From Rhodotorula mucilaginosa (lineage: Eukaryota > Basidiomycota > Microbotryomycetes > Sporidiobolales > Sporidiobolaceae): a DNA stretch of 64,000 nt. Within the stretch, counting starts at the first letter, position 1; every line of letters begins with the position of its first letter. The stretch is from the NCBI GenBank assembly GCA_034406715.1, contig CP137868.1, positions 496,001 through 560,000 of the forward strand. The letters are read 5' to 3'. Of the stretch, positions 1 through 64,000 are shown piece after piece. The notes beneath the pieces are model-generated. The model had not been told where the DNA came from. It searched no databases and worked only from the letters and a program-made list of their open reading frames with translations. The position numbers and the translations under genes are program-made.

Positions 1-90
1 GAGGACGGTCTTACCCTCGATCTGCGGCGCATAGTGCTTCGCGACCTCGTCCGAGGTCGTGTGGAAACCGAACGCTGCGGGAACCGACAT
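1..90 (-). CDS. Short-chain dehydrogenase/reductase, N-terminal fragment (runs off left edge)
   Basis: Only the first 30 codons lie in the window. The minus strand opens with ATG at position 90 and reads MSVPAAFGFHTTSDEVA, followed by PQIEGKTVL at the edge. A leader ending in GKTVL is typical of the start of a Rossmann-fold SDR (the next residues in the family are normally VTG..GIG), especially the fungal retinol-dehydrogenase/WW-oxidoreductase-like group, which often starts FGFHTTA-EVA. No cofactor or catalytic motif is inside the window, so the assignment rests on the leader alone. The ATG has a favourable CAACATG context. The next gene upstream is the methyltransferase on the same strand. 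Confidence 0.65.
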   Translation of the reverse strand, partial: MSVPAAFGFHTTSDEVAKHYAPQIEGKTVL

Positions 91-654
91 GTTGCGCGTG
101 TGCTTGGCGTAGATGTGGCGTGGATAGGCGCGTGCGGGATGAACCCACGTCGCAAAGAAGATGCGCAGGCGGGCGGAGCGTTAGAGCAGTCAGCAGAAAG
201 GCCGTCGATTCGTCAGCTATCGGCAGCTGCTCCACTTGAAGCTCCACATCGGGCGAAGGCGAAAAGTGGAGGCGAGATGGCTAATGCGTCGTCCAGGAGC
301 AGCTGGTGGCGCCCGCGGTAGAGCGAGCTGCATACGGCAAGCTTGCCCCTCGCATCGAGGAGTCGGACGTGGCCTGAGCTGTACAGAGAAGGCTAAATCG
401 CACTGACACCATTTGCGCGAGGCGCAATGCAGAGAATACTGCTGCTGCTGACTCCTCTGAAAACGAGAGCACTTTCCCGGGAGACTCTGGACGGTCCTCA
501 ATCGGGTGAGAAGCACAGCGAGATCCGGGAAAGCGCTCACGGAGCTGCGAGGGACTGGGAGAGCGAGAGTCGAAGAGAGAACCCGAGCTCACAAGCTTCT
601 CTTCGGCTGGTCTGTCGGGAAATGATTGCTGGTCAATACACAATAGGGACCACC
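91..654. other. Intergenic, 564 nt
   Basis: This stretch lies between the 3' end of the methyltransferase and the start codon of the left-edge SDR, both on the minus strand. It should hold the terminator of the former and the promoter of the latter. I see no convincing gene; the open frames in it lack splice context and recognisable motifs. Confidence 0.5.
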
Positions 655-2265
655 TCATTTACGACACGTCCATGCCTCTACTCCAATATCCGGCATGTCG
701 AGATCGGGTCCAGGCGACCTGACGTTAGCCGACGTCTCGAGCCGATCTCGAACAGCCTGCAGTTGTGCGGTCACTTCCCGCCGTCTCGCCTCGGCTTTCT
801 GCTGCGCTGCCCGAAGCTCCTCCCGCTGCTCCACCTGTGTATTCCCTGGCAAGCACGAATCCTCCTCGCTCGCCGAAGCCGCCTGTGTCGCTTCGAGTAG
901 GCGTTCCTCAGCGATGCGGAGATGGTCGTTCAGCTGTATCGCCATATCTTCGTCGACTCGGCAGGTCCATCCCCATTGTTGGGCCATCAGCGCAGAGACC
1001 GAGGCGAGCTTGTTCCACTCGGCGGTCCCGCTGCAAATTCTGGATTCGCATTCGCTTCGGTCGCGGAGTTGGGCGGCGGCCGCAAGACCGAGTCCTCGTC
1101 CGACGGCGCCTCCTGACGATGGCGGAATTTGAGGCGGGTCTGAGTCAGGCGCTCGTGTAAGAGCTCGAGCGAGTGAAGCGGCGTGTGAAGCGGTGTATCG
1201 AGCTAGCGAAGCCATCAAGACTCGAGCCTTGACTGGCGCTTCCTCGGGAGTGGCGGTCTCTGATTCATCCAGCAGACTGCAGGGATTCGGGAGTACTTGT
1301 ACACGAGTGTGAACGACGTCGTGCATGTCGTTCATGGCGAGGGTCGCAGGTATTACGCCGCGCAAGTTGACGTTCAAGAGGTGCTTCTCCAACATCGTGT
1401 CGAATTCTTCGCGCAGACGAGGCGGCAGAATCGGCCGAGATGGGGTGTCGGCAACTTCGAGCTTGCCTCCAGGTGCGAGGCATCGCTTGAGCTCCTCAAG
1501 CAGTATGTCCCAGCTCGGTTCTGCGCAAAAAAAGCTGCGTTAGTCTTTTGAGCAGTCCTCGCCGAGTCGAGGCCGCGCTGACTGTGCTGGACGAGGGACG
1601 GACCTGGAACGCCGGCAGTCACGCCACAGCAGCGGATATAATCAAACTGGCCATCTTGGAATGGGAGCGGCTGCAGGACGTCGTGCTGGACAAAGACGAC
1701 CCTCGAGCGAACCGCTGCAGGTAGCATCGACGCGGGGACGAGCACCGGAGCCAGATCGAGTCCGACGAAGCGAGTCGCTTCCCAGCCGGGAGCCTGTGCG
1801 GCCGCGAGAATCCATTGGCCATAGACGCCGCATCCGACGTCGAGAACCCGCGTCGGTGTCGTTTCGAGGTTTGCGAACGTCGGTCCGTATCGGTCTCGCC
1901 ATTCTGCCATGAAGAGGGCGTCGCTGCACGAACGAATCAGTCACTGTGGTGACGGCCTTTGAGACCTATGGATTCACTCACGCGTCGAGCGCAGCGCGCC
2001 CATATCCCGACCACGAGACGACATCATGAGGGGGCTCGAGCGGACGCGTCCTCGACGTCTCGTGACTCCCGCGCACGTTGGATTCGACGAACCAGTCGTG
2101 GGCCTTTACCAGGTTTAGCCGCTCCTGTTCGAGATCGAGCTCGTCGGGGGCGTTTCCAGCCAGCTCGGAGCGGAGGAAGGTCGGATCGGCGAAGCGAGAC
2201 TCCGATGAGCGGTCAGCGCTGACCGCGTCGACGTTGAGTACTGGTTCCGACTTGTCAGGTAGCAT
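655..2265 (-). CDS. Class I SAM-dependent methyltransferase
   Basis: Three exons (2265-1982, 1923-1604, 1520-655) give 489 residues; the introns have GTGAGT and GTCCGT donors. Residues about 125-250 form a class I methyltransferase fold: motif I VLDVGCGVYG, the acidic end of strand 2 in FVGLDLAP, motif IV region QFDYIRCCG, and the post-motif CLAPGGKLEVAD. The frame across both junctions restores this order, for example GVPEPSWDILLEELKRC. The C-terminal third has an acidic and glutamine-rich coiled-coil-like stretch near residues 400-460. The substrate cannot be read from sequence; the tail after the fold is longer than in generic small methyltransferases. The open frame continues upstream of the chosen ATG, so an additional 5' exon is possible. 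Confidence 0.82.
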
Positions 2266-2902
2266 GGAGAGAATGTGTTTGCGCTCAATGCGGATCGTTA
2301 GAGAGCGCGCCCGAGAGAGGCGTTCGAAGCAGGCAGCTGCTCAATCCGGAGCCAGGACGAGGTAGCGGCGCGGGGCAATTGAATGTGACCAGGCCTGAGC
2401 GCGCATGCCGACCGGCGCAGGGACCCATGGATGTGTAGCGTCGGGTATACAAGCGCACAGTGGCGAGAGCTTGTCATTCCTGCGTGTGTGGGTGAGGAGA
2501 AGCCGAAAAGCAGCCTTGTGCGCTTGTGCAGCGGAGGCAAGCACCGCGTTAGACGCCTGGCAGGCATAGGCAGCCTGGCGCCGCTATCGAGAGAGAGAGA
2601 GAGAACTGAACGGCCATTCTCAAGTACTGCGGCGAAGATTCTCGCAATTGAAGAAGCGAAAATCGACTCGGAATCGAAAGGGAAGAGCAGGGGAGCGCAG
2701 AACACATGGTGGACACTACGAGGACGAACGAGGGAGACAGAGGAGAGAGAGAAGGTATCTGTGCCGGATAGAGAGAGAGACGAGGCGCACGACAGTTTGC
2801 CACACGGCACGATCAGGAGAGGAGAGCGCGTGCGCAAAGGGGTGACCATGGGTCATCGCCGCGCGACACGTTCAAACCCGCCGAGGAGCCCGACTTTGTG
2901 CT
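2266..2902. other. Intergenic, 637 nt, with GA microsatellites
   Basis: Upstream region of the methyltransferase and downstream region of the CK2 beta gene, both on the minus strand. It contains several purine-rich GA runs. Long open frames here on the plus strand are composed of the antisense of these runs and show no protein-family signal. Confidence 0.5.
2589..2604. repeat. (GA)8 microsatellite
   Basis: A perfect GA dinucleotide run in the 5' flank of the methyltransferase gene. Shorter GA runs follow near 2740-2780. Confidence 0.85.
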
Positions 2903-5036
2903 TTAGACTTGAGCAGTCTGCCGCTTCTCAGCCGCGACCGCCGCCGGTGCTGGCCTCCTCGGCAGCGCAAACTCGTCCTTCGTCGCCGCCGAACCCGCGG
3001 CTGCTGCCAGGTGTCGTTGAATCGAGTGGACGAGTGCTGCCGAAGCCGCCGCCGCCGCCGCGGTTGCGATCGTCGTCGGTGTGGTGGTCGTGGTCGTTGC
3101 TGTTGATGCCGTCGGAGTTGAGCCAGAACCGGGGAGGGAAGATCTCGGCGAGCCTCCGCGCGGGAGGGGTTTGATCTCGCGCACAGCAGCAGCAGAAGGA
3201 GGGGATGTCGCCTGTGGTCGAGCCTGGTCGGCGAATGTGCCCTCCATCTTCTCGACCATCGGGTCCCCTGCCTTGCCACCTCCTGCCCCACCACCACCAC
3301 CACCACCACCAGCACCGCCCTCTTCCTCTTCCTCCTCTTCCGCGTCATCTTCCTCCTCAACATCGTCCTCGAACAAGGCCCCTTCACCTCCTCCACCTCC
3401 GCCGCCGCCGGTACCATCCTCCTCGACGGCACTCATCGGCACTCCGTGGTCGTCGGTCCAGTCGATCTCGCCCTCCGTTCGGGGCTGTGCGGTGCGTGCG
3501 TCATGTGCCAACAACAGCGTCGTCAGTTGGACCATCACTTGCTTCAAGCGAAATCCCCGGCCCAAGGAAGAAAAAGAAGCCGCGCACCCTCATCCTCATC
3601 CACTGCATCCTCGGACCGCTCCTCGCCCGTTCCGAAACCTTGAAGCCATAAATCCGAGGCACGTACACCTTGCTCAAGCTCGTCAACGGCGTCGTCGGTT
3701 CCCGCTTCGAAGGGTCGGACGGGGCCGGCGCCGGCATCGGCAAGTTGGTCGGAGGCGGGTAGGTCTGGAAGAGCATGTGAGGGAAAGTGGTACCGAAGAA
3801 GGCGCCTGTGGGAGCAAGACGCGGGTTTCGTCGGTCGGAGGGGCGATACAAGAGTCAGCTTCTTTGAAAGCGCGAAAGGAAAAAAGAGGTCGAACGAGAG
3901 GCAGGTTTCACGGAAAAGAAAGAGAAAGAGAGAGAGAGAAAACGAGGAACGCACCGTCGACGCCTTGGAACCTCGAACTCGGCGGGACGTACATGTCCAA
4001 GCAGCTCGGGCAAAACAGCTTGACCGTGTCGACGCCGGGGAGGTCGCTCCTACCGCACGGGACGAGTTTGCACTGCGTGCAGTAGACGCGCGGACACGTG
4101 CCGAAATGGGACGCTTCAAACTTGGCGTACTGTGGAAGCGTGGGGGGGAGGATGCGTTTGCGTCGAGGAGGATGGAAGGTCAGGTCTGCGTCCACAGTGC
4201 TCGGTGGGAATGATTCGAGATCCCTGTGTGAGGGAAGGGGAAAGGGCCGCACCATTTGTTGGAGGCCTTGCCGGGTGAGGATGTACCGCTGGTGGATCAA
4301 GCCGTACAAGAGTTCGGCGCTCGACTCGACGATCGAAACGTCCGGGACGCGGTGCACTTCGTCTTCCTCTGCGGGCGCCAGTACGGATCAGTACGCGGTT
4401 GGCTGTACGTATCAGAATGAGGAGAGTTTTTCGAACACACCTGCTTCGACGTCGAGGATCATCTCCATTGCTTCTTTGTAGAACGGGACGAGTTGCAGCA
4501 AGCCGGTCAAGTTGAAGTCGTCCTCGATAAAGTCCTGCAGGCGGGGGCGAACATAGCATGTTAGCTCTCTCTCGTGCTATATACAGGAAAGGTGAGGTAG
4601 ACTCGCCTCTGCGACTTCGCAGAAGTACTCGTGACCGGGCAGCGAGCAGAACCTGCGAGTTGTCGGGTCAGTCGGCCTGACTCTCTCGCTCTCTCCCTCT
4701 CGGGCGCGCGTCGGTCGGGGTGCAGAGACCATCGCACCAGTTGATCCACGTGAGAGTGTCGGTTTCAGTGCTCGGCGACGAGGATGACTCTGTTTGGGGC
4801 CCCCTTTGAGCAGTCAGCACACATGCGCCCCCTTGACGATGGTTCTCTCGGGTAGACTTGCCGTAAATTTCCTGCTCGTCGTCGTCGTCGTCGTCGTCGT
4901 CGTCATCCTGGTCTTGGAGCTGCTCGTCCTCGTTGTCTGCTGCGGTAGCTACAGCGTCGGTGTGTTGGTGGAGGTGGTGCGAGTCGGCGAGGACCGTGTC
5001 CCGGTCGGCGGTCGAAGCGGCGCTTGCTCGAGGCAT
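2903..5036 (-). CDS. CKB1: Casein kinase 2 regulatory (beta) subunit with long low-complexity tails
   Basis: Regulatory subunit of the CK2 tetramer. Eight exons (5036-4862, 4789-4738, 4652-4607, 4534-4441, 4368-4253, 4129-3955, 3805-3588, 3484-2903) sum to 485 residues. The core is unmistakable: WFCSLPGHEYFCEVAEDF, DDFNLTGL, VEAEEDEVHRVPDVSIV, the zinc-ribbon CPRVYCTQCKLVPCG and LFCPSCLDMY, then RIYGFKVSERARSGPRMQW. Two of the seven introns, 4790-4861 and 4535-4606, use GC donors (GCAAGT, GCGAGT); only these choices keep the family sequence in frame. An N-terminal poly-Asp run lies before the core. After the usual end (RMQWMRMR) a last exon adds about 190 residues of acidic, poly-Gly, poly-Glu, poly-Thr and poly-Ala sequence, whereas family members usually stop soon after the conserved end. 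CK2 beta normally has 215-280 residues. Confidence 0.93.
4878..4904. repeat. GTC trinucleotide repeat encoding poly-Asp
   Basis: Nine to ten tandem GTC units on the plus strand, read as GAC (Asp) on the minus strand inside the first exon of the CK2 beta gene. Such runs vary in length between strains. Confidence 0.8.
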
Positions 5037-5261
5037 AGCGCAGGGTTCTGATAGCTCTGTGTGTAGACCCGCCCGGGCTCTTGCGTCGCTCGGAGCTGAC
5101 AGCGTGGTGCGAGGCGAGTCGAGGCGACTGGTTGCGAGCGATTCGACCAAGTCGCGTCGACGCGGAAGCAGCTGCGGAGCCTCCCCTCGTGCACTCAACG
5201 CTCTCCTCTCTCTTACACTCGCTTAGGATTACGCCGAAGACAGTGTGGGCCAGGCAACGAG
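5037..5261. promoter_or_regulatory. Divergent promoter region, 225 nt
   Basis: The CK2 beta gene (minus) and the RING ligase gene (plus) start from opposite sides of this short interval, so it must hold both promoters and both 5' leaders. I see no clear TATA box. Confidence 0.55.
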
Positions 5262-7714
5262 ATGGCGAACTGGCCGATCGACCCGGGCAAGCAGATCCAG
5301 TGGGCGAAACAGCCCGAGTACACGGCTCGCTTGCTCTCGCTCGTCGCGTCGCTCAACCACCGCGCAGACCAACACTGCGTGTTCACACCCAAAGGGACCG
5401 GCAAGGGCAGGATCATCGCCGACATCACAGACCGGCTCTTCTGCACCTTGCCGTATGACCACGACAGGGTCGAGAAACAGAGGGCTTCCGTCCAGAGGAG
5501 GATCAACCAGTTCAGTCCCCCGTCGCCACCACCCTCCGGAGTAAACTGCCGAGCTAATCGCATTAACACACAGAATCGGAAGCAACTACCAAAGCGATAT
5601 CCGCGCCCTCCAGTACGACCCGTATCGCGTCCAACCCGTTCTCGGTCCGTCTTCACGACCTCTCTTCTGCCTGCGCTCATCATCGCTAAACTCTCGCGTT
5701 ATGCAAAAGTAGACAACATCCGAGTGTACAACCCGCATTGGGACCTCATCCGCTCGATCCTGCACGACCACCCCGATTTCCCGCACTGGGACCCGGACGA
5801 ACCGGACCAGTTCCTCCAAGAGCAGGATGAACAAGACGACCGACTCGGCAGAGCTCAGATGCAAGGTGCGCACGGGTCCTTCTCCCTCTCTCATACGTCC
5901 TGGGCGTGCGTACGAGGCTAAAACCAAACCGCCGACCGATGCGCAGATGTCGATTATCACCCAATCGCGTCCGGTTCGGGTCTCCATCAACAACAACAAC
6001 AACAACCGCCGCCGCCGCCGCCTCGAGCTCCCGCTCAATCCCTTCTCGCCCATGTACCCGCTCCCGGTAGTTCGTATCGTCACGACGACTACCATGCCCA
6101 ACTCCCCGACCACACCGCCGCCAACGCCGTCGCCGGCCCTTCCAATCCGAGACCGATTCCCAGCTACAAGTACCCCGCAGCCGCCGGTGGTCCGATCGCT
6201 TCCGGATCTGGCTCTGGCTCCGCCTCTGCCTCCGGTTCAGGCTCGGGTTCGGGTGCGCGTCCGAGCGGAGCGCTCAAACGTCCGAGGAGCCCGAGCGGAA
6301 ATCGGTCCCCCTCGCCGCAGCGGCGGTACGTGCCCGGACCTGCGAACCCGAACGCAGACGTTGCAGCACGAGAGCGACAACTTGCTGCTCGCGAACAGGC
6401 CGTGATCGACGGCTACAAGCGCGTCGGATTCGGCCACATCAAGCTGGCCGCCGCCGCCGCCGCCCAACAACCTGAGGCAGGCTTTTCTCCCGGGGCGGCT
6501 CTTGCGGCTCGAGAAGTAGCGATTGAGGAACGCGAGAGGGAATTGGAGGAGGTGATTGAAGAGATTGCGGAGTTTGACGCGTATCAGGAGTTGCAACGGC
6601 AGGCGCAGGCGGTTCAGCCGCCTGCTGCGCCTGCTCCTGCTCCTCCTGTTGCTCCCGCTCTTCCTGCTGCGGCGGCGGCGGCGGCACCGGCACCTGTCCA
6701 GCCGCCCGCGCCACCACCACCACCAGCCGCCGCTCACCCTGCGCCTGCGAACGCGAACGCGAATGTTCCGCCCGATCCCAACGCCAACGCCGATCCCAAC
6801 GCCAACGACAATCAAGGCCCGAACCATGCCGCCGCGGTCGCTGCCCAAGTCGAAGCCGACGACGATGAACCGCCCCTCGCCGAATGCCCGAAATGTTCCT
6901 TCCCGCTCAGTGCCGTCCCCGCCGCCGATGCCGAATCTCACCTCCGCGCCTGCCTCGACAGCGAAGAGGCCTCACTCGCCGAGTGTCCCGTCTGCGAGGC
7001 GAGTTTGAGTGGGATGGAGAGCGCCGCCGAGAGGGAACGGCATGTCGATGCTTGTTGTAGGGGATTGGGGGGAACCACAACGGCGGTTGGTGGATTGGCG
7101 GGCGACGAGAGTGCTGGATTGGGTGGGAGAGCCGCGTTGGCTGCTGCGCGTGGGAGCGGTGGTGAGACCAAGAGGCAAAAGAGGGAACATGTCGGTGAGT
7201 CTTTTTCAGGAATCTCTTTTTTTTTTTTTTTTTTTGCCCCGCCAGCTCTGTCCCTTCCGCTGACTAGAGGCGTTCTCGATCCTGCTTGCCCGCGCTACAG
7301 TGTTTGTGTCGGACGAGAAGACGATCCCCAAAGACGAAAAGACGGGCGAACCGCTCGAGGTGCGTCTGCAGCTCTTTCTTTCTGACCGCTGACCGGGTTT
7401 CGCTCGCCTACGTGGAGGGCTGACCGATCTTTCTCCTTGTGCTTGTCACGCCCAACAGTGCATCATGTGCTTTGACGAGTTTGAAGCCGAGCAGCGACTC
7501 GCGCGGTTGTCGTGCTACTGCCTGTACCACGAAGAGTGCATCGTCTCGTACTGGGAGAACCCGAGCAGTGCGTCACGCCCGGCGGTCTCGCCTCGCCTTG
7601 TCTTTCATGACGATGTTTTTTTAGCATGCTGACTCGCTTGCGATCAACGCAGAGTTCTGTCCAACGCATCGCGAACTCGACACGGCTCCCGAGGTGCAGA
7701 TGCGGGCCATCTGA
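5262..7714 (+). CDS. ZNRF-like RING E3 ubiquitin ligase with two C2HC fingers
   Basis: Seven exons (5262-5509, 5574-5644, 5713-5865, 5947-7194, 7301-7359, 7459-7567, 7653-7714) give 649 residues. The C-terminus is a RING finger of the ZNRF/Pib1 style: CIMCFDEF, CYCLYHEECI, then FCPTH. ZNRF RINGs likewise pair a C-x-C-x-YH centre with a CP-x-H end. Just before it are two CPxC...HxxxC fingers (ECPKCSFPL..SHLRAC and ECPVCEASL..HVDACC) resembling UBZ-type ubiquitin-binding fingers. A coiled coil (EERERELEEVIEEIAEFD) and Gln, Pro, Ser-Gly and Ala-rich linkers precede them. The first 85 residues (MANWPIDPGKQIQWAKQPEY...) look folded, but I do not recognise them. A second intron ends in TAG. The gene was probably built from an unknown N-terminal module plus the ligase half. 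Confidence 0.8.
7217..7235 (+). repeat. Poly-T run in intron
   Basis: Nineteen T residues inside the fourth intron of the RING ligase gene, a likely polypyrimidine tract of slippage-prone length. Confidence 0.8.
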
Positions 7715-7952
7715 GAAATGCTTTTTTTCCGTCCTTACTCTGCTGTCTGTAGCATATTTAATGATGTGAATATGGTCCTTGATCGTTCTAACTCGTGTAC
7801 GTAAGTTCGTTTCGGGAAAATCTTGCAAAGGGTCGACTCGGCAGCGCCACGCAGCCGTCGCTCCGCCCCCGCTTTCGCCTTCGCAACCCGCACCGCTCGC
7901 CCCTCGCACCGGACCACCAAGGGAGAGCGCGATAACGAGTAGGAAGGCTACA

Positions 7953-10900
7953 ATGGCTTCCACCGGAGCTCAGCCGCGACGAGGCGACGGCGAGGCGACC
8001 ACAGCTGCTAATCATCAGCAGCAGCAGCGTCACCGACACCGGTTCGTCTCGGATGACCTCAACGTGCGCGTGCAGGGCAAGATCCTCGAGCAGAAGGAAC
8101 CGGGTCGGATAGACGGGATCAGGCTCGAACTGGACCTGCCCGAGGACGAAGGCGGCGACGCGGGTGGTGACGACGACGCCAGCCAACACGAAGACGCAAT
8201 CTCAGTCGTGAGTCTTGCTTGCCAGTGCCGTGTTTGGACTGTGCTGGACTGAACGAGATGCCCCTCTTATTGCAGCTCTACCCGCAACTGGTCAGTATCC
8301 ATACCAGGCCGGAATCGCAGACGCTCGTCTCGATCAATACCGGCGAACGACTCTTGACCCTCGAGACGCCGTTAATCTCGGACCAAGACTCGGATCCGGA
8401 TCGAGACGACCGGGACGATAACGCGATCGACGACGATGATGATGATGTTAGTGACATCGAGGGTGGAGACGAGCGGACCGAGAAGAGGAAACCACAACCG
8501 CCGCCCGAGAAGAAGAAGAGGCGTCCGGTGGTGATCACCTTGCACGAAGGCTTCCTGCCCGCGTCCGAAGCGACTCAACTCGAGGAATCTTCCCTCTACT
8601 CGACCACCTTCCGGATCGTGATCGACGGACCCTCGTACCCACTACCTCATTTCGACCCGGCCGTTCTCGCTCCACCGACTCCGGCCGTTCGTCCCCACGG
8701 AGGTGCTGCAGGAGCCGGAATGAGCGACTCCAACAGCGCTTACGGAGGTGTACTTAACTCGCCGACGTTGCAGAGGGCCCTCTTGTCGCCGCTGTTGTCG
8801 CCTCAGCGGAGAGCCGCGAGTCAAGGCAGCGACATGTCGGTCCCGCCGCTCTCGCTCGGTCTCTCACGCGCGAGTCGTCCCTCGTTCAGTGCGGCCGAGC
8901 GTCCTCACATCGACAACTCGGTCGCCGGCCAGAAGAGACCACCCGCACCGGTCACGCTCTTGACCTTGATCCCTTCGCTCGCGCCTCCGAAACCGTCCGC
9001 GTTCCCTACCTCATCCACGACTCCTCAAGTCGGCCCTTCATCCGCCCATCAGCAACACCACCAGCACAACGGCAACGCACACAGCCGCCACACTCCCCCG
9101 CCCGCGCCCACTCTGGCCGGCACGTTGACTTCCGCCCTCTCGACCGCTGCCAAACGCACCGCCGAAGAGATCCTCGCCCTCCGTCGCACCCATGACGCAT
9201 ATCAACGCCGGGCGAAAGCCGAGCTCGAAGTCCTCGAAGCGAGGATCGAGAACGCGCGCTCCGAAGCCGGGATCGCGGTCGCAGTCGGGGGCACCGAATC
9301 GGTCGTGAGAGGGTTCAAGACCAAGGAGGAACGCGCCAAGGAACGGGAAGAACGGAATGCGAGCGTGAGCCGGAGTCGCGAGCGCGGGAGGGGCGAGGCT
9401 CGCGGTCGCAGTCACGACCGCGACACGAGTGGCAGTGCCGAACGGCCGCCGTATGCCTCTACGGCGGTTCGACCCAGTCTCGGATCGGCGTCGACTTCGT
9501 CGGGCTCGATCCCGAATCGCGACGAGGCGGCGTCGGCTTTGATCCGTGCGCAGGACGAGCGCGAGGAAGACGAACGAGGCAGGAGTCGGTCTCGGTCGCG
9601 TCGGACTGGACCTCCCGCCGCCGCCGCCGCTCCGGGGGGAGCGAATCCGTCCGGCTCTTCCGTTAGTCGAGGTCGCCCCGAAGGCAGTTCCTCGGCGTCC
9701 TCCTCGTCTACCAACAACGCCCCGGTCTCGGGAAGCGCCACTCAGCGGAGTCGGTCGCGGACGAAAGCCGTTGCGGAAGCTACCCTCCGAGCGGTCGAAG
9801 CTGCCAAAGATCGTCAAGGTGCGACTGCTTCCCCGACCGGTGCGGCTGAGGGGTCGCCTTCGCCGCGGATGGGTCACGGTCAGGGACAGGCGACGCTGGC
9901 TCCGCCTCCTCCGCCGGCTCAGGGAGCGGGATCAGGGCAGGGTGGCGAACGGAGGGCACGGTCGCCGCTCAGTCGAGGGAGCGAAACGGCAGCGACGAGT
10001 CCGGATGCAGCACCGACTTCGCCGAAACCGAAACCGAAGCAGCAGGCCAGCCCTGCAGCCGTCAAAGAAAGTGACACCACAAACGCGAACTCGTCCTCTC
10101 CCGCCGCGTCGGGCTCACAGCCTCTCCCGCCCCCCGCGTCGCGTTCGCATCCTCCTGGACCTGCTGCAGCCGGCAGTACGACTCCGGCCTTTGCGCCGAG
10201 CAGTCATGCACTCGTTGCGATTCCCGAGACGGACGAGTTGAGCATCCCGCTCGAGCGGACGCACTCGGGCGGGCTGAACCTCGACGTGCCGAACGACCCG
10301 CCGCCGGCGGTCCGAGTCGAGCAAGAACCGGAAGAAGGTGAGAGGTGGTTCAGCCTGTGATGAAAGCTACTCCGTCGTTCCTGTGCAACGGGAGGCTGAC
10401 CATTGTCCTGCGTGTTGCTTGCTCTTTACAGAATCTGAGCCGCCCTTCGAGATGGACGAGGACGTCGAGCTGGAGGAGCGAGACTCTGCTGCTTCCGTTC
10501 GGTCTCAACAGCAGGCACCTGCGCTCGATAGCCCAAGTCTCGAGCCCGAGACAACAACGGATGCTCCGCTTCTGGCCTCGTCGCCCCCGCGGCCCTCGAA
10601 CCAGCAACAAACTCCAGTCTCTTCTTCCTTCCGCCCAGGGTCGTATCAGCGCGCTTCAGCTCTCTCGGCTTCTTACAACGCGCTGCTTTCCTCGGCCAAG
10701 TCGGCGCCTTCCCGTCCGGCAGTCCAAGCTGTCTCTCCTTCGGTGCACTCGCCGCGCTCGCCGTTCTCGGCTCTCGAGGAGGTCACCGTCAGCGAAGACC
10801 AGCTCCCGCCGTTCTCGCCGCCCGATGTCAGGTCGTACATGTCGACTTCTGTCCGGGAAGAGGCACAAACGGCTCTCCTCGCGGCTACCTTGGAACACGC

Positions 10901-11987
10901 CGAGCGGTCCCGCCGCGTCGACGGAGACGGTTCGAGCCGCGGCAGCAGCAGCGTCGGCGGCGGGGGCAAAGGTTCTGCTTACATCGGACCCGATCCGCGC
11001 GATGTCCGTAAGGGTGAGCAGAAGATCCGAGACGTCCTCGCCATGGATGTTCCGAGTCATCGTCCGCGAGGGGGTACGAAGCAGCACGAGCAGCAGAGCA
11101 CGCCCGGTCGCGGATTTGACGACGACGAAGATGACGACGACGATGCACCGTCGAGCGAAGAAGACGACACGGTCGAGGAACTCGTGTGTCCCTCGAACGA
11201 CGGCAGCAGGGGTGTCGTCATGTCCGAAGCGAGTGCGGACCCTGCGGGCAACTCGGACGCTAGCAGCATGCCGGTCGGGTCGCTCCCCATCGCTCTCGGT
11301 CGCCCTTCTTCAGTCAATGCAGCGCTTTCGAGTTGGCGACCCGATCCGGAACGACTCTGGGCGCAACAACGCCGCGACCGCAAGACGAGCGGGTCGGCCG
11401 GTCCTCCTCCTTTGCATTCGCCTGCAGGCCGCCTCGTTCCCGAGGACGCGCCGGGAGGAGGAGGCAGCACGAGCAAGTCTCCGCAAGTGACAGCCGGTGG
11501 TCAAGCCATCCTCGTCTCTTCTTCTCCGTCGATCCCGCAATCGGGCACACACGCCAGTCCGACGCACCCGGTCGAGATCGGTTCGCCTACGATCCCTCGC
11601 CCGGCCGACGTCGGCGGCGGTCAAGGCGGTTCGTCGCTCGCGAGGAGTCTCCGCGCTCAACAAGGAGTCGGCACGTTTGTGCAAATGACGAGTTCCGGCA
11701 CGACGGCTGCGCACCGGCGGAGTGGCGGTGAGGGCACGGGCAGCGCACCCGGTCCGAACGGGCGCGATCCGTTCGAGAACGAGCGGAGGGGGGCCGATCG
11801 TGGAGGTGACAGCGACGACGACAGACGCAGTGCGGAGCGTAAGGACGTCAAGGAAACGGACGAGGAGAAGGAGGACGACGACGACGACGACGATGACGAC
11901 GACGAATTCGTGCCGCCTCACTTGGTGAAAGGGCGGCGGGACCGCGAAGACGAAGAATGGCTGAGTCGGAGTGTACCGCAGAGCTGA
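7953..11987 (+). CDS. Large, mostly disordered protein of unknown function
   Basis: Three exons (7953-8207, 8276-10337, 10432-11987) give 1,290 residues. I do not recognise a family. Residues about 25-200 look partly folded (DLNVRVQGKILEQKEPG; LYPQLVSIHTRPESQTLVSI; RPVVITLHEGFLP; STTFRIVIDGPSYPLPHF) and are interrupted by an acidic stretch. The rest is low complexity: Ser/Pro-rich, one coiled-coil segment (TAEEILALRRTHDAYQRRA), several RS/RGR-type clusters (SRSRERGRGEARGRS; RGRSRSRSRRTG) and long acidic runs. It ends with poly-Asp followed by EFVPPHLVKGRRDREDEEW. The RS clusters and acidic patches suggest a nuclear scaffold or RNA-related role, but this is inference. An in-frame upstream start (7779) exists; 7953 has the better ACAATGG context. 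Confidence 0.75.
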
Positions 11988-12164
11988 GTAGGAAGTGGTT
12001 CCACTGTTTCACTTGTTGGAATATCTTGATTGTCAACACACGACACGCTTTGCGGCGAGAAGTCGAGAGAAGGTCCGCGCGCGGGTGGGCCGCCACACGC
12101 GGGCCGAGCCCTCTTCATCATTCTCTTCCTCTCCCTTTGCACACGACTCTACAAACACAGGCAA

Positions 12165-14096
12165 ATGGTAAGTCGTATGGAGAGAGGTGATGTGCGTGTA
12201 CTGACACCGCGCGGCGCCTACAGGATCTCCTCACTCAGCCACTTATTCATCACCATTCCGGAGCCACCGCTTCCCGCTCACCTCCCGCGCAGTCCCCTTC
12301 GAATGTAGCGCCAGCTACGGAGCAGGAGGGCGGCGCGAGTATCGGGAAGCACGTCAGCACCGACAGCCAGGCCTCGATCGAGTCGACGACCGAGCACCGT
12401 CAGCAAGAAGCCGAGCAATTCGCCCAGTTGCGGACCGCGCCCGCACTCGACACGACTGGACTCGAGCACGAGCCGCGCATCGTCGCTCCTTCGCACGCCA
12501 ACGGCGACTGGAGGGTCTACGGTCGCGTCAAGGCCCAGTGCATCTTCTGGCACGAGGGCACGCTCCAGGAAAAGGGACTCGGCATCGCTTGGAAGAAATC
12601 ACGTGAGAAGCTCGACCAGGTGCACGAGTGGGTCGCAGACGGGACCCTCTGGATCACAAAGGTACGAGGTGTCTGTGCACTTATTCTCTCTGGCCGATTC
12701 TGTGACTGACACGCCCTTTCTGCCAAAGACCGGCGAGATTGTCTTTGTCCTCGACCAGCACTCGGCGCCGACGCTGGTCGATCGCCCGGCCACCAAAGCC
12801 CAGACGCTCAGCACCGGCGGCTCGGAGACCGGCGAGCATGGCAGTACGACTCACCCTCGTCGCTTGAGCTTGTCGAGCCTCCGCAGGCTCAGCTCGCGCG
12901 ACTCGCACTCTGCCGCCACCGCTACCACGACAGCCACCTCGTCCTCGCACGAGACCGCCGCCACTACGGAGCATGCGGAGAACGAAGGTGGCATTCGTGG
13001 CTTCGTCCACAAGATTGTCTCGGCCGTCTCGCCTTCGTCGCGCCACCAAGAGCTGCCTTCGACAGGAGAATTGCCGGCGGGAGAGACGTCCGGCGACGGC
13101 TTGCGCCGCGTCTCGACTCGCGAAGCACAGGCTGCGCAGCAGGCTTCTCGCGCCGAAGTCTCTGCGGGTAAGCAACCCGAGGTAACGGAAGCGCCCTCCG
13201 CATCGACGACCGCCGGTGCCAGCACCGCTGTGCAGTTCGAGGAGCCCCGTATCACCGACGACCCTCTTCCAGCTTTCAAGGTGAGCCCGTTCTCTGACCA
13301 CGCCGAATCGCTCCTATGTTGGCACTGGACCGAATGTCTTTGCGCACAGGGACACCCCATCACGGCCCTCGTGATCGGATCGGCTTCGCACATCCGCGCG
13401 ATTCGCCACTTCCCGCTCAGCTCTGCCGAGACGACTTCGCCCTCGAACCTCGCCCTCTCCTCGACCGGATTGCAAGACTTCCTCAGCGTCGGAGGGGAGA
13501 TGATCAACCCGCCTGTCGTTGAGCTTGACGTCGTCGAATGGGTCGCCCCGGCCGACGGCAAGGACGCGTTCGACGAGGAGAACACGATGATTCGCAAGAG
13601 GGAGGTCACCATCGGGTTCGCCTTCCGCGATGTCTTGTTGCTCCAGTAAGTCTCCCACACATCGAAATCGACGTGGTCATTTTCGCCGAGCCAAACCGAC
13701 GGCCGCTAAACTGCTTTACCTTTCTTCGTGTGACTGACTTGCAGCGAAGCCGAAGACTTCCGCGCTCGCGTCGAAGCTCTCGTCGCCACCGCCATGCAGG
13801 CAGAACGCGCCACCACCCCGACCCAGTCCTTCGGCGCGGCCTTGATGCGCACCCTCTCTGGTCGTTCGCTCGGCCGAGCCACTTCGCGCGATGCCTCGGC
13901 TGGCGAGCGCGCGGCCGTGCAGCAGCAGCAGCCAATGACGGTGCAGCAGCCCCAGCAGCAGCAGCAGCAGCAGGAGATGCCCCCGGCGGTTCCGGCGCCT
14001 GAGTCGCAGGAAACTCGCCCCGAGACGCTCGTCCGTGGTCGGCGCCGGAGCGGGAGCTGGCTCAAGGCTCACCCGCAAGGCGACGTCTGGACGTGA
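12165..14096 (+). CDS. Conserved-looking hypothetical protein; first exon is the start codon alone
   Basis: Five exons (12165-12167, 12224-12661, 12729-13280, 13350-13645, 13745-14096) give 546 residues. The start codon stands alone before a GTAAGT intron, and joining it gives MDLLTQPLIHHH. No family is recognised. Two segments look folded: GDWRVYGRVKAQCIFWHEGT..WVADGTLWITKTGEIVFVLD (residues about 105-170) and HPITALVIGSASHIRAIRHF..VTIGFAFRDVLLLHEAEDF (about 340-450). Beta-rich pieces of this kind could be a PH/GRAM-like fold split by a disordered Ser/Thr-rich loop, but that is speculation. The C-terminus has a poly-Gln run around 13920-13975 and ends with basic RRRSGSWLK. Four introns are all GT-AG. 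Confidence 0.75.
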
Positions 14097-14322
14097 CCGT
14101 GTTCATGACCTGCTCCGATTTCCAAGTCCCCACACATAATCGTGTACCCTTTGTATATAGTCTGTACTCGCTCTTCTCACTACGCCTCCCGCACAAACAT
14201 CAATATCAACCCGTTCTTTGTCAAATCTCCTCGTTTCCCTCTCAATCAGTTCCAAACCCGTCCCGTCGCCTGCAATACCAACATCGTATATACATGTATC
14301 GTGTGTACGTCTGAGAGAGTCA
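14097..14322. other. Convergent 3' region
   Basis: Short interval between two genes ending toward each other. It is AT-richer than the coding flanks, as expected for overlapping terminator/polyadenylation signals. No gene seen. Confidence 0.5.
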
Positions 14323-15281
14323 TTACCACGGAATGTCGACACCGTCGTAGTTGCGGAACCTTCCGCCGTCCTCTTTGCCACATTTGGCGATCACGTCCAG
14401 TAGCTTCCCCGTCGACGTCTCGGGATCAAAGTGACCGGGCTTCTTGCCCGCATCTTCGGACTTGGTCCACGCTTTCGAGAGGTTGGTGCCGACGACGGTA
14501 CCTGGATGGAGGGCGAGGGCGATTGAAGGTGTGGAACGGAGCGAGAGTTCGCGCTGCAGGGTCATGATCGTCTGATTCGCGGCGGCCTTGGAAGCTCGGT
14601 ACGCGTACCAGCCTGGAGAAACAAGGTTAGGTCAGGACTACTCGAAAGCGTCGACTGAAACAGCCGGTTGAGCGTACCGCCTTTCTTGTTGTCTTCGATC
14701 GAGCCAATCTTGGCCGTCACCGTCGCGAGGACTCCCAAACCGGGGTGGATCATTCCGTTCGCCGGATCCTTGTTCGCGTCGTCTGCCTCGGATGATCGGA
14801 CGTCGTTCTTTTGTGGGAGGAGCGGGAAAAAGTGCTTGAAAGCGAGGAGGGGCGCGAACGTGTTGAGTTGGAAAGTGTGCAGGAGGGCGTCGGCATCAAT
14901 CGAGGCGATAGACTTGTCGGCGTGCAGCTTTGGGAGAACGGCCATGTCAATGAAGGCGAGCTTCTGTCGAGGTAGACAGGAAGTACGCACTACTCCGCTG
15001 GCGTTGATGAGCATTCGCAAGCTCTTCTTGCCAAACTCCTTCTCAACCTCCTGCGCGGCTTTCTTTATCGTCTCCTCGTGCCTTGCATCGACTTCGTACA
15101 CCTTCAACCTCGCATCGTAGCCATCCTGGCCGTCGAGACCGTCGAGTATGGCTCTCCGGGCGGCAGAGGGGTCGCGCGAAGTTGCGACGACCGAGAGAGA
15201 CGAGCGTTTGAGGAGATGACGGCAGAAATGGGAGCCGAGCGATCCGCCGGCGCCTTGGATGACTGCGACAGAGGCGACCAT
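14323..15281 (-). CDS. Short-chain dehydrogenase/reductase (C-factor-like)
   Basis: Three exons (15281-14991, 14927-14678, 14612-14323) give 276 residues. The N-terminus has the NAD(P)-binding motif AVIQGAGGSLGSHFCRHLL, then LINASGV in the NNAG position and the catalytic pair in WYAYRASKAAANQ (YxxxK). LHADKSIASIDADALLH followed by FQLNTFAPLLAFKHF matches the C-factor/CsgA-like SDR group. A 63-nt intron (14928-14990, GTGCGT..AAAG) is inferred because it removes an insert exactly where family members have none; without it the frame stays open with 21 extra residues. The C-terminus HPGTVVGTNLSKAW is typical. Substrate unknown. Confidence 0.85.
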
Positions 15282-15696
15282 AGTTCTCGATTTGGGATAG
15301 CAGCGTTAGGTCTTTGAGTTGCGGGAGCTGTAAAAAGATTCGGGTTGTGCCAGCGGCTTGCGGGAGCTGGTGGCGGATCGGATTCGACTTTGACGATGCC
15401 GGAGCTTGACGAGCAGTGCTTCACAAGGGTGCAGCAGGTTACAGAGCAGCAAGAAGCAGCGGTTCAGGCTCGAGGGAACGCAGATGACGAGTCTACGTCG
15501 TCTTTTGCCAGAGCGTCGATCGACGCTGCCTTGCCAATCGGGCCTTCGATTATCGCCACGTCACTAATGTTTGATGAGACTTTTTTCTCGCGCGCGTGCG
15601 GGGCTTGCGTCGGCCGGCGGCTTTAAATCCGAACCGATTTCGGCCGGGAAACGAAATCCGCGCTCACTCTCTCACCCGTTCCCAAATACCATAAGC
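15282..15696. promoter_or_regulatory. Divergent promoter region, 415 nt
   Basis: This interval separates the start codons of the SDR (minus) and of the SUGCT-like gene (plus). A TTTAAAT element near 15622-15628 lies about 70 nt upstream of the plus-strand start and could serve as a TATA-like box. No gene seen. Confidence 0.45.
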
Positions 15697-17748
15697 ATGC
15701 TGGCATTGCGCGGGAAGAGCGTAGCGCGACTCGCAAGCAGTCGCAGATGGCTAGCGACGGCCGCCATGCCGCCTCCGCTCAAGGGGATCAAGATTGTCGA
15801 CCTCACTCGGGTCATGGCAGGGCCGTACGCAACCGTGAGCAGGTCTCCTCCTCTCTGTTTCCGAGTGCGCATGTATTCACGACTCGCGCATGCTGAATCG
15901 TTCCCAATGCACAGATGATGCTGGCAGACTTGGGTGCCGAAGTGATCAAGGTCGAAAGGCCGGGAACCGGAGACGATACTCGGACATGTACGTTTATTGA
16001 AGATTCCGGTTCGCCTCCCAGAACGCGCTAAATCCAGCTCCGCGTCACAGATCTTCCGCCGAGCGCGCCGCTCGTACAAACGCCGCCCACGCCGCCCCCG
16101 TCTCCCAAACTCGGCGCCGAAGACGAACCGCAGCTGCGAGTCGACGACTGGAACTCGATGCCGCCCGAGTCGGCATACTTTCTGCAAGTGAACCGCGGGA
16201 AGCGTAGCTTGACGCTTGACTTCAAAAAGGAGGCCGGCAAAGAGGTCTTGCGCGCTTTGATCAAGGATGCGGATGTTTTGGTGCGTTTCCAAGTTGACAG
16301 CTTCCCGCGGTCTAGGAGCGCCGAGGTCTGACCGCTTTCCGTTCATTTGTAGGTGGAGAACTATGTACCGGGTGCGCCGACATCGACCTCCATCCTTGCT
16401 GGATGCGAGACTGATCTGGTCGCCATTCGCAGGAAAACTCGCCGAGATGGGATTCAGCTACGAAGAATGCCGCAAGTTGAACCCGCGACTCATCTACGCA
16501 TCAATCTCGGGGTACGCAGCGTTTCATCATGTCACCGCCGGACACATGTCTCCCGATTGCTGACGCTCTGTTGCCCGATTGCGCGCAGATACGGCCAGAC
16601 CGGTCCCTACGCCAACACACCCGGATACGATGTGATCATGTACGTCGAGGAGCATTCATAGTCAAGTGGCCACCCTCTCACCGAGACCACCGTCTTGGCA
16701 GCGAGGCGGAAGCGGGCTTGATGCACATCACGGGCGAGGAAGATGGCCCTCCCGTCAAGGTCGGCGTGGCCGTCACCGGTCAGTCTCGCTAGTCATGCTT
16801 GAGGGCATATCTAACTGCGCACTGAACATTCCTTTCCGCGCTATGCGCTCACAGACCTCGCCACGGGTCTCTACGCCAAGTCGGCCATTCTCGCCGCTCT
16901 GCTCTCGCGCTCGCAAACCGGTCAAGGCGTACACATCGACGCGAACCTCTTTGACTCACAGTTGTCGCTGCTGGCAAATATCGGTAGCAACTACCTGATT
17001 GCAGGGCAGGAAGCGACGCGGCATGGAACGGCACATCCGAGGTCAGTCCAACCGAGTCGAGCAGGAGTAAGGCTGCTCGAGAGCCACGCTGACTTGAGAT
17101 CGCTTTGCCGGACAGTATCGTGCCGTATCAAGTCTTGCCCACAAAAGACAGCTTTATCATGATTGCCGGAGCCAATGGTGAGCAGCGGAAGTTCCCTTCG
17201 CACAAAAGGTGTCACGCCAACTCGATTTTTCTCCTCGCGCAGACGGCCAATTCGCCAAGCTCGCCAACCTGCTGGAGCACCCCGAGTGGATCCAAGACCC
17301 GCACTTTTCGACCAACTCTGCCCGGGTCGCGAACCGGGCGCGCCTGATCCCGTTGATCACGGCCGCGCTCGCCGAGCACCCGACTCAGCACTGGCTCGAC
17401 CGGTTCAAGGGGCAAGGGTTCCCGTTCGCGCCGGTGAACAATATCCGACAGTCGTTCGAGCATCCGCAGACGCAGGCGAGGGAGATGGTCAAGGAGGTGG
17501 ATCACCCGCGGGCGGGTAAGGTCAAACTGGTCGCGCCGGCGATTCAGTACAACGGTCAGAGGATGGAGGTGAGTGGCTACGGTCACTCGGGCTCGTCGCC
17601 GCGCTTCATACTGATTTCAAATGTGTGTGCGTACCCGCAGTTTACGCGTCCGCCTCCGGTTTTGGCGCAGCACACCGTCGAGGTGCTGCGGGAACTCGGT
17701 TACGAGGACAGCAAGATTGCGGAGCTGCAGGAAAAGAGCGTGGTCTGA
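15697..17748 (+). CDS. SUGCT: Family III CoA-transferase, succinyl-CoA:glutarate CoA-transferase-like, mitochondrial
   Basis: Eleven exons and ten GT-AG introns give about 449 residues. The N-terminus [18 protein letters not shown] is a basic amphipathic mitochondrial presequence. The mature part follows human SUGCT closely: [112 protein letters not shown], and [18 protein letters not shown]. The catalytic Asp of the family III active site is in the VTDLATG segment. A Pro-rich insert of about 25 residues sits after TGDDTRT, where the animal protein has a short loop. The expected role is transfer of CoA to glutarate or a related C5 diacid in lysine/tryptophan breakdown. The ATG at 15697 was chosen because the presequence starts there; the frame is open further upstream. 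Confidence 0.88.
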
Positions 17749-18096
17749 TCTGAGGGCGGTATAGCAGGACCGGGAGGAGGTCATTCCCTTATAGCATATG
17801 CGAGTCTTCCAGTCGGGCGCAAAGCAAAAAGTCGCGCAGCTATTCTATTTGGTTTTTTCGGAGAGTCCTCGTCGTACGCTGCGTAGAGCCAAGCATGAGT
17901 TGCACTTTTCGACTGTAGTGCGGATGAGAGGCTGTGCTGCCTGTAACGTGAACCCTGAAAGGGCAGTATATTGCGGAAGCGAAGACGAAACTCCGAGGCG
18001 TCGCAAAGTCGATCGTGGACGACCACGCTCTCGTCGCTCGTCGATCAGCTTTCTGGAGCATAGCGGGAGCCAGCAAGGACATTCGCACTGCTCAAC
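17749..18096. other. Intergenic, 348 nt
   Basis: Lies between the CoA-transferase gene and the Yip1-family gene, both on the plus strand. It should hold the terminator of the first and promoter of the second. No gene seen. Confidence 0.5.
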
Positions 18097-19373
18097 ATGT
18101 CGCGCAACGACCTGCTGTTTGACTCGAACGAGTCGCAGAGCAACAATCTCGCGTTCCAGAGTCTGTCCCATCTCCTCGCCGCTCTAGAGAGCCAATCCGA
18201 GCCTCTATCCGGAATGCACTGACGAACAAGGGGACTGGCCTGCAGCGTTCAGCTCGACCACGATCACGCCGGACGTCCCTCAAGGTCGCATCTCGCCCAA
18301 CGCCTCCCCACATGTGCGCGCGACCAACGACCTGTACGCCGCCGAGCAGCGCATCGGAGGACGCTTGGACAACGCGACCAAGTCCGGGGGAGTCCTGAAC
18401 CTCGACTCTTGTGAGCTGTGCACGGTGTCGAGACGGCCGTCGATTCCACCACGCTGACACGCATTACTACTAGACTCGGGCTGGTTCGACGTCGATACCA
18501 TGACGGTCTTGACGAGGTGCTACAAGACCTTGATCCCCAAGGAAGACTATGTCGCCGACGTCTTGAACGGCATGCCCGACCTCTACGGCGAGTTTCCCCT
18601 CCTGTGTCGCCGAGCTGCTCGTACTGACCTTCCGTCTACAACTAGGCCCCTTCTGGGTTCCGACAAGTCTCATCTTCTCGCTGTTCTTGACGTCGTCGCT
18701 GTGGACGTCGATCACGGCCTACCTCGACGGCCGACCGTACTCGTACGATTTCACCCGCCTCGGCGCAGCCACTTCGGTCGTGTGAGCCCCGAGCCTTTTT
18801 CGCGCACCGAATGAAGGCACATTGCCTGTTCTGACCGTACCATCCGCGCTATAGATACACTTACTTCCTGGGTCTGCCGATATTGATGTGGGTCGCGATC
18901 AAGTACTGGGCCGGCGCGCGCGAACGCAGCCCAGTCGAGATCGTCAGCCTGTACGGGTACTCGTCGACTGTCTGGATCCTCGTCGCAGTGAGTCGCCTAC
19001 GGGGCAGTTTGAACCCGCTTGAAGAGGAGTGTGAGCTAATCGTCGCGCTCGGGTCTCGCAGTGGCTCGCCCTGATCCCCGTTTCGCCGCTCCGAATGGCG
19101 ATCGCCTTCGCCGCGACAGTCCTCTCGCTCACCTTCCTCGTCCGAAATCTGTACCCGATCCTCTCCACGGCGCCGAACGGTTCCGGTCGCCTGCTCGTCA
19201 TCGTCGCAGTCGTCTTCCATCTCGTTTTCGCGGCCGCGCTTTGGTTCGGGTTCATGGCCGGAGGAACGGGCGCTCTGGACGGCAAGGAACTCAAAGACGT
19301 TGCTGGGACGATCGGTGGCGGATTGGCGGGGGGCGTCGACGACGGCCAAGCCGCGCGGCGGTGGCGATTGTAG
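18097..19373 (+). CDS. Yip1-domain Golgi/ER membrane protein (YIPF1/2-like)
   Basis: Six exons (18097-18160, 18246-18410, 18474-18587, 18646-18781, 18855-18987, 19062-19373) give 307 residues. After a polar N-terminus come the family marks GGVLNLDSYSGWFDVDT, TRCYKTLIP, and DLYGPFWVPTSLIFSLFL, then five hydrophobic spans including LPILMWVAIKYW, SLYGYSSTVWILVAW and LLVIVAVVFHLVFAAALW. Yip1-family proteins bind Rab GTPases and act in ER-Golgi vesicle traffic. The third intron (18588-18645) has a GC donor (GCGAGT); it is required to join DLYG to PFWVP. The first intron donor (GTCTGT) is the least certain boundary. Confidence 0.88.
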
Positions 19374-19783
19374 ATGATCTATGCGCAGACTCGTAAAAAC
19401 AAGTGATCTTTCACTCATGACCTATTAGCCACCGAAAAGTCCCTTGCCGACTCACTGCTACAGACTGGCCCGGGATGACGCGAGCTCGGAAGGACTCGAC
19501 GTGAGCTAAAGTTCTCGCACGTGTTGCTCGGCCGGAAGGATTCTTGCAGACTCTATAAACGTAATCGTAACACAAAAGATCGCTAAGTCTGATTGATTAT
19601 CTTTGATTCTCAGCGTTACAAATTGAACCTCTTACAGATGCTTTGAAAAGACCCCGGAAACAAAAGTAGGAGATGGTGGCAACAGGACGTTTGATTCGTA
19701 GAAATGGCCGGTCATCCTCGCTCGGACTGCTTCGACACGACTCGGACCGCCTCAATAGCGGCGAGTAAAAGACTGAACCCTGC
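19374..19783. other. Convergent 3' region, 410 nt
   Basis: AT-rich interval between the Yip1-family gene and the MFS transporter gene, which end toward each other. No gene seen. Confidence 0.5.
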
Positions 19784-21979
19784 TTAGGAGGTGAAGCGGA
19801 ACTTGGGGTTGCCCTCGATAACGTGGGTGCCCTCATCGGCCTTCTTGTTCGAGCGCTTGAAGTGAAGTGTCAGGATGCCGAGCAGGATGATGATGAGACC
19901 CTGGCAACCCACTATTGGAGCAACAATGCCGGTGCATCAGCGCAGGCCAAAAGAAGGGAAGGGAAAGGCTCGGATCGCCCAAAGCTTGCGGACTCACTCG
20001 TCGCCCCGAGTCCCGGTACATACTTGGGGTAGTCGGCCTGGCGATAGACCGTACTTGCGATGATTCCTCCAATACCCCCAAACCCAATTGTCAAGGCGCT
20101 CGCGACGGCACGCTTCGAGTGCGAGAGGATGTTGTTGTTCTGGTAGGCGATGACGGCCGGACTGGGGAAAGGACGGCGTCAGTTTTCCGCTCGACCCGCC
20201 GACTCTGCATCGAACTGACAGCACTCACACGTTGGCCTGGCAGCCCATGATGGTCAGGAAGGAGCCGAAGTATCGGACGGCAAGGCCTTCCGGGAAGGCG
20301 AGGATGCAGAGTCCAACGATGCAGAGAAGGGCGGATCCGCCGATGAAGAGCGCGCGCTGGCGAGTCTTGTCACTGAAGTGAGCCGAAATGGCGGTGTAGA
20401 TCGCAGCCGCGGCGTAAGGAGGGGCGGAGAGGAGGAGCGACTCCTTGACGTTGTATCCGCCACCCTGCAGAATGACCGGGAGGAACTGTCGGGAGGGCAG
20501 ATGTCTCGTCAGCGGCAGTCTCGGACGAGACCGGGGATTGTAATGCTCACGTAGGAGAATGCGTCTAAGGGCGGGGGGATGTTGGTCAGCGTCCGGAAGT
20601 TTACAGGAAGAAAACATGCGAAGACGGAAACCGCGGCTCACAGGAAGCGGTGGTACTGCTCATGAAGCAGAGGGCGAAAGCCCACAGCTTGAGGTCGGAG
20701 AGGTGGGTCATGATCTTCTTGAAGGTAACCTCGTCGGGGATCGAGTCGCCGCGGTCCTCTTCGACACGGCGCATGGCGTAAGCCTTCTCTTCGGGAGTGA
20801 GGAAAGTCGCCTTGTCGGGGAAGTCGACGATGAGGAAGATCGAGAGGATGCCGAGCGCGACCGTGATGATGCCGAAGAGGAGGAACACCCATTGCCATCC
20901 GTTGAGGCCGGCGCGGCCGGCGAGAAGCGAGAAAGCCTGGGGGTCGTGTTGGTCAGTGCTCGAAATTCGAGACCGGTCAGGACTGCCTCGAGAGCATACT
21001 CACGTAACCAATGATCTGGGAGAATCCAGAGACAACCATCGAGGCGAGATAGAACCAGGCGAAGCGGCGGGACTGCTCGTAGCGACGGTACCAGGTGGCG
21101 ATGAGGCTGGAGGGAGGTCGGCGGGGGTCAGCAACTTGCCGCGGTCCGCTGACTCGACTCCGGAGTACGTACTAGGCGCATCCAGGGAAGAATCCTGCTT
21201 CGAGGAGACCGAGCAAGGCACGGCAAACAGCGAGCTGGAAAAGAACGGGAGGTTCAGCAATCGGCGCCAAATCTGCCGCTGCGCCAGCCGACTCACCTGT
21301 TCCCACGTCTTCAGGAACGCCATGCCAATCATAACAGCACCCCTGATTGCATAGCGACAGTCAGCGGGTCACGTCCTAAGTATCCCGGATGCTCAGAGAG
21401 CGTTGGGGACGCGAGCAAGTCCGGACGCGAAGGAGACGCACCACAAAATGACGATCGTCGACAGCTGGTTCCGGCATCCGACTTTACGGATGATCAAGTT
21501 AGACGGCAACTCGAAGACAACTGTGTGCGGGAAGCGTCAGGGCTGGGCAGAAGATTGCGGAGGTGAAAACCAGGCGGGACTGACTGTAAGGAACGAAGAA
21601 GACGAGAGTGATAATCGAGTAGCGCTCGCCGACCGTGAGCTTCAGGTCGACAGCCATGCCCGCAAGGCGAGCACTGCGGAGAGAAAGGCTGGTCAGCTCG
21701 AGGAAAGTGAACGCCTCCGCGGAAACAAGAAGCGGCACCGGACCACTTGTTCTTCTAGAGGACAGGAAAGTGGACATACACTGAAATATTGGTCCTATCG
21801 ATTAAACTAACGCAGTAGAGTGCAGCGAGGATGGGAATGAGGCGCAAGTCGATCTTGCGCAAGGTGCGCTTCGCGAAGGCCGGGTCGACATCCTGAGTCT
21901 CATGGTCGATGCTCTGAGCGAGACTCTCCTTGTGTTCGATGTGGGCCTTCTCGGAGGCAGTGTCGGATTGGAGACTCAT
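19784..21979 (-). CDS. MFS transporter, anion:cation symporter family (DAL5/TNA1-like)
   Basis: About eleven exons with ten GT-AG introns encode roughly 500 residues. The N-terminal hallmark is RKIDLRLIPILAALYCVSLIDRTNIS followed by VARLAGMAVDLKLT; then come VFFVPYIVFELPSNLI, GMAFLKTWEQ, CRALLGLLEAGFFPG, ATWYRRYEQSRRFAWFY, WQWVFLLFGIITVALG, PDKATFLTPEEKAYAMRR, and AVIAYQNNNILSHSKRAVASAL. This pattern belongs to the DAL5/TNA1/allantoate permease family of plasma-membrane symporters for organic anions such as allantoate, nicotinate, pantothenate and biotin precursors. The substrate is not resolvable by eye. It ends with a basic cytoplasmic tail and GNPKFRFTS. A truncated copy lies about 2 kb upstream (24045-24855). 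Confidence 0.9.
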
Positions 21980-24044
21980 CGTGTGTGCAGCAGCAGGCAA
22001 GCGTGAGTGCGTGAGGGAGAAGCGGAAACCTGCAGTGCGAGCGGAGTTGATTCCAGTGCGTGGGCGATGATTCCCCACACTTTGTAGCCCAAAGCTATGG
22101 AGCACCGGCCGCCCCGGTCGCCATCTTCCGACGATTGCTGGAGCGCCAGCTCACAACGGTGCGATCGAAGAACCCCAAGGGCGAGGAGAGGCTTGGCGGT
22201 CACACGAACCGGCCTTTTTGACTGGAAGCGAGCGACTTCCCCTTCATGCCTGAGTCGGTGCAAGAGCCTCCGCAGCCTCGATCATAGCATCAAGCGAGCA
22301 AGATTCGTCGATCACTGGCTATAGAGCGAGGACTTGGAAGGTTTTCCAGTCGAGACCCACCTGCCCCACTTGAGCCGACCTTCTCAAGTTGCGATCGACT
22401 TTCGCCAAGGCGGAGTTGATGCCCGTCCATGTCCGCACGGTGATGTGCGCTTGTTCTTGCTCGAGTGGGTGGCGCTGCCGCAACTGCTTGTCTGAATTTG
22501 TCCGCTGCTGTCTGGCTCGGGCTCAGACCGACCACTTTGTCCGCCGCGGGACAAGTTCTCTCTTTCCTCCGCGATGATCTTGACGACCACCGCCCCGCCG
22601 GATATCAGTACGCTACTCGCCGTTTTGATGGTCCTTTGCGCCGCATAGGATGCAGGAGCCTCTGCTGTAGTCCGCGGGCAACCCCCTTCCAGGCGTACTA
22701 TGGCTCTGGCTGCTCGCGTGGGCATGCTTCTTGCCCGCCACGCAGCGTCGAAGCTTGCGCCGCGGGCGATCACGGCTCGCTCTGAGTCCCCTGTCGGTTC
22801 ATCAGTAGATTGCAGTACTGTAGACTATATTCACGAATGTACCTTCTGCATGCTGCAAAAAGACTTCCTGTCATCGGCGCATCTTTCTTTCTTTCGAGAA
22901 AAGGTCCACACGGACCGGTCCTTTCCATATTCTCGATCAGCTTGCCGTTGGCGGCGGCGATCGCCACACCGGACTGCTTTGCTGCAGCTCTTGATTACGT
23001 ATATTTGGGTGTGTACAGTATACGCCAAGCGCTTTGTCATATCAGAAGCCTGAGAAGAACGCCGGGAAGCCGCACAACACCTTTTCTCCCCCTCGAATTC
23101 TGATTCCTCCTGCAGACCGATCATAGGCAGCAACAGCGTATGTAGAGCTCCTTTGGATAGAAGTAAAACCCTACACACACTCTCTCGTCGACCATTCCAC
23201 TGAGCCTCTCTCCCGCGAGAGAGAACAGCGCGGACCTTGCTGCCGACGAGGATATAGCTGAACGCCACCCAGAGCAGCTGCCCGCAGCGGCGACTTGCCC
23301 ATCCCTGAGCCGCACAGGGGACAAAAAATTGAACGGTCGTAGCGCAAGAAAGGTTGCCCTGCTCTACTATGACAGGCAAAGAGTGGGCTATTGAGGGGGT
23401 GCAATTTCGTGCGAGCGCGAGCAGCGCCTTGCTATGTTGTATACCAGGCGTTCTGCCCTGAACTGCCTTCATGTATACCTCTCTTGTAGGCTGCAGTGTA
23501 AATGTTCCTCCGGTGGATGTCAGGGTGTATATCGAAAGCGGGAAGTGTTGCAGGTGCGCTCTTGCTAGAAGTGTTCCGCCGACGCCGGCTGAATAAGCAG
23601 TCCCTCATAGCCGCAGGTGAAAATACTCATGCAATGCAAACTGACACCTATAGTGTATACTGGATGGCCCTGAGATCGTTTCAAAATCCGGTCCACTGTG
23701 TCCGAGTCGTGGTCACCTGAGCTCGTGTCCTTCCCTCCTCCTCCCCCTCCTCCGCGCCCTCTCTTTCTCCGTATCCTCCCTGACCTCCTTTGTAGGTTAG
23801 TCTGACAAGACAGTGCCTCCAATGCTACACTTCGCCCGAGAGAGTACCTCAAGTCTTGCGCGAGGGGCGGCAAGCCCTTTTGCTCCCGCCACAGCACGAT
23901 TGCATTCGACATAGGAGAAATTGGCGGCGGATTGGCCCGCGACAAAGCTACACATGGTGGTATATGTAGATCACGTTTGCGCGGGTTACACAGAAAGTGT
24001 TTTTACAGCAAGCCACACAAGTCCTGCACCAACTCGCTACTGTG
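21980..24044. other. Gene-poor interval, about 2.1 kb
   Basis: It lies between the start of the MFS transporter and its truncated copy. I examined both strands: open frames exist (for example 22831-23472 minus and 22384-22773 minus) but they have no family motif, poor codon composition and no splice context. The base composition is more mixed than in the flanking genes. I see no transposon signature such as terminal repeats or a transposase motif. Confidence 0.5.
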
Positions 24045-24855
24045 ACGAGACCGTGGCAGCCAGCTGTAGGAGCAATGATGCAGGTCAGCGCTTGCATGAA
24101 CACAGGGAGGGACACAAGGGAAAGCGCTGAAAGCGCTGAGAGCACCAAAAGCATTGGGGGCGCCGAAACCGTACGCACTCACTGCTGGCGTCCAGTGACG
24201 AGTCCCGGTACATACTCGGGATTATCGGCCTGGCGAGACAACGGCACTCTGCCGAGACCTCCAATACCCCCAAGCCCTAATGTGAGGGCGCTGGCGACGG
24301 CACACTTCGGGTCCGAGCGCATGTTCTTGTTTTAGTAGGCAGTGACGGCGGGACTGGAACACAGAATCGCGTCAGCATTTCTCGCCAACTTTTGCGCCCG
24401 GACTTGGCAGCATGCACGCCTTTGTCTGCAGCCCATGAAAGTTGAGAAAGATCCGAAGTATCAATGGCCGTCCGGGAGGGGAGGCTGCAGAGAACGGCGG
24501 GACCGCCAAAATTCAGGAGGTGAAAAGCAGGCGGGACTGACTGTAAAAAAGGAAGAAGGCGAGAGTGATGATCGAGCAGCGTTCGCCGATTGTGAGCTTG
24601 AGGTCGACAGCCATGCCAGCAAGGCGAGCGCTGCGAGAGAGAAAGGCTGGTCACCTCGAGGAAAGCGGACGTCTCCGCGGCAACGAGAAGCGGCACCGGA
24701 CCGCTTCTTCTTCTAGAGAACAGGAAAGTGGACATACACTGAAATATTGGTTCATCTATGAGCGAAACACAGTAGAGTGCAGCGAGAATGGGGATGAGGC
24801 GCAAGTCGATCTTGCGCAGGGTGCGCTTCGCGAAGGCTAGTTCATCCTCATGAGT
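24045..24855 (-). pseudogene. Truncated, internally deleted copy of the neighbouring MFS transporter gene
   Basis: This segment aligns in the same orientation with two separate parts of the transporter gene at 19784-21979. Bases about 24045-24500 match 19893-20343, including the intron bearing CCCGGTACATACT and the exon for the last transmembrane region. Bases about 24515-24855 match 21550-21883, including the exon for FAKRTLRKIDLRLIPILAAL. About 1.2 kb between them (most of the transmembrane core) is missing, as are the first codons and the last exon. Introns are retained, so it arose by DNA duplication, not by retrocopying. Substitutions and small indels are scattered throughout, so it cannot make a transporter. 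Confidence 0.88.
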
Positions 24856-25387
24856 CCTCCGTCCGGTTCGCTGTTGTAAGCCCCCTCGTGAACCAAGACC
24901 AAGCGACTCCCGAGAGCCGCGTGGCGGCTTTCGGCGCAATCCGAGGTCGGCAGTGGATGCCAGCTCCTGTAAACACCTCCTCTACCGATGTCCCCTCTTT
25001 CGAGGCAACGGAGGCCACGGTGGGCGAAGCTCATTGTTGCAGGGATCACTGGGCGTCTAGTTGGATCACTCGAGGTACTTCTGCTTACAAGGAGGTGTTT
25101 CTGCTCACAAGGCGGCATCTCTGTGGTCGCAGGGACCCGTGACGCGCGAACCCGCGCCCAACCGGGTTTTCACATGTATCCTCTCTCATGCTTTTGCCCT
25201 CCAAGAAAGAAGACCTTGATGAAGCACAGCAACAAATGTTTGCATTTGACCCCCAGAGAGAGAACCGACAAGGCACGGAGAGAGAAATCTAGAGCACAAC
25301 GAAGAAGGAAAGGCACCGGAGAAACGCAGGCAGAGGGAAGATGCGGGGGGCAGGGGTCGGAGAAGGCTATGAAATCGAGGCAACCGC
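24856..25387. other. Intergenic, 532 nt
   Basis: Lies between the pseudogene and the 3' end of ATP-citrate lyase. It contains a short imperfect direct repeat (TTCTGCTTACAAGGAGGTG then TTCTGCTCACAAGGCGG) near 25079-25113. No gene seen. Confidence 0.5.
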
Positions 25388-28300
25388 CTACTGACGCTCC
25401 TTGACGAGGACGCGGGTCGTGTCGAACGGCTGGATGAAGATGTCGTCGGCCGGGTGGCGGTAGAGCGGCTGCTTGAGCCTCTTCTGGTCGATGAAGTGGC
25501 CAATGAAGCCGATCGAGCGACCGAGAACGAAGAGACCGTTGAGGGCACCGAGCTGTAGCGTGCCGAGTGTGGGAACGTGAGCAAAATGAGCGGAACGGGA
25601 TTTCGCGGAAAGTCCGTACCTTCAGGTATTCGCTCGATTCCTCCGGCGTGAACGCGCCAGAGTTCTTGAGGAGGTCCACAAAGCACAGCGCTGAACAGAT
25701 AAAAGACGTCAGCGGGAGTCCTGCGCGGTCATGCAAGCCGGCGCGGGCGCCGCCGCCGCCTCATTCTGCATTTTGGCACGAGGACTCGCAGCGGCGTCTG
25801 CGCGGCCAGACTACGCACCGATGGCACCGTCAACATTCAGTATCAGACTGTCCGTATAGCAAAGGAGTCAGCACAGAGCGCAGAGAGGCGAGAGAAGAGC
25901 GCCGGGAAGCGAAAAAAGGACGAGAAACTCACGTGTCCTTCTTGGCCGAGGTGACCTCCTCGACGGCGAGCGCGTACTCGAGCATCTTGGTGCTGGGGAA
26001 GTTCTCAAAGACGTACTTCTTGACAAGCTCGACACGCTTGTCCGGGTTCGCCTTGGACTTGATCTTGTGGCCGATACCGGGGATGAGCTTGTTGGCCTTG
26101 CGCATCGAGTCGACAAACTCGCGCGGGCTCATGCCACTCTCGTAAGCGCGCGTAAACTCGGCGGCGGCGCCGTCGAGAGCGCCACCGAAGCGGTCACCGA
26201 TGGTGAGGAGACCGGCGACAAGCGACGAGACGAGGTCCTTGCCGGCACGAGCGGTGATGACGGTGGTCATCGCACCCGAGACGGCGGGACCGTGGTCGGC
26301 AGTGAGCATCAGGACCATCTCGAGGAACTTGGTCGCGTAGGCGGGCAGGCGACGCTTGAACCAGAGGAGCGAGAGGACGCCACCGACGCCGATGTCCTCC
26401 TTGAAGACGTCCGAGATCGGCATACCGGCGTAGAGGAGCTCCTGACCACGCTCGTCCGAGATGGTCGAGATAAAGGCGGCCGGCTTGCGGATCATGCCGA
26501 GCTCCTGCGCCCACTTGTAGTCCATCGGGATCGTGGGAGGCGGGACTTCGGGCTTCGGAACGATGGTGCCGGCCGACACGAGCTTTTTGTAGGTCTCGGC
26601 GAGGACCTCGGGCAGGTCTTCAAAGGTCGGCGGGACGATGAAACCGGCAGCGCGCATGGCGTTGTTCTTGGCCTCGGCGGTCTCGAGGTCCGAGTTGGCC
26701 ATCGAACCGGCGTGGCCGAACTGAACGTCGGTCGTGAACATCTTGGCGCAAGTACCGATGGCCCAGGCGATGATGGGCTTCTTGATGACGCCGGCCTTGA
26801 CAGCCTCGATGACGCGGTACTCTTCGATGCCGCCGACCTCGCCGAGGAGGACGAGGAGCTTGCAGTTCGGGTCGGCCTCGTAGCGGAGCAGGTGGTCGAT
26901 GAAGGTGGTGCCCGGGTAACGGTCACCGCCGATGGCGATACCCTCGTAGGTACCGTCGGTCGTGAGCGCGAGGATGTTGTTCAGCTCGTTCGACATGCCG
27001 CCCGACTTGGAGACGTAGCCGACCGAACCGGCGCGGTACAGCTTGGACGAGAGGATGTTGTCGATCATGCCACCGGTGTTGCCGATACGGAAGCAGCCCG
27101 GCTTGATGCCACCGACGGTTGCGGGGCCGATGATGATGACCTTCTTCTGCTGCGCGGCGTGGAGGATCTCGCGAGCGTGGCGCTCGGGAACGCCCTCAGC
27201 GATGAGGGCGATGGCCTTGATCTGCGGGAACTCGAGAGCCTCGAGAGTCGACTGGTAGACCGAACGCGACGAGGCAAAGTTGACGACGACGTCGGCGTCC
27301 GGGCACTTGGCGACGGCCTCCTTCATCGACGTGTAGACGGGCAGGAGGGTCTCCTTGGTACCCCAGTAGAACTTCTGGATGTGGTGTCCGCCAAAGGGGT
27401 AGACCATGGCGGCGACCGAAGGCGTCTCGCGACCGCAGGCAAAGTCAAAGTCGAGCATGCCCTGGATCGCACGCGGCTGGAGACCAAAGACGATCGAACG
27501 GGTGGTCTCGTCAAAGGGACGGAACCACGGGCGACCAGACTCGGAAGCGGCGTGGACCTTGTCGGAAAAGTCGACGATGCGGTCCTGCGGCTGCTCGCGC
27601 GACGAGTCGACGATCGAGATGTTCGACTGCTTCGGCGAACCCGGGGTGACCGGCGTCAAGTTGCCATCGAGCGAGGCGGCGCCGTTGACCGCCTTGAGCG
27701 CAGCCGGCTGCGCCTTGGTGATGCCGAGACCGAGGGGAACGATGGCGGTGATGTGCGAGTCCGGGCCGAAGACCTGGATCTCGACGCCGAGAGTCTCGCC
27801 GAGGAGGCGCATGGCCTTGAGACCCTCCTGGTAGTTGGGGCCACCACGACGGACAAAGATGCGGACCTTGTGCTCCTGGAGGCGGTGCTGGTACTCCTTG
27901 AGCGCCGAGATGATACCCTTGAAGGTGGCCGCGACATTGGTGAAGTTGGCAATACCGCCACCGATGAAGAGGATCTTGCCGTCCGGGCGAGGAGTGCCGC
28001 GAGTCATCAGGTCAACTGCGGGCAGACGACTCGTGTAAGTGTCCTGAATCGTTGAAAGAAGGCACCGAGCGAGAGAGAGTGCACGTACGGATCGTCTTGG
28101 CGTACTCGTAAGTCTGAGTGGTGGTCGGCGCGCCGGAGTACTCGCCGTAGTTGGCGAGCTCGTGAGCAAAGCCGTGAGCAGCAATGGCGTCGCTGCGGAG
28201 CAGGGGTGTAAGCTGGAGCGAGGAAACAGGTCCGGAAAACCGAAAAAAAGCTCACGAGTAGACGACCGAGGCACCGCCACCGGCAACCATCGTCCAGACA

Positions 28301-29926
28301 CGGCCCTCGGGGTTGAGGACGGTGAGCTTGAGCGAAGCACCGGTCGAGGCGTCGAGCTTGGCGATGTACGCCTCTTCCTTGGTCAAGTCACGACCGAACG
28401 GGGGCGGCCAGAACATGGGCGGGCCCTTGTCAGCCGAGATGCGGCCATTGCCGTTGACGGCGGCCGCGCCCGGGTTGATGACCGAAGGGTCACGAGCGAT
28501 GGCCCACTTCGGGCCGACGATGAACTCGGCAGTCTGGTCGAGCTTGGCGGCCATGTCGAGGTAGAAGATGTCAGTCTTGCCGGTCGAGGGGTTCTCGACC
28601 GCGACGAGCGGGTTGATCTCGAGGTAGGCAAAGTGCAGGTCGACGTAGACGGCGTAGAGACGGATGATGAAGTCAACAAGGGCGTCCTGACGCTCGCCGC
28701 CAGCGACGTGCTTCAGGAGCGAAGCCTTGATCTCCTCACGCGTCGGCAGCTCGCCGCCGACCGGGACGGTGAGCGTGAGCGCCTTGGCGTCGACATCACC
28801 GACATCGACACCACCCTCGTGGGTGAACAGGATAACGTCGCCCTCGCGGACCGAGTTGATGCAGATGTAGTACTCCGAGTCGTCCGGGTGCGGGCACATC
28901 GGCTCGACGATGAAGTTGTTGAGGGTACCAGTCGTCTTCTCGACCTGTTCCAGCCGGCGAGTTAGCTCTAGCTCTAGCTCTGGAGCAGACGCGGCTCGAT
29001 GCAGCGACTTGCCTGGACCTGCTTGCCAGCGCGCTCCGAAATCCACTGCTTCGCCTCATCCCAAGTCTTGTTCAGCGCCCTGTAGGCGAAGGAGTTAGTC
29101 GGAACGCTTTGGCTTTGCAATCGTGGAGTACAGATACGTACAAGAGACCGGCCTTGCCGCGACGCTTGATGAGCTGATCCGGCTTGGCGACGAGCTTCTC
29201 GGTGAAGACCCAGTGCGGCAGAGTGGCATCGTTGGTGATCTGCTTCGTCTCCGGGTCCCACGAGACCTGTCATCGAGAGCAAGGAGAGTCGTCAGTGTTG
29301 GAAAGTTCAAACCGATTAGACCTGCTGAGAGGGGGCTCGAGCGAGAAAGGAGTCGTCGTCCGAGTGGGGGGAGGCGGCTAGAAAATCCGCCGCAATCCCT
29401 TCTTCGAAGCGGATGGATGATTATGAATCACTGAGCTCGTCCGAGTCTCGTGAGCTATGCGGTATAGCGTATGCACGCGTAATGACCAGACTGCGCGATC
29501 GAACGATGGATCCCCACTCGAGCGCTGACCCAGCGCGCGCTGCTCGGGTCATAGCAGCCTCGCTCGAGGACGGAGAGCTGCTCACAGTCTCCAGCAAGTG
29601 GGACATGCGTGTCTCGGATCGAAAGAGAGAGGAACCGCAGAGAGCGAGCTGGCTCACCTGAGCGACCTTGACGGGCGTCGAGGTGAACGACTCGCGAGCG
29701 ACGGCCTTGGTGCCGACGTTCGGAGCGCGTCCGAGGTGGTAGGCAACGAGGAGTTTGGCGTCGTACTCCCGAATCCTGTCTCGAGAGCGTGTACAGGGCG
29801 AGATGGCGCGCCAGAGAAAAAAGAATGGGTCGACGGTGGGATCAGCCGAGGCAAGTGGTACAACCCCGTTAGCGGACTGCGATCACGACGAGTGGCTAGA
29901 ATGCGAGCTTACGGCTTGGAAGACAT
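25388..29926 (-). CDS. ACL1: ATP-citrate lyase, single fused polypeptide
   Basis: Ten exons (29926-29913, 29775-29658, 29266-29142, 29079-29013, 28944-28256, 28192-28089, 28015-25933, 25847-25819, 25690-25620, 25552-25388) sum to exactly 1,154 residues. It cleaves cytosolic citrate with ATP and CoA to acetyl-CoA and oxaloacetate, feeding lipid and sterol synthesis. Seen in order: N-terminal [20 protein letters not shown]-grasp region [52 protein letters not shown], the swivel/CoA part with [19 protein letters not shown], the phospho-histidine loop in QFGHAGSMA, and the citrate-synthase-like C-terminus ([29 protein letters not shown]). Intron 28945-29012 has a GC donor (GCAAGT). Intron 29267-29657 is 391 nt, far longer than the others. 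The first exon has only 14 coding bases. Confidence 0.97.
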
Positions 29927-31413
29927 TGTTCGCTGAGCCTCTAAAGGGTATAAGGAAGGGGGAGAGAGGGAGAGAAGAACTCAACTCGACACGACAAACG
30001 CGCGTCCTCGAGGTTGGGGCGACAACACGTCCCAACTCGCTCTCGAGCCCCCTACACCACGTCATACTCTATCAAACTGCATGCTATGCCTGTGCAGGGC
30101 TTTCAGAGTGTGCTACGCAGCTTCAACAGCCCTCTCTGACGCCGCCCTGCGCCATCAGACCGCCATCTTTGCGTACGAAAAACTTTTCTCCCCACAGGCC
30201 AGCTAAATCTGAACTCTTTTTTTCCTGGCCGTCCGTTACGAGTGCCTTACATAATATACAAGTCGATCATCATCCTGTCAGCTTCAAGGATCAGTGCAGT
30301 AAATACAGGGATGTCGTATAACCGGCCTGTTCAAGTTACCGGCAATCCGATTGCGCTGCTCAAGGCGAGATCTTCCAGCTCCTTGGCGCTCGTGCGATAT
30401 GCTACGTACTGCTTGTCTTTCGGACTCTGGACGTGTTGCTGATATTTGCGGCTAGCGTCTCATCGAATGCTCTTCCTCGTGCGACATGCGGGACCTCGAG
30501 AAGGCCGCCTTGTCGCCCAAACTGACCTCACTCGGACTTGCCGGAATTTGGAGCGGAAGCGGAATGCGCGGCACACATGACCTTACGAGCGTTATTGAGG
30601 CCGTACAAACTGTCGCGTCTCTGATCCGAGGTCGGAGGTGGCCTCCTCGGCGCTCGCTGAAAAAACAACGCTGTTCAAGCTCTTCTGCTTCTGGAAGCCG
30701 AACGCGCGGCACCAGCTGCTTCTCCACCACTACCAAGCGTTACATGTGCGCTTAGAGGTGTCCGGCAGCCACGATATGAACGGAGAGCTCGATGAGAGCG
30801 CTTATCGCTTCGACACGGTTTGTCTTCCTGCGCTGGCTTGTACTTTTGCGCAGCCTGCTCGTCTTCTGTCTGTGCGGTGCTCGGTGCGGACTTGCGACAG
30901 CGAAATCGCTCACATCCGCCCTGACTACGACCGCATGCGACCGTGCGCAAGCTTATCGCACGCGTCCGTGTGGAGGAGAGGAAATCCAGACTTCAGCCGC
31001 GCTTCGGCCGCGTCAAAAGACTGGCGCAACGCATTCTGGCTGGAATTTGGACTTTAGACTACTGGTAGAAGCATCTCGATCTTCAGAGCGCCAGTCCGAG
31101 GCCGCTAAAGTGCCGTGTGTGTGAGCTCGGATCGGTCTTGACTCCCCCTGCTTTTCCTCCCGCCAGGAGGCTACGCCATCGAGTGAATGGACTCGTAGAC
31201 CGCACATGACCTAAGTGAGGCAGCCCAAATGCCTTCCTGGAAACGCTTTCGACAAGACGTCGAACTCAACGACGACTCGCAAAGGAGGTGGAAAGTAGCG
31301 CGAAAGAACCGGAGACCGAACCTAGAGTACTGCATTCGTGTATAACCGTTCTATCTTGACCCGAGAATACCAAGAAACCACCAAGGAAAGGGTTTGGGCG
31401 CGAGTTCGCGCGA
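29927..31413. promoter_or_regulatory. Long upstream region of ATP-citrate lyase, 1.5 kb
   Basis: It separates the ATP-citrate lyase start from the 3' end of the second MFS gene, both on the minus strand, so it holds the ACL promoter. It is one of the longer gene-free intervals here. A short plus-strand stretch at 30468 begins MLFLVRHAG, reminiscent of the start of histidine phosphatases, but it does not continue as one; see the rejected list. Confidence 0.45.
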
Positions 31414-33878
31414 TTACAAAGTATACCGGAAAGACTTGTTCTGCCAATCTGTCAGGTCTTCTTCCTTCGCCGTCTCTGCGGGAGACGACGAGATGCCCTC
31501 CTTCTCGTCGTTGACAGATCCAGTATCGGGAGTGTGCGCCGCGACGGGGCGAAGGGGTTCGATCGGGATGTGGGCGCGTTTCGAGTTCTCCCGTTGGAGG
31601 AGATAGCGAAGGAGGAGAGAGCAGACTGCCGAACGAGCGGACGGACAAAATCAGCACATCGTCTCCAGACGACTCGTTCTGAAATCGCATGAGGCAGATA
31701 GAACTCACCACACACGATGCCGAGCGAGCAATAGAGCGCGATCCAAGTTCCCCGGAACTTGATGTTCTTCTCCGAGACGTTAACCGTGTAGGGTCCGATG
31801 ATGCTGTCGAGGGAAGTGGGATCAGCCGTTCTGTACCGGCACAGTGGACCTCTAGAGGACCCAGGGTGAGCGAGAGGAAGAGCCCGACTCACTTGCCCAC
31901 GCAGTAGCCGACGAAAATGGCGCCGCTCGAAATGGCTTTCTTCGTCGAGCCGGCGACGTTGGCGGTCGAAAGAGCCAAGAGAAGGACATAGGCTAGCAAA
32001 GAGAACAGGCGCTCAGTATCAGGGCCACGAAGCTGGTTGTAGCAGCGAGATTACTCACGCGAACCAAAGGTCGCCAAGAGGTAGCTGGAGAAGGGGCAAA
32101 ATCAGCGACCATAAGCCAGGAAAGTACAAGCGTGTTCAAGACTCACTTTCCAAAGAGAGGCACGCCTCGGTGAGTCCACGAGGCCCCTTGGATGATCGCG
32201 GCGCCGATGATGACCGGGAAGCACGAGATGGGCAAGAGGTAAGTGAGGCTGTTTTCCCACTTTGTCGAGAGCCAGCAGAAAAAGTAGATGAAGACGGCGG
32301 TAAAGACACCGGCTGTAGAAGCGTGATTTCAAGGGTCAGCTTCCATTGGTACCATCGGAGTGGGAGAGATTCGCGGGACTCACCCGGAATCGAGAGGGCG
32401 ATCGTCTCGAGCGAGGTGTAGCCGAACGACTTGATGATTTGCGTCGCGAACGCCGTGACAGCTCCGTTGCAAACGTAGATGCCCGCAGCCATCACAAGGA
32501 ACAACCAGATCTTGATATCGAGCGCCGCTTCTTTCGCTTGCGCCCAGTCGAATGACGACAATTCGGTCCGGCCGGTCCTGTTTGATTGGGTCCGCGCGAC
32601 GAGCAGGCGACGCTCGGCGGGAGTGAACCATCGCGAGGCGGTTCGAGGCGAGTCGGGGATCATGTACAGGACGACGAGCGACCAGAGGATCGTCCAGGCG
32701 CCCGCAAAGAGGTACATCCTGCAAGTTACAACTTTGCGTCAGACAAAAACGAGGTGATGAGAAACACTGCGTGAGGTAGACTCACCGCTTCCACGGAGCG
32801 AGCGAGCCGTGCGCGCTTCCGAGGCCATAATTGACCAGACCGCTAAAGGCGGAGAAGATCCCCGTCGCGGAGTACCTGCGGCGGCGATCCACGTTGGCCA
32901 AGTCAGCTTGCAAAATCCCACTCGTGCAAGCGCAGCTCAGACTGAACTGACCAAATGCCAAGGCGAGCAGCTTGCTCCTCGCGCTTGTACCATTGCGTCG
33001 TGATCATGACGAAACCCGGCGAGACGGACGACTGCCAAGCGCGCAAGCCGAGTCAGATTCAGTCCGGACGATAGGGGACGGTAGATACGTACCTCGAGCA
33101 GACCGAGGAAGACTCGCTGGACGACGAGGCCTTGATACGACTCGATCACGACCGTCAGAATTACGACGACGCCCCAAAGGAAACTGCGAGCGTGCGGAAA
33201 GACGACGACATGAGCGCGGGAACAGTTCAGAGAGTCGAGTATGAGAGAAAGATGATGGTTCAGACTTACATGCATGCGCTGAGGGTCTTGCTGATGGGGA
33301 CGCGCTGGAGGAGGAGGGCGAACGGCAGGACGGCGACGATGTAGCCCCAGCTGCGCCATCTCGCGTTTCAAGTCAGTACTGCATTGCGAAAAAGTCATCC
33401 GGGCGCGTAGGAACTCACTAGAATGCAGACGAGGCGGTGGAATAGCGGAGAGTGGAGACGACCGCCTTGCCGGTCGTCGGGTCCGTGTGCGTCGTGGTGA
33501 GATGGAGGTCCTTGAGGATGCCAAAGATGGCTGCCGACCCGAGCACTGCTTTGTCATAGTACTGCAAGCCTGTCGTTCCGTCGAGTGGATGAGTCAGCAA
33601 AGAGAGGCGATCAGAGTGGTCAGCTTTCTGCGTCCCCACGGCATTTCGCTCGACACGCTCTCGCTCGACTCCCGGAGTGGATTGTGTAGCGCGAGAATGT
33701 ACGTACCCACTACAGACAAGAGCACTGGCAGCAAGATCCAGTCGACTTTGCGTACGAGTCGCCGTTCTTCGGCGGCGTCGGTCAAAGCCGCGTCTGGTCC
33801 GAGAGCGTTCGGAGTCGCCGTTCCCAGCTCTGCCTCCGGAGCGACCCACTTTGGGCGGACTTGCGATTCGGTCGACAT
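31414..33878 (-). CDS. MFS transporter, allantoate permease-like (DAL5 family)
   Basis: About eleven exons, all introns GT-AG, encode roughly 530 residues. After a polar N-terminus the protein reads LVRKVDWILLPVLLSVVG then LQYYDKAVLGSAAIFGI, a hallmark of the allantoate permease branch of the MFS. Further marks are VAVLPFALLLQRVP, VVQRVFLGLLESSVSPGFV, TTQWYKREEQAARLGIWYS, FSAFSGLVNYGLG, MYLFAGAWTILWSLVVLYM-PDSP, NVAGSTKKAISSGAIFVGY, and NIIGPYTV. Twelve hydrophobic spans are expected. The C-terminal tail is polar and ends DWQNKSFRYTL. It differs clearly from the other MFS gene in the window, so the two are distant relatives and not a tandem pair. Likely a plasma-membrane carboxylate or ureide symporter; substrate unknown. 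Confidence 0.88.
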
Positions 33879-34337
33879 GCGGGCGAATCGCGATTGCGCA
33901 AAAGCACCTCGCGGACGGACAGGTTCCAGACTAGACGTTGTGCGACGGCGTGCCGGCTGCGAGAACAGTCAAAATTCTCAGAGCGAGAGCTGCAGGAGAG
34001 GCTGAGGGAGGCGTCGGCGTCGCGGTGATGAAGGAGAGTTCGTCGGCCGGAGAGCTGGTACGCAGAAGCTGGCCGTGCTGACTATGCTCGCCGCAGCTCG
34101 TTACGGTAAGCTGGCACCCTGCTCTAGAGCTCCGATCGGATGCGACTCGAGAAAATCTGGGGCCGCGGATTCCGCTTTGGCGCGGAAGCGGAGCAGGGAA
34201 AGGGGCTCTGGTCAGGGGGAAGCAACAGCAGGCCTCACCCTCGCCTCGAGATCAAGAAGCGTCAGCGAGATTGCACAAGTGAGACGCGACTGGAGCTGCA
34301 GGGCGTCGAGTGTAACTTGCATCAGAACGATCCACGA
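33879..34337. promoter_or_regulatory. Divergent promoter region, 459 nt
   Basis: The MFS gene (minus) and SNW1/PRP45 (plus) start from opposite sides of this interval. No further gene is seen once the short first exon of SNW1 at 34338 is recognised. Confidence 0.5.
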
Positions 34338-36760
34338 TGGCAGCGCTCTTCTCGTCGTGCGTCGAGTCCTCTCTGTGCCGGTTCTGGCCCGCACAGCCCA
34401 CGCTGACACACACGTCCTACACACGCTGGGCGAATGTATAGACTGCCTGCGCCGTTGCACAAAGCTGCAGGAGACGCGCAGGACGAACCGTCTCGCATCC
34501 AGCAGCAGCAGCAGCAGCAATCGACCGCCCTCGCCGTCCAGCTCCCCCAGATCCCGCCGTACGGTCAACGCAAAGGGTGGAAGCCAAAGTCGCAGCTCGA
34601 CTTTGGAGACGGCGGCAGCTACCCTGAATGTCACTGCGCACAGTACCCGCTCGAACTCGGACGGAAAAAGGTGAGCCTCCTTCCACCTCCATCCCTTCCT
34701 TTGACCGGACTCACCAACCGACTTTGCCCCAAACAGACCGCCGCAGGCAACACACTCGCACTCCAGGTCGATGGAGATGGAAATGTCGACTACGGAGTGA
34801 TCGGTGAGTGGCCAACGCCGGCGTCCAATGTGACGCCCCTCCCCGCCGTCACCCTGACCAATTCGTCTCTTGGACAACAGCCCAACAGGGCCAGCGGTCC
34901 GGCGTCCACGTCCAGACCTCATTCAAGGACCTCGTCCCGATGGCTCAGCGGACTGACGTCGCCAAGGACGCCCTCACAATGGAGCGGCCGTCGGAGGACG
35001 AAGTTCAGGCCACAGCCGACCGGACCAAAGCGGCTCTTGAGCGGCTCGTCCAGGGCAAGATCAAGGCGGCGCAGCCCAAGAATGTCGAGCAACGGGGTGG
35101 AGACGTCTCGTACATGCGGTACACGCCTCAGAACGGCGGCGTCGAGAAGCAAAAGATCATCAAGATGGTACGCCTCCCCGTTTTTCATCTGCGCTGTTCG
35201 GGTTGGCTCCGCTCAGGAGCAACGGTCCCAGAACCAGATGCTCACCCTCTCGATCTTCGATAGATGGAAGTGGTCGAGGACCCGCTCGAGCCGCCGCGCT
35301 TCAAGGGCAAGAAAGTGCCTCGCGGTCCGCCCTCGCCGCCGCCCCCCGTCCTTCGTTCGCCGCCCCGCAAAGTCACGGCCCAAGAACAGAAAGAGTGGAT
35401 GATCCCGCCGTGCGTCTCGAACTGGAAGAACAACAAAGGTTACACCATCCCACTCGACAAGCGATTGGCGGCCGACGGACGAGGCTTGCAAGATGTGCGT
35501 ACACGCTCCATGTCTTTCCAAACGCTCGTCACCGATACCCTCGAACGAGTAATGACTGACTCCGTCAAAACAGGTGCAAATCAACGACCGATTCGCCCAG
35601 TTCTCCGAGGCACTCTACGTTGCCGACCGACACGCTCGTGACGAAGTGCGGCAGCGCGCGCTCATGCAGCAAAAGATTGCTCAGAAGGAGAAGGAAGCCA
35701 AGGAGGAGAACCTGCGCATGCTCGCCCAGCGCGCACGCGAGGAGCGGTCCGGCGTCGTGGTTCAGCCTGCTGCTGCTTCGATGGGCGGCAACATCGGCGG
35801 GGCCCTCGCAGGGTACGGCAGCGGTTCGGACAGTGAGGACGAGGAGTCGGCAGCGATCGCCCGTGGCGCGCAGGGGCAACGCGCGCCGAGCACGGTCGCT
35901 TCGGACGATTCGGAGGCCGAGGAGGCGGGCCGAGATGCGGGCGAGACGGAGGAGGAACGGAGGGCGGCCAAGGAGCGGGACGAGATGAGGCGCGAGAGGA
36001 GGAAGGAGCGCGAGCGAGAGATGAGGATGAGCCACATGGGCACGGAACAGAGGGCCAAAGTGCTCGCAAAGTGCGTCCCGCCTCTTCTCTTCGCCTCATG
36101 GCTGTTCTCTGGCGGGAGGTCCTCGCTTGCAGTCAGGCTGATTCTGACGTGTGCTACCGGAACGCACAGGGCTACCGGCCGCGACATTTCGGAAAAGATC
36201 GCCCTCGGGCTCGCCAAGCCGACCGTTTCCAAGGACTCGATGCTCGACGCCCGATTGTTCAACCGGGAGCAGTACTCTGCCTCGTTCGGCGACGAAGACT
36301 CGTACAACTTGTACGACAAGCCGCTCTTTAGTGGATCGTCGGCCGCGGCGGCGATCTACAAGCCGCGTGGGCGCAATGTCGATGACGAGGGGTACGAAGT
36401 CGACCAGGGAGAGGTCGAGAAGGCGATGCGGAACGACCGGTTCGGTCTCGGTGTCGCTGGGTCTGGACGCGGGTTCGAAGGCGCCGACACTTCGGAGGTT
36501 CGCGACGGGTGCGTTTTTTGCTCTCTCCCGTTTCTGACTCAATCGGGGGAAGCGAATCGTGGCTAATTCGCCTCCCCTCCTTTTTTCCTGCCGCACGTCC
36601 TTGTCCAATCAGACCTGTTGCGTTCGAGCGCGACACGGCCGATCCGTTCGGTGTCGACGCGTTCCTCGAGTCGGCCAAGCAGGGTGGCGGTGCGGGCGAG
36701 AAGAAGCGCGGCCTCGACACGGGCGAGGACGAGCGGCGCAAGCGCGCACGGGATGACTAG
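34338..36760 (+). CDS. PRP45: Splicing factor SNW1/SKIP/Prp45
   Basis: Component of the activated spliceosome (NineTeen-associated) and transcription co-regulator, nuclear. The first exon is only 20 nt: ATG at 34338 followed by a GTGCGT intron (34358-34441) gives MAALFSSLPAPLHKAAG, the usual SNW start. The ATG at 34434 gives MYRLPAPLHK but lies inside that intron's end and lacks the family start. Then come RKGWKPKSQLDFGDGG, CHCAQYPLELGRK, QTSFKDLVPM, EDPLEPPRFKGKKVPRGP, and the SNW motif SNWKNNKGYTIPLDKR, with FAQFSEALYVADR just after it. The C-terminal half is charged: Glu/Arg-rich coiled coil, RDISEKIALGLAKP, LFNREQYSASFGDEDSYN, and DPFGVDAFLESAK. Seven GT-AG introns. Confidence 0.95.
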
Positions 36761-37619
36761 ATGGGTTTGCTTTCCGTCGAGGACCTGTTATAGCGGATCA
36801 GCTTCCCCTTTTTTTCACGCGCGCTGCACAGTTTTTGTTCGACTTGTAATCAGATATTGCCACCTTGATTATATCGCCTCAACGCTCGGGCCCTCTTGGC
36901 AGGCCTATATCGTCCTTGCATATCTTTCTCGGAGGCATAGGCACCCTCCGCAACTGTGCTGATTGCCCTTGCATATTCTGGCCTGCCTCAGTCAAGCCGC
37001 GGCTGCAGGCGAAAACGTTATCAGCTTTCGGAAGTCGTCGAGTGGCAAATCAATATCTCGACCTCGCTGTTCGGTAGCGAAGCCCGAATCTGTTACCGGA
37101 GTGGCTACTGCCGACTGCAAACCCGGCTTAAGCACTTTGAGAACCGGCTGCGAGACCAGCGAACGACCTCCGACATAGTGACGCAACATAGTGCGGAGGG
37201 GAGAAAAAAGATTGGGGGAAGCGGGTGGAAAAGTTTGCAGCGGTGAGGGAACAGCCATCTACGGAGACAGCGTCGGATCCCGAGAGACAGATCAGACTGC
37301 AGAAGGCTGTTGAAGTATAGTGGCGTTGTGAGTTTAGCCGAGGGGAAGCTAGCGGTGAAGATGACGGATGCCGGCGGAAGCGTTCGCCCCAACCCCGTTC
37401 GCGTTCGGCGGGGACCGACTCGTTCTCTCCTTCCTCACCCGTGCTCGCCCTTCGGAGCAGTTCTGACTTGTCCAGCTGGTCTTCTGTGACTCTTCAGACG
37501 TTCTCGCAGCTTCCCTTTGCCTTTCCGGAACCGCCCCCAGGCCTTTCCGTCCAGCAGAGCTCTCTCCCCCCTCCGTCGGACTTTCGCCACACAACTCTTC
37601 TCGACCCAGTCAATTCGAG
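36761..37619. promoter_or_regulatory. Upstream region of the delta-9 desaturase gene, 859 nt
   Basis: Follows the SNW1 stop and precedes OLE1 on the same strand. The last 250 nt before the OLE1 start are pyrimidine-rich (many CTT/CTC runs), as in strong basidiomycete promoters. No gene seen. Confidence 0.45.
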
Positions 37620-39512
37620 ATGGCGATGGCAGCAGAGCACGCCGTCACTTCAGCCCTGGCTACGTCCCTGCCTCACTCGGTGGGGCCGGAGGCCGCGGCC
37701 AAGCCGCCTCGCGCGCCGTTGCGCATGCGCCACCCGGACATGACCAACATGCCCGACTCGAGCGACTCGGACCACGATGCGTCCGACTCGGAAGGCGAGA
37801 CGACTGCCGTTGACGATGGCACGTACAACGACGACAACTACGTCCGCAAGGTCCTCGCCAAGGAGAAGCCGTTGCCGCCCATCACGCTCGGCAACCTTTA
37901 CAAGAACATCAACGTCATCTCGACCCTCGCCTTGACCGTCGTTCCCGCTCTGGCCATCTACGGTGCCTTTACGACACCCGTCATGTGGCAGACCGCGCTG
38001 TGGGCCGTCGCGTACTACTTCTACACCGGACTGGGTGAGTTTCGGTTGCCGCGTTGAGATCGTGTTGGGGCTCCTCGTGCTGACCTTTTCTCGCCACCCC
38101 GCAGGTATAACAGCAGGGTACCACAGGCTGTGCGTAGCGCCTAATTTCACCCTGTTACGACCTCTAGTCGTCGAGAACGAGCGATTTTAGTTTCGGAAGC
38201 TGACCGTTCCTTCCTCCCCCCTCTTTTCTCTCTTGCAGGTGGGCCCACCGCGCCTACACCGCCTCCCTGCCGCTGCAGTACTTCCTCGCTCTCGGAGGAA
38301 GTGGTGCCGTCGAAGGTTCCATCAGTAAGTGGCGTGTATTTGACCCCGACGCCACCCGGACCTCCATTGACTCCGACGTCTTTCTTACCCGCAGAGTGGT
38401 GGTCCCGTGGTCACCGTGCTCACCACCGTTACACCGACACCGACCTCGACCCGTACTCGGCCTCGAAGGGTTTCTGGTGGGCGCACGTCGGCTGGATGAT
38501 CGTCAAGCCTCGTCGCCGCCCCGGTGTCGCGGACGTTAGCGACCTTTCCGTCAACCCGGTCGTCCAGTGGCAGCACCGCTGGTACCTGCCCTTGATCGTC
38601 GGCATGGGCTTCGTCTTCCCGACGGTCGTCGCCGGCCTCGGATGGGGCGACTGGCGCGGCGGCTTCTTCTTCGCCGGCGCCGCTCGCCTGCTCTTCGTCC
38701 ACCACTCGACCTTCTGCGTCAACTCGCTCGCTCATTGGCTCGGTGAGACACCGTTCGACGACAAGCATTCGCCGAAGGACCACTGGGTCACCGCGCTCGT
38801 CACCATCGGCGAGGGTTACCACAACTTCCACCACGAGTTCCCGCAAGACTACCGGAACGCGACCAAGTTCTACCAGTGGGACCCGACCAAGCTCTTCATT
38901 CGCACTGCGTCGTTGCTCGGCCTCGCCTCGCAGCTCAAGACGTTCCCGGACAACGAAATCCGCCGCGGCCAGTTCGCGATGAAGCTCAAGGCGATCTCGC
39001 GCCAAGCCGAAGAGATCCAGTGGCCGAAGGACTCGAACCACCTGCCCGTCCTTACGTGGGACGACTTTGAAGCCGAGTGCAAGACGCGGCAGTTGATGGT
39101 CATCGGCGGATTCATCCACGACGTGTCGACTTTTATCGACGAGCACCCGGGCGGCCGCGCCTTGATCAAGACTCGCCTCGGCCGCGACGCTACAACGGCG
39201 TTCTATGGCGGAGTTTACGACCATAGCAACGGGGCCAGCAACGTACTGAGTCGTTACCGCGTCGGCGTCATCTCGGGTGGGTACGAAGTCGAGCACATGA
39301 AGAAGTACAGCGGCCTCATCGACCAGCTCCGCGAATCCGGCGCGGACGGCTGCGCCGGCAAGTCGAACGACCTCTCGGCAGCGGTCAGCAAGCACGTCGT
39401 CATCAAGGGCGACCCGCAGCTCAAGGGCGCGCCGCTCGCATCGGTGGAACGCCCGCCGACCTTCCGGGACACTCGCCTAACGGGCGGTCTTGGTCACGCT
39501 CTGAAGGCTTGA
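37620..39512 (+). CDS. OLE1: Acyl-CoA delta-9 desaturase with C-terminal cytochrome b5 domain
   Basis: Four exons (37620-38034, 38105-38129, 38239-38324, 38395-39512) give 547 residues. It inserts the first double bond in palmitoyl- and stearoyl-CoA in the ER membrane. The three histidine boxes are present: HRLWAH (joined across the second intron), HRAHH, and HNFHH in GEGYHNFHHEFP. Hydrophobic spans (VISTLALTVVPALAIYGAF, WYLPLIVGMGFVFPTVVAG) flank them. The C-terminus carries a fused cytochrome b5 domain with heme ligands in DEHPGGRAL and YDHSNGA, as in yeast Ole1. An acidic N-terminal tail (MPDSSDSDHDASDSEGE) precedes the first span. A partial duplicate follows 1,582 nt downstream. Confidence 0.96.
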
Positions 39513-40378
39513 TGGAACTGAGGTTCCCACCTCTGTTTTGCCTCGTCTTCTAGTGCTGTGCGCCGCGTCGTCCCGCACGACTGTCGCCATCGTCGTTCCT
39601 CCGCTTGTCTGTGTCGTTGTCCATCGCCGTTGTCTCTCTTCGTTTGCATCATCATTTCCCCCCGCGTCATTCTTCGCCGTCGTCGTCGTTCATACGTTAC
39701 CCCTCGTCTGTGGTTGTTTCCCGCTTTCGGTCACCTCCGCCTCTTGGACCATGTTCATCTTTCCGGGCCATGTTCATCTTTTTTCCGGGTCTCGCTCGCC
39801 TCACCAGTCGCATACAGTCTTACACACCCCGTACACACATCATAACGAACTCCTTCCTAGTCTCTCCAGACATGTCGCTCCTTTCTCCTCGTGACTCGGC
39901 GCAGTCTAGATCTGTGCCGATTCGCCTCCTTCCACCTTCCGCTGTAGCCAATACCTTCTTTGCGTCCTGTTTTGCGGAATGCGAGGCCCTAAAAGATACC
40001 TTTCCTGTTCATGTCTTATCAAGAGTGTTGTGCGCCATTTCCGCGATTGTTACTTGGACAGAGGCTCTCTTTTCCGCCACCCATGACACTTTTCTTTCCT
40101 TCACCTTGTCCAGCAGCGGAGCGGGAATTGGGAAGAGCCAAGCGCCTAAAGTCGAGGACCTATCAAGGTAGGTCTGGGTTGATACGGCGACTTCCTGCCG
40201 TCCGGTGCTGTCCGTTCCGAGGCAAACCGAACTCACGATTCTCGAAACTGCCAGAGTGCAGCAATTGCGCAGCAGCGTTGCGAGCAGAAGCAGCTTATCC
40301 AAAGCTTCATGCTCACAGTGAGAAGCTGTTGCACGCAATATACTGTTTCAAACACCGAGGAACCGCTGGAGCACCGCC
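39513..40378. other. Interval between OLE1 and its partial copy, 866 nt
   Basis: The first part is a T/C-rich 3' region of OLE1. The last part (from about 40250) may still hold very decayed homology to the middle of OLE1, but it is too weak to delimit by eye. No gene seen. Confidence 0.45.
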
Positions 40379-41020
40379 CTTGTCAACGTCGGCGAGGGTG
40401 ATCGCATCTTCCGCCTCGAGTTTCCGCAAAACTACCGGATGCGACAAAGGTCTCCCAGCGAGACCCTGCAAAGCTCTTCATTCGCACTGCGTCGCTGCTC
40501 GGTCTCGCCTCGCAGCTCAAGACGTTCCCGGACAACGAGATCCGCCGCGGCCAGTTTACGATGAAGCTCAAGGCGATCTCGCGCCAGGCCGAGGAGATCC
40601 AGTGGCCAAAGGACTCGAACCACCTGCCCGTCCTTACGTGGGACGACTTTGAAGCCGAGTGCAAGACGCGGCAGTTGATGATCATCGGCGGATTCGTCCA
40701 CGACGTTTCGACGTTCATCGACGAGCACCCGGGCGGCCGCGCCTTGATCAAGACTCGCCTCGGCCGCGACGCTACGACAGCGTTCTATGGCGGAGTTTAT
40801 GATCACTCCAACGGGGCCAGCAACGTACTGAGTCGTTACCGCGTCGGCGTCATCTCGGGAGGGTACGAAGTCGAGCACATGAAGAAGTACAGCGGCCTCA
40901 TCGACCAGCTCCGCGAATCCGGCGCGGACGGTTGCGCCGGCAAGTCGAACGACCTCTCGGCAGCGGTCAGCAAGCACGTCGTCATCAAGGGCGACCCGGA
41001 ACTCAAGAGCGCACTGTCGG
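40379..41020 (+). repeat. Partial tandem duplicate of the OLE1 3' half
   Basis: Aligns in direct orientation with 38797-39438 at a nearly constant offset of 1,582 nt. The first 100 nt, which cover the third histidine box, are only about 70% identical and the box reads RIFRLEFP instead of HNFHHEFP. From about 40478 the identity jumps to about 95% (roughly 25 differences in 530 nt by my count, most of them silent) and stops abruptly at the last codons of the OLE1 homology. Confidence 0.92.
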
Positions 41021-41145
41021 CAGGTTCACAGGGCGCGATAAGTGGCACGGTGTTGTCCACCTTCTCATCTCGCCAGACTCCCTTACAATCTGTCTATCGT
41101 TCAGCTATTGTCGTTACCTTCCCCTTTCTCACAAACTATCTGTGA
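40561..41145 (+). CDS. Open cytochrome b5 reading frame in the OLE1 duplicate (gene or young pseudogene)
   Basis: From an ATG that corresponds to an internal Met of OLE1 (38979), the duplicate stays open for 194 codons. Residues 1-150 match the OLE1 C-terminus with only a handful of replacements; the cytochrome b5 domain is whole, with DEHPGGRAL and YDHSNGA supplying both heme ligands. The last 45 residues are new sequence (SAGSQGAISGTVLSTFSSR...) after homology ends. It has no desaturase histidine boxes, so it cannot desaturate. It could be a free cytochrome b5-like protein, a spliced alternative tail, or an untranscribed fragment kept similar by gene conversion. A hydrophobic C-terminal stretch (SAIVVTFPFLTNYL) might act as a weak membrane anchor. 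Whether it is expressed is unknown. Confidence 0.45.
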   Translation: MKLKAISRQAEEIQWPKDSNHLPVLTWDDFEAECKTRQLMIIGGFVHDVSTFIDEHPGGRALIKTRLGRDATTAFYGGVYDHSNGASNVLSRYRVGVISGGYEVEHMKKYSGLIDQLRESGADGCAGKSNDLSAAVSKHVVIKGDPELKSALSAGSQGAISGTVLSTFSSRQTPLQSVYRSAIVVTFPFLTNYL

Positions 41146-41999
41146 CAGTGTCGGCGGAAGCGTTCAACGGCGACTTCCGAGGATGAAGAGGGGAAAAGAG
41201 ACACGAAACGCCACCCCCGTCCTCAGCTTCTTGCGATCCCTTCCCGGGCTCCGGAGCACATCGCTACTACCTTTGTTTGTCTGATGTACTATATTCTTGC
41301 ATGGTCCTCTGCAAGTAACCGAGTTGATCGGGGTTAGAGCGTTGTTGCACTCCCGTCGAGAGTTCCAAAAAAGTTCCCACGACGGAAGAAAGGGTTTCTC
41401 TGCTTCGCGCCAGCTTTTGCCCTCACCCGAAAGCCTGCTCGAGAGTATGGGTGTCGAGCAGACCATACAGGGCGACTTCCGAGGCGAGAGAGCATCGTGG
41501 AAGAGAGAAAACCAAGGTCCCGACTCCACCGCATCTTCACCTTCGCGGGCGGATTCCTCGGCATGTTGTCTGGAATGCATGCCCGAGAAAGCACACATTA
41601 ACACGAAGTGATCATGCAAAGCGCGTACAGTCGAAGAGGCTTTGCCGCCGTCCGCAGCGCAGTGAGAGAGAGAGAGAGAGAAGAAGTCTTCCTCGAGTTC
41701 GACTGCGACAAGGGCGCCAGGCACGAAGTGTCGAGTGACGCTCATCCCGACTATCTCGCCCACTTTGGGGTGCCCGGAATATAGACTGGTTGCAAGCCGA
41801 GAAACCTCATCGAGAGCACAACCTTTTGGTAGCTTTTCTCTCGCGGTTCGTGTTTCTCCTTCGGCTCGCGCATTCCATTCTTCCATCTTTGTGCAGCGAA
41901 GTAGACGTCTCACGCGGTGCAGAGCTCAGCGGACACAGGCCCAAGCCATGCTCTCGAAGAACAAGTTATTGAATCGAGACGGGACAAGTTTTGATTACA
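41146..41999. other. Intergenic, 854 nt
   Basis: Convergent region between the OLE1 duplicate and PRP6. It holds a GA microsatellite at 41664-41682. A 249-codon minus-strand frame (41164-41913) covers most of it but has no family motif and I do not call it. Confidence 0.45.
41664..41682. repeat. (GA)n microsatellite
   Basis: GA dinucleotide run of about nine units in the convergent intergenic region before PRP6. Confidence 0.85.
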
Positions 42000-44900
42000 T
42001 CACGGTGCATCCTCGAGAGCTTCGGAGGCGAGATCCAACAACGCTGGCACGTCCTTGCCTACGTTCTCTGGATCCTTGAGGATAGTGGGCCAGATCTGAC
42101 CGTGTCGAGGGTCGGCTGCGACACATTTGTCCTTGAGGGCAGCTCGGTGTTCCTGCGAGAAGAAAGCGCAGGAATTTAGTCGACGCAAGACGGGCAGCTG
42201 AAAGAGCGCGGGATCAGACCAAGCCTACCTCTGTACCATGCTGCTTCTCAAACTTCCACCACCAGGCCCACGCGTCGCCGTAGTCTGGATCTGCTGCGAC
42301 TGCTCGGCCGAACCAATCGCGCGCCTTTTCGATCTTGCGTTCTGCCCAGAAGAGCCGCGCGACCGTAACGATGACGGACGGAGCGTTGTTCGTCTTCTTG
42401 AGCGCGTCGACCGAGCGAGTCTTGCGGGTTGGTCGCGGCTCGAGCCAGACCGAGTACGAGTGCAAGAGACCGGATGACGGCAAAGCTTGGAGGGCTGCGC
42501 GGGTGTCGAAAGCATGAGTTCCCGAGGCTTCCTATCCCAAATTCGAATGTAAGAGGAAGACGTACCTCGTGCCAACATTGGCTTGTGGGCGCCGGAACCG
42601 TCGCGCTGCTCCACCTGGACGCTCTCGAGCCAAAGCTCTTCGCTTTTCGGGTTCAACGTGCGGCCCTTCTCCAGCAGCGCGCGCGCCTTGATCCGCAAGC
42701 CTGCTTGCTCTTCGAGGCGCGACGCCATGATCCAGAGCGGCGTCGCGGTCGGGCACTTTCGGAGTCCGGCGGCGAGCGCATCCCGCGCCGCAGAAACGTT
42801 GGGCGGCGTCTGCGCCTGCAAGAGCTGGGCGTGCATCATGTGCAGTTTGGCCGAGGACGGGTAGATCTTGAGACCTTGCTTGACCATGTCGAGCGCTGCA
42901 GCGGCGTCGCTGTGAGTTCGCTCAAACACGGCGGACTTGACCCAGATCTGGTGGTACCGGCGACGAGAAAGTTCAGCGAGCGCAGCGGATCATCGAAAGC
43001 CGCAATCACTCACGCGTTCGGTACCCGACACCTCGCGAGCGCGCTGCATGAGTTGCTTCGCCGCCTCGATCTGACCATTCTCGGCCTCCAACTTGACCGC
43101 CGCGAGCCAGATGCCCTCGCTGTCCGGGTTCGACTCGAACGCGCGGCTGAGAATCTGCCGCGCGCCGTCGACGTCGCCGGCGTTCCAAGACTCCTTGGCG
43201 GCCATGAGCCAGAGCACTTCGGCTTGCGGAACCGATTCGACTGCCCGTTCGAGGAGGGCGAGTAGGGAAGCACTGCGGGGGAAAAGGAAGGTTCGAATGA
43301 GCAAACGGCCGCACGAGAGATAAGGAGCGGCGAAAGACGTACTGGTCGCCATGCTGCTTCTCGAGGTCTGCCGCCTTGCGCCAGAGAGACTGTTTCTGAG
43401 GGTAGACGTTCAACGCATAGGCATAGATGGCCCGCGCCGAAGCGACCATGCCCTTGTTCGCCATCGTCTCGGCATCGTCCATCCAGACCGCCTGCCGGTC
43501 CTCCTCGTCGAGGTCGAGATGAATCGTCGCCTTGATGATCGCCTGCGCCGTGACGGTACTGCCCTGTTGTTCCGCCCGCTCCGCCTCGGCGAGCCACTGC
43601 TCTCGCGAGAGTTCGGCACCGTTCTTCTTGAGCGCGGCGACACCGTTGGCGATGATGGCGTCGACTTGAGCAATGTTGCCCTCCTGCTCTTGCAGACGAC
43701 CGGCGGCGATCCAGATCTCGTGCGAAGTCGGGATTGTCTTGCGTGCCTTGTTGAGGACTTGACGGGCGCGATCCGGAGTCTCGAGACGTGCGAGTGCCAG
43801 CCAGAGCTCTTGCGAGTGCGGAATGACCTCGACTGCGCGCGCGAGCAGTACTCGCGCATCTTCCGGGTTCTCCTCGAGCTTGACCGTCTCTTTCCACAGC
43901 TTGACCGAAGCCGGGATATACTCGAGGGCTGTGGGACGAATTGCGCATGAGAAACGATCAATGCTTCGAGCAGCGGAGTAGCGAGACCTTACCTTTGCGG
44001 AGGACGCGCTTTTTCGCTTTGACATCGTTCTCGAGCTCAACGGCCCGCATCCAGATCCGCACCGATTGCGGCAGCTCCTGTATCGCATTGGCGAGGATCA
44101 CTTTCGCGTTCTCATTCGTCTGCGCAGGTCAATCAAATGGAAGAGTCAGTCTCGAGCCGTGACCAGGAGCCAAGTTTTCCTGCTACAAACGCAAGGGGAA
44201 GGACATACGTTCAACTCGCTAGCGCAAAGCCAGACGTCCTCGCTCTTGGGGCATCGCTCGCACCCCTCTGCGATGAGTTTCCGCGCGGCGACTTGCTTCC
44301 CGGCGACGTTTTCGAGCCAAGCTGCGGCGACCCAGCCTGGGGCATGCTTCGGATTGGTCTTGGTGAGGGACTGCAAGAGTGCGCGGGCACGCTTGATATC
44401 GCTGCAGGCGGATTGCGGTCGCGGTCAGTCTCGAGTGGGCGGCCAAGAATTACGCGAAAGGGCGTGATCAGATCAGAGGGGCTCACCCGATCTCTGTCGA
44501 AGTCTTGAGCAACTGGCTGTCCAAGCCAGTCAAGTATCCCTTCGGGTCGATGTTGGTCGAGCCGAGTGCCGAGTCGGTTCCGGCCTGTTCGAGCTTGATC
44601 GAGAGCATCTTTTCTCGCGCTTGACCGATCTCGGCAAAGTCGGTCATGGCGTCGGCGGGAGTCTGCAAGCCTCCCTTCTGTGTGAAACGCGGTGAGATGG
44701 ATCAGCCGGGGGGTGTCACACATCATCAACAGGACATGCAGAAACCACAGGAAGGCGCACCATCTCTTCCTCGGCGAGCGAGCTCTCAAGCGCGTTCTGA
44801 TCCCGGTTCCCGACGAGGATGCTGTCCGGCACGACATAACTCCGGCCTTCCAACCGCGGTTTCTTGACACGGTTACCGATCAGGTTGCTGACTTCGGCTG

Positions 44901-45484
44901 CGAACATCCGACCACGGATTGAGCGGCGGGACCACAAGTACAACGACGACACACTGCCACTTACGCAAGTTGTACCACTCGTCTTCCGACATGTCTGCGA
45001 GCCCTCGCTTCAAGTCGGCAAACTGACTCTGGATGGTCGGCCGTTCCGCGAGGAGTTGCGCCGCTTCCTCCTTCTCGCGCGCCTCTCGTCGCGCTCGCCG
45101 GCGTTCGTCGATCCTCGCGTCGACGGCTTCGTAGATCCGGTCTGCTTCTTCGTCATCTGCCTCGTAGACAGTGCCTGTTCGTAGTCGATGTTAGTCTGGA
45201 CTGGGAAAGACGACGGGGGGCCGTGACCCAGAAAGAGAGAGAGGGAGGGACTCGCCTGCAAAGAGGCCAGTTTCGTTCTCGGGGTCCTGGAACTGGTCGG
45301 GGTTGTACTCTTCCTCCTTGGGTGCTGCCTCTTCGCCTTCTGCGACCTGTTCTCGGGCGGGACCGATATCGCTGCGGGTGGTGAAACCTTGGGCACCACG
45401 ACCGGCACCGGCGACGTAAGAAGGGGGCGGCGCCAGTCGCAGGAAGGCGTAGCGGTCGCCGCGCAGGCCAAAGATGTCGGCCAT
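42000..45484 (-). CDS. PRP6: Pre-mRNA-processing factor 6 (U4/U6.U5 tri-snRNP, HAT/TPR repeats)
   Basis: About twelve exons encode roughly 930 residues. The N-terminus is the Prp1_N domain: [27 protein letters not shown], then [19 protein letters not shown]. The rest is a solenoid of HAT/TPR repeats, each with the W..A..LE pattern: [92 protein letters not shown] and so on to [17 protein letters not shown]6 bridges U5 and U4/U6 snRNPs. The first intron (45175-45255) has a GC donor (GCGAGT) and is needed to make FAGTVYEAD. It ends [13 protein letters not shown]. Other introns are GT-AG. Confidence 0.96.
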
Positions 45485-46748
45485 GGGCGGTTGAGCGAAA
45501 CTTGTGATGCGCTCCCCTACGTGTGCGACTGGTGTTTGAGAGCGAGAGACGATGAGAGGAACCGAGTGTCAGCGGGTCGCACGCGGGTGGGGCTGTATCC
45601 CCTCCTGTAACGAGCGCGAACTCACAGTCGAGAAAGTCTTGATCGCGCTCTGCTGCTCGACTATGCACGCACGTGGCTCGCGGCGGCTGGAGTGCTGATT
45701 CGGGCGAGTCGCGGTTGATCGGCGGATCGAGTGTGGGCGTGTGCACTCGTCGGGAGCAGCGGGCGCGAGGAGAGTCGTTGTGAGTCCGCTTTCAGACGGC
45801 TTTCGGTGGCTGCGGATCGAGCGCAGACTGATCAACTTGGAAGCTGGCGGCCGCAGCTGTCGAACAGAGACGAATCGCAAATTCGACTCTCTCGCTCCGA
45901 CCACCACCTGGCGCTGACAAACAGGCACCAGTACTGCCCGAGTGCGGCCAGTATAGCTCGAAAGACCGCTCGCCACGCCTACGCTCCCGACCCTCAGCCG
46001 TCCGCTCGAGTCTTTGCTCCCGTCTCTTGCGCCGCCCGAAGCCCGACTCGAGTCTCGCTTCGCTGGGCATCTGCACTCCACCCGAAACGAGCTGCTCCAG
46101 TCCAAAACACAATTCGACTCCAAGGCCAAGCTGCCCTTCTCTTGCGCGCGACTCCGCCCCCCCGGGGTGCTGGGCGCACAAAAGCTTTCGCCTCGCCTTC
46201 CCCCGGCCCCGATCGCAAGGGATCTTTGCAACTGAATGTCGACCGCCGATTCCACGACTCCGTGCGCGGTGTACCCCTCGACGCAGTGTTCGTGGACGCA
46301 GCCTCTCCCGCCAAGCTTACGGCCAGAGTAGTGAGCAGTCTTCCCCTCGCTCCGAGCCGTTCCTTCGATTCGCAGCTTGGCCGTGCACATGGGCCGTGCA
46401 CGACGCCCTTCCTGCCGGACTGCCGCATACACGGGCGACCCATAGTCACTTCTCCTTGAGCGCTCCGCCCCATGGCCCGGCCCGCATCATGGCCAACTTG
46501 GCTTCCTCCAAGGCATCAGTCGCCACACATCATGATCTGACCCGCGCCCGTCTTGCGTAGACAGTGTACCATGTACTGCCACGGCGGATTATATACAGTA
46601 CTGGCGAAGAAGACCTTTGTATAGGAAAGACTTGGCAATATTCGAAATTGAAATTTTCGCTCGCCCAAGCCCGAAGAACAGAGAGTCCGCCTGCCGCTGT
46701 TTTGAGACTCGACCGCACTGCGCGCCCGCCGACGGGTGCAGGCTGGCC
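45485..46748. promoter_or_regulatory. Divergent promoter region, 1.26 kb
   Basis: PRP6 (minus) and the PHO80-like cyclin (plus) start from opposite sides. Long open frames on both strands reflect GC-rich composition; none has a family motif. In-frame codons continue upstream of the cyclin start to 46617, so the cyclin could start there. Confidence 0.45.
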
Positions 46749-48627
46749 ATGGATGCTCACGATCCGACCAACGTCAACGCAGTCGCTGGCCCGTCTCGAC
46801 TGGCGTATGCTGCGCCCCCGGCGACGACCACTTCTCACGCCGCCGCCGCCATGCAGCAGCCGACGGCAAGCCCACCACCTCGCGGCAGGGCAGACGGGGC
46901 TGCACCCACAACAGCAGCTCGCAAGGATCCGGTGCGGCGGGCAGACGGTCCGGTGATTGTGCCGACGCGAGTCGATCCCGTCGACAACGTGCGAGTGGTG
47001 CCGCAACACTTTGAGAACTGCCAGCTCGACGACCTCATCAGCTTGATCGGCGGGTCCCTCTTCATACTCACACAGACTGTGGCCAGTCCGGCTGACCCCC
47101 CCCACCACGATGCCCGCGCAGCTTCGATGCTCGACCGCCTGATTGAACACAATGACCGGATCCCGCTCACGTCCAACTCGCTGACGAGGTTCCACTCGCG
47201 CGCGCCGCCCAACATCACCGTCAGGGACTACTTGCTCCGAATAGCCAAGTACACCAACGTCGAGCCGTGCTGCCTCTTGATCCTCCTCCCCTACGTCGAC
47301 AAGGGCGAGTCTCCCCCCTCCTCTCCTCTCTTCGCCGTGTTCCCTTGTACTGACAAAAGCCTGCACTCACAGCCTGTGCCCGAATCACGAGCTTCACCAT
47401 CTCTTCCTTGACGGTCCATCGGTTCATCATTGCCGCGATCAGCGTCGGCTCAAAGGCCCTCTCGGACGCTTTCTGCACCAACGGACGGTACGCCCGCGTC
47501 GGCGGCATCAGCGTCGTCGAGATGAACCTGCTCGAGAAAGAGTTCTGCGAAGCCCTCGACTGGCGGTTGACGGTGCGTGTCTCCCTTCCGTCCCCTTCCT
47601 GGCCCGTACCGCCTCATGCTGACTCCTCTCTCGAAATCGGCGGTCGCCTGTCATAAAAAAAAAGACTTCCGGTCCGGTCCTTGCACATTACTACACGTCG
47701 CTCGTCCGCTCTCATCCCTCGTACCGACTGTCGACCGCACCGGCGCCTTCACCTCCTCCTCCCCCTCCCGCATACACCAAGATTCCCGCCCCTTTACCCA
47801 CTACCTCGATTTCGACCGCGACTTCGACTCCGCCATCTCCGCCAAAGCAGAGTTCGAAATTACGGACACATCAGCAACCCCCTCCAGAACCACATCCGAG
47901 CGCGATGGACGTCGACACGCCGCCGTCCGCGCTGGCGCGATCGTCCACTTTGAGCAAACACGCCGCGGCGGTCGGCAGCGACCCCTCCTCCTCCTCCTCC
48001 TCCTCTACCATCGGCGGATCGACGTCCTCCGAACCAGATCCGGCCACGAATCCCGAGCCGTCGTCATATCCCACCCCTTCCAACGGCGGCGAGCCTCCTC
48101 CACCACTCTTCCCGCCCAACTTGTCTCGCAACATTGGGTCCGGTACCGGTTCGAATCTACCTTCACCTGCGCGCGGAGCTGAGCATACACCTCCCCCGAT
48201 TGAGGGGCAAGGGACTGGAGCGGGAGCGCGAGGCGGTGGCGGCGGCGGCGGCGGGGGCGGGGGTGCCGCGTCGTCGTCGGCGAGCGGACTTCGATACCTC
48301 GAGAGTGTCAATTTGAACGGTGGAGAGGTAACGTCGCCGGGAGGAGGAGGAGGAGGAGGCACTCCGAACCCATACGGCGGCGGCGTCAAGCGCGCTCACG
48401 ACCGGTTAGCGGACAGCTCGAGGTCTCGATCGCGGGAGCGAGGGACACTCGCAGGAGCAGGAGTCGGAGTCAACGGTGCTGGGACGGAGGAGCGCGCGCG
48501 AGTCGGTTCGCCGCTGGCTGCAATCGTCCACGCAGGCGCGTCGAGCGTGAGGATTTCGACGGCGGGGCAGGAAGTTCGATTGGGCAAGAGTCCTAGATTG
48601 GCGTATGCTTCTTCCGAGAGACTCTAA
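46749..48627 (+). CDS. PHO80: PHO80/PREG-type cyclin with long disordered tail
   Basis: Three exons (46749-47304, 47373-47572, 47665-48627) sum to 572 residues. The cyclin box (about residues 80-260) matches the Pho80 family: LTRFHSRAPPNITVRDYLLR, IAKYTNVEPCCLLILLPYVD, ARITSFTISSLTVHRFIIAA, SVGSKALSDAFCTNGRYARV, then GGISVVEMNLLEKEFCEALD. Such cyclins pair with Pho85-like kinases; Pho80-Pho85 represses phosphate-starvation transcription. The first intron (47305-47372) has a GC donor (GCGAGT). The third exon adds about 310 residues rich in Ser, Pro and Gly with a poly-Gly block and no folded domain; yeast Pho80 has only 293 residues in total. I chose the ATG at 46749; an upstream in-frame start at 46617 would add 44 residues. 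Confidence 0.9.
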
Positions 48628-48913
48628 GCGGCCATTTTTTTTTCTTCTTAGATCTAGGCTCGGGAGGAAAAAGAGACGTTCGGCTGTCGTAATACTACTA
48701 GTCCTCGTGCACACTCATTGTGCGGAACGCGACCTGAGACTTTTTGGGATTGCGACCTTGGCCGCATGTGTAGAAGATACAACATTTCTCATGCACAAGG
48801 CTCGACGGGCGAATAGTACCGCGCGGAGAGTCAAAGTATAGAGTGGAACATGCGGAAGACTGCGGAGAGCGGACGGAAACCTCGCCCTCAAGTGCGACGA
48901 CACCAATTCTTCT

Positions 48914-49768
48914 TCACCGGTTGCGGCTCTTCGGTCCGGACCTGGACTCGTCAGCGCCCATCGCCTCCCCGCCAGTCATCTCCTCCCATGCCTTCTTGAC
49001 TCGTCCCATCGCCACGTTCCACGCCAATCCCGAAAGTCCGTCGGCAGCTGCCTGCGGTTGCGCTTTCTTTGTGCGGGTGGACGACCGAGTTTTCCCACGG
49101 TTGTCATCATTCGCGCCAGTAGTCGGGGGGTTTAGGTATTCGAGGACCGAGTTGAACGCCTGGCCGACAAAGTCTTGAGCTGCTTGCGCTCCGGCGGCGG
49201 TGGGATCGTCTGCTGCGGCTGACGACGACGACGAAGCGCGGGAGGCCGAGTTGGAGCTGCGACGACGACGTCGTTGTTCGCGAGCTTGTCTGTTGCGTGC
49301 GGTCGTACTCGATCCGGCAGAAGAAGAAGGCGACCACCAGGAGGATCCGCCGCCAGTGTTGGAGTTGGGACCGAACCAGTACTTTGCGCCATGCTGACCG
49401 AGCGAGTACATCGTCTTGCCAATCCCGGTCGCGTACCCGGCGGCGTCCTGCACCCCGCCACTGACGCCCCGATCGGTCCCTGCGCCGTTATAGCCGAGCC
49501 AGAGGGCCGACAAGAGAGCGGCGACGCTCCCCCACTTGATGAGCGAGAGGGCCGTCCGGAACGCGAAGCGCGCGGTTGAGAGGAAGGAGAGGATGGCAGT
49601 GTACCCTGCGAGGAGGGAGAGGGCGAGGGGCAACAATTGCGCCGGGTTGGAGGAGAGCGAGGCGAGGTCGAGCGAGGCGAGCGAGTAGAGCGGGTCGGTC
49701 AGCCGCGAGGGCAAGTACGGCGAGACGAGGTCAATCAGACCCAGCAGGGGGCTGTTGTCGTAGGGCAT
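48914..49768 (-). CDS. Apq12-like nuclear envelope/ER membrane protein
   Basis: A single uninterrupted exon of 284 residues, unusual in this intron-rich window. It has two hydrophobic spans, LLPLALSLLAGYTAILSFL and LIKWGSVAALLSALWLGYN, in the arrangement of the fungal nuclear pore assembly and biogenesis (Apq12) family, where an arginine-containing stretch (here STARFAFRTALSL) joins the spans. The C-terminal half is cytosolic-looking: Arg/Ser-rich, an Ala-rich helix AGAQAAQDFVGQAFNSVLEY and NVAMGRVKKAWEEMTG. Apq12 acts in nuclear envelope membrane fluidity and pore assembly. The family call rests on membrane topology and a remembered pattern, so it is moderate. Confidence 0.6.
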   Translation of the reverse strand: MPYDNSPLLGLIDLVSPYLPSRLTDPLYSLASLDLASLSSNPAQLLPLALSLLAGYTAILSFLSTARFAFRTALSLIKWGSVAALLSALWLGYNGAGTDRGVSGGVQDAAGYATGIGKTMYSLGQHGAKYWFGPNSNTGGGSSWWSPSSSAGSSTTARNRQAREQRRRRRSSNSASRASSSSSAAADDPTAAGAQAAQDFVGQAFNSVLEYLNPPTTGANDDNRGKTRSSTRTKKAQPQAAADGLSGLAWNVAMGRVKKAWEEMTGGEAMGADESRSGPKSRNR

Positions 49769-51153
49769 CCCTTGCGATGCTATACACGTAGACCACTCGT
49801 GTATGAGGTGAGAGAGAGAGAGAGAGCGGAGAGACTCTGAGAAAAAATCGTCATCTCAGCTTGCGATTTCCCGTCACTCAACGGAGTTTTCTTGCGAGGC
49901 CTACGTGTCACCTACTGCCTACATGCTACCCCTGAGCCACGAAATCATCAGTACTTGCTGTACGACTTCGGCGTGGATCCGCGCCTTTCCGAGAGCTTTT
50001 CTCTTCCGCCACCGTCCGCAGCAAGGCAAAAGTCTGTGCACTGGGCTCACTTGCGCTTCGGACGTGAAAATGTACTCACACTCTGTTGGTGGGGCAAGGG
50101 AGGCAGAGATCGCTGCGGAGGCCGGGTCGCAAGCGTGTGTGTCCGAGTCCAGATGGCGCTTTCGTCCCCGAACCAATCCTCAAACGTTGTTTTCGCGCGC
50201 AAAACTGGCACGCCATCGCCTGCTTTGGTGGAGCGAGCTCCTAGCCTGTCTCAGCAAAAGGAGCACGTTCCTGTAGCCTTCGGAATACAAGCACCGAGGC
50301 CGCCATAGGAGGACCGAGTCAAGCTGGTCCGGTTTCGAGCTGGCGACTCTGGTCGTTCGCGGTGAACGAGCTCGGTGATGGTCGTACAAGCGAGAAGCAG
50401 CATGCTGCATGACTGATTTCAGAAGAGGGCTCGAAATGTCTGACTCTCTTGTCACAAACGCAACGCAATGAGCCGAGAGGTTTGGAGAGGTTGTCAGAAA
50501 TTGGGCCGGACGAAGCGGGGCGTGTGCGAATTCCGCGCTTGGCGCAATTGCTGTACGAGAAAGAAGCGGGACCGCCTTTGCCGCAGCGGTCTCGCGGTCA
50601 AAGCCAGTCCAAAGCATTGCGAGAGTTGCTTGCGGCAGCTTTTGGGATCGAGACGTTCCTCCCGGACCCGTTCGCGCAGAAAGCGACCGCTGCGTCTCGA
50701 GGTTGCGGTTGCCTAGTGCGTCGACAAGTTGAAAGCAGTGCCCCGATAGCCTTTGAGGGGAAAGCGCCGCAGTACAACGGAGAGGTGAAGAGAGCAGCGT
50801 CTGGCACCCGTCGTATGCCAGCGGGCGCGAGTCGAGCCATGAGAATTCGGTGGCGTGAGCAGCGGCCCGGTGAGCTCGCGGAGCGCAACTCTCAGCGCTT
50901 GAACCTGTGACTAGTCGAGAGGTGAGTGAATGGCGACCAGTCGAGCAGTTGGACATGAGCGACCCCACCGCACCGCTCGTCGCTCTCGCGCTGCTTGGTC
51001 GTCTCTGGTTGCCCTGCCTGCGAGTGCTGATAGACGCGCGTCCATAGATCGACTACACTCGATCCCAATCCGACTCGGCCGTCGCTTCCTCCTCCTCCTC
51101 GCCCGCGACCTGCACCCACTCCTTCACTCGCGCACAGCACTGCACAGCACAGC
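49769..51153. promoter_or_regulatory. Divergent upstream region, 1.4 kb
   Basis: Lies between the starts of the Apq12-like gene (minus) and SNU114 (plus). It holds a GA microsatellite at 49810-49826. Frames such as 50180-50968 (minus) and 50449-50910 (plus) overlap each other on opposite strands, lack motifs and are not called. Confidence 0.45.
49810..49826. repeat. (GA)n microsatellite
   Basis: GA dinucleotide run about 45 nt upstream of the Apq12-like start codon, in its likely 5' leader. Confidence 0.85.
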
Positions 51154-54100
51154 ATGGACGCTGACTTGTATGACGAGTTTGCAAGTCTTCCAATCTCTGC
51201 GCGGTCTCAACGGGCCCGAGTCTCTCTCGCTGACCTTGGGCTTGCACTCTCGCTCGCTCGCAGGGTAACTACATTGGGCCGGACGACGACCTCGAGTCGG
51301 ACATCTCGGGCGACGAGGACCAGCAGCAGGCGAATGGAGCAGGTGCAGGCGACGCAGAGCCCCCGCTGAGGGCCTACGACGAGGATGACGCCGCCGAACT
51401 GCCCCTCGACGGAATGGAGGTCGACGGTGAGTGCTCCCAAGATCTGCCACAAGCGAGTCGATCGCTCGAGCATGCTAGACGAGCATCGCTAGACCTATTG
51501 GCTACTCTGATTCTTCGTGGGAGCACGCAACTGACTTGTCGTGATGCCCTGTAGACATTCCGTCCTCGAACGCCATCGTCTTGCACGACGACAAGACCTA
51601 CTACCCGTCCGCATCCGCAACGTACGGTCCCGGAGTCGAGACCATGGTCCAGGAGGAGGACGCGCAGCCGCTCTCGGTGCCGATCGTCGAACCCGTCAAG
51701 ACGCGAAAGTTCCGTCTCGGGACGACTCAAGGTCCGGAGCGGCGGTGGGACGACCAGTCAGTTACCTTGTCCCTGCCATAGCCGCCTTGCGGAGTCTGAC
51801 TAGAGCGTTGCGCCTCGTGCAGGTTCCTGATGGGCCTGGCGTCGAACCTGGAGACGGTCCGGAATGTCGCGATTGTCGGTCACCTGCATCATGGCAAGAC
51901 CGCGCTGGTCGACATGTTGGTTTACGAGACTCACGTCATCGATGTCGACGTCGACAAGCAGGTGCGTTCCGTTTCTATCAAGGCTGGATCGGACGCAGAG
52001 GACGGGGGTCACTGATCCCCTGCACACTGGCTCATGGCCCCATCCAGCTCCGATACACCGATACCCACACTCTTTCCCAAGCGCGCAAAATCTCGCTCAA
52101 GTCGAGTCCGATGTCGCTCGTCCTCCCCAACACCAAGGGCAAGTCGTACCTCGTCAACCTGGTCGACACTCCCGGTCACGCCAACTTTGTCGACGAGATC
52201 GCCTCGGCCGTCCGCGTCGCCGACGGCGCCGTCGTGGTTGTCGATTGCGTCGAGGGCGTGCTCTTGACCGCGACGCAGACGATCCAGCACCTCGTCAAGC
52301 AAAAAGTGCCGATCGTGCTCGTCCTCAACAAGCTCGACCGCCTGATCCTCGAACTCCGACTGCCGCCCAGCGATGCCTACTTCAAGCTCCGGCAGACGAT
52401 CGAAGAAGTCAACACGGTCATCTCCGAGATTGACCCGGATCCGGCCCTGCGCGTCTCGCCCGAGCGAGGCAACGTCGCGTTCGCGTCGACCCAGATGGGC
52501 TGGTGCTTCACGCTCAAGTCGTTCGCCAAGATGTACGCCGACACGTTCGGTCCGATCAACCTCGACCAGTTTGCGGCTCGCCTGTGGGGCAACATTTACT
52601 ACCACTCGGAAACTCGCAAGTTCTCGCGACAGGCCGCACCGGGCGCCAAGCGCGGCTTCGAGCATTTCATCCTCGACCCGTTGTACAAGCTGTACTCGCA
52701 AGTCATCGGCGAGGACACCGACACGCTCAAAAAGACTCTGCACCAGCTCGGCATTCATTTCAAGCCGTCCGTCTTCAAGATGGACGCACGTCCGCTCCTC
52801 CGCCTCGTCCTGTCGCACTTTTTCGGCCCCGCGACCGGCCTTGTCGACATGCTCGTCGAGCACGTCCCGAACCCGCAAGAAGGCGCCCGCGTCAAGGTCG
52901 AGCAGACTTTTACCGGCGCGCTCGACTCGCCGCTCGGACAGGCGATGGTCGCGTGCGACCCGGCCGGTCCGTTGGCGATCCAGATCGTCAAGCTGTACCC
53001 GACTCCGGACGCGGGCGAGTTCCGCGCGTTCGGTCGCGTCCTGAGCGGTACGGCCCAAGTCGGCATGGAGGTCAAGGTGCTCGGTGAGGGGTACTCGCCC
53101 GAGGACGAGGAGGACATGGTCGTCCAGCAGATCGGCGCCATCTACATCGGCGAGGCGCGGTACGACATCGAGACGGACGCGATGCCGGCTGGCAACTTTG
53201 TCCAGCTGTCGGGCGTCGACAACTCGATCTCCAAGACGGCGACGCTCATTGGGGCAGATTACGACGCGTCCGAATTGCGGACGTTCCGTCCGATTCAACA
53301 CTTGACCCAGTCGGTTTTGAAGGTGTCGGTCGAACCGCTCCAGCCGTCCGAGTTGCCCAAGATGCTCGACGGACTCCGAAAAGTCAACAAGACCTACCCG
53401 CTCCTCGAGACCCGCGTCGAAGAGTCGGGCGAGCACGTCCTGATCGGGACGGGCGAACTCTACCTCGACTGTGTCTTGCACGACTTGCGCGTCATGTTTG
53501 CCGAGATCGAGATCAAGGTGTCGGATCCGGTCGTGCGGTTCTGCGAAACGGTCGTCGAGACGAGTGCGCTCAAGTGCTACGCCGACACGCCCAACAAAAA
53601 GTACGTGGCACCGGGGTACTGTAAATCTTGCATGAGATGCCAAGGCTGACCAGGCTTGTGGACGCCCTTCACAGGAACAAGATCACGATGATTGCCGAAC
53701 CGCTCGAGCGCGGCATCGCCGAAGACATCGAGTCTGGCCGGATCTCGATCCGCCTGCCGCCGAAACAGCTCGGTGCCCACTTCCAGACCAAGTACGGATG
53801 GGACTTGCTCGCTTCGCGGTCGATCTGGGCGTTCGGTCCGGACGATCAGGGTCCCAACCTGCTCATGGACGACACACTCCCTTCCGACGTCGACAAGAAG
53901 CTCCTGTACAGCGTCAAGGAGTCGATCAAGCAGGGTTTCCAGTGGGGATGCCGAGAAGGCCCGCTGTGCGACGAGCGTGAGTTTTCCTTGCCGAACGAGT
54001 GCTGTTCTTTCCCCCGTGGGTTTCGCAGACGCTCATACTGACTCAGCGCTGAGGCTCGTGCTGCACAGCGATACGGAACGTCAAGTTCCGCTTGCTCGGT

Positions 54101-54870
54101 GCCGACTTGGCGCAGGAGCCGATCTACCGAGGAGGCGGACAGATCATCCCGACGGCGCGACGAGTCTGCTATTCCTCGTTCTTGATGGCGACGCCCCGAC
54201 TGCAAGAGGTTCGCCTCGCCTCGCTTACCGCCGCGCCTTGTGTGTGCAGACACTGACTCGCGTGTTCTGACTTCTCCCCCTGCAGCCAGTCTACTTTGTC
54301 GAGATCCAGACGCCGCAGGACTGCATTCCGGCCATTTACGAGATCTTGGCTCGTCGACGAGGACACGTCACCAAGGACATTCCCAAGCCCGGCTCTCCGC
54401 TGTTCACCGTTCAGGCCTACATCCCCGTCGTCGACGCCAACGGGTTTGAGACCGACCTGCGGAGTAAGCAAACAAATACTTTCGCCACTCCCTTTGACCT
54501 TTTGAGCTGACTTTTTTTTTTTTTGCTTTCCCCTCTCGCGCTCGCAGCACATACCCTCGGTCAGGCCTTTTGCATGCAGACGTTTGACCACTTTTCCAAT
54601 TGCCCGGGCGACCCGCTCGACAAGACGATCCAGCTCCGACCGCTCGAGCCGGCACCGGCTCAGGCGCTCGCGCGCGACTTTGTCCTCAAAACGCGTCGGC
54701 GCAAGGGCCTGAACGACCAAATCAACGTCGCCAAGTTCCTCGAATCGGTGAGTTTGACAAGCGCACGATGTCCCTCGTGTCTGCGTTGCTGATGTGAGCC
54801 GCAATGTGTGCCCGGCCCTCAGGACATGGTAACTCTGCTTGCTTCGACCGAGCACCTCGACTTGTTGTAG
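51154..54870 (+). CDS. SNU114: U5 snRNP GTPase Snu114 (EFTUD2/Cwf10)
   Basis: Ten exons encode about 983 residues, the normal family length. It is the EF-2-like GTPase that controls Brr2 helicase during spliceosome activation and disassembly. Seen: N-terminal [16 protein letters not shown] with an acidic region, G1 loop [15 protein letters not shown]3 [14 protein letters not shown]4 [23 protein letters not shown], the long domain II-III exon, [19 protein letters not shown], then [33 protein letters not shown], and the last domain with [20 protein letters not shown]. The first exon has 27 coding bases and the intron after it (51181-51263) has a GC donor (GCAAGT), needed to join YDEF to GNYIGPD. 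Nine introns in all; the short last exon reads [15 protein letters not shown]. Confidence 0.97.
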
Positions 54871-55127
54871 AGGACGTCGTGGTCGGCAAAGCGAGTGTGT
54901 GTACTATTTCGGTCATGTGCAATAAGCGGCGTAGAGCCGCTACAATCTCTACACGTGCACGGCCGTGTTTGCCCCGGTTCGAGATTTGTGTCACGTGCTG
55001 CAAATTTCCGAAACGGCCGCTTCGACTGAGCCAGGGTTGGTGACGCTCCTTCAGACACCGAAGCGCTCTATCTACCAGTACCAGCTTTACCGTACAAGCC
55101 TGTCCTAGGCTCCCGTCCATTGGCTCG
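54871..55127. other. Short intergenic interval, 257 nt
   Basis: Separates the SNU114 stop from the chitin synthase start; both genes are on the plus strand. No gene seen. Confidence 0.5.
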
Positions 55128-58100
55128 ATGGTCTACCAGCCTCTGCATGCGCTCCCGGACGGCGCGACCCGTCAGTCAACTTCGCGACCGCTCTCGGCGA
55201 ACCAAGACCGCTACACCGAGCAGACCGACGCGGGCATCCGCGTCGTAGACTATGCCGATGCCTACGACGACGCCGACTTTATCGGCGACGAGAGGAGGCC
55301 GCCGTCGTTCCGCTCTCACGACGACCACCACCACTCGACGTCTCCGTCCGGTGCGGCGGGAGGTGGCCCTGCTGGGGCCGGGCTGTACCTCGGGGACCAC
55401 GCCGAGTTGACCTACGACAACATTCTCGCTGCCGCATGCGCCGCAGCGTACGATCGCGCCCCCTCCCGAGGAGATGCCCCGAGGCAAGTGTACGACCCGG
55501 ATCTCGAAGTCCGCCTCGACCCGCCAGCGCCCCTCTACATCAGTCGGAGGCCGGATTCGCGCGACTGGGAGGAGGACGTCAAAGACCCGGCAGAGTTTGA
55601 GCAAAGCTACGATGCCGGAGGGGGCGGAGACGATAGCCGGATCGAGCATGAAATCACCGACGAAGACGACGGGTTGCACAGTCCGGCGTTGTCGTTCCAA
55701 GGAGGCTTCGGCGCACCGCCACCAGTGAGTATTTCTTTGACTGTGGGGCTGCCGATAGCCGTCTTCTCTGAATGCTGATGCCACCCTCTGCGTGCAGACC
55801 GCTCATCTGCGACGCAAGAACCTGCAACAACGGCGCGTCAAGCTCACCGAGGGCAACCTCGTCATCCCTTGCGCCATCCCGACCCGCCTACTCAGCTTCC
55901 TGCCGCGCAAGGACTCGGACGAGTTCACGACGAGTCGCTACACGGCCGTCACCTGCGGGCCGGACGAGTTCAACGACCATCACTATCTCCTGCGGCCTAC
56001 GCTGTACAACCGCCAGACCGAGCTGTTGATCGTCATCACCATGTGAGCTGACAAGGTCGCGGTGGCTACACTTTTCGCTAGATCTGACGCACTTTTGCGC
56101 ACAGGTACAACGAAGACGAGGAGCTGTTTTGCCGGACTCTTCACGGCGTCATGAGTATGTCACCGCTCGGTTCCGCCGCGTCTCAGAAACTGGCATAGGT
56201 AGGCTGACCTCTCACCCGTCCGCAGAGAACATCGCTCAACTTTGCAAGCGGAAAAAGTCGGCGACGTGGGGCCCTGACGGTTGGAAGAGTGCGTGTCTCT
56301 TTCAGTTCGCCACAAGAGGCCGGCGCTCACTCGACAAACCGTGCAGAGGTCGTCGTGTCGATCATCTCTGATGGGCGGAAAGCGATTCATCCGCGGGTTC
56401 TCGATTGGTGCGTAGGAAAACCAGATCCACCGCTCTCGGGCGCAGGAACCGCGCACTGATAGCGGAACCTCCCGCAGCCTCTCTGCCCTGGGTGTCTACC
56501 AGCCAAACGTGATGACCAACCAGATCGACGAGCAACCGGTCGCGTGCCACCTGTTCGAGAACACGGTCCAGATGTCGATCGCCCCTGACCTTACATTCCG
56601 CGGGCTCGAGAAGGGAATCATGCCCTGTCAGATCATGTGCGTTCACAAGCTCCAGCAAGCGTGGTACTCTACTGACCCGTTCTCTATCTCTCCGCCAGCT
56701 TCGCTCTCAAGGAGAAAAAGTAGGTCCAGGACGAGGTGGCAAAAGACTGGGCTCGAGCGTCCCTAACGCCCCTTCCCTTCCCACAGCGCGAAAAAGATCA
56801 ACTCGCATCGCTGGGCGCTGCAAGCTTTTGCACCACAGCTCGACCCGCGCGTCGTCGTCCTCATCGATGTCGGTACCAAGCCCGCCGCCGGCAGCTTGTA
56901 CAGCCTGTGGAAGCAATTCGACGTGAGCTCGCCTTGTTTCGGAAGCTTTGCGATTCTCAGATTCCGCTGAACATGTCTCTCGCGTTCATCCTAGATGAAC
57001 TCTAATGTCGGAGGAGCTTGCGGCGAGATCGTCGCCATGAAGGGCAAGTACTGGCTCGGCCTGGTCAATCCGCTGATCGCGGCGCAGAATTTCGAATACA
57101 AGATCTCGAGTGCGTTCTACTCTCTTGCCTGCATGCATGAAAACCCCCATCTGATGCGTGCACCACAGATATCCTCGACAAGCCGCTCGAGAGCGTGTTC
57201 GGCTACATCTCGGTTCTGCCTGGCGCCTTTTCGGCATGTGAGTGCTAGAGCGGTGCCTCTGGACAATTTACTGGCGACTGATCATTTGCCGCATACGACA
57301 GACCGCTACATCGCGTTGAAGGTGAGTATCTTTCGATCAATCTCGAGCATGTCTGGAAGACTGACACGGTTTCGGCGGTTAGAATGACGAACTCGGTCAC
57401 GGACCGCTGGCGAGCTATTTCAAGGGAGAGCATCTTGCGGGTCAGGATGCGTCTCTCCAGGAGAGCAACATGTACCTGGCCGAGGATCGCATCCTTTGTT
57501 GGGAGCTGGTCGCGAAACGAGGGGATGCTTGGGTACTCAAGTTTGTCAAGGCGAGTTGGGATCGAGCCGTCTTTTTCCGCTCCGCTCGCTCCAGGACACT
57601 GACACGCCGCCACGTATAGTCCGCCAAGGGCGAGACCGACGTGCCCGACCAGGTCGCCGAGTTCATCAACCAGCGTCGACGATGGCTCAACGGCTCGTTC
57701 TTTGCCGGCGTCTACGCCCTCATGCACACCTTCCAGCTCTTCCAAACTTCGCATTCGCGCAAAAAGATCTGCTTCCTGCTTCTCCAAGCGGTGTACAACT
57801 TTATCAACGTCTTCCTGGCCTGGATCGCACTTGCGTGAGTTCTAGTCCGTGCTTCTCGAACCTGGAACATTTGATTGACATGATCGTGGCTGCAGGAACT
57901 ACTGGATCTTCTTCATGGTACGGCGGAATAGCGTGTCGATTGATCCCGGCTACACTGACGTGTCTACACGGCAGGTCCTCACGACATCTCTCGAAGACCC
58001 CACGTTCAAGCTCAAGGGCATCAAGGTCGTCAACGTGTTTATGCAGTAGGTATAACTCGCTACTTGCGTCACGCTCTGAGCAGTAGTGCTGACCTACTCG

Positions 58101-59646
58101 TCTTTGCAGATACTTCTACAGTGCGGCTCGACTCTAAGCGAGTAATCCTTTGACGCGCGCGCATACCTGACCAAGCATCTCATACAGTGGGCGCCGTCGT
58201 CGCATGTTTCCTGATGTCGCTCGGCAACAGGCCGAAGGCGGCCAAGTGGAAGTACTTTGGAGTGGTCAGTCTCTTCCTCCGCCGTCACGGAAACCTGACG
58301 CGATGCTGAGGCGAGGCGGGGAACCTCCGCAGATGGTCATCTTTGGCGTCACGACGGCCTACATGATCGGTGCCGCCATCTTCTGCGTCTATAAAGCGGT
58401 CGAGCTCTCTGCAGACTCGCTCATCATGGCGCAGATAGTCATCTCGCTCGTCTCGACTTGTGCGTTGCTCTCGGCCTCGAAACGCGGCCTCGCCGCGCCA
58501 TGAGCTCACTGGAAAGCCACCTGCAGATGGCTGCTACCTCCTCTCGAGTCTGATCGCACTCGACCCCTGGGTGAGTGACTCGTACTCGTTGGCAGAGCAG
58601 ACGTCGGACTTCTGACCAACTTGATCGAGCAGCACATGGTGACCAGCATCCTCCAATACCTGCTGCTCGCCCCTTCCTACATCAACCTGCTCTCTTGCTT
58701 CGCATTCTGCAACTTGCACGACCTGAGTTGGGGAACGAAGGAACAGACCAAATCGGAGATCGACCTCGGAATCACGCGCAAGATCAACAAGAACGAGGTG
58801 GACATGGCTCTTCCGGCCGACCAGTCGGACATTGGTGCGCATCCTGCCTAGGCCTGCACTCGTTTGACATCTCGGCATACTGACGGAACGATCTGTAGAT
58901 GTCATGTACGACCGTTCTCTGCACAACCTCAAGACGCGCCCCATGATCATTCCGCCGCAGTTGACGGCCTCTCAGCGCCGCGACGCCGTCATGGATCACT
59001 ACCAGTCGATTCGTACCAACATCCTGCTCGCCTGGGTTCTCACCAACGTACGTTCTCTGCTCTGCGCCGTGGATAAGCCGGCCGTACTCAACCCCGTTGC
59101 TACGCAGGCGGTCCTGGTCGCGACCATCCTGAACGGCGACTATTCGTCGACGTTCGCGAACGGCAGCGGAACATCTCGCGCCAAAGTCTGTGAGTGCGGA
59201 TCTCGTGACTTTGGTGTCTGTACGCCCCTGCGATTGCTGACTTTTACGCCGGGAACGAAGACCTCGTCATCATCTTGATCGTTGTCGCCGTTCTGTCGGT
59301 CTTCCGTCTCGTCCTTTCCACAGCCTACGTGATCGACGGCTGTGAGTTAGCATGATATTGAGCGCTCTCCGCTGCGCGATGCTGACAATCCCGGCGCGAC
59401 ACAGATGTTCGATATCTCGGATCGCATATTCAACGACGGCTCTTTGCCCGCCGTCAGATCAACCAGCAGAGTACGCTGAAGCGCCGTTCAGCTTACAGCG
59501 AGGCTGGTACCGAGATCAAGAGCGAGAAAGTTGACGGTCAGGACGACGACGACGATACTCGAAGCATGATCGACTCGTCTGCTGCTGTCGGCAACGCCGG
59601 GGCCGCGCCCTCGAAACGCGGCTGGTTCAAGTTCGGGAGCAAGTAG
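55128..59646 (+). CDS. CHS: Chitin synthase (division 1)
   Basis: About 24 exons separated by very short introns encode a plasma-membrane chitin synthase. A disordered acidic N-terminus of about 200 residues precedes [16 protein letters not shown], then TRYTAVT-like [110 protein letters not shown] and the catalytic [13 protein letters not shown]. Several hydrophobic spans follow ([38 protein letters not shown]). The tail ends [19 protein letters not shown]. Intron 57551-57619 has a GC donor (GCGAGT). Near 58115-58190 the frame contains a stop unless a GTGCGG donor right after FY is used, giving QYFYMGAVVACF. Division 1 is judged from the compact synthase core with no myosin domain. Confidence 0.94.
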
Positions 59647-60002
59647 ACAATCCCCTTAACTCGCACCATGCCGCGAGATTTGCTACCGCCTTCCGCTCCT
59701 TTTCGCCACCATGTATCTTGTTCGCCCTTTCCCGCCCGTACTTGCAAACCCCTCTTCGATTTACGTTCGCGAATGTTAATGCACGTTATTCCACAAGACT
59801 CATGCCTACAGCCTGCAGCTGCAGCTCGTGACTCAACTTGCTTGTCTCAGGTCGGCGCGCTGCGAAAACGCGCCCCGGATTTCGCCAAGCCGCTGCACCG
59901 CCTCGTTAAACGTCGCTCGGACGTTTGAGGGACGCGAGCGAGCGTCCATGTTGGTCACTCTCAACTGTGACCCTCACCTCTACGAGCCGCTTGCGACCGC
60001 CC
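59647..60002. other. Intergenic, 356 nt
   Basis: Follows the chitin synthase stop and precedes the first CYSTM-like gene on the same strand. No gene seen. Confidence 0.5.
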
Positions 60003-60497
60003 ATGTCTTGTGAGTCAAAGTAGCAGCGCAACCGAGGCAGAGAGCGCTGTCCCCTTGCGCTCGCGCCCTCTGGCTGAGAGCGCCGGCGGAGGAAATGGAG
60101 CTGGCACCGCCTCGAGATATCCGCCTGTGTACGTAGGGATGTACTGACGTTCTGTTCTGGCAGATCCGCAACCTCCGCCAAACGCTTACTATGGATCGCC
60201 GCAAGGAGGTCCGCCCATGCAAAACTACTATGGCCCGCCTCAAGGTGGTCCTCCCATGCAGAACTACTATGGACAGCCTCAGCCAGTCAGTCTTGGTCCA
60301 GCTTCAGGAGCATTCCACGATAGCTGACTCGTGGCGCGTGTACTATGCAGGGGTACGCACCGCAGCCCATGATGCAGCCGGGCATGCACCACAACCAAGA
60401 TCGCGGCGGCGGTGACTCTGGATGCTGCGGTTCTTGCTGTAAAGCATGCTGCGGCTGCTGCGCTGCCTTGTGCCTGTTCGAAATGTGCTGCGACTGA
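60003..60497 (+). CDS. Small Pro/Gln/Tyr-rich protein with Cys-rich C-terminal (CYSTM-like) module
   Basis: Three exons (60003-60009, 60164-60285, 60351-60497) give 91 residues; the first exon holds only ATG-TCT-T. The joined start is MSYPQPPPNAYYGSP. Two near-perfect repeats of QGGPPMQNYYGP/Q follow, then YAPQPMMQPGMHHNQDRGGG and the tail DSGCCGSCCKACCGCC, which continues AALCLFEMCCD. The layout (flexible Pro/Tyr-rich cytosolic part, short hydrophobic Cys-rich end) is that of CYSTM proteins, tail-anchored membrane proteins linked to stress and metal tolerance in yeasts and plants. The Cys residues are probably palmitoylated or metal-binding; this is inference. A related gene follows 740 nt downstream. 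Confidence 0.82.
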
Positions 60498-61236
60498 GCG
60501 CGTCGCTATGTCTTGAGGCGATGGGAGTCTTTGCCCGGCGCCCGAGATGCCATTGTACCGCCCTCCTCAGGTCGGCGCGTCAGCGTCGAGCAATGGCAGA
60601 GACCACGTCGTCTGCGCAACGACGCTGTCCGTGCGCCAAATCACCTAGGTTGTTAGATATGATGTAAACACATACACACGCTCCTTTGCGAATTTTCGCT
60701 CAAAATCCTACGCAGAGATGACCTTCCCAGACCGTGCTCATGGCCTCTCGCGGACCGGAACCTGCACATAAGGAAGGCCTTGAGCTTGTCGCAGTATGCG
60801 AGCAGAGCGCCTTGCATCAGCGAGTGGCAGCTAAGCAGCAAGGCCGGCTGAGCCACCAATCATGAGCGCGCGATGAGTGGCAGCCAGGATCCGTTTTCAC
60901 GTGAGAGATGGTGACGGTGGCGAGCGCTTTCGTACGACGTTGTCCTCGGCTCCCTGAACAGCAATGATCCTGAGAGACAGTTCGATAAAGCTTTCGCTAT
61001 CATGCGCACCGTCGCGCCAAGGAGCTCGGCGGGTCAGCTCCGGGGGTTCGGTACGCTCGCCCGGACTTGCCGAAGTTTTTAAGCAGCGAGGTGCGAGGTG
61101 CATGGTGCACCGCCACCCTCCCGCGGCGCTCCGCGCCCTGCATGCGTTCATCAATCTCTGGTCGCTCGGCGGCGGGTGACCTTGGTCTTGCTTGCTCTGC
61201 TCTGTATCCCTCCTTTCCGTGCATCGCTACAGCAAT
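60498..61236. other. Intergenic, 739 nt
   Basis: Lies between the two CYSTM-like genes. It must hold the terminator of the first and promoter of the second. No further gene found on either strand. Confidence 0.5.
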
Positions 61237-61717
61237 ATGAGCCGTGAGTTGCCTTAGACTGGTCCCTTCTACAACAAGCGATTCCCTCGATCCCGCTTCA
61301 ACTCGACCGAAGTACGGCGGAATCGATGGCGAAGGCGACACAGGGTGGACGGACAGAGATATGCTGACGCCTGTACATTCCAACAGTCCCTCAAATACCC
61401 TCGGCTGCCTATCAAGACCCGGCAAAGTCAAGTCCGAGGATTCAATATACGTACGAATCGCCGCAGCGCGTGAGTTCAAAAGGCGCACGGATACCTGAGC
61501 CTCGTATACCGCTCGAAGATCCTTTCGCAGCGGTTCAGTGCTGATGCCCAGGAACTGCTAACAGATGTCGCCGCAACTACAACAACGGCAATCGGAACCG
61601 AGCGAGGCCGAGCCGTTACAGCTTCGCGGAGGCGGATGCTGCAGCACCTGCTGCGGCACTTTCTGGGGGTGCCTCGGCGCAATATTTTGTTGCGAATGTC
61701 TCTGCTGCTGCTGCTGA
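61237..61717 (+). CDS. Second small Cys-rich (CYSTM-like) protein
   Basis: Three exons (61237-61243, 61387-61469, 61565-61717) give exactly 80 residues. As in its neighbour, the first exon is 7 nt (ATG-AGC-C) and the first intron has phase 1; the second intron, by contrast, falls between codons. The joined protein starts MSLPQIPSAAYQDPAKS, continues with RIQYTYESPQRMSPQLQQ, and ends with GGGCCSTCCGTFWGCLG followed by AIFCCECLCCCC. The Cys-rich end with a hydrophobic core matches the CYSTM pattern and aligns with DSGCCGSCCKACCGCC of the upstream gene. It lacks the GGPPMQNYYG repeats. It is too short and too divided to appear in a simple ORF scan. Function likely membrane-associated stress tolerance, by family only. 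Confidence 0.75.
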
Positions 61718-62000
61718 GCGGCAGAGTGAGGACTTTCGGAGACGGATCTGGAAGTGGCGCCGGCGCAACCCGGATCCGCACTTCGTCAACTTGTGCAACA
61801 AGCCGCGCCCAGCCTCTCCATACTGTGACAGCCCCGGGAGACTATTCTCCTGGATCGCCACAGACATTGATCGCATGTAGCATATTTATCTTCCCTCCTT
61901 CCTGTATGCCATGTTCATCCTGCATTAACGATTGAGCCCTCGACGCTCTCGCGGTCTCGAGTCCCAGCACAGCGCCACGTCCGCAAAGGTCATCGCCCGT
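61718..62000. other. Convergent 3' region, 283 nt
   Basis: Lies between the second CYSTM-like gene and guanine deaminase, which end toward each other. No gene seen. Confidence 0.5.
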
Positions 62001-63906
62001 CTAGGTCTCCTGCGTGTACACTCGGCGTCCTTGCACCCAGACCGCCTTCCGATCCGCCTCACTTCCGTTGCACCACCACCGCTCCAGTTTCTCCTCAACC
62101 GAGACCGCTTTGATCTGCCCGTCCTGGTCCGGCAAATCGAACCACTCGACGCGCGACCCTTTCCCTCCGACTCGGATCCATTGAGCGTCGAACGCGGAGC
62201 CGACCTTGAGAGTGCCGACGTTCCGCTCACGATCCAAGCCGAGCGCCTGCGCGCCGCCGAGAGTGGCGAGGTACACCGCCTCCTGCCAGGTGATGGCGAC
62301 ACTGTTACTGCCCGGTTCCGCCGCGTCGAGATGCTGCCCTTGACCTTGTCGCAAGCGGGAGATCCCCACTGCCCATCGCATGTTCTCGTCGAGTCCGACG
62401 CGGTACCCTCCCGAAATGTCGGAACCGAGACCGACTTTGACGCCGGCTTGCCACGCTTCGCGCAGTGGCAGTTGTCGCTCGGCGCTGAAGTAAACGTTGG
62501 ACAGCGGGCAGTGGGATACGGCTGTTCCGGTGCGAGAGAGTCGTGCCAGGTCGGCGGAAGAGACATGCGTGCAGTGAGCCATCAGAGACCGGTCGTGGAG
62601 CAGGCCGACCTGTGCGATAGATCGAGTCAGCGCGGTTTGCCTATAGAGCAATGTGATATACCTAGCGGGTATTACTTGCGGCAAACCGCAAGCCAGGTTT
62701 CCCAAAGCGAAACAAGGAAATGACTGACCTCGTCCAACACCTCGACGTCGCTCTTGCCACCCAACATCTCCCGACAAGCCTCCACCATCCCTTGACTCTC
62801 GCACATGTGGGACTGCACTCGAACTCCCGTCTGTTCCGCCAGAGTGGCCAGTCCGCGCATCAACTCGATCGAGCAAGTCGGCACGAACCGAGGGGTGACG
62901 ACTGGTTCGACAATCCTTTGCTCGTCGGGTAAAGCCGCCGTTAGGTCGCGCACTTTATCGATGAAGGTTTCTGTGTCGGCGAGCGACGAGGCTGTCGTTT
63001 CGATGTAGGAGGGAATCGAGTTTTGATCCATCGCGACTTTGCCAATTTGACCGCGCAGACCGGCTGCGAGGAAAGCCCGCACGAGTACCAGACTGCACAA
63101 CATAGTCAGCTTGACTCAATACACTCGGAGCGACTGGAGCAAAATACCGACTTGGCTTCCGTGCTGATGGTCCCGAAAACGCTTGCCGCGGTGGTTCCGT
63201 TCTGAAGCATTCGTTGCACGAGTTGTTCGTAGACTTTCCGACCCAGCCCGTGCGGATCCCTGTCAATGCTGGACTCTGCGCGGAATGTGTAGTGCTCCAG
63301 CTTTTGTGGTCCGATGGATGCGAGGGAAGACAGAACATGGGCCGAAAAGGAAAGCGAAATAAGGGTCAGCGAACCTGGTACAGATTTTGGCGAGATGCCG
63401 AGTTTTGCGGACCCGCGAGCACGTACCCATTCCATTAGAGGCTTGTCGAGAGCGAGCCCGGCTTGAATGTACTGCGGCGCGTGGACTGGAGGCCAACAGA
63501 TTTCGGTCCAAAGTTCAGCCGCCCGCCCAGTCGAATAGATGTACGCCCGTGACCTGGAAGCGTCGCACTGGAGCAGAGCAAAATGACCCACTGTGCGTAT
63601 CGACGAATCCGGGCAGAATCCAACCGTCCTTGCCAATCTCGACGAAGCAGTCTCGCGGCAGGTCGCGGCCGATCCGGCTCAGCAGCTCCTGAGAGGCCGG
63701 CGTATCCGCAGCTTCGAAATGAGCGATGAAGCCTTTGCCATCGACGCCTGCCAGGTCGAGCACGTTCAGCACACCCTTGCCGTCAAATCAAGAGGAAACG
63801 GGATGGGCGAACCGATAAGCGAGTTTTCTCGAACGAGCAAACTGCGATCGACCCGCGAGGTCGCGACGGTACCTCGGAGCAGGAGCGCTATTTCCTGAGT
63901 GTCCAT
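62001..63906 (-). CDS. GUD1: Guanine deaminase
   Basis: Six exons with five GT-AG introns encode roughly 480 residues. It hydrolyses guanine to xanthine and ammonia in purine salvage/catabolism. The zinc amidohydrolase motifs are in order: GWILPGFVDTHIHAPQY (HxH; Ile is created at the splice), DKPLMEW then LEHYTFRAESS, NGTTAASVFGTIST, GKVAMDQNSIPSY, VQSHMCES, HCTHVSSADLARL, SHCPLSNVYFSAERQL, and GLGSDISGGYRVG (zinc Asp). The first intron has an unusual GTTCGC donor; splicing there gives NSLIGVDGKGFIAHFE, as expected, whereas reading through meets a stop. C-terminal WVQGRRVYTQET. The start codon is at 63906; only 94 nt of upstream sequence are in the window. Confidence 0.94.
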
Positions 63907-64000
63907 CGGCTGTGCACGGCGTTATAACGGCAGTCAAGGTGGGTCTCGACCGAGGAGAGCAGCTCTGGCTCGGCCGAGAGGTTGGCTCGGTCACGTGATC

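What the first reader, a model, noticed from the sequence alone, without database searches (positions are those of the whole stretch)
40379..41145. OLE1 half-copy: dead desaturase end, pristine cytochrome b5 end
A direct partial duplicate lies 1,582 nt downstream of the same bases in OLE1. Its first 100 nt are about 70% identical and have lost the third histidine box, but the following 530 nt are about 95% identical, with roughly 19 of 25 changes silent, and open from an ATG for 194 codons with both heme ligands. The sharp step in identity needs a cause: gene conversion from OLE1, or selection for a free cytochrome b5 protein made from a desaturase tail. The latter would be a new b5 gene born by fission of a fused domain.
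Basis: partly seen in the sequence, partly recalled or inferred. Interest (0 to 1): 0.75.

Follow-up and report, generated by a model that had tools for sequence, protein, structure and literature searches.

The report
Spare cytochrome b5 end of OLE1
Next to its main fatty-acid desaturase gene, this red yeast carries a copy of only the gene's back half; the enzyme part of the copy is dead, but its electron-carrier (cytochrome b5) part has kept its protein sequence in a way that looks like selection, so it may be a small stand-alone gene that still needs testing.

Summary
OLE1 38772-39430 recurs at 40355-41012 with 52 differences in 659 columns, a 1-nt deletion included. The third histidine box is destroyed; the b5 part is open and keeps both haem-ligand histidines. 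Simple neutral drift does not fit. The first 37 codons look neutral (17 amino-acid-changing, 8 silent); the next 180 do not (7 and 18), and simulations with a neutral copy never gave so few changing differences (0 of 5400). The step at 40468 is in amino-acid-changing differences (0 of 2000 shuffles), not clearly in silent ones (440 of 2000). Two database proteins of unnamed origin (P0010, P0025) carry the copy's own downstream tail, so the copy seems to exist in other genomes. Best reading: a half-duplicate whose b5 part is under purifying selection, probably as a free b5 protein, perhaps also homogenised by OLE1. The kind is not wholly new: Rhodotorula toruloides has OLE2, a transcribed OLE1-related part gene whose deletion lowers 16:1 (PMC7977280). 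Species here is probably R. mucilaginosa (recalled). No transcript evidence was available, and conversion from a divergent OLE1 allele is not excluded.

The parts
37620..39512 (+). OLE1, the parent gene: 4-exon model 37620-38034, 38105-38129, 38239-38324, 38395-39512; 547 aa, three histidine boxes and a C-terminal b5 domain
   Evidence: splice model (splice sites chosen by eye); 92.5% identical over 547 aa to R. pacifica P0128
38772..39430 (+). stretch of the last OLE1 exon that was copied
40355..41012 (+). half-copy of OLE1
40355..40470 (+). dead desaturase end: His box 3 lost, 1-nt deletion at about 40439; neutral-looking (17 amino-acid-changing, 8 silent differences in 37 codons; the codon with the deletion left out)
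40471..41012 (+). constrained part (180 codons, dN 0.017, dS 0.16)
40561..41145 (+). 194-codon reading frame with a b5 domain; the same frame is open upstream to 40402
   Evidence: Pfam PF00173 62.2 bits against cut-off 23.7
40639..40854 (+). cytochrome b5 domain (residues 27-98)
   Evidence: model residues 1-100 with block-mean pLDDT 78-95; Foldseek rank 1 rat cytochrome b5 1icc
40726..40728 (+). first haem-ligand His (HPGG), residue 56
   Evidence: His in 88 of 89 homologues with a residue there
40804..40806 (+). second haem-ligand His, residue 82
   Evidence: His in 89 of 89 homologues with a residue there
41011..41145 (+). tail of the frame, 44 codons and stop, not from OLE1; similar translated sequence follows OLE1-derived sequence in P0010 and P0025
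40318..40458 (+). hypothetical intron (GTGAGA...CCCAG) that would join an upstream ATG at 40309 to the constrained frame, giving 231 aa and stop; no branch-point consensus found, speculative

Best explanation
The 3' half of OLE1 was copied about 1.6 kb downstream. The piece of desaturase in it lost the third histidine box and decayed. The cytochrome b5 piece stayed under purifying selection and most likely encodes a free, anchorless b5 protein of about 194 residues (or somewhat longer at the N-terminus). Inferred: it takes electrons from cytochrome b5 reductase and passes them to desaturases that lack a fused b5, or competes with or supplements Ole1's own b5 end. Repeated conversion by OLE1 may also have kept it similar. 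Shown: the anatomy, the uniqueness in this genome, the excess of silent over amino-acid-changing differences. Supported but not proved: the copy's presence in other genomes. Inferred: transcription, translation, haem binding and partner.
For: Amino-acid-changing differences: 17 per 86.8 sites left, 7 per 415.7 right (Fisher 3e-9); silent: 8 per 24.2 against 18 per 124.3 (p 0.039, split chosen after the fact). Two of the 7 come from one serine-to-serine codon switch, so 5 residues differ. Changing:silent 17:8 left against 7:18 right, Fisher p 0.010. Neutral-copy simulations, 9 settings of 600 runs: 0 of 5400 as low as observed; a copy omega of 0.1-0.25 fits. At the 5 changed residues of the right part OLE1 has the state seen in most of 12 related Ole1s: all 12 at three sites, 10 of 12 at Q517, 7 of 12 at G520. 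Both haem ligands kept; b5 fold predicted. GC3 of the copy held in the right part (0.85 against 0.86 in OLE1) and fell in the left (0.76 against 0.95). P0010 carries the copy's tail and a b5 core equal to this OLE1 at 95 of 95 residues, to this copy at 93, although its tail has diverged by about 0.45 per site.
Against: No transcript or protein data. Constraint appears to start at about 40471, 90 nt before the ATG, so the gene start is unknown. The tail is not conserved in frame: P0010 lacks the stretch after the b5 core, and both tail matches that reach past 41142 cross a stop in the window. P0025 begins after the b5 core, so it does not show an intact core. No membrane anchor (highest 19-residue Kyte-Doolittle mean 0.84), unlike microsomal b5. 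The equal-mutation-rate assumption matters: conversion from a divergent OLE1 allele, or a several-fold higher mutation rate in OLE1, could mimic the excess of silent changes. A free b5-like gene exists elsewhere (contig C3). The published OLE1 response element has no match upstream of the copy; the nearest, with 3 mismatches, is at 41915, and chance gives as many in the window.
Confidence: 0.5

Rival explanations
1. A dead relic kept similar only by gene conversion from OLE1. The b5 half was overwritten by OLE1 after the copy arose; the left end and the downstream flank were not.
For: The left part has higher silent divergence (0.44 against 0.16), and the tail divergence between genomes exceeds the OLE1-copy silent divergence. 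A 190-nt stretch (40809-40998) holds only 2 differences; 148 of 5000 shuffles reach that. A donor allele from a divergent lineage would bring mostly silent differences.
Against: After a simple conversion a neutral copy should show about 14-17 amino-acid-changing differences of 25; 7 are seen (0 of 5400). A silent-only scan has no significant step (440 of 2000). The patch test is mixed: with at most 0, 1 or 3 differences allowed 2771, 559 and 539 of 5000 shuffles reach the observed length, and with third positions only and 2 allowed 1225 of 5000.
Confidence: 0.3
2. It is this species' counterpart of R. toruloides OLE2 and acts as a regulator of Ole1, through RNA or a short spliced protein, rather than as a b5 electron carrier.
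For: OLE2 is also an OLE1-related partial sequence on the OLE1 scaffold, transcribed, fatty-acid responsive, and its deletion lowers 16:1 by 46.5% (PMC7977280). The first 240 aligned columns here hold 34 differences (86% identity, bins), the figure reported for the 240 nt of OLE2; this may be coincidence.
Against: The region credited in OLE2 (third histidine box) is the part that is destroyed and frameshifted here; the constrained part here is the b5 domain. OLE2 lies about 13 kb from OLE1 in ATCC 10657, this copy 0.84 kb after the OLE1 stop. The OLE2 sequence itself was not retrieved, so orthology is untested.
Confidence: 0.15
3. Assembly artefact: a false duplicate of OLE1.
For: The two copies share exact runs of up to 72 nt, the kind of repeat that breaks assemblies.
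Against: 52 differences, a 1-nt deletion among them, and unique flanks; two separate records carry the copy's tail joined to OLE1-derived sequence.
Confidence: 0.02

Closest known systems
OLE2 of Rhodotorula toruloides (PMC7977280; XP_016270986 as its NP11 best hit)
   Same: OLE1-derived partial sequence linked to OLE1 in a red yeast, including sequence around the third histidine box
   Different: OLE2 is described as 149 aa in 5 predicted exons with 240 nt at 86% identity, about 13 kb from OLE1, and no b5 domain is mentioned in its section; here 659 columns align, the histidine box is dead, and the b5 domain is the constrained part
Fused C-terminal cytochrome b5 domain of fungal Ole1-type delta-9 desaturases
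   Same: Direct parent; same b5 sequence and haem ligands
   Different: Here detached from any catalytic domain
Free cytochrome b5 proteins (CYB5; PF00173)
   Same: Stand-alone b5 domain with both histidine ligands and the predicted b5 fold
   Different: Closest to the desaturase tail, not to CYB5; no C-terminal membrane anchor found
JCM3770_005559 of Rhodotorula araucariae (P0012)
   Different: Keeps the normal Ole1 C-terminus, has an unrelated N-terminus, and lacks the first 20 positions of the Pfam b5 profile; may be a separate event or a gene-prediction artefact

Membership tests
Cytochrome b5 domain (PF00173) | Score over the curated Pfam cut-off | tested here: met
   62.2 bits against 23.7
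Cytochrome b5 domain (PF00173) | Two axial haem-ligand histidines | tested here: met
   His56 (HPGG) and His82, conserved in 88 of 89 and 89 of 89 homologues with a residue there; that these are the ligand positions is established knowledge of b5
Cytochrome b5 domain (PF00173) | b5 fold | tested here: met
   model with a 90-row alignment, block-mean pLDDT 78-95 over residues 1-100; 45 PDB matches at E up to 0.001, rank 1 rat cytochrome b5. A first model with 24 rows was poor, mean pLDDT 43.6
Cytochrome b5 domain (PF00173) | Binds haem and carries electrons | not testable with these tools
   needs protein
Microsomal (tail-anchored) cytochrome b5 | C-terminal membrane anchor | tested here: not met
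   highest 19-residue Kyte-Doolittle mean 0.84
Fungal Ole1-type delta-9 desaturase | Three histidine boxes for the di-iron site | tested here: not met
   boxes 1 and 2 not copied; box 3 HNFHH reads R-I-F-R-L
R. toruloides OLE2 | OLE1-related partial sequence linked to OLE1 | tested here: met
   0.84 kb after the OLE1 stop, only such place found in the genome
R. toruloides OLE2 | Sequence orthology to XP_016270986 | not tested
R. toruloides OLE2 | Transcribed, fatty-acid regulated, deletion lowers 16:1 | not testable with these tools
   reported for R. toruloides (PMC7977280 section 12)
Neutral pseudogene | Amino-acid-changing and silent changes in neutral proportion | tested here: not met
   right part 7:18, 0 of 5400 neutral runs as low; left part 17:8 fits neutrality (binomial p 0.54 against 0.6)
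Gene-conversion tract | Silent divergence drops at the tract edge | tested here: inconclusive
   post hoc Fisher p 0.039; scan 440 of 2000 with the best split elsewhere

The most novel reading that the evidence does not exclude
Rhodotorula yeasts have released the cytochrome b5 end of their fused desaturase as a separate selected gene: in this species the desaturase end is dead and the b5 end is a free electron carrier, kept in step with the parent by selection and conversion. OLE2 of R. toruloides and the R. araucariae part protein would be further cases of the same birth route.
Probability: 0.3. Interest if true: 0.7.

Novelty: new variant of a known kind. Interest (0 to 1): 0.5.

Why it matters
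Fused desaturase-b5 enzymes are, as I recall, usually discussed as products of fusion; a clear reverse step, with the cast-off domain kept under selection beside its parent, would be a tractable example of gene birth by fission. It would also suggest a different explanation for the OLE2 deletion phenotype in an oil-producing yeast (extra electron supply rather than histidine-box regulation), which a simple knock-out and a ligand mutant can test.

Tried and rejected
Simple conversion followed by neutral drift as the cause of the step: rejected under equal rates, but a divergent donor allele remains open. Tandem duplication of a larger unit: no residual similarity between the OLE1 3' flank and the copy's 3' flank (100 of 150 shuffles score at least as high), the same without the OLE1 coding end (98 of 150), or between the 5' flanks (103 of 150). 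Published OLE1 response element: 5 matches with up to 3 mismatches in the window against 8.58 expected by chance, none upstream of OLE1 or of the copy. RNA structure in the tail: less stable than most shuffles (95 of 100 fold at least as well). First structure model on a 24-row alignment: poor; repeated with 90 rows, the window frame and 89 homologues that I chose from the 158 returned. R. toruloides as the species: rejected, because the PAL exon differs clearly from the PAL of 1y2m and 1t6j, which I recall to be R. toruloides (one search prints no organism), and Ole1 is 77.5% identical to a R. toruloides Ole1. The 177-aa protein hits (for example P0001, P0004, P0009) were judged to be last-exon pieces of ordinary OLE1 genes, since OLE1 here would give the same length from the internal ATG; this is inference. 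Search for more copies of the tail: all 158 proteins held were compared with 41013-41330; P0010 and P0025 stand out (E 5e-10 and 3e-14), and 8 other proteins gave weak matches of 21-34 residues, the best P0107 (E 4e-5), whose b5 sequence is unlike OLE1 here; these were not counted. Literature: 10 searches; no title or abstract start in their listings speaks of a free b5 gene derived from a desaturase tail, within that library only. Papers seen: PMC7977280 passages and section 12, not its supplement or figures; PMC12840915 passages; PMC12014800 passages; all others as search listings only. Mitchell and Martin 1995 was seen only as a citation.

Full report
WHAT IS THERE. The window holds an intact OLE1 gene at 37620-39512 (4-exon model, 547 aa, three histidine boxes and a C-terminal cytochrome b5 domain). 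Its last-exon stretch 38772-39430 recurs at 40355-41012, on the same strand, starting 0.84 kb after the OLE1 stop codon. There are 52 differences in 659 columns, one of them a 1-nt deletion. In the 20.35 Mb genome (19 contigs) only OLE1 and this copy match the query DNA; with the Ole1 protein at E up to 10, five of six listed places lie in OLE1 or the copy and the sixth is a weak b5-domain match on contig C10.

SPECIES. The genome's PAL exon is clearly different from the solved PAL of 1y2m and 1t6j, which I recall to be R. toruloides, and matches, as I recall it, the PAL of Rhodotorula mucilaginosa; this identification rests on recall. Ole1 is 92.5% identical to R. pacifica and 77.5% to R. toruloides.

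THE STEP. Change-point analysis puts the step at 40472, with 27 of 117 against 25 of 542 differences (0 of 2000 shuffles). Splitting the differences by type shows what the step is made of. By Nei-Gojobori counts the left 37 codons (the codon with the deletion left out) have 17 amino-acid-changing and 8 silent differences (dN 0.23, dS 0.44); the right 180 codons have 7 and 18 (dN 0.017, dS 0.16). Two of those 7 belong to one serine-to-serine codon switch, so 5 residues differ. Bootstrap ranges are dS 0.16-0.96 left and 0.09-0.25 right, dN 0.13-0.34 left and 0.005-0.034 right. A scan of amino-acid-changing differences alone finds the step at 40468 (0 of 2000 shuffles); a scan of silent differences alone finds none that is significant (440 of 2000, best at 40804). 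A plain comparison of silent sites at the chosen split gives p 0.039. So the step is mainly one in protein constraint. The left part behaves as a dead sequence should (17 of 25, binomial p 0.54 against 0.6); the right does not (p 0.0012).

NEUTRALITY TEST. Starting from a converted copy and letting OLE1 evolve under constraint (omega 0.02, 0.1, 0.2) and the copy neutrally (kappa 1, 2, 4), 25 differences should include about 14-17 amino-acid-changing ones; none of 5400 runs gave as few as the 7 observed. A copy omega of 0.1-0.25 fits; 0.5 gave 0.7-9% at kappa 2. At the five changed residues of the right part OLE1 has the state of most of 12 related Ole1 proteins: all 12 at three sites, 10 of 12 at Q517, and 7 of 12 at G520, where three outgroups share the copy's S. 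The test assumes equal mutation rates in the two copies and a donor equal to the resident OLE1. If the donor had been a divergent OLE1 allele, the silent differences could be differences between alleles; I could not test this because no DNA of other strains was available.

OTHER GENOMES. Two proteins of unnamed origin carry the tail that follows the copy, not the tail of OLE1. P0010 (238 aa) matches window 41016-41312 in frame 3 across one stop (E 7e-7), and P0025 (143 aa) matches 41035-41142 and, across one stop, 41079-41240 (E 4e-7 and 4e-11). Of all 158 proteins held, these two stand out for the tail. They are best read as orthologues of the copy. Simulated translation identity puts tail divergence at about 0.45 per site for P0010 and 0.2-0.33 for P0025. 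P0010's b5 core is identical to this OLE1 at 95 of 95 residues and to this copy at 93. A neutral copy that old should have lost that identity, so selection or recent conversion acts there too. Because these divergences exceed the OLE1-copy silent divergence here (0.16), homogenisation by OLE1 is plausible; slower silent change in OLE1 through codon preference is an alternative. Against a conserved full-length product, P0010 lacks the stretch after the b5 core, and P0025 begins after the core and so says nothing about it.

WHAT IT WOULD DO. The 194-codon frame has a Pfam b5 domain at 62.2 bits (cut-off 23.7), both haem-ligand histidines, and a model with block-mean pLDDT 78-95 over residues 1-100 whose top PDB match is rat cytochrome b5; beyond residue 100 the block means fall to 45-65. 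No membrane anchor is evident. The inferred role is a soluble b5 electron carrier. PMC7977280 notes that of three R. toruloides desaturases only Ole1 has a fused b5 and suggests that Fad2 and Fad4 rely on a free partner. This genome also has a free b5-like gene on contig C3, so the copy would be an addition, not the only source. Constraint seems to begin 90 nt before the ATG at 40561; an upstream exon is possible (one enumerated join gives about 231 aa) but unproven.

COMPARISON WITH WHAT IS KNOWN. R. toruloides OLE2 is an OLE1-related sequence (240 nt, 86% identity, 149 aa predicted, about 13 kb from OLE1), abundantly transcribed; deletion lowers 16:1 by 46.5% and raises 16:0 by 16% (PMC7977280). 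Its authors credit the region around the third histidine box. In the present copy that region is destroyed and frameshifted while the b5 part is constrained, so their mechanism cannot hold here unchanged. Its NP11 best-hit accession is the number next to that of OLE1, which hints at close linkage; I did not retrieve the sequence.

VERDICT. A real half-duplicate, with reasonable evidence that its b5 part is under purifying selection, and no evidence yet that it is expressed. It belongs beside OLE2 as a known sort of OLE1 relative in red yeasts; the b5-only reading was not met in the searches made.

Noticed in passing
   Followed up: partly
window 40809-40998: Within the constrained part a 190-nt stretch has only 2 differences from OLE1 (148 of 5000 shuffles), which might mark a more recent conversion patch; tests with other settings were weaker.
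   Followed up: partly
P0010 (238 aa): Another genome's version of the copy runs straight from the b5 core into the downstream tail, lacking the stretch that follows the core here.
   Followed up: partly
G000 contig C3:272934-273227, - strand: A free cytochrome b5-like gene, apparently in two exons.
   Followed up: no
window 40011-40652, + strand: A 213-codon ATG frame overlaps the start of the copy in another frame; no evidence that it is a gene.
   Followed up: no
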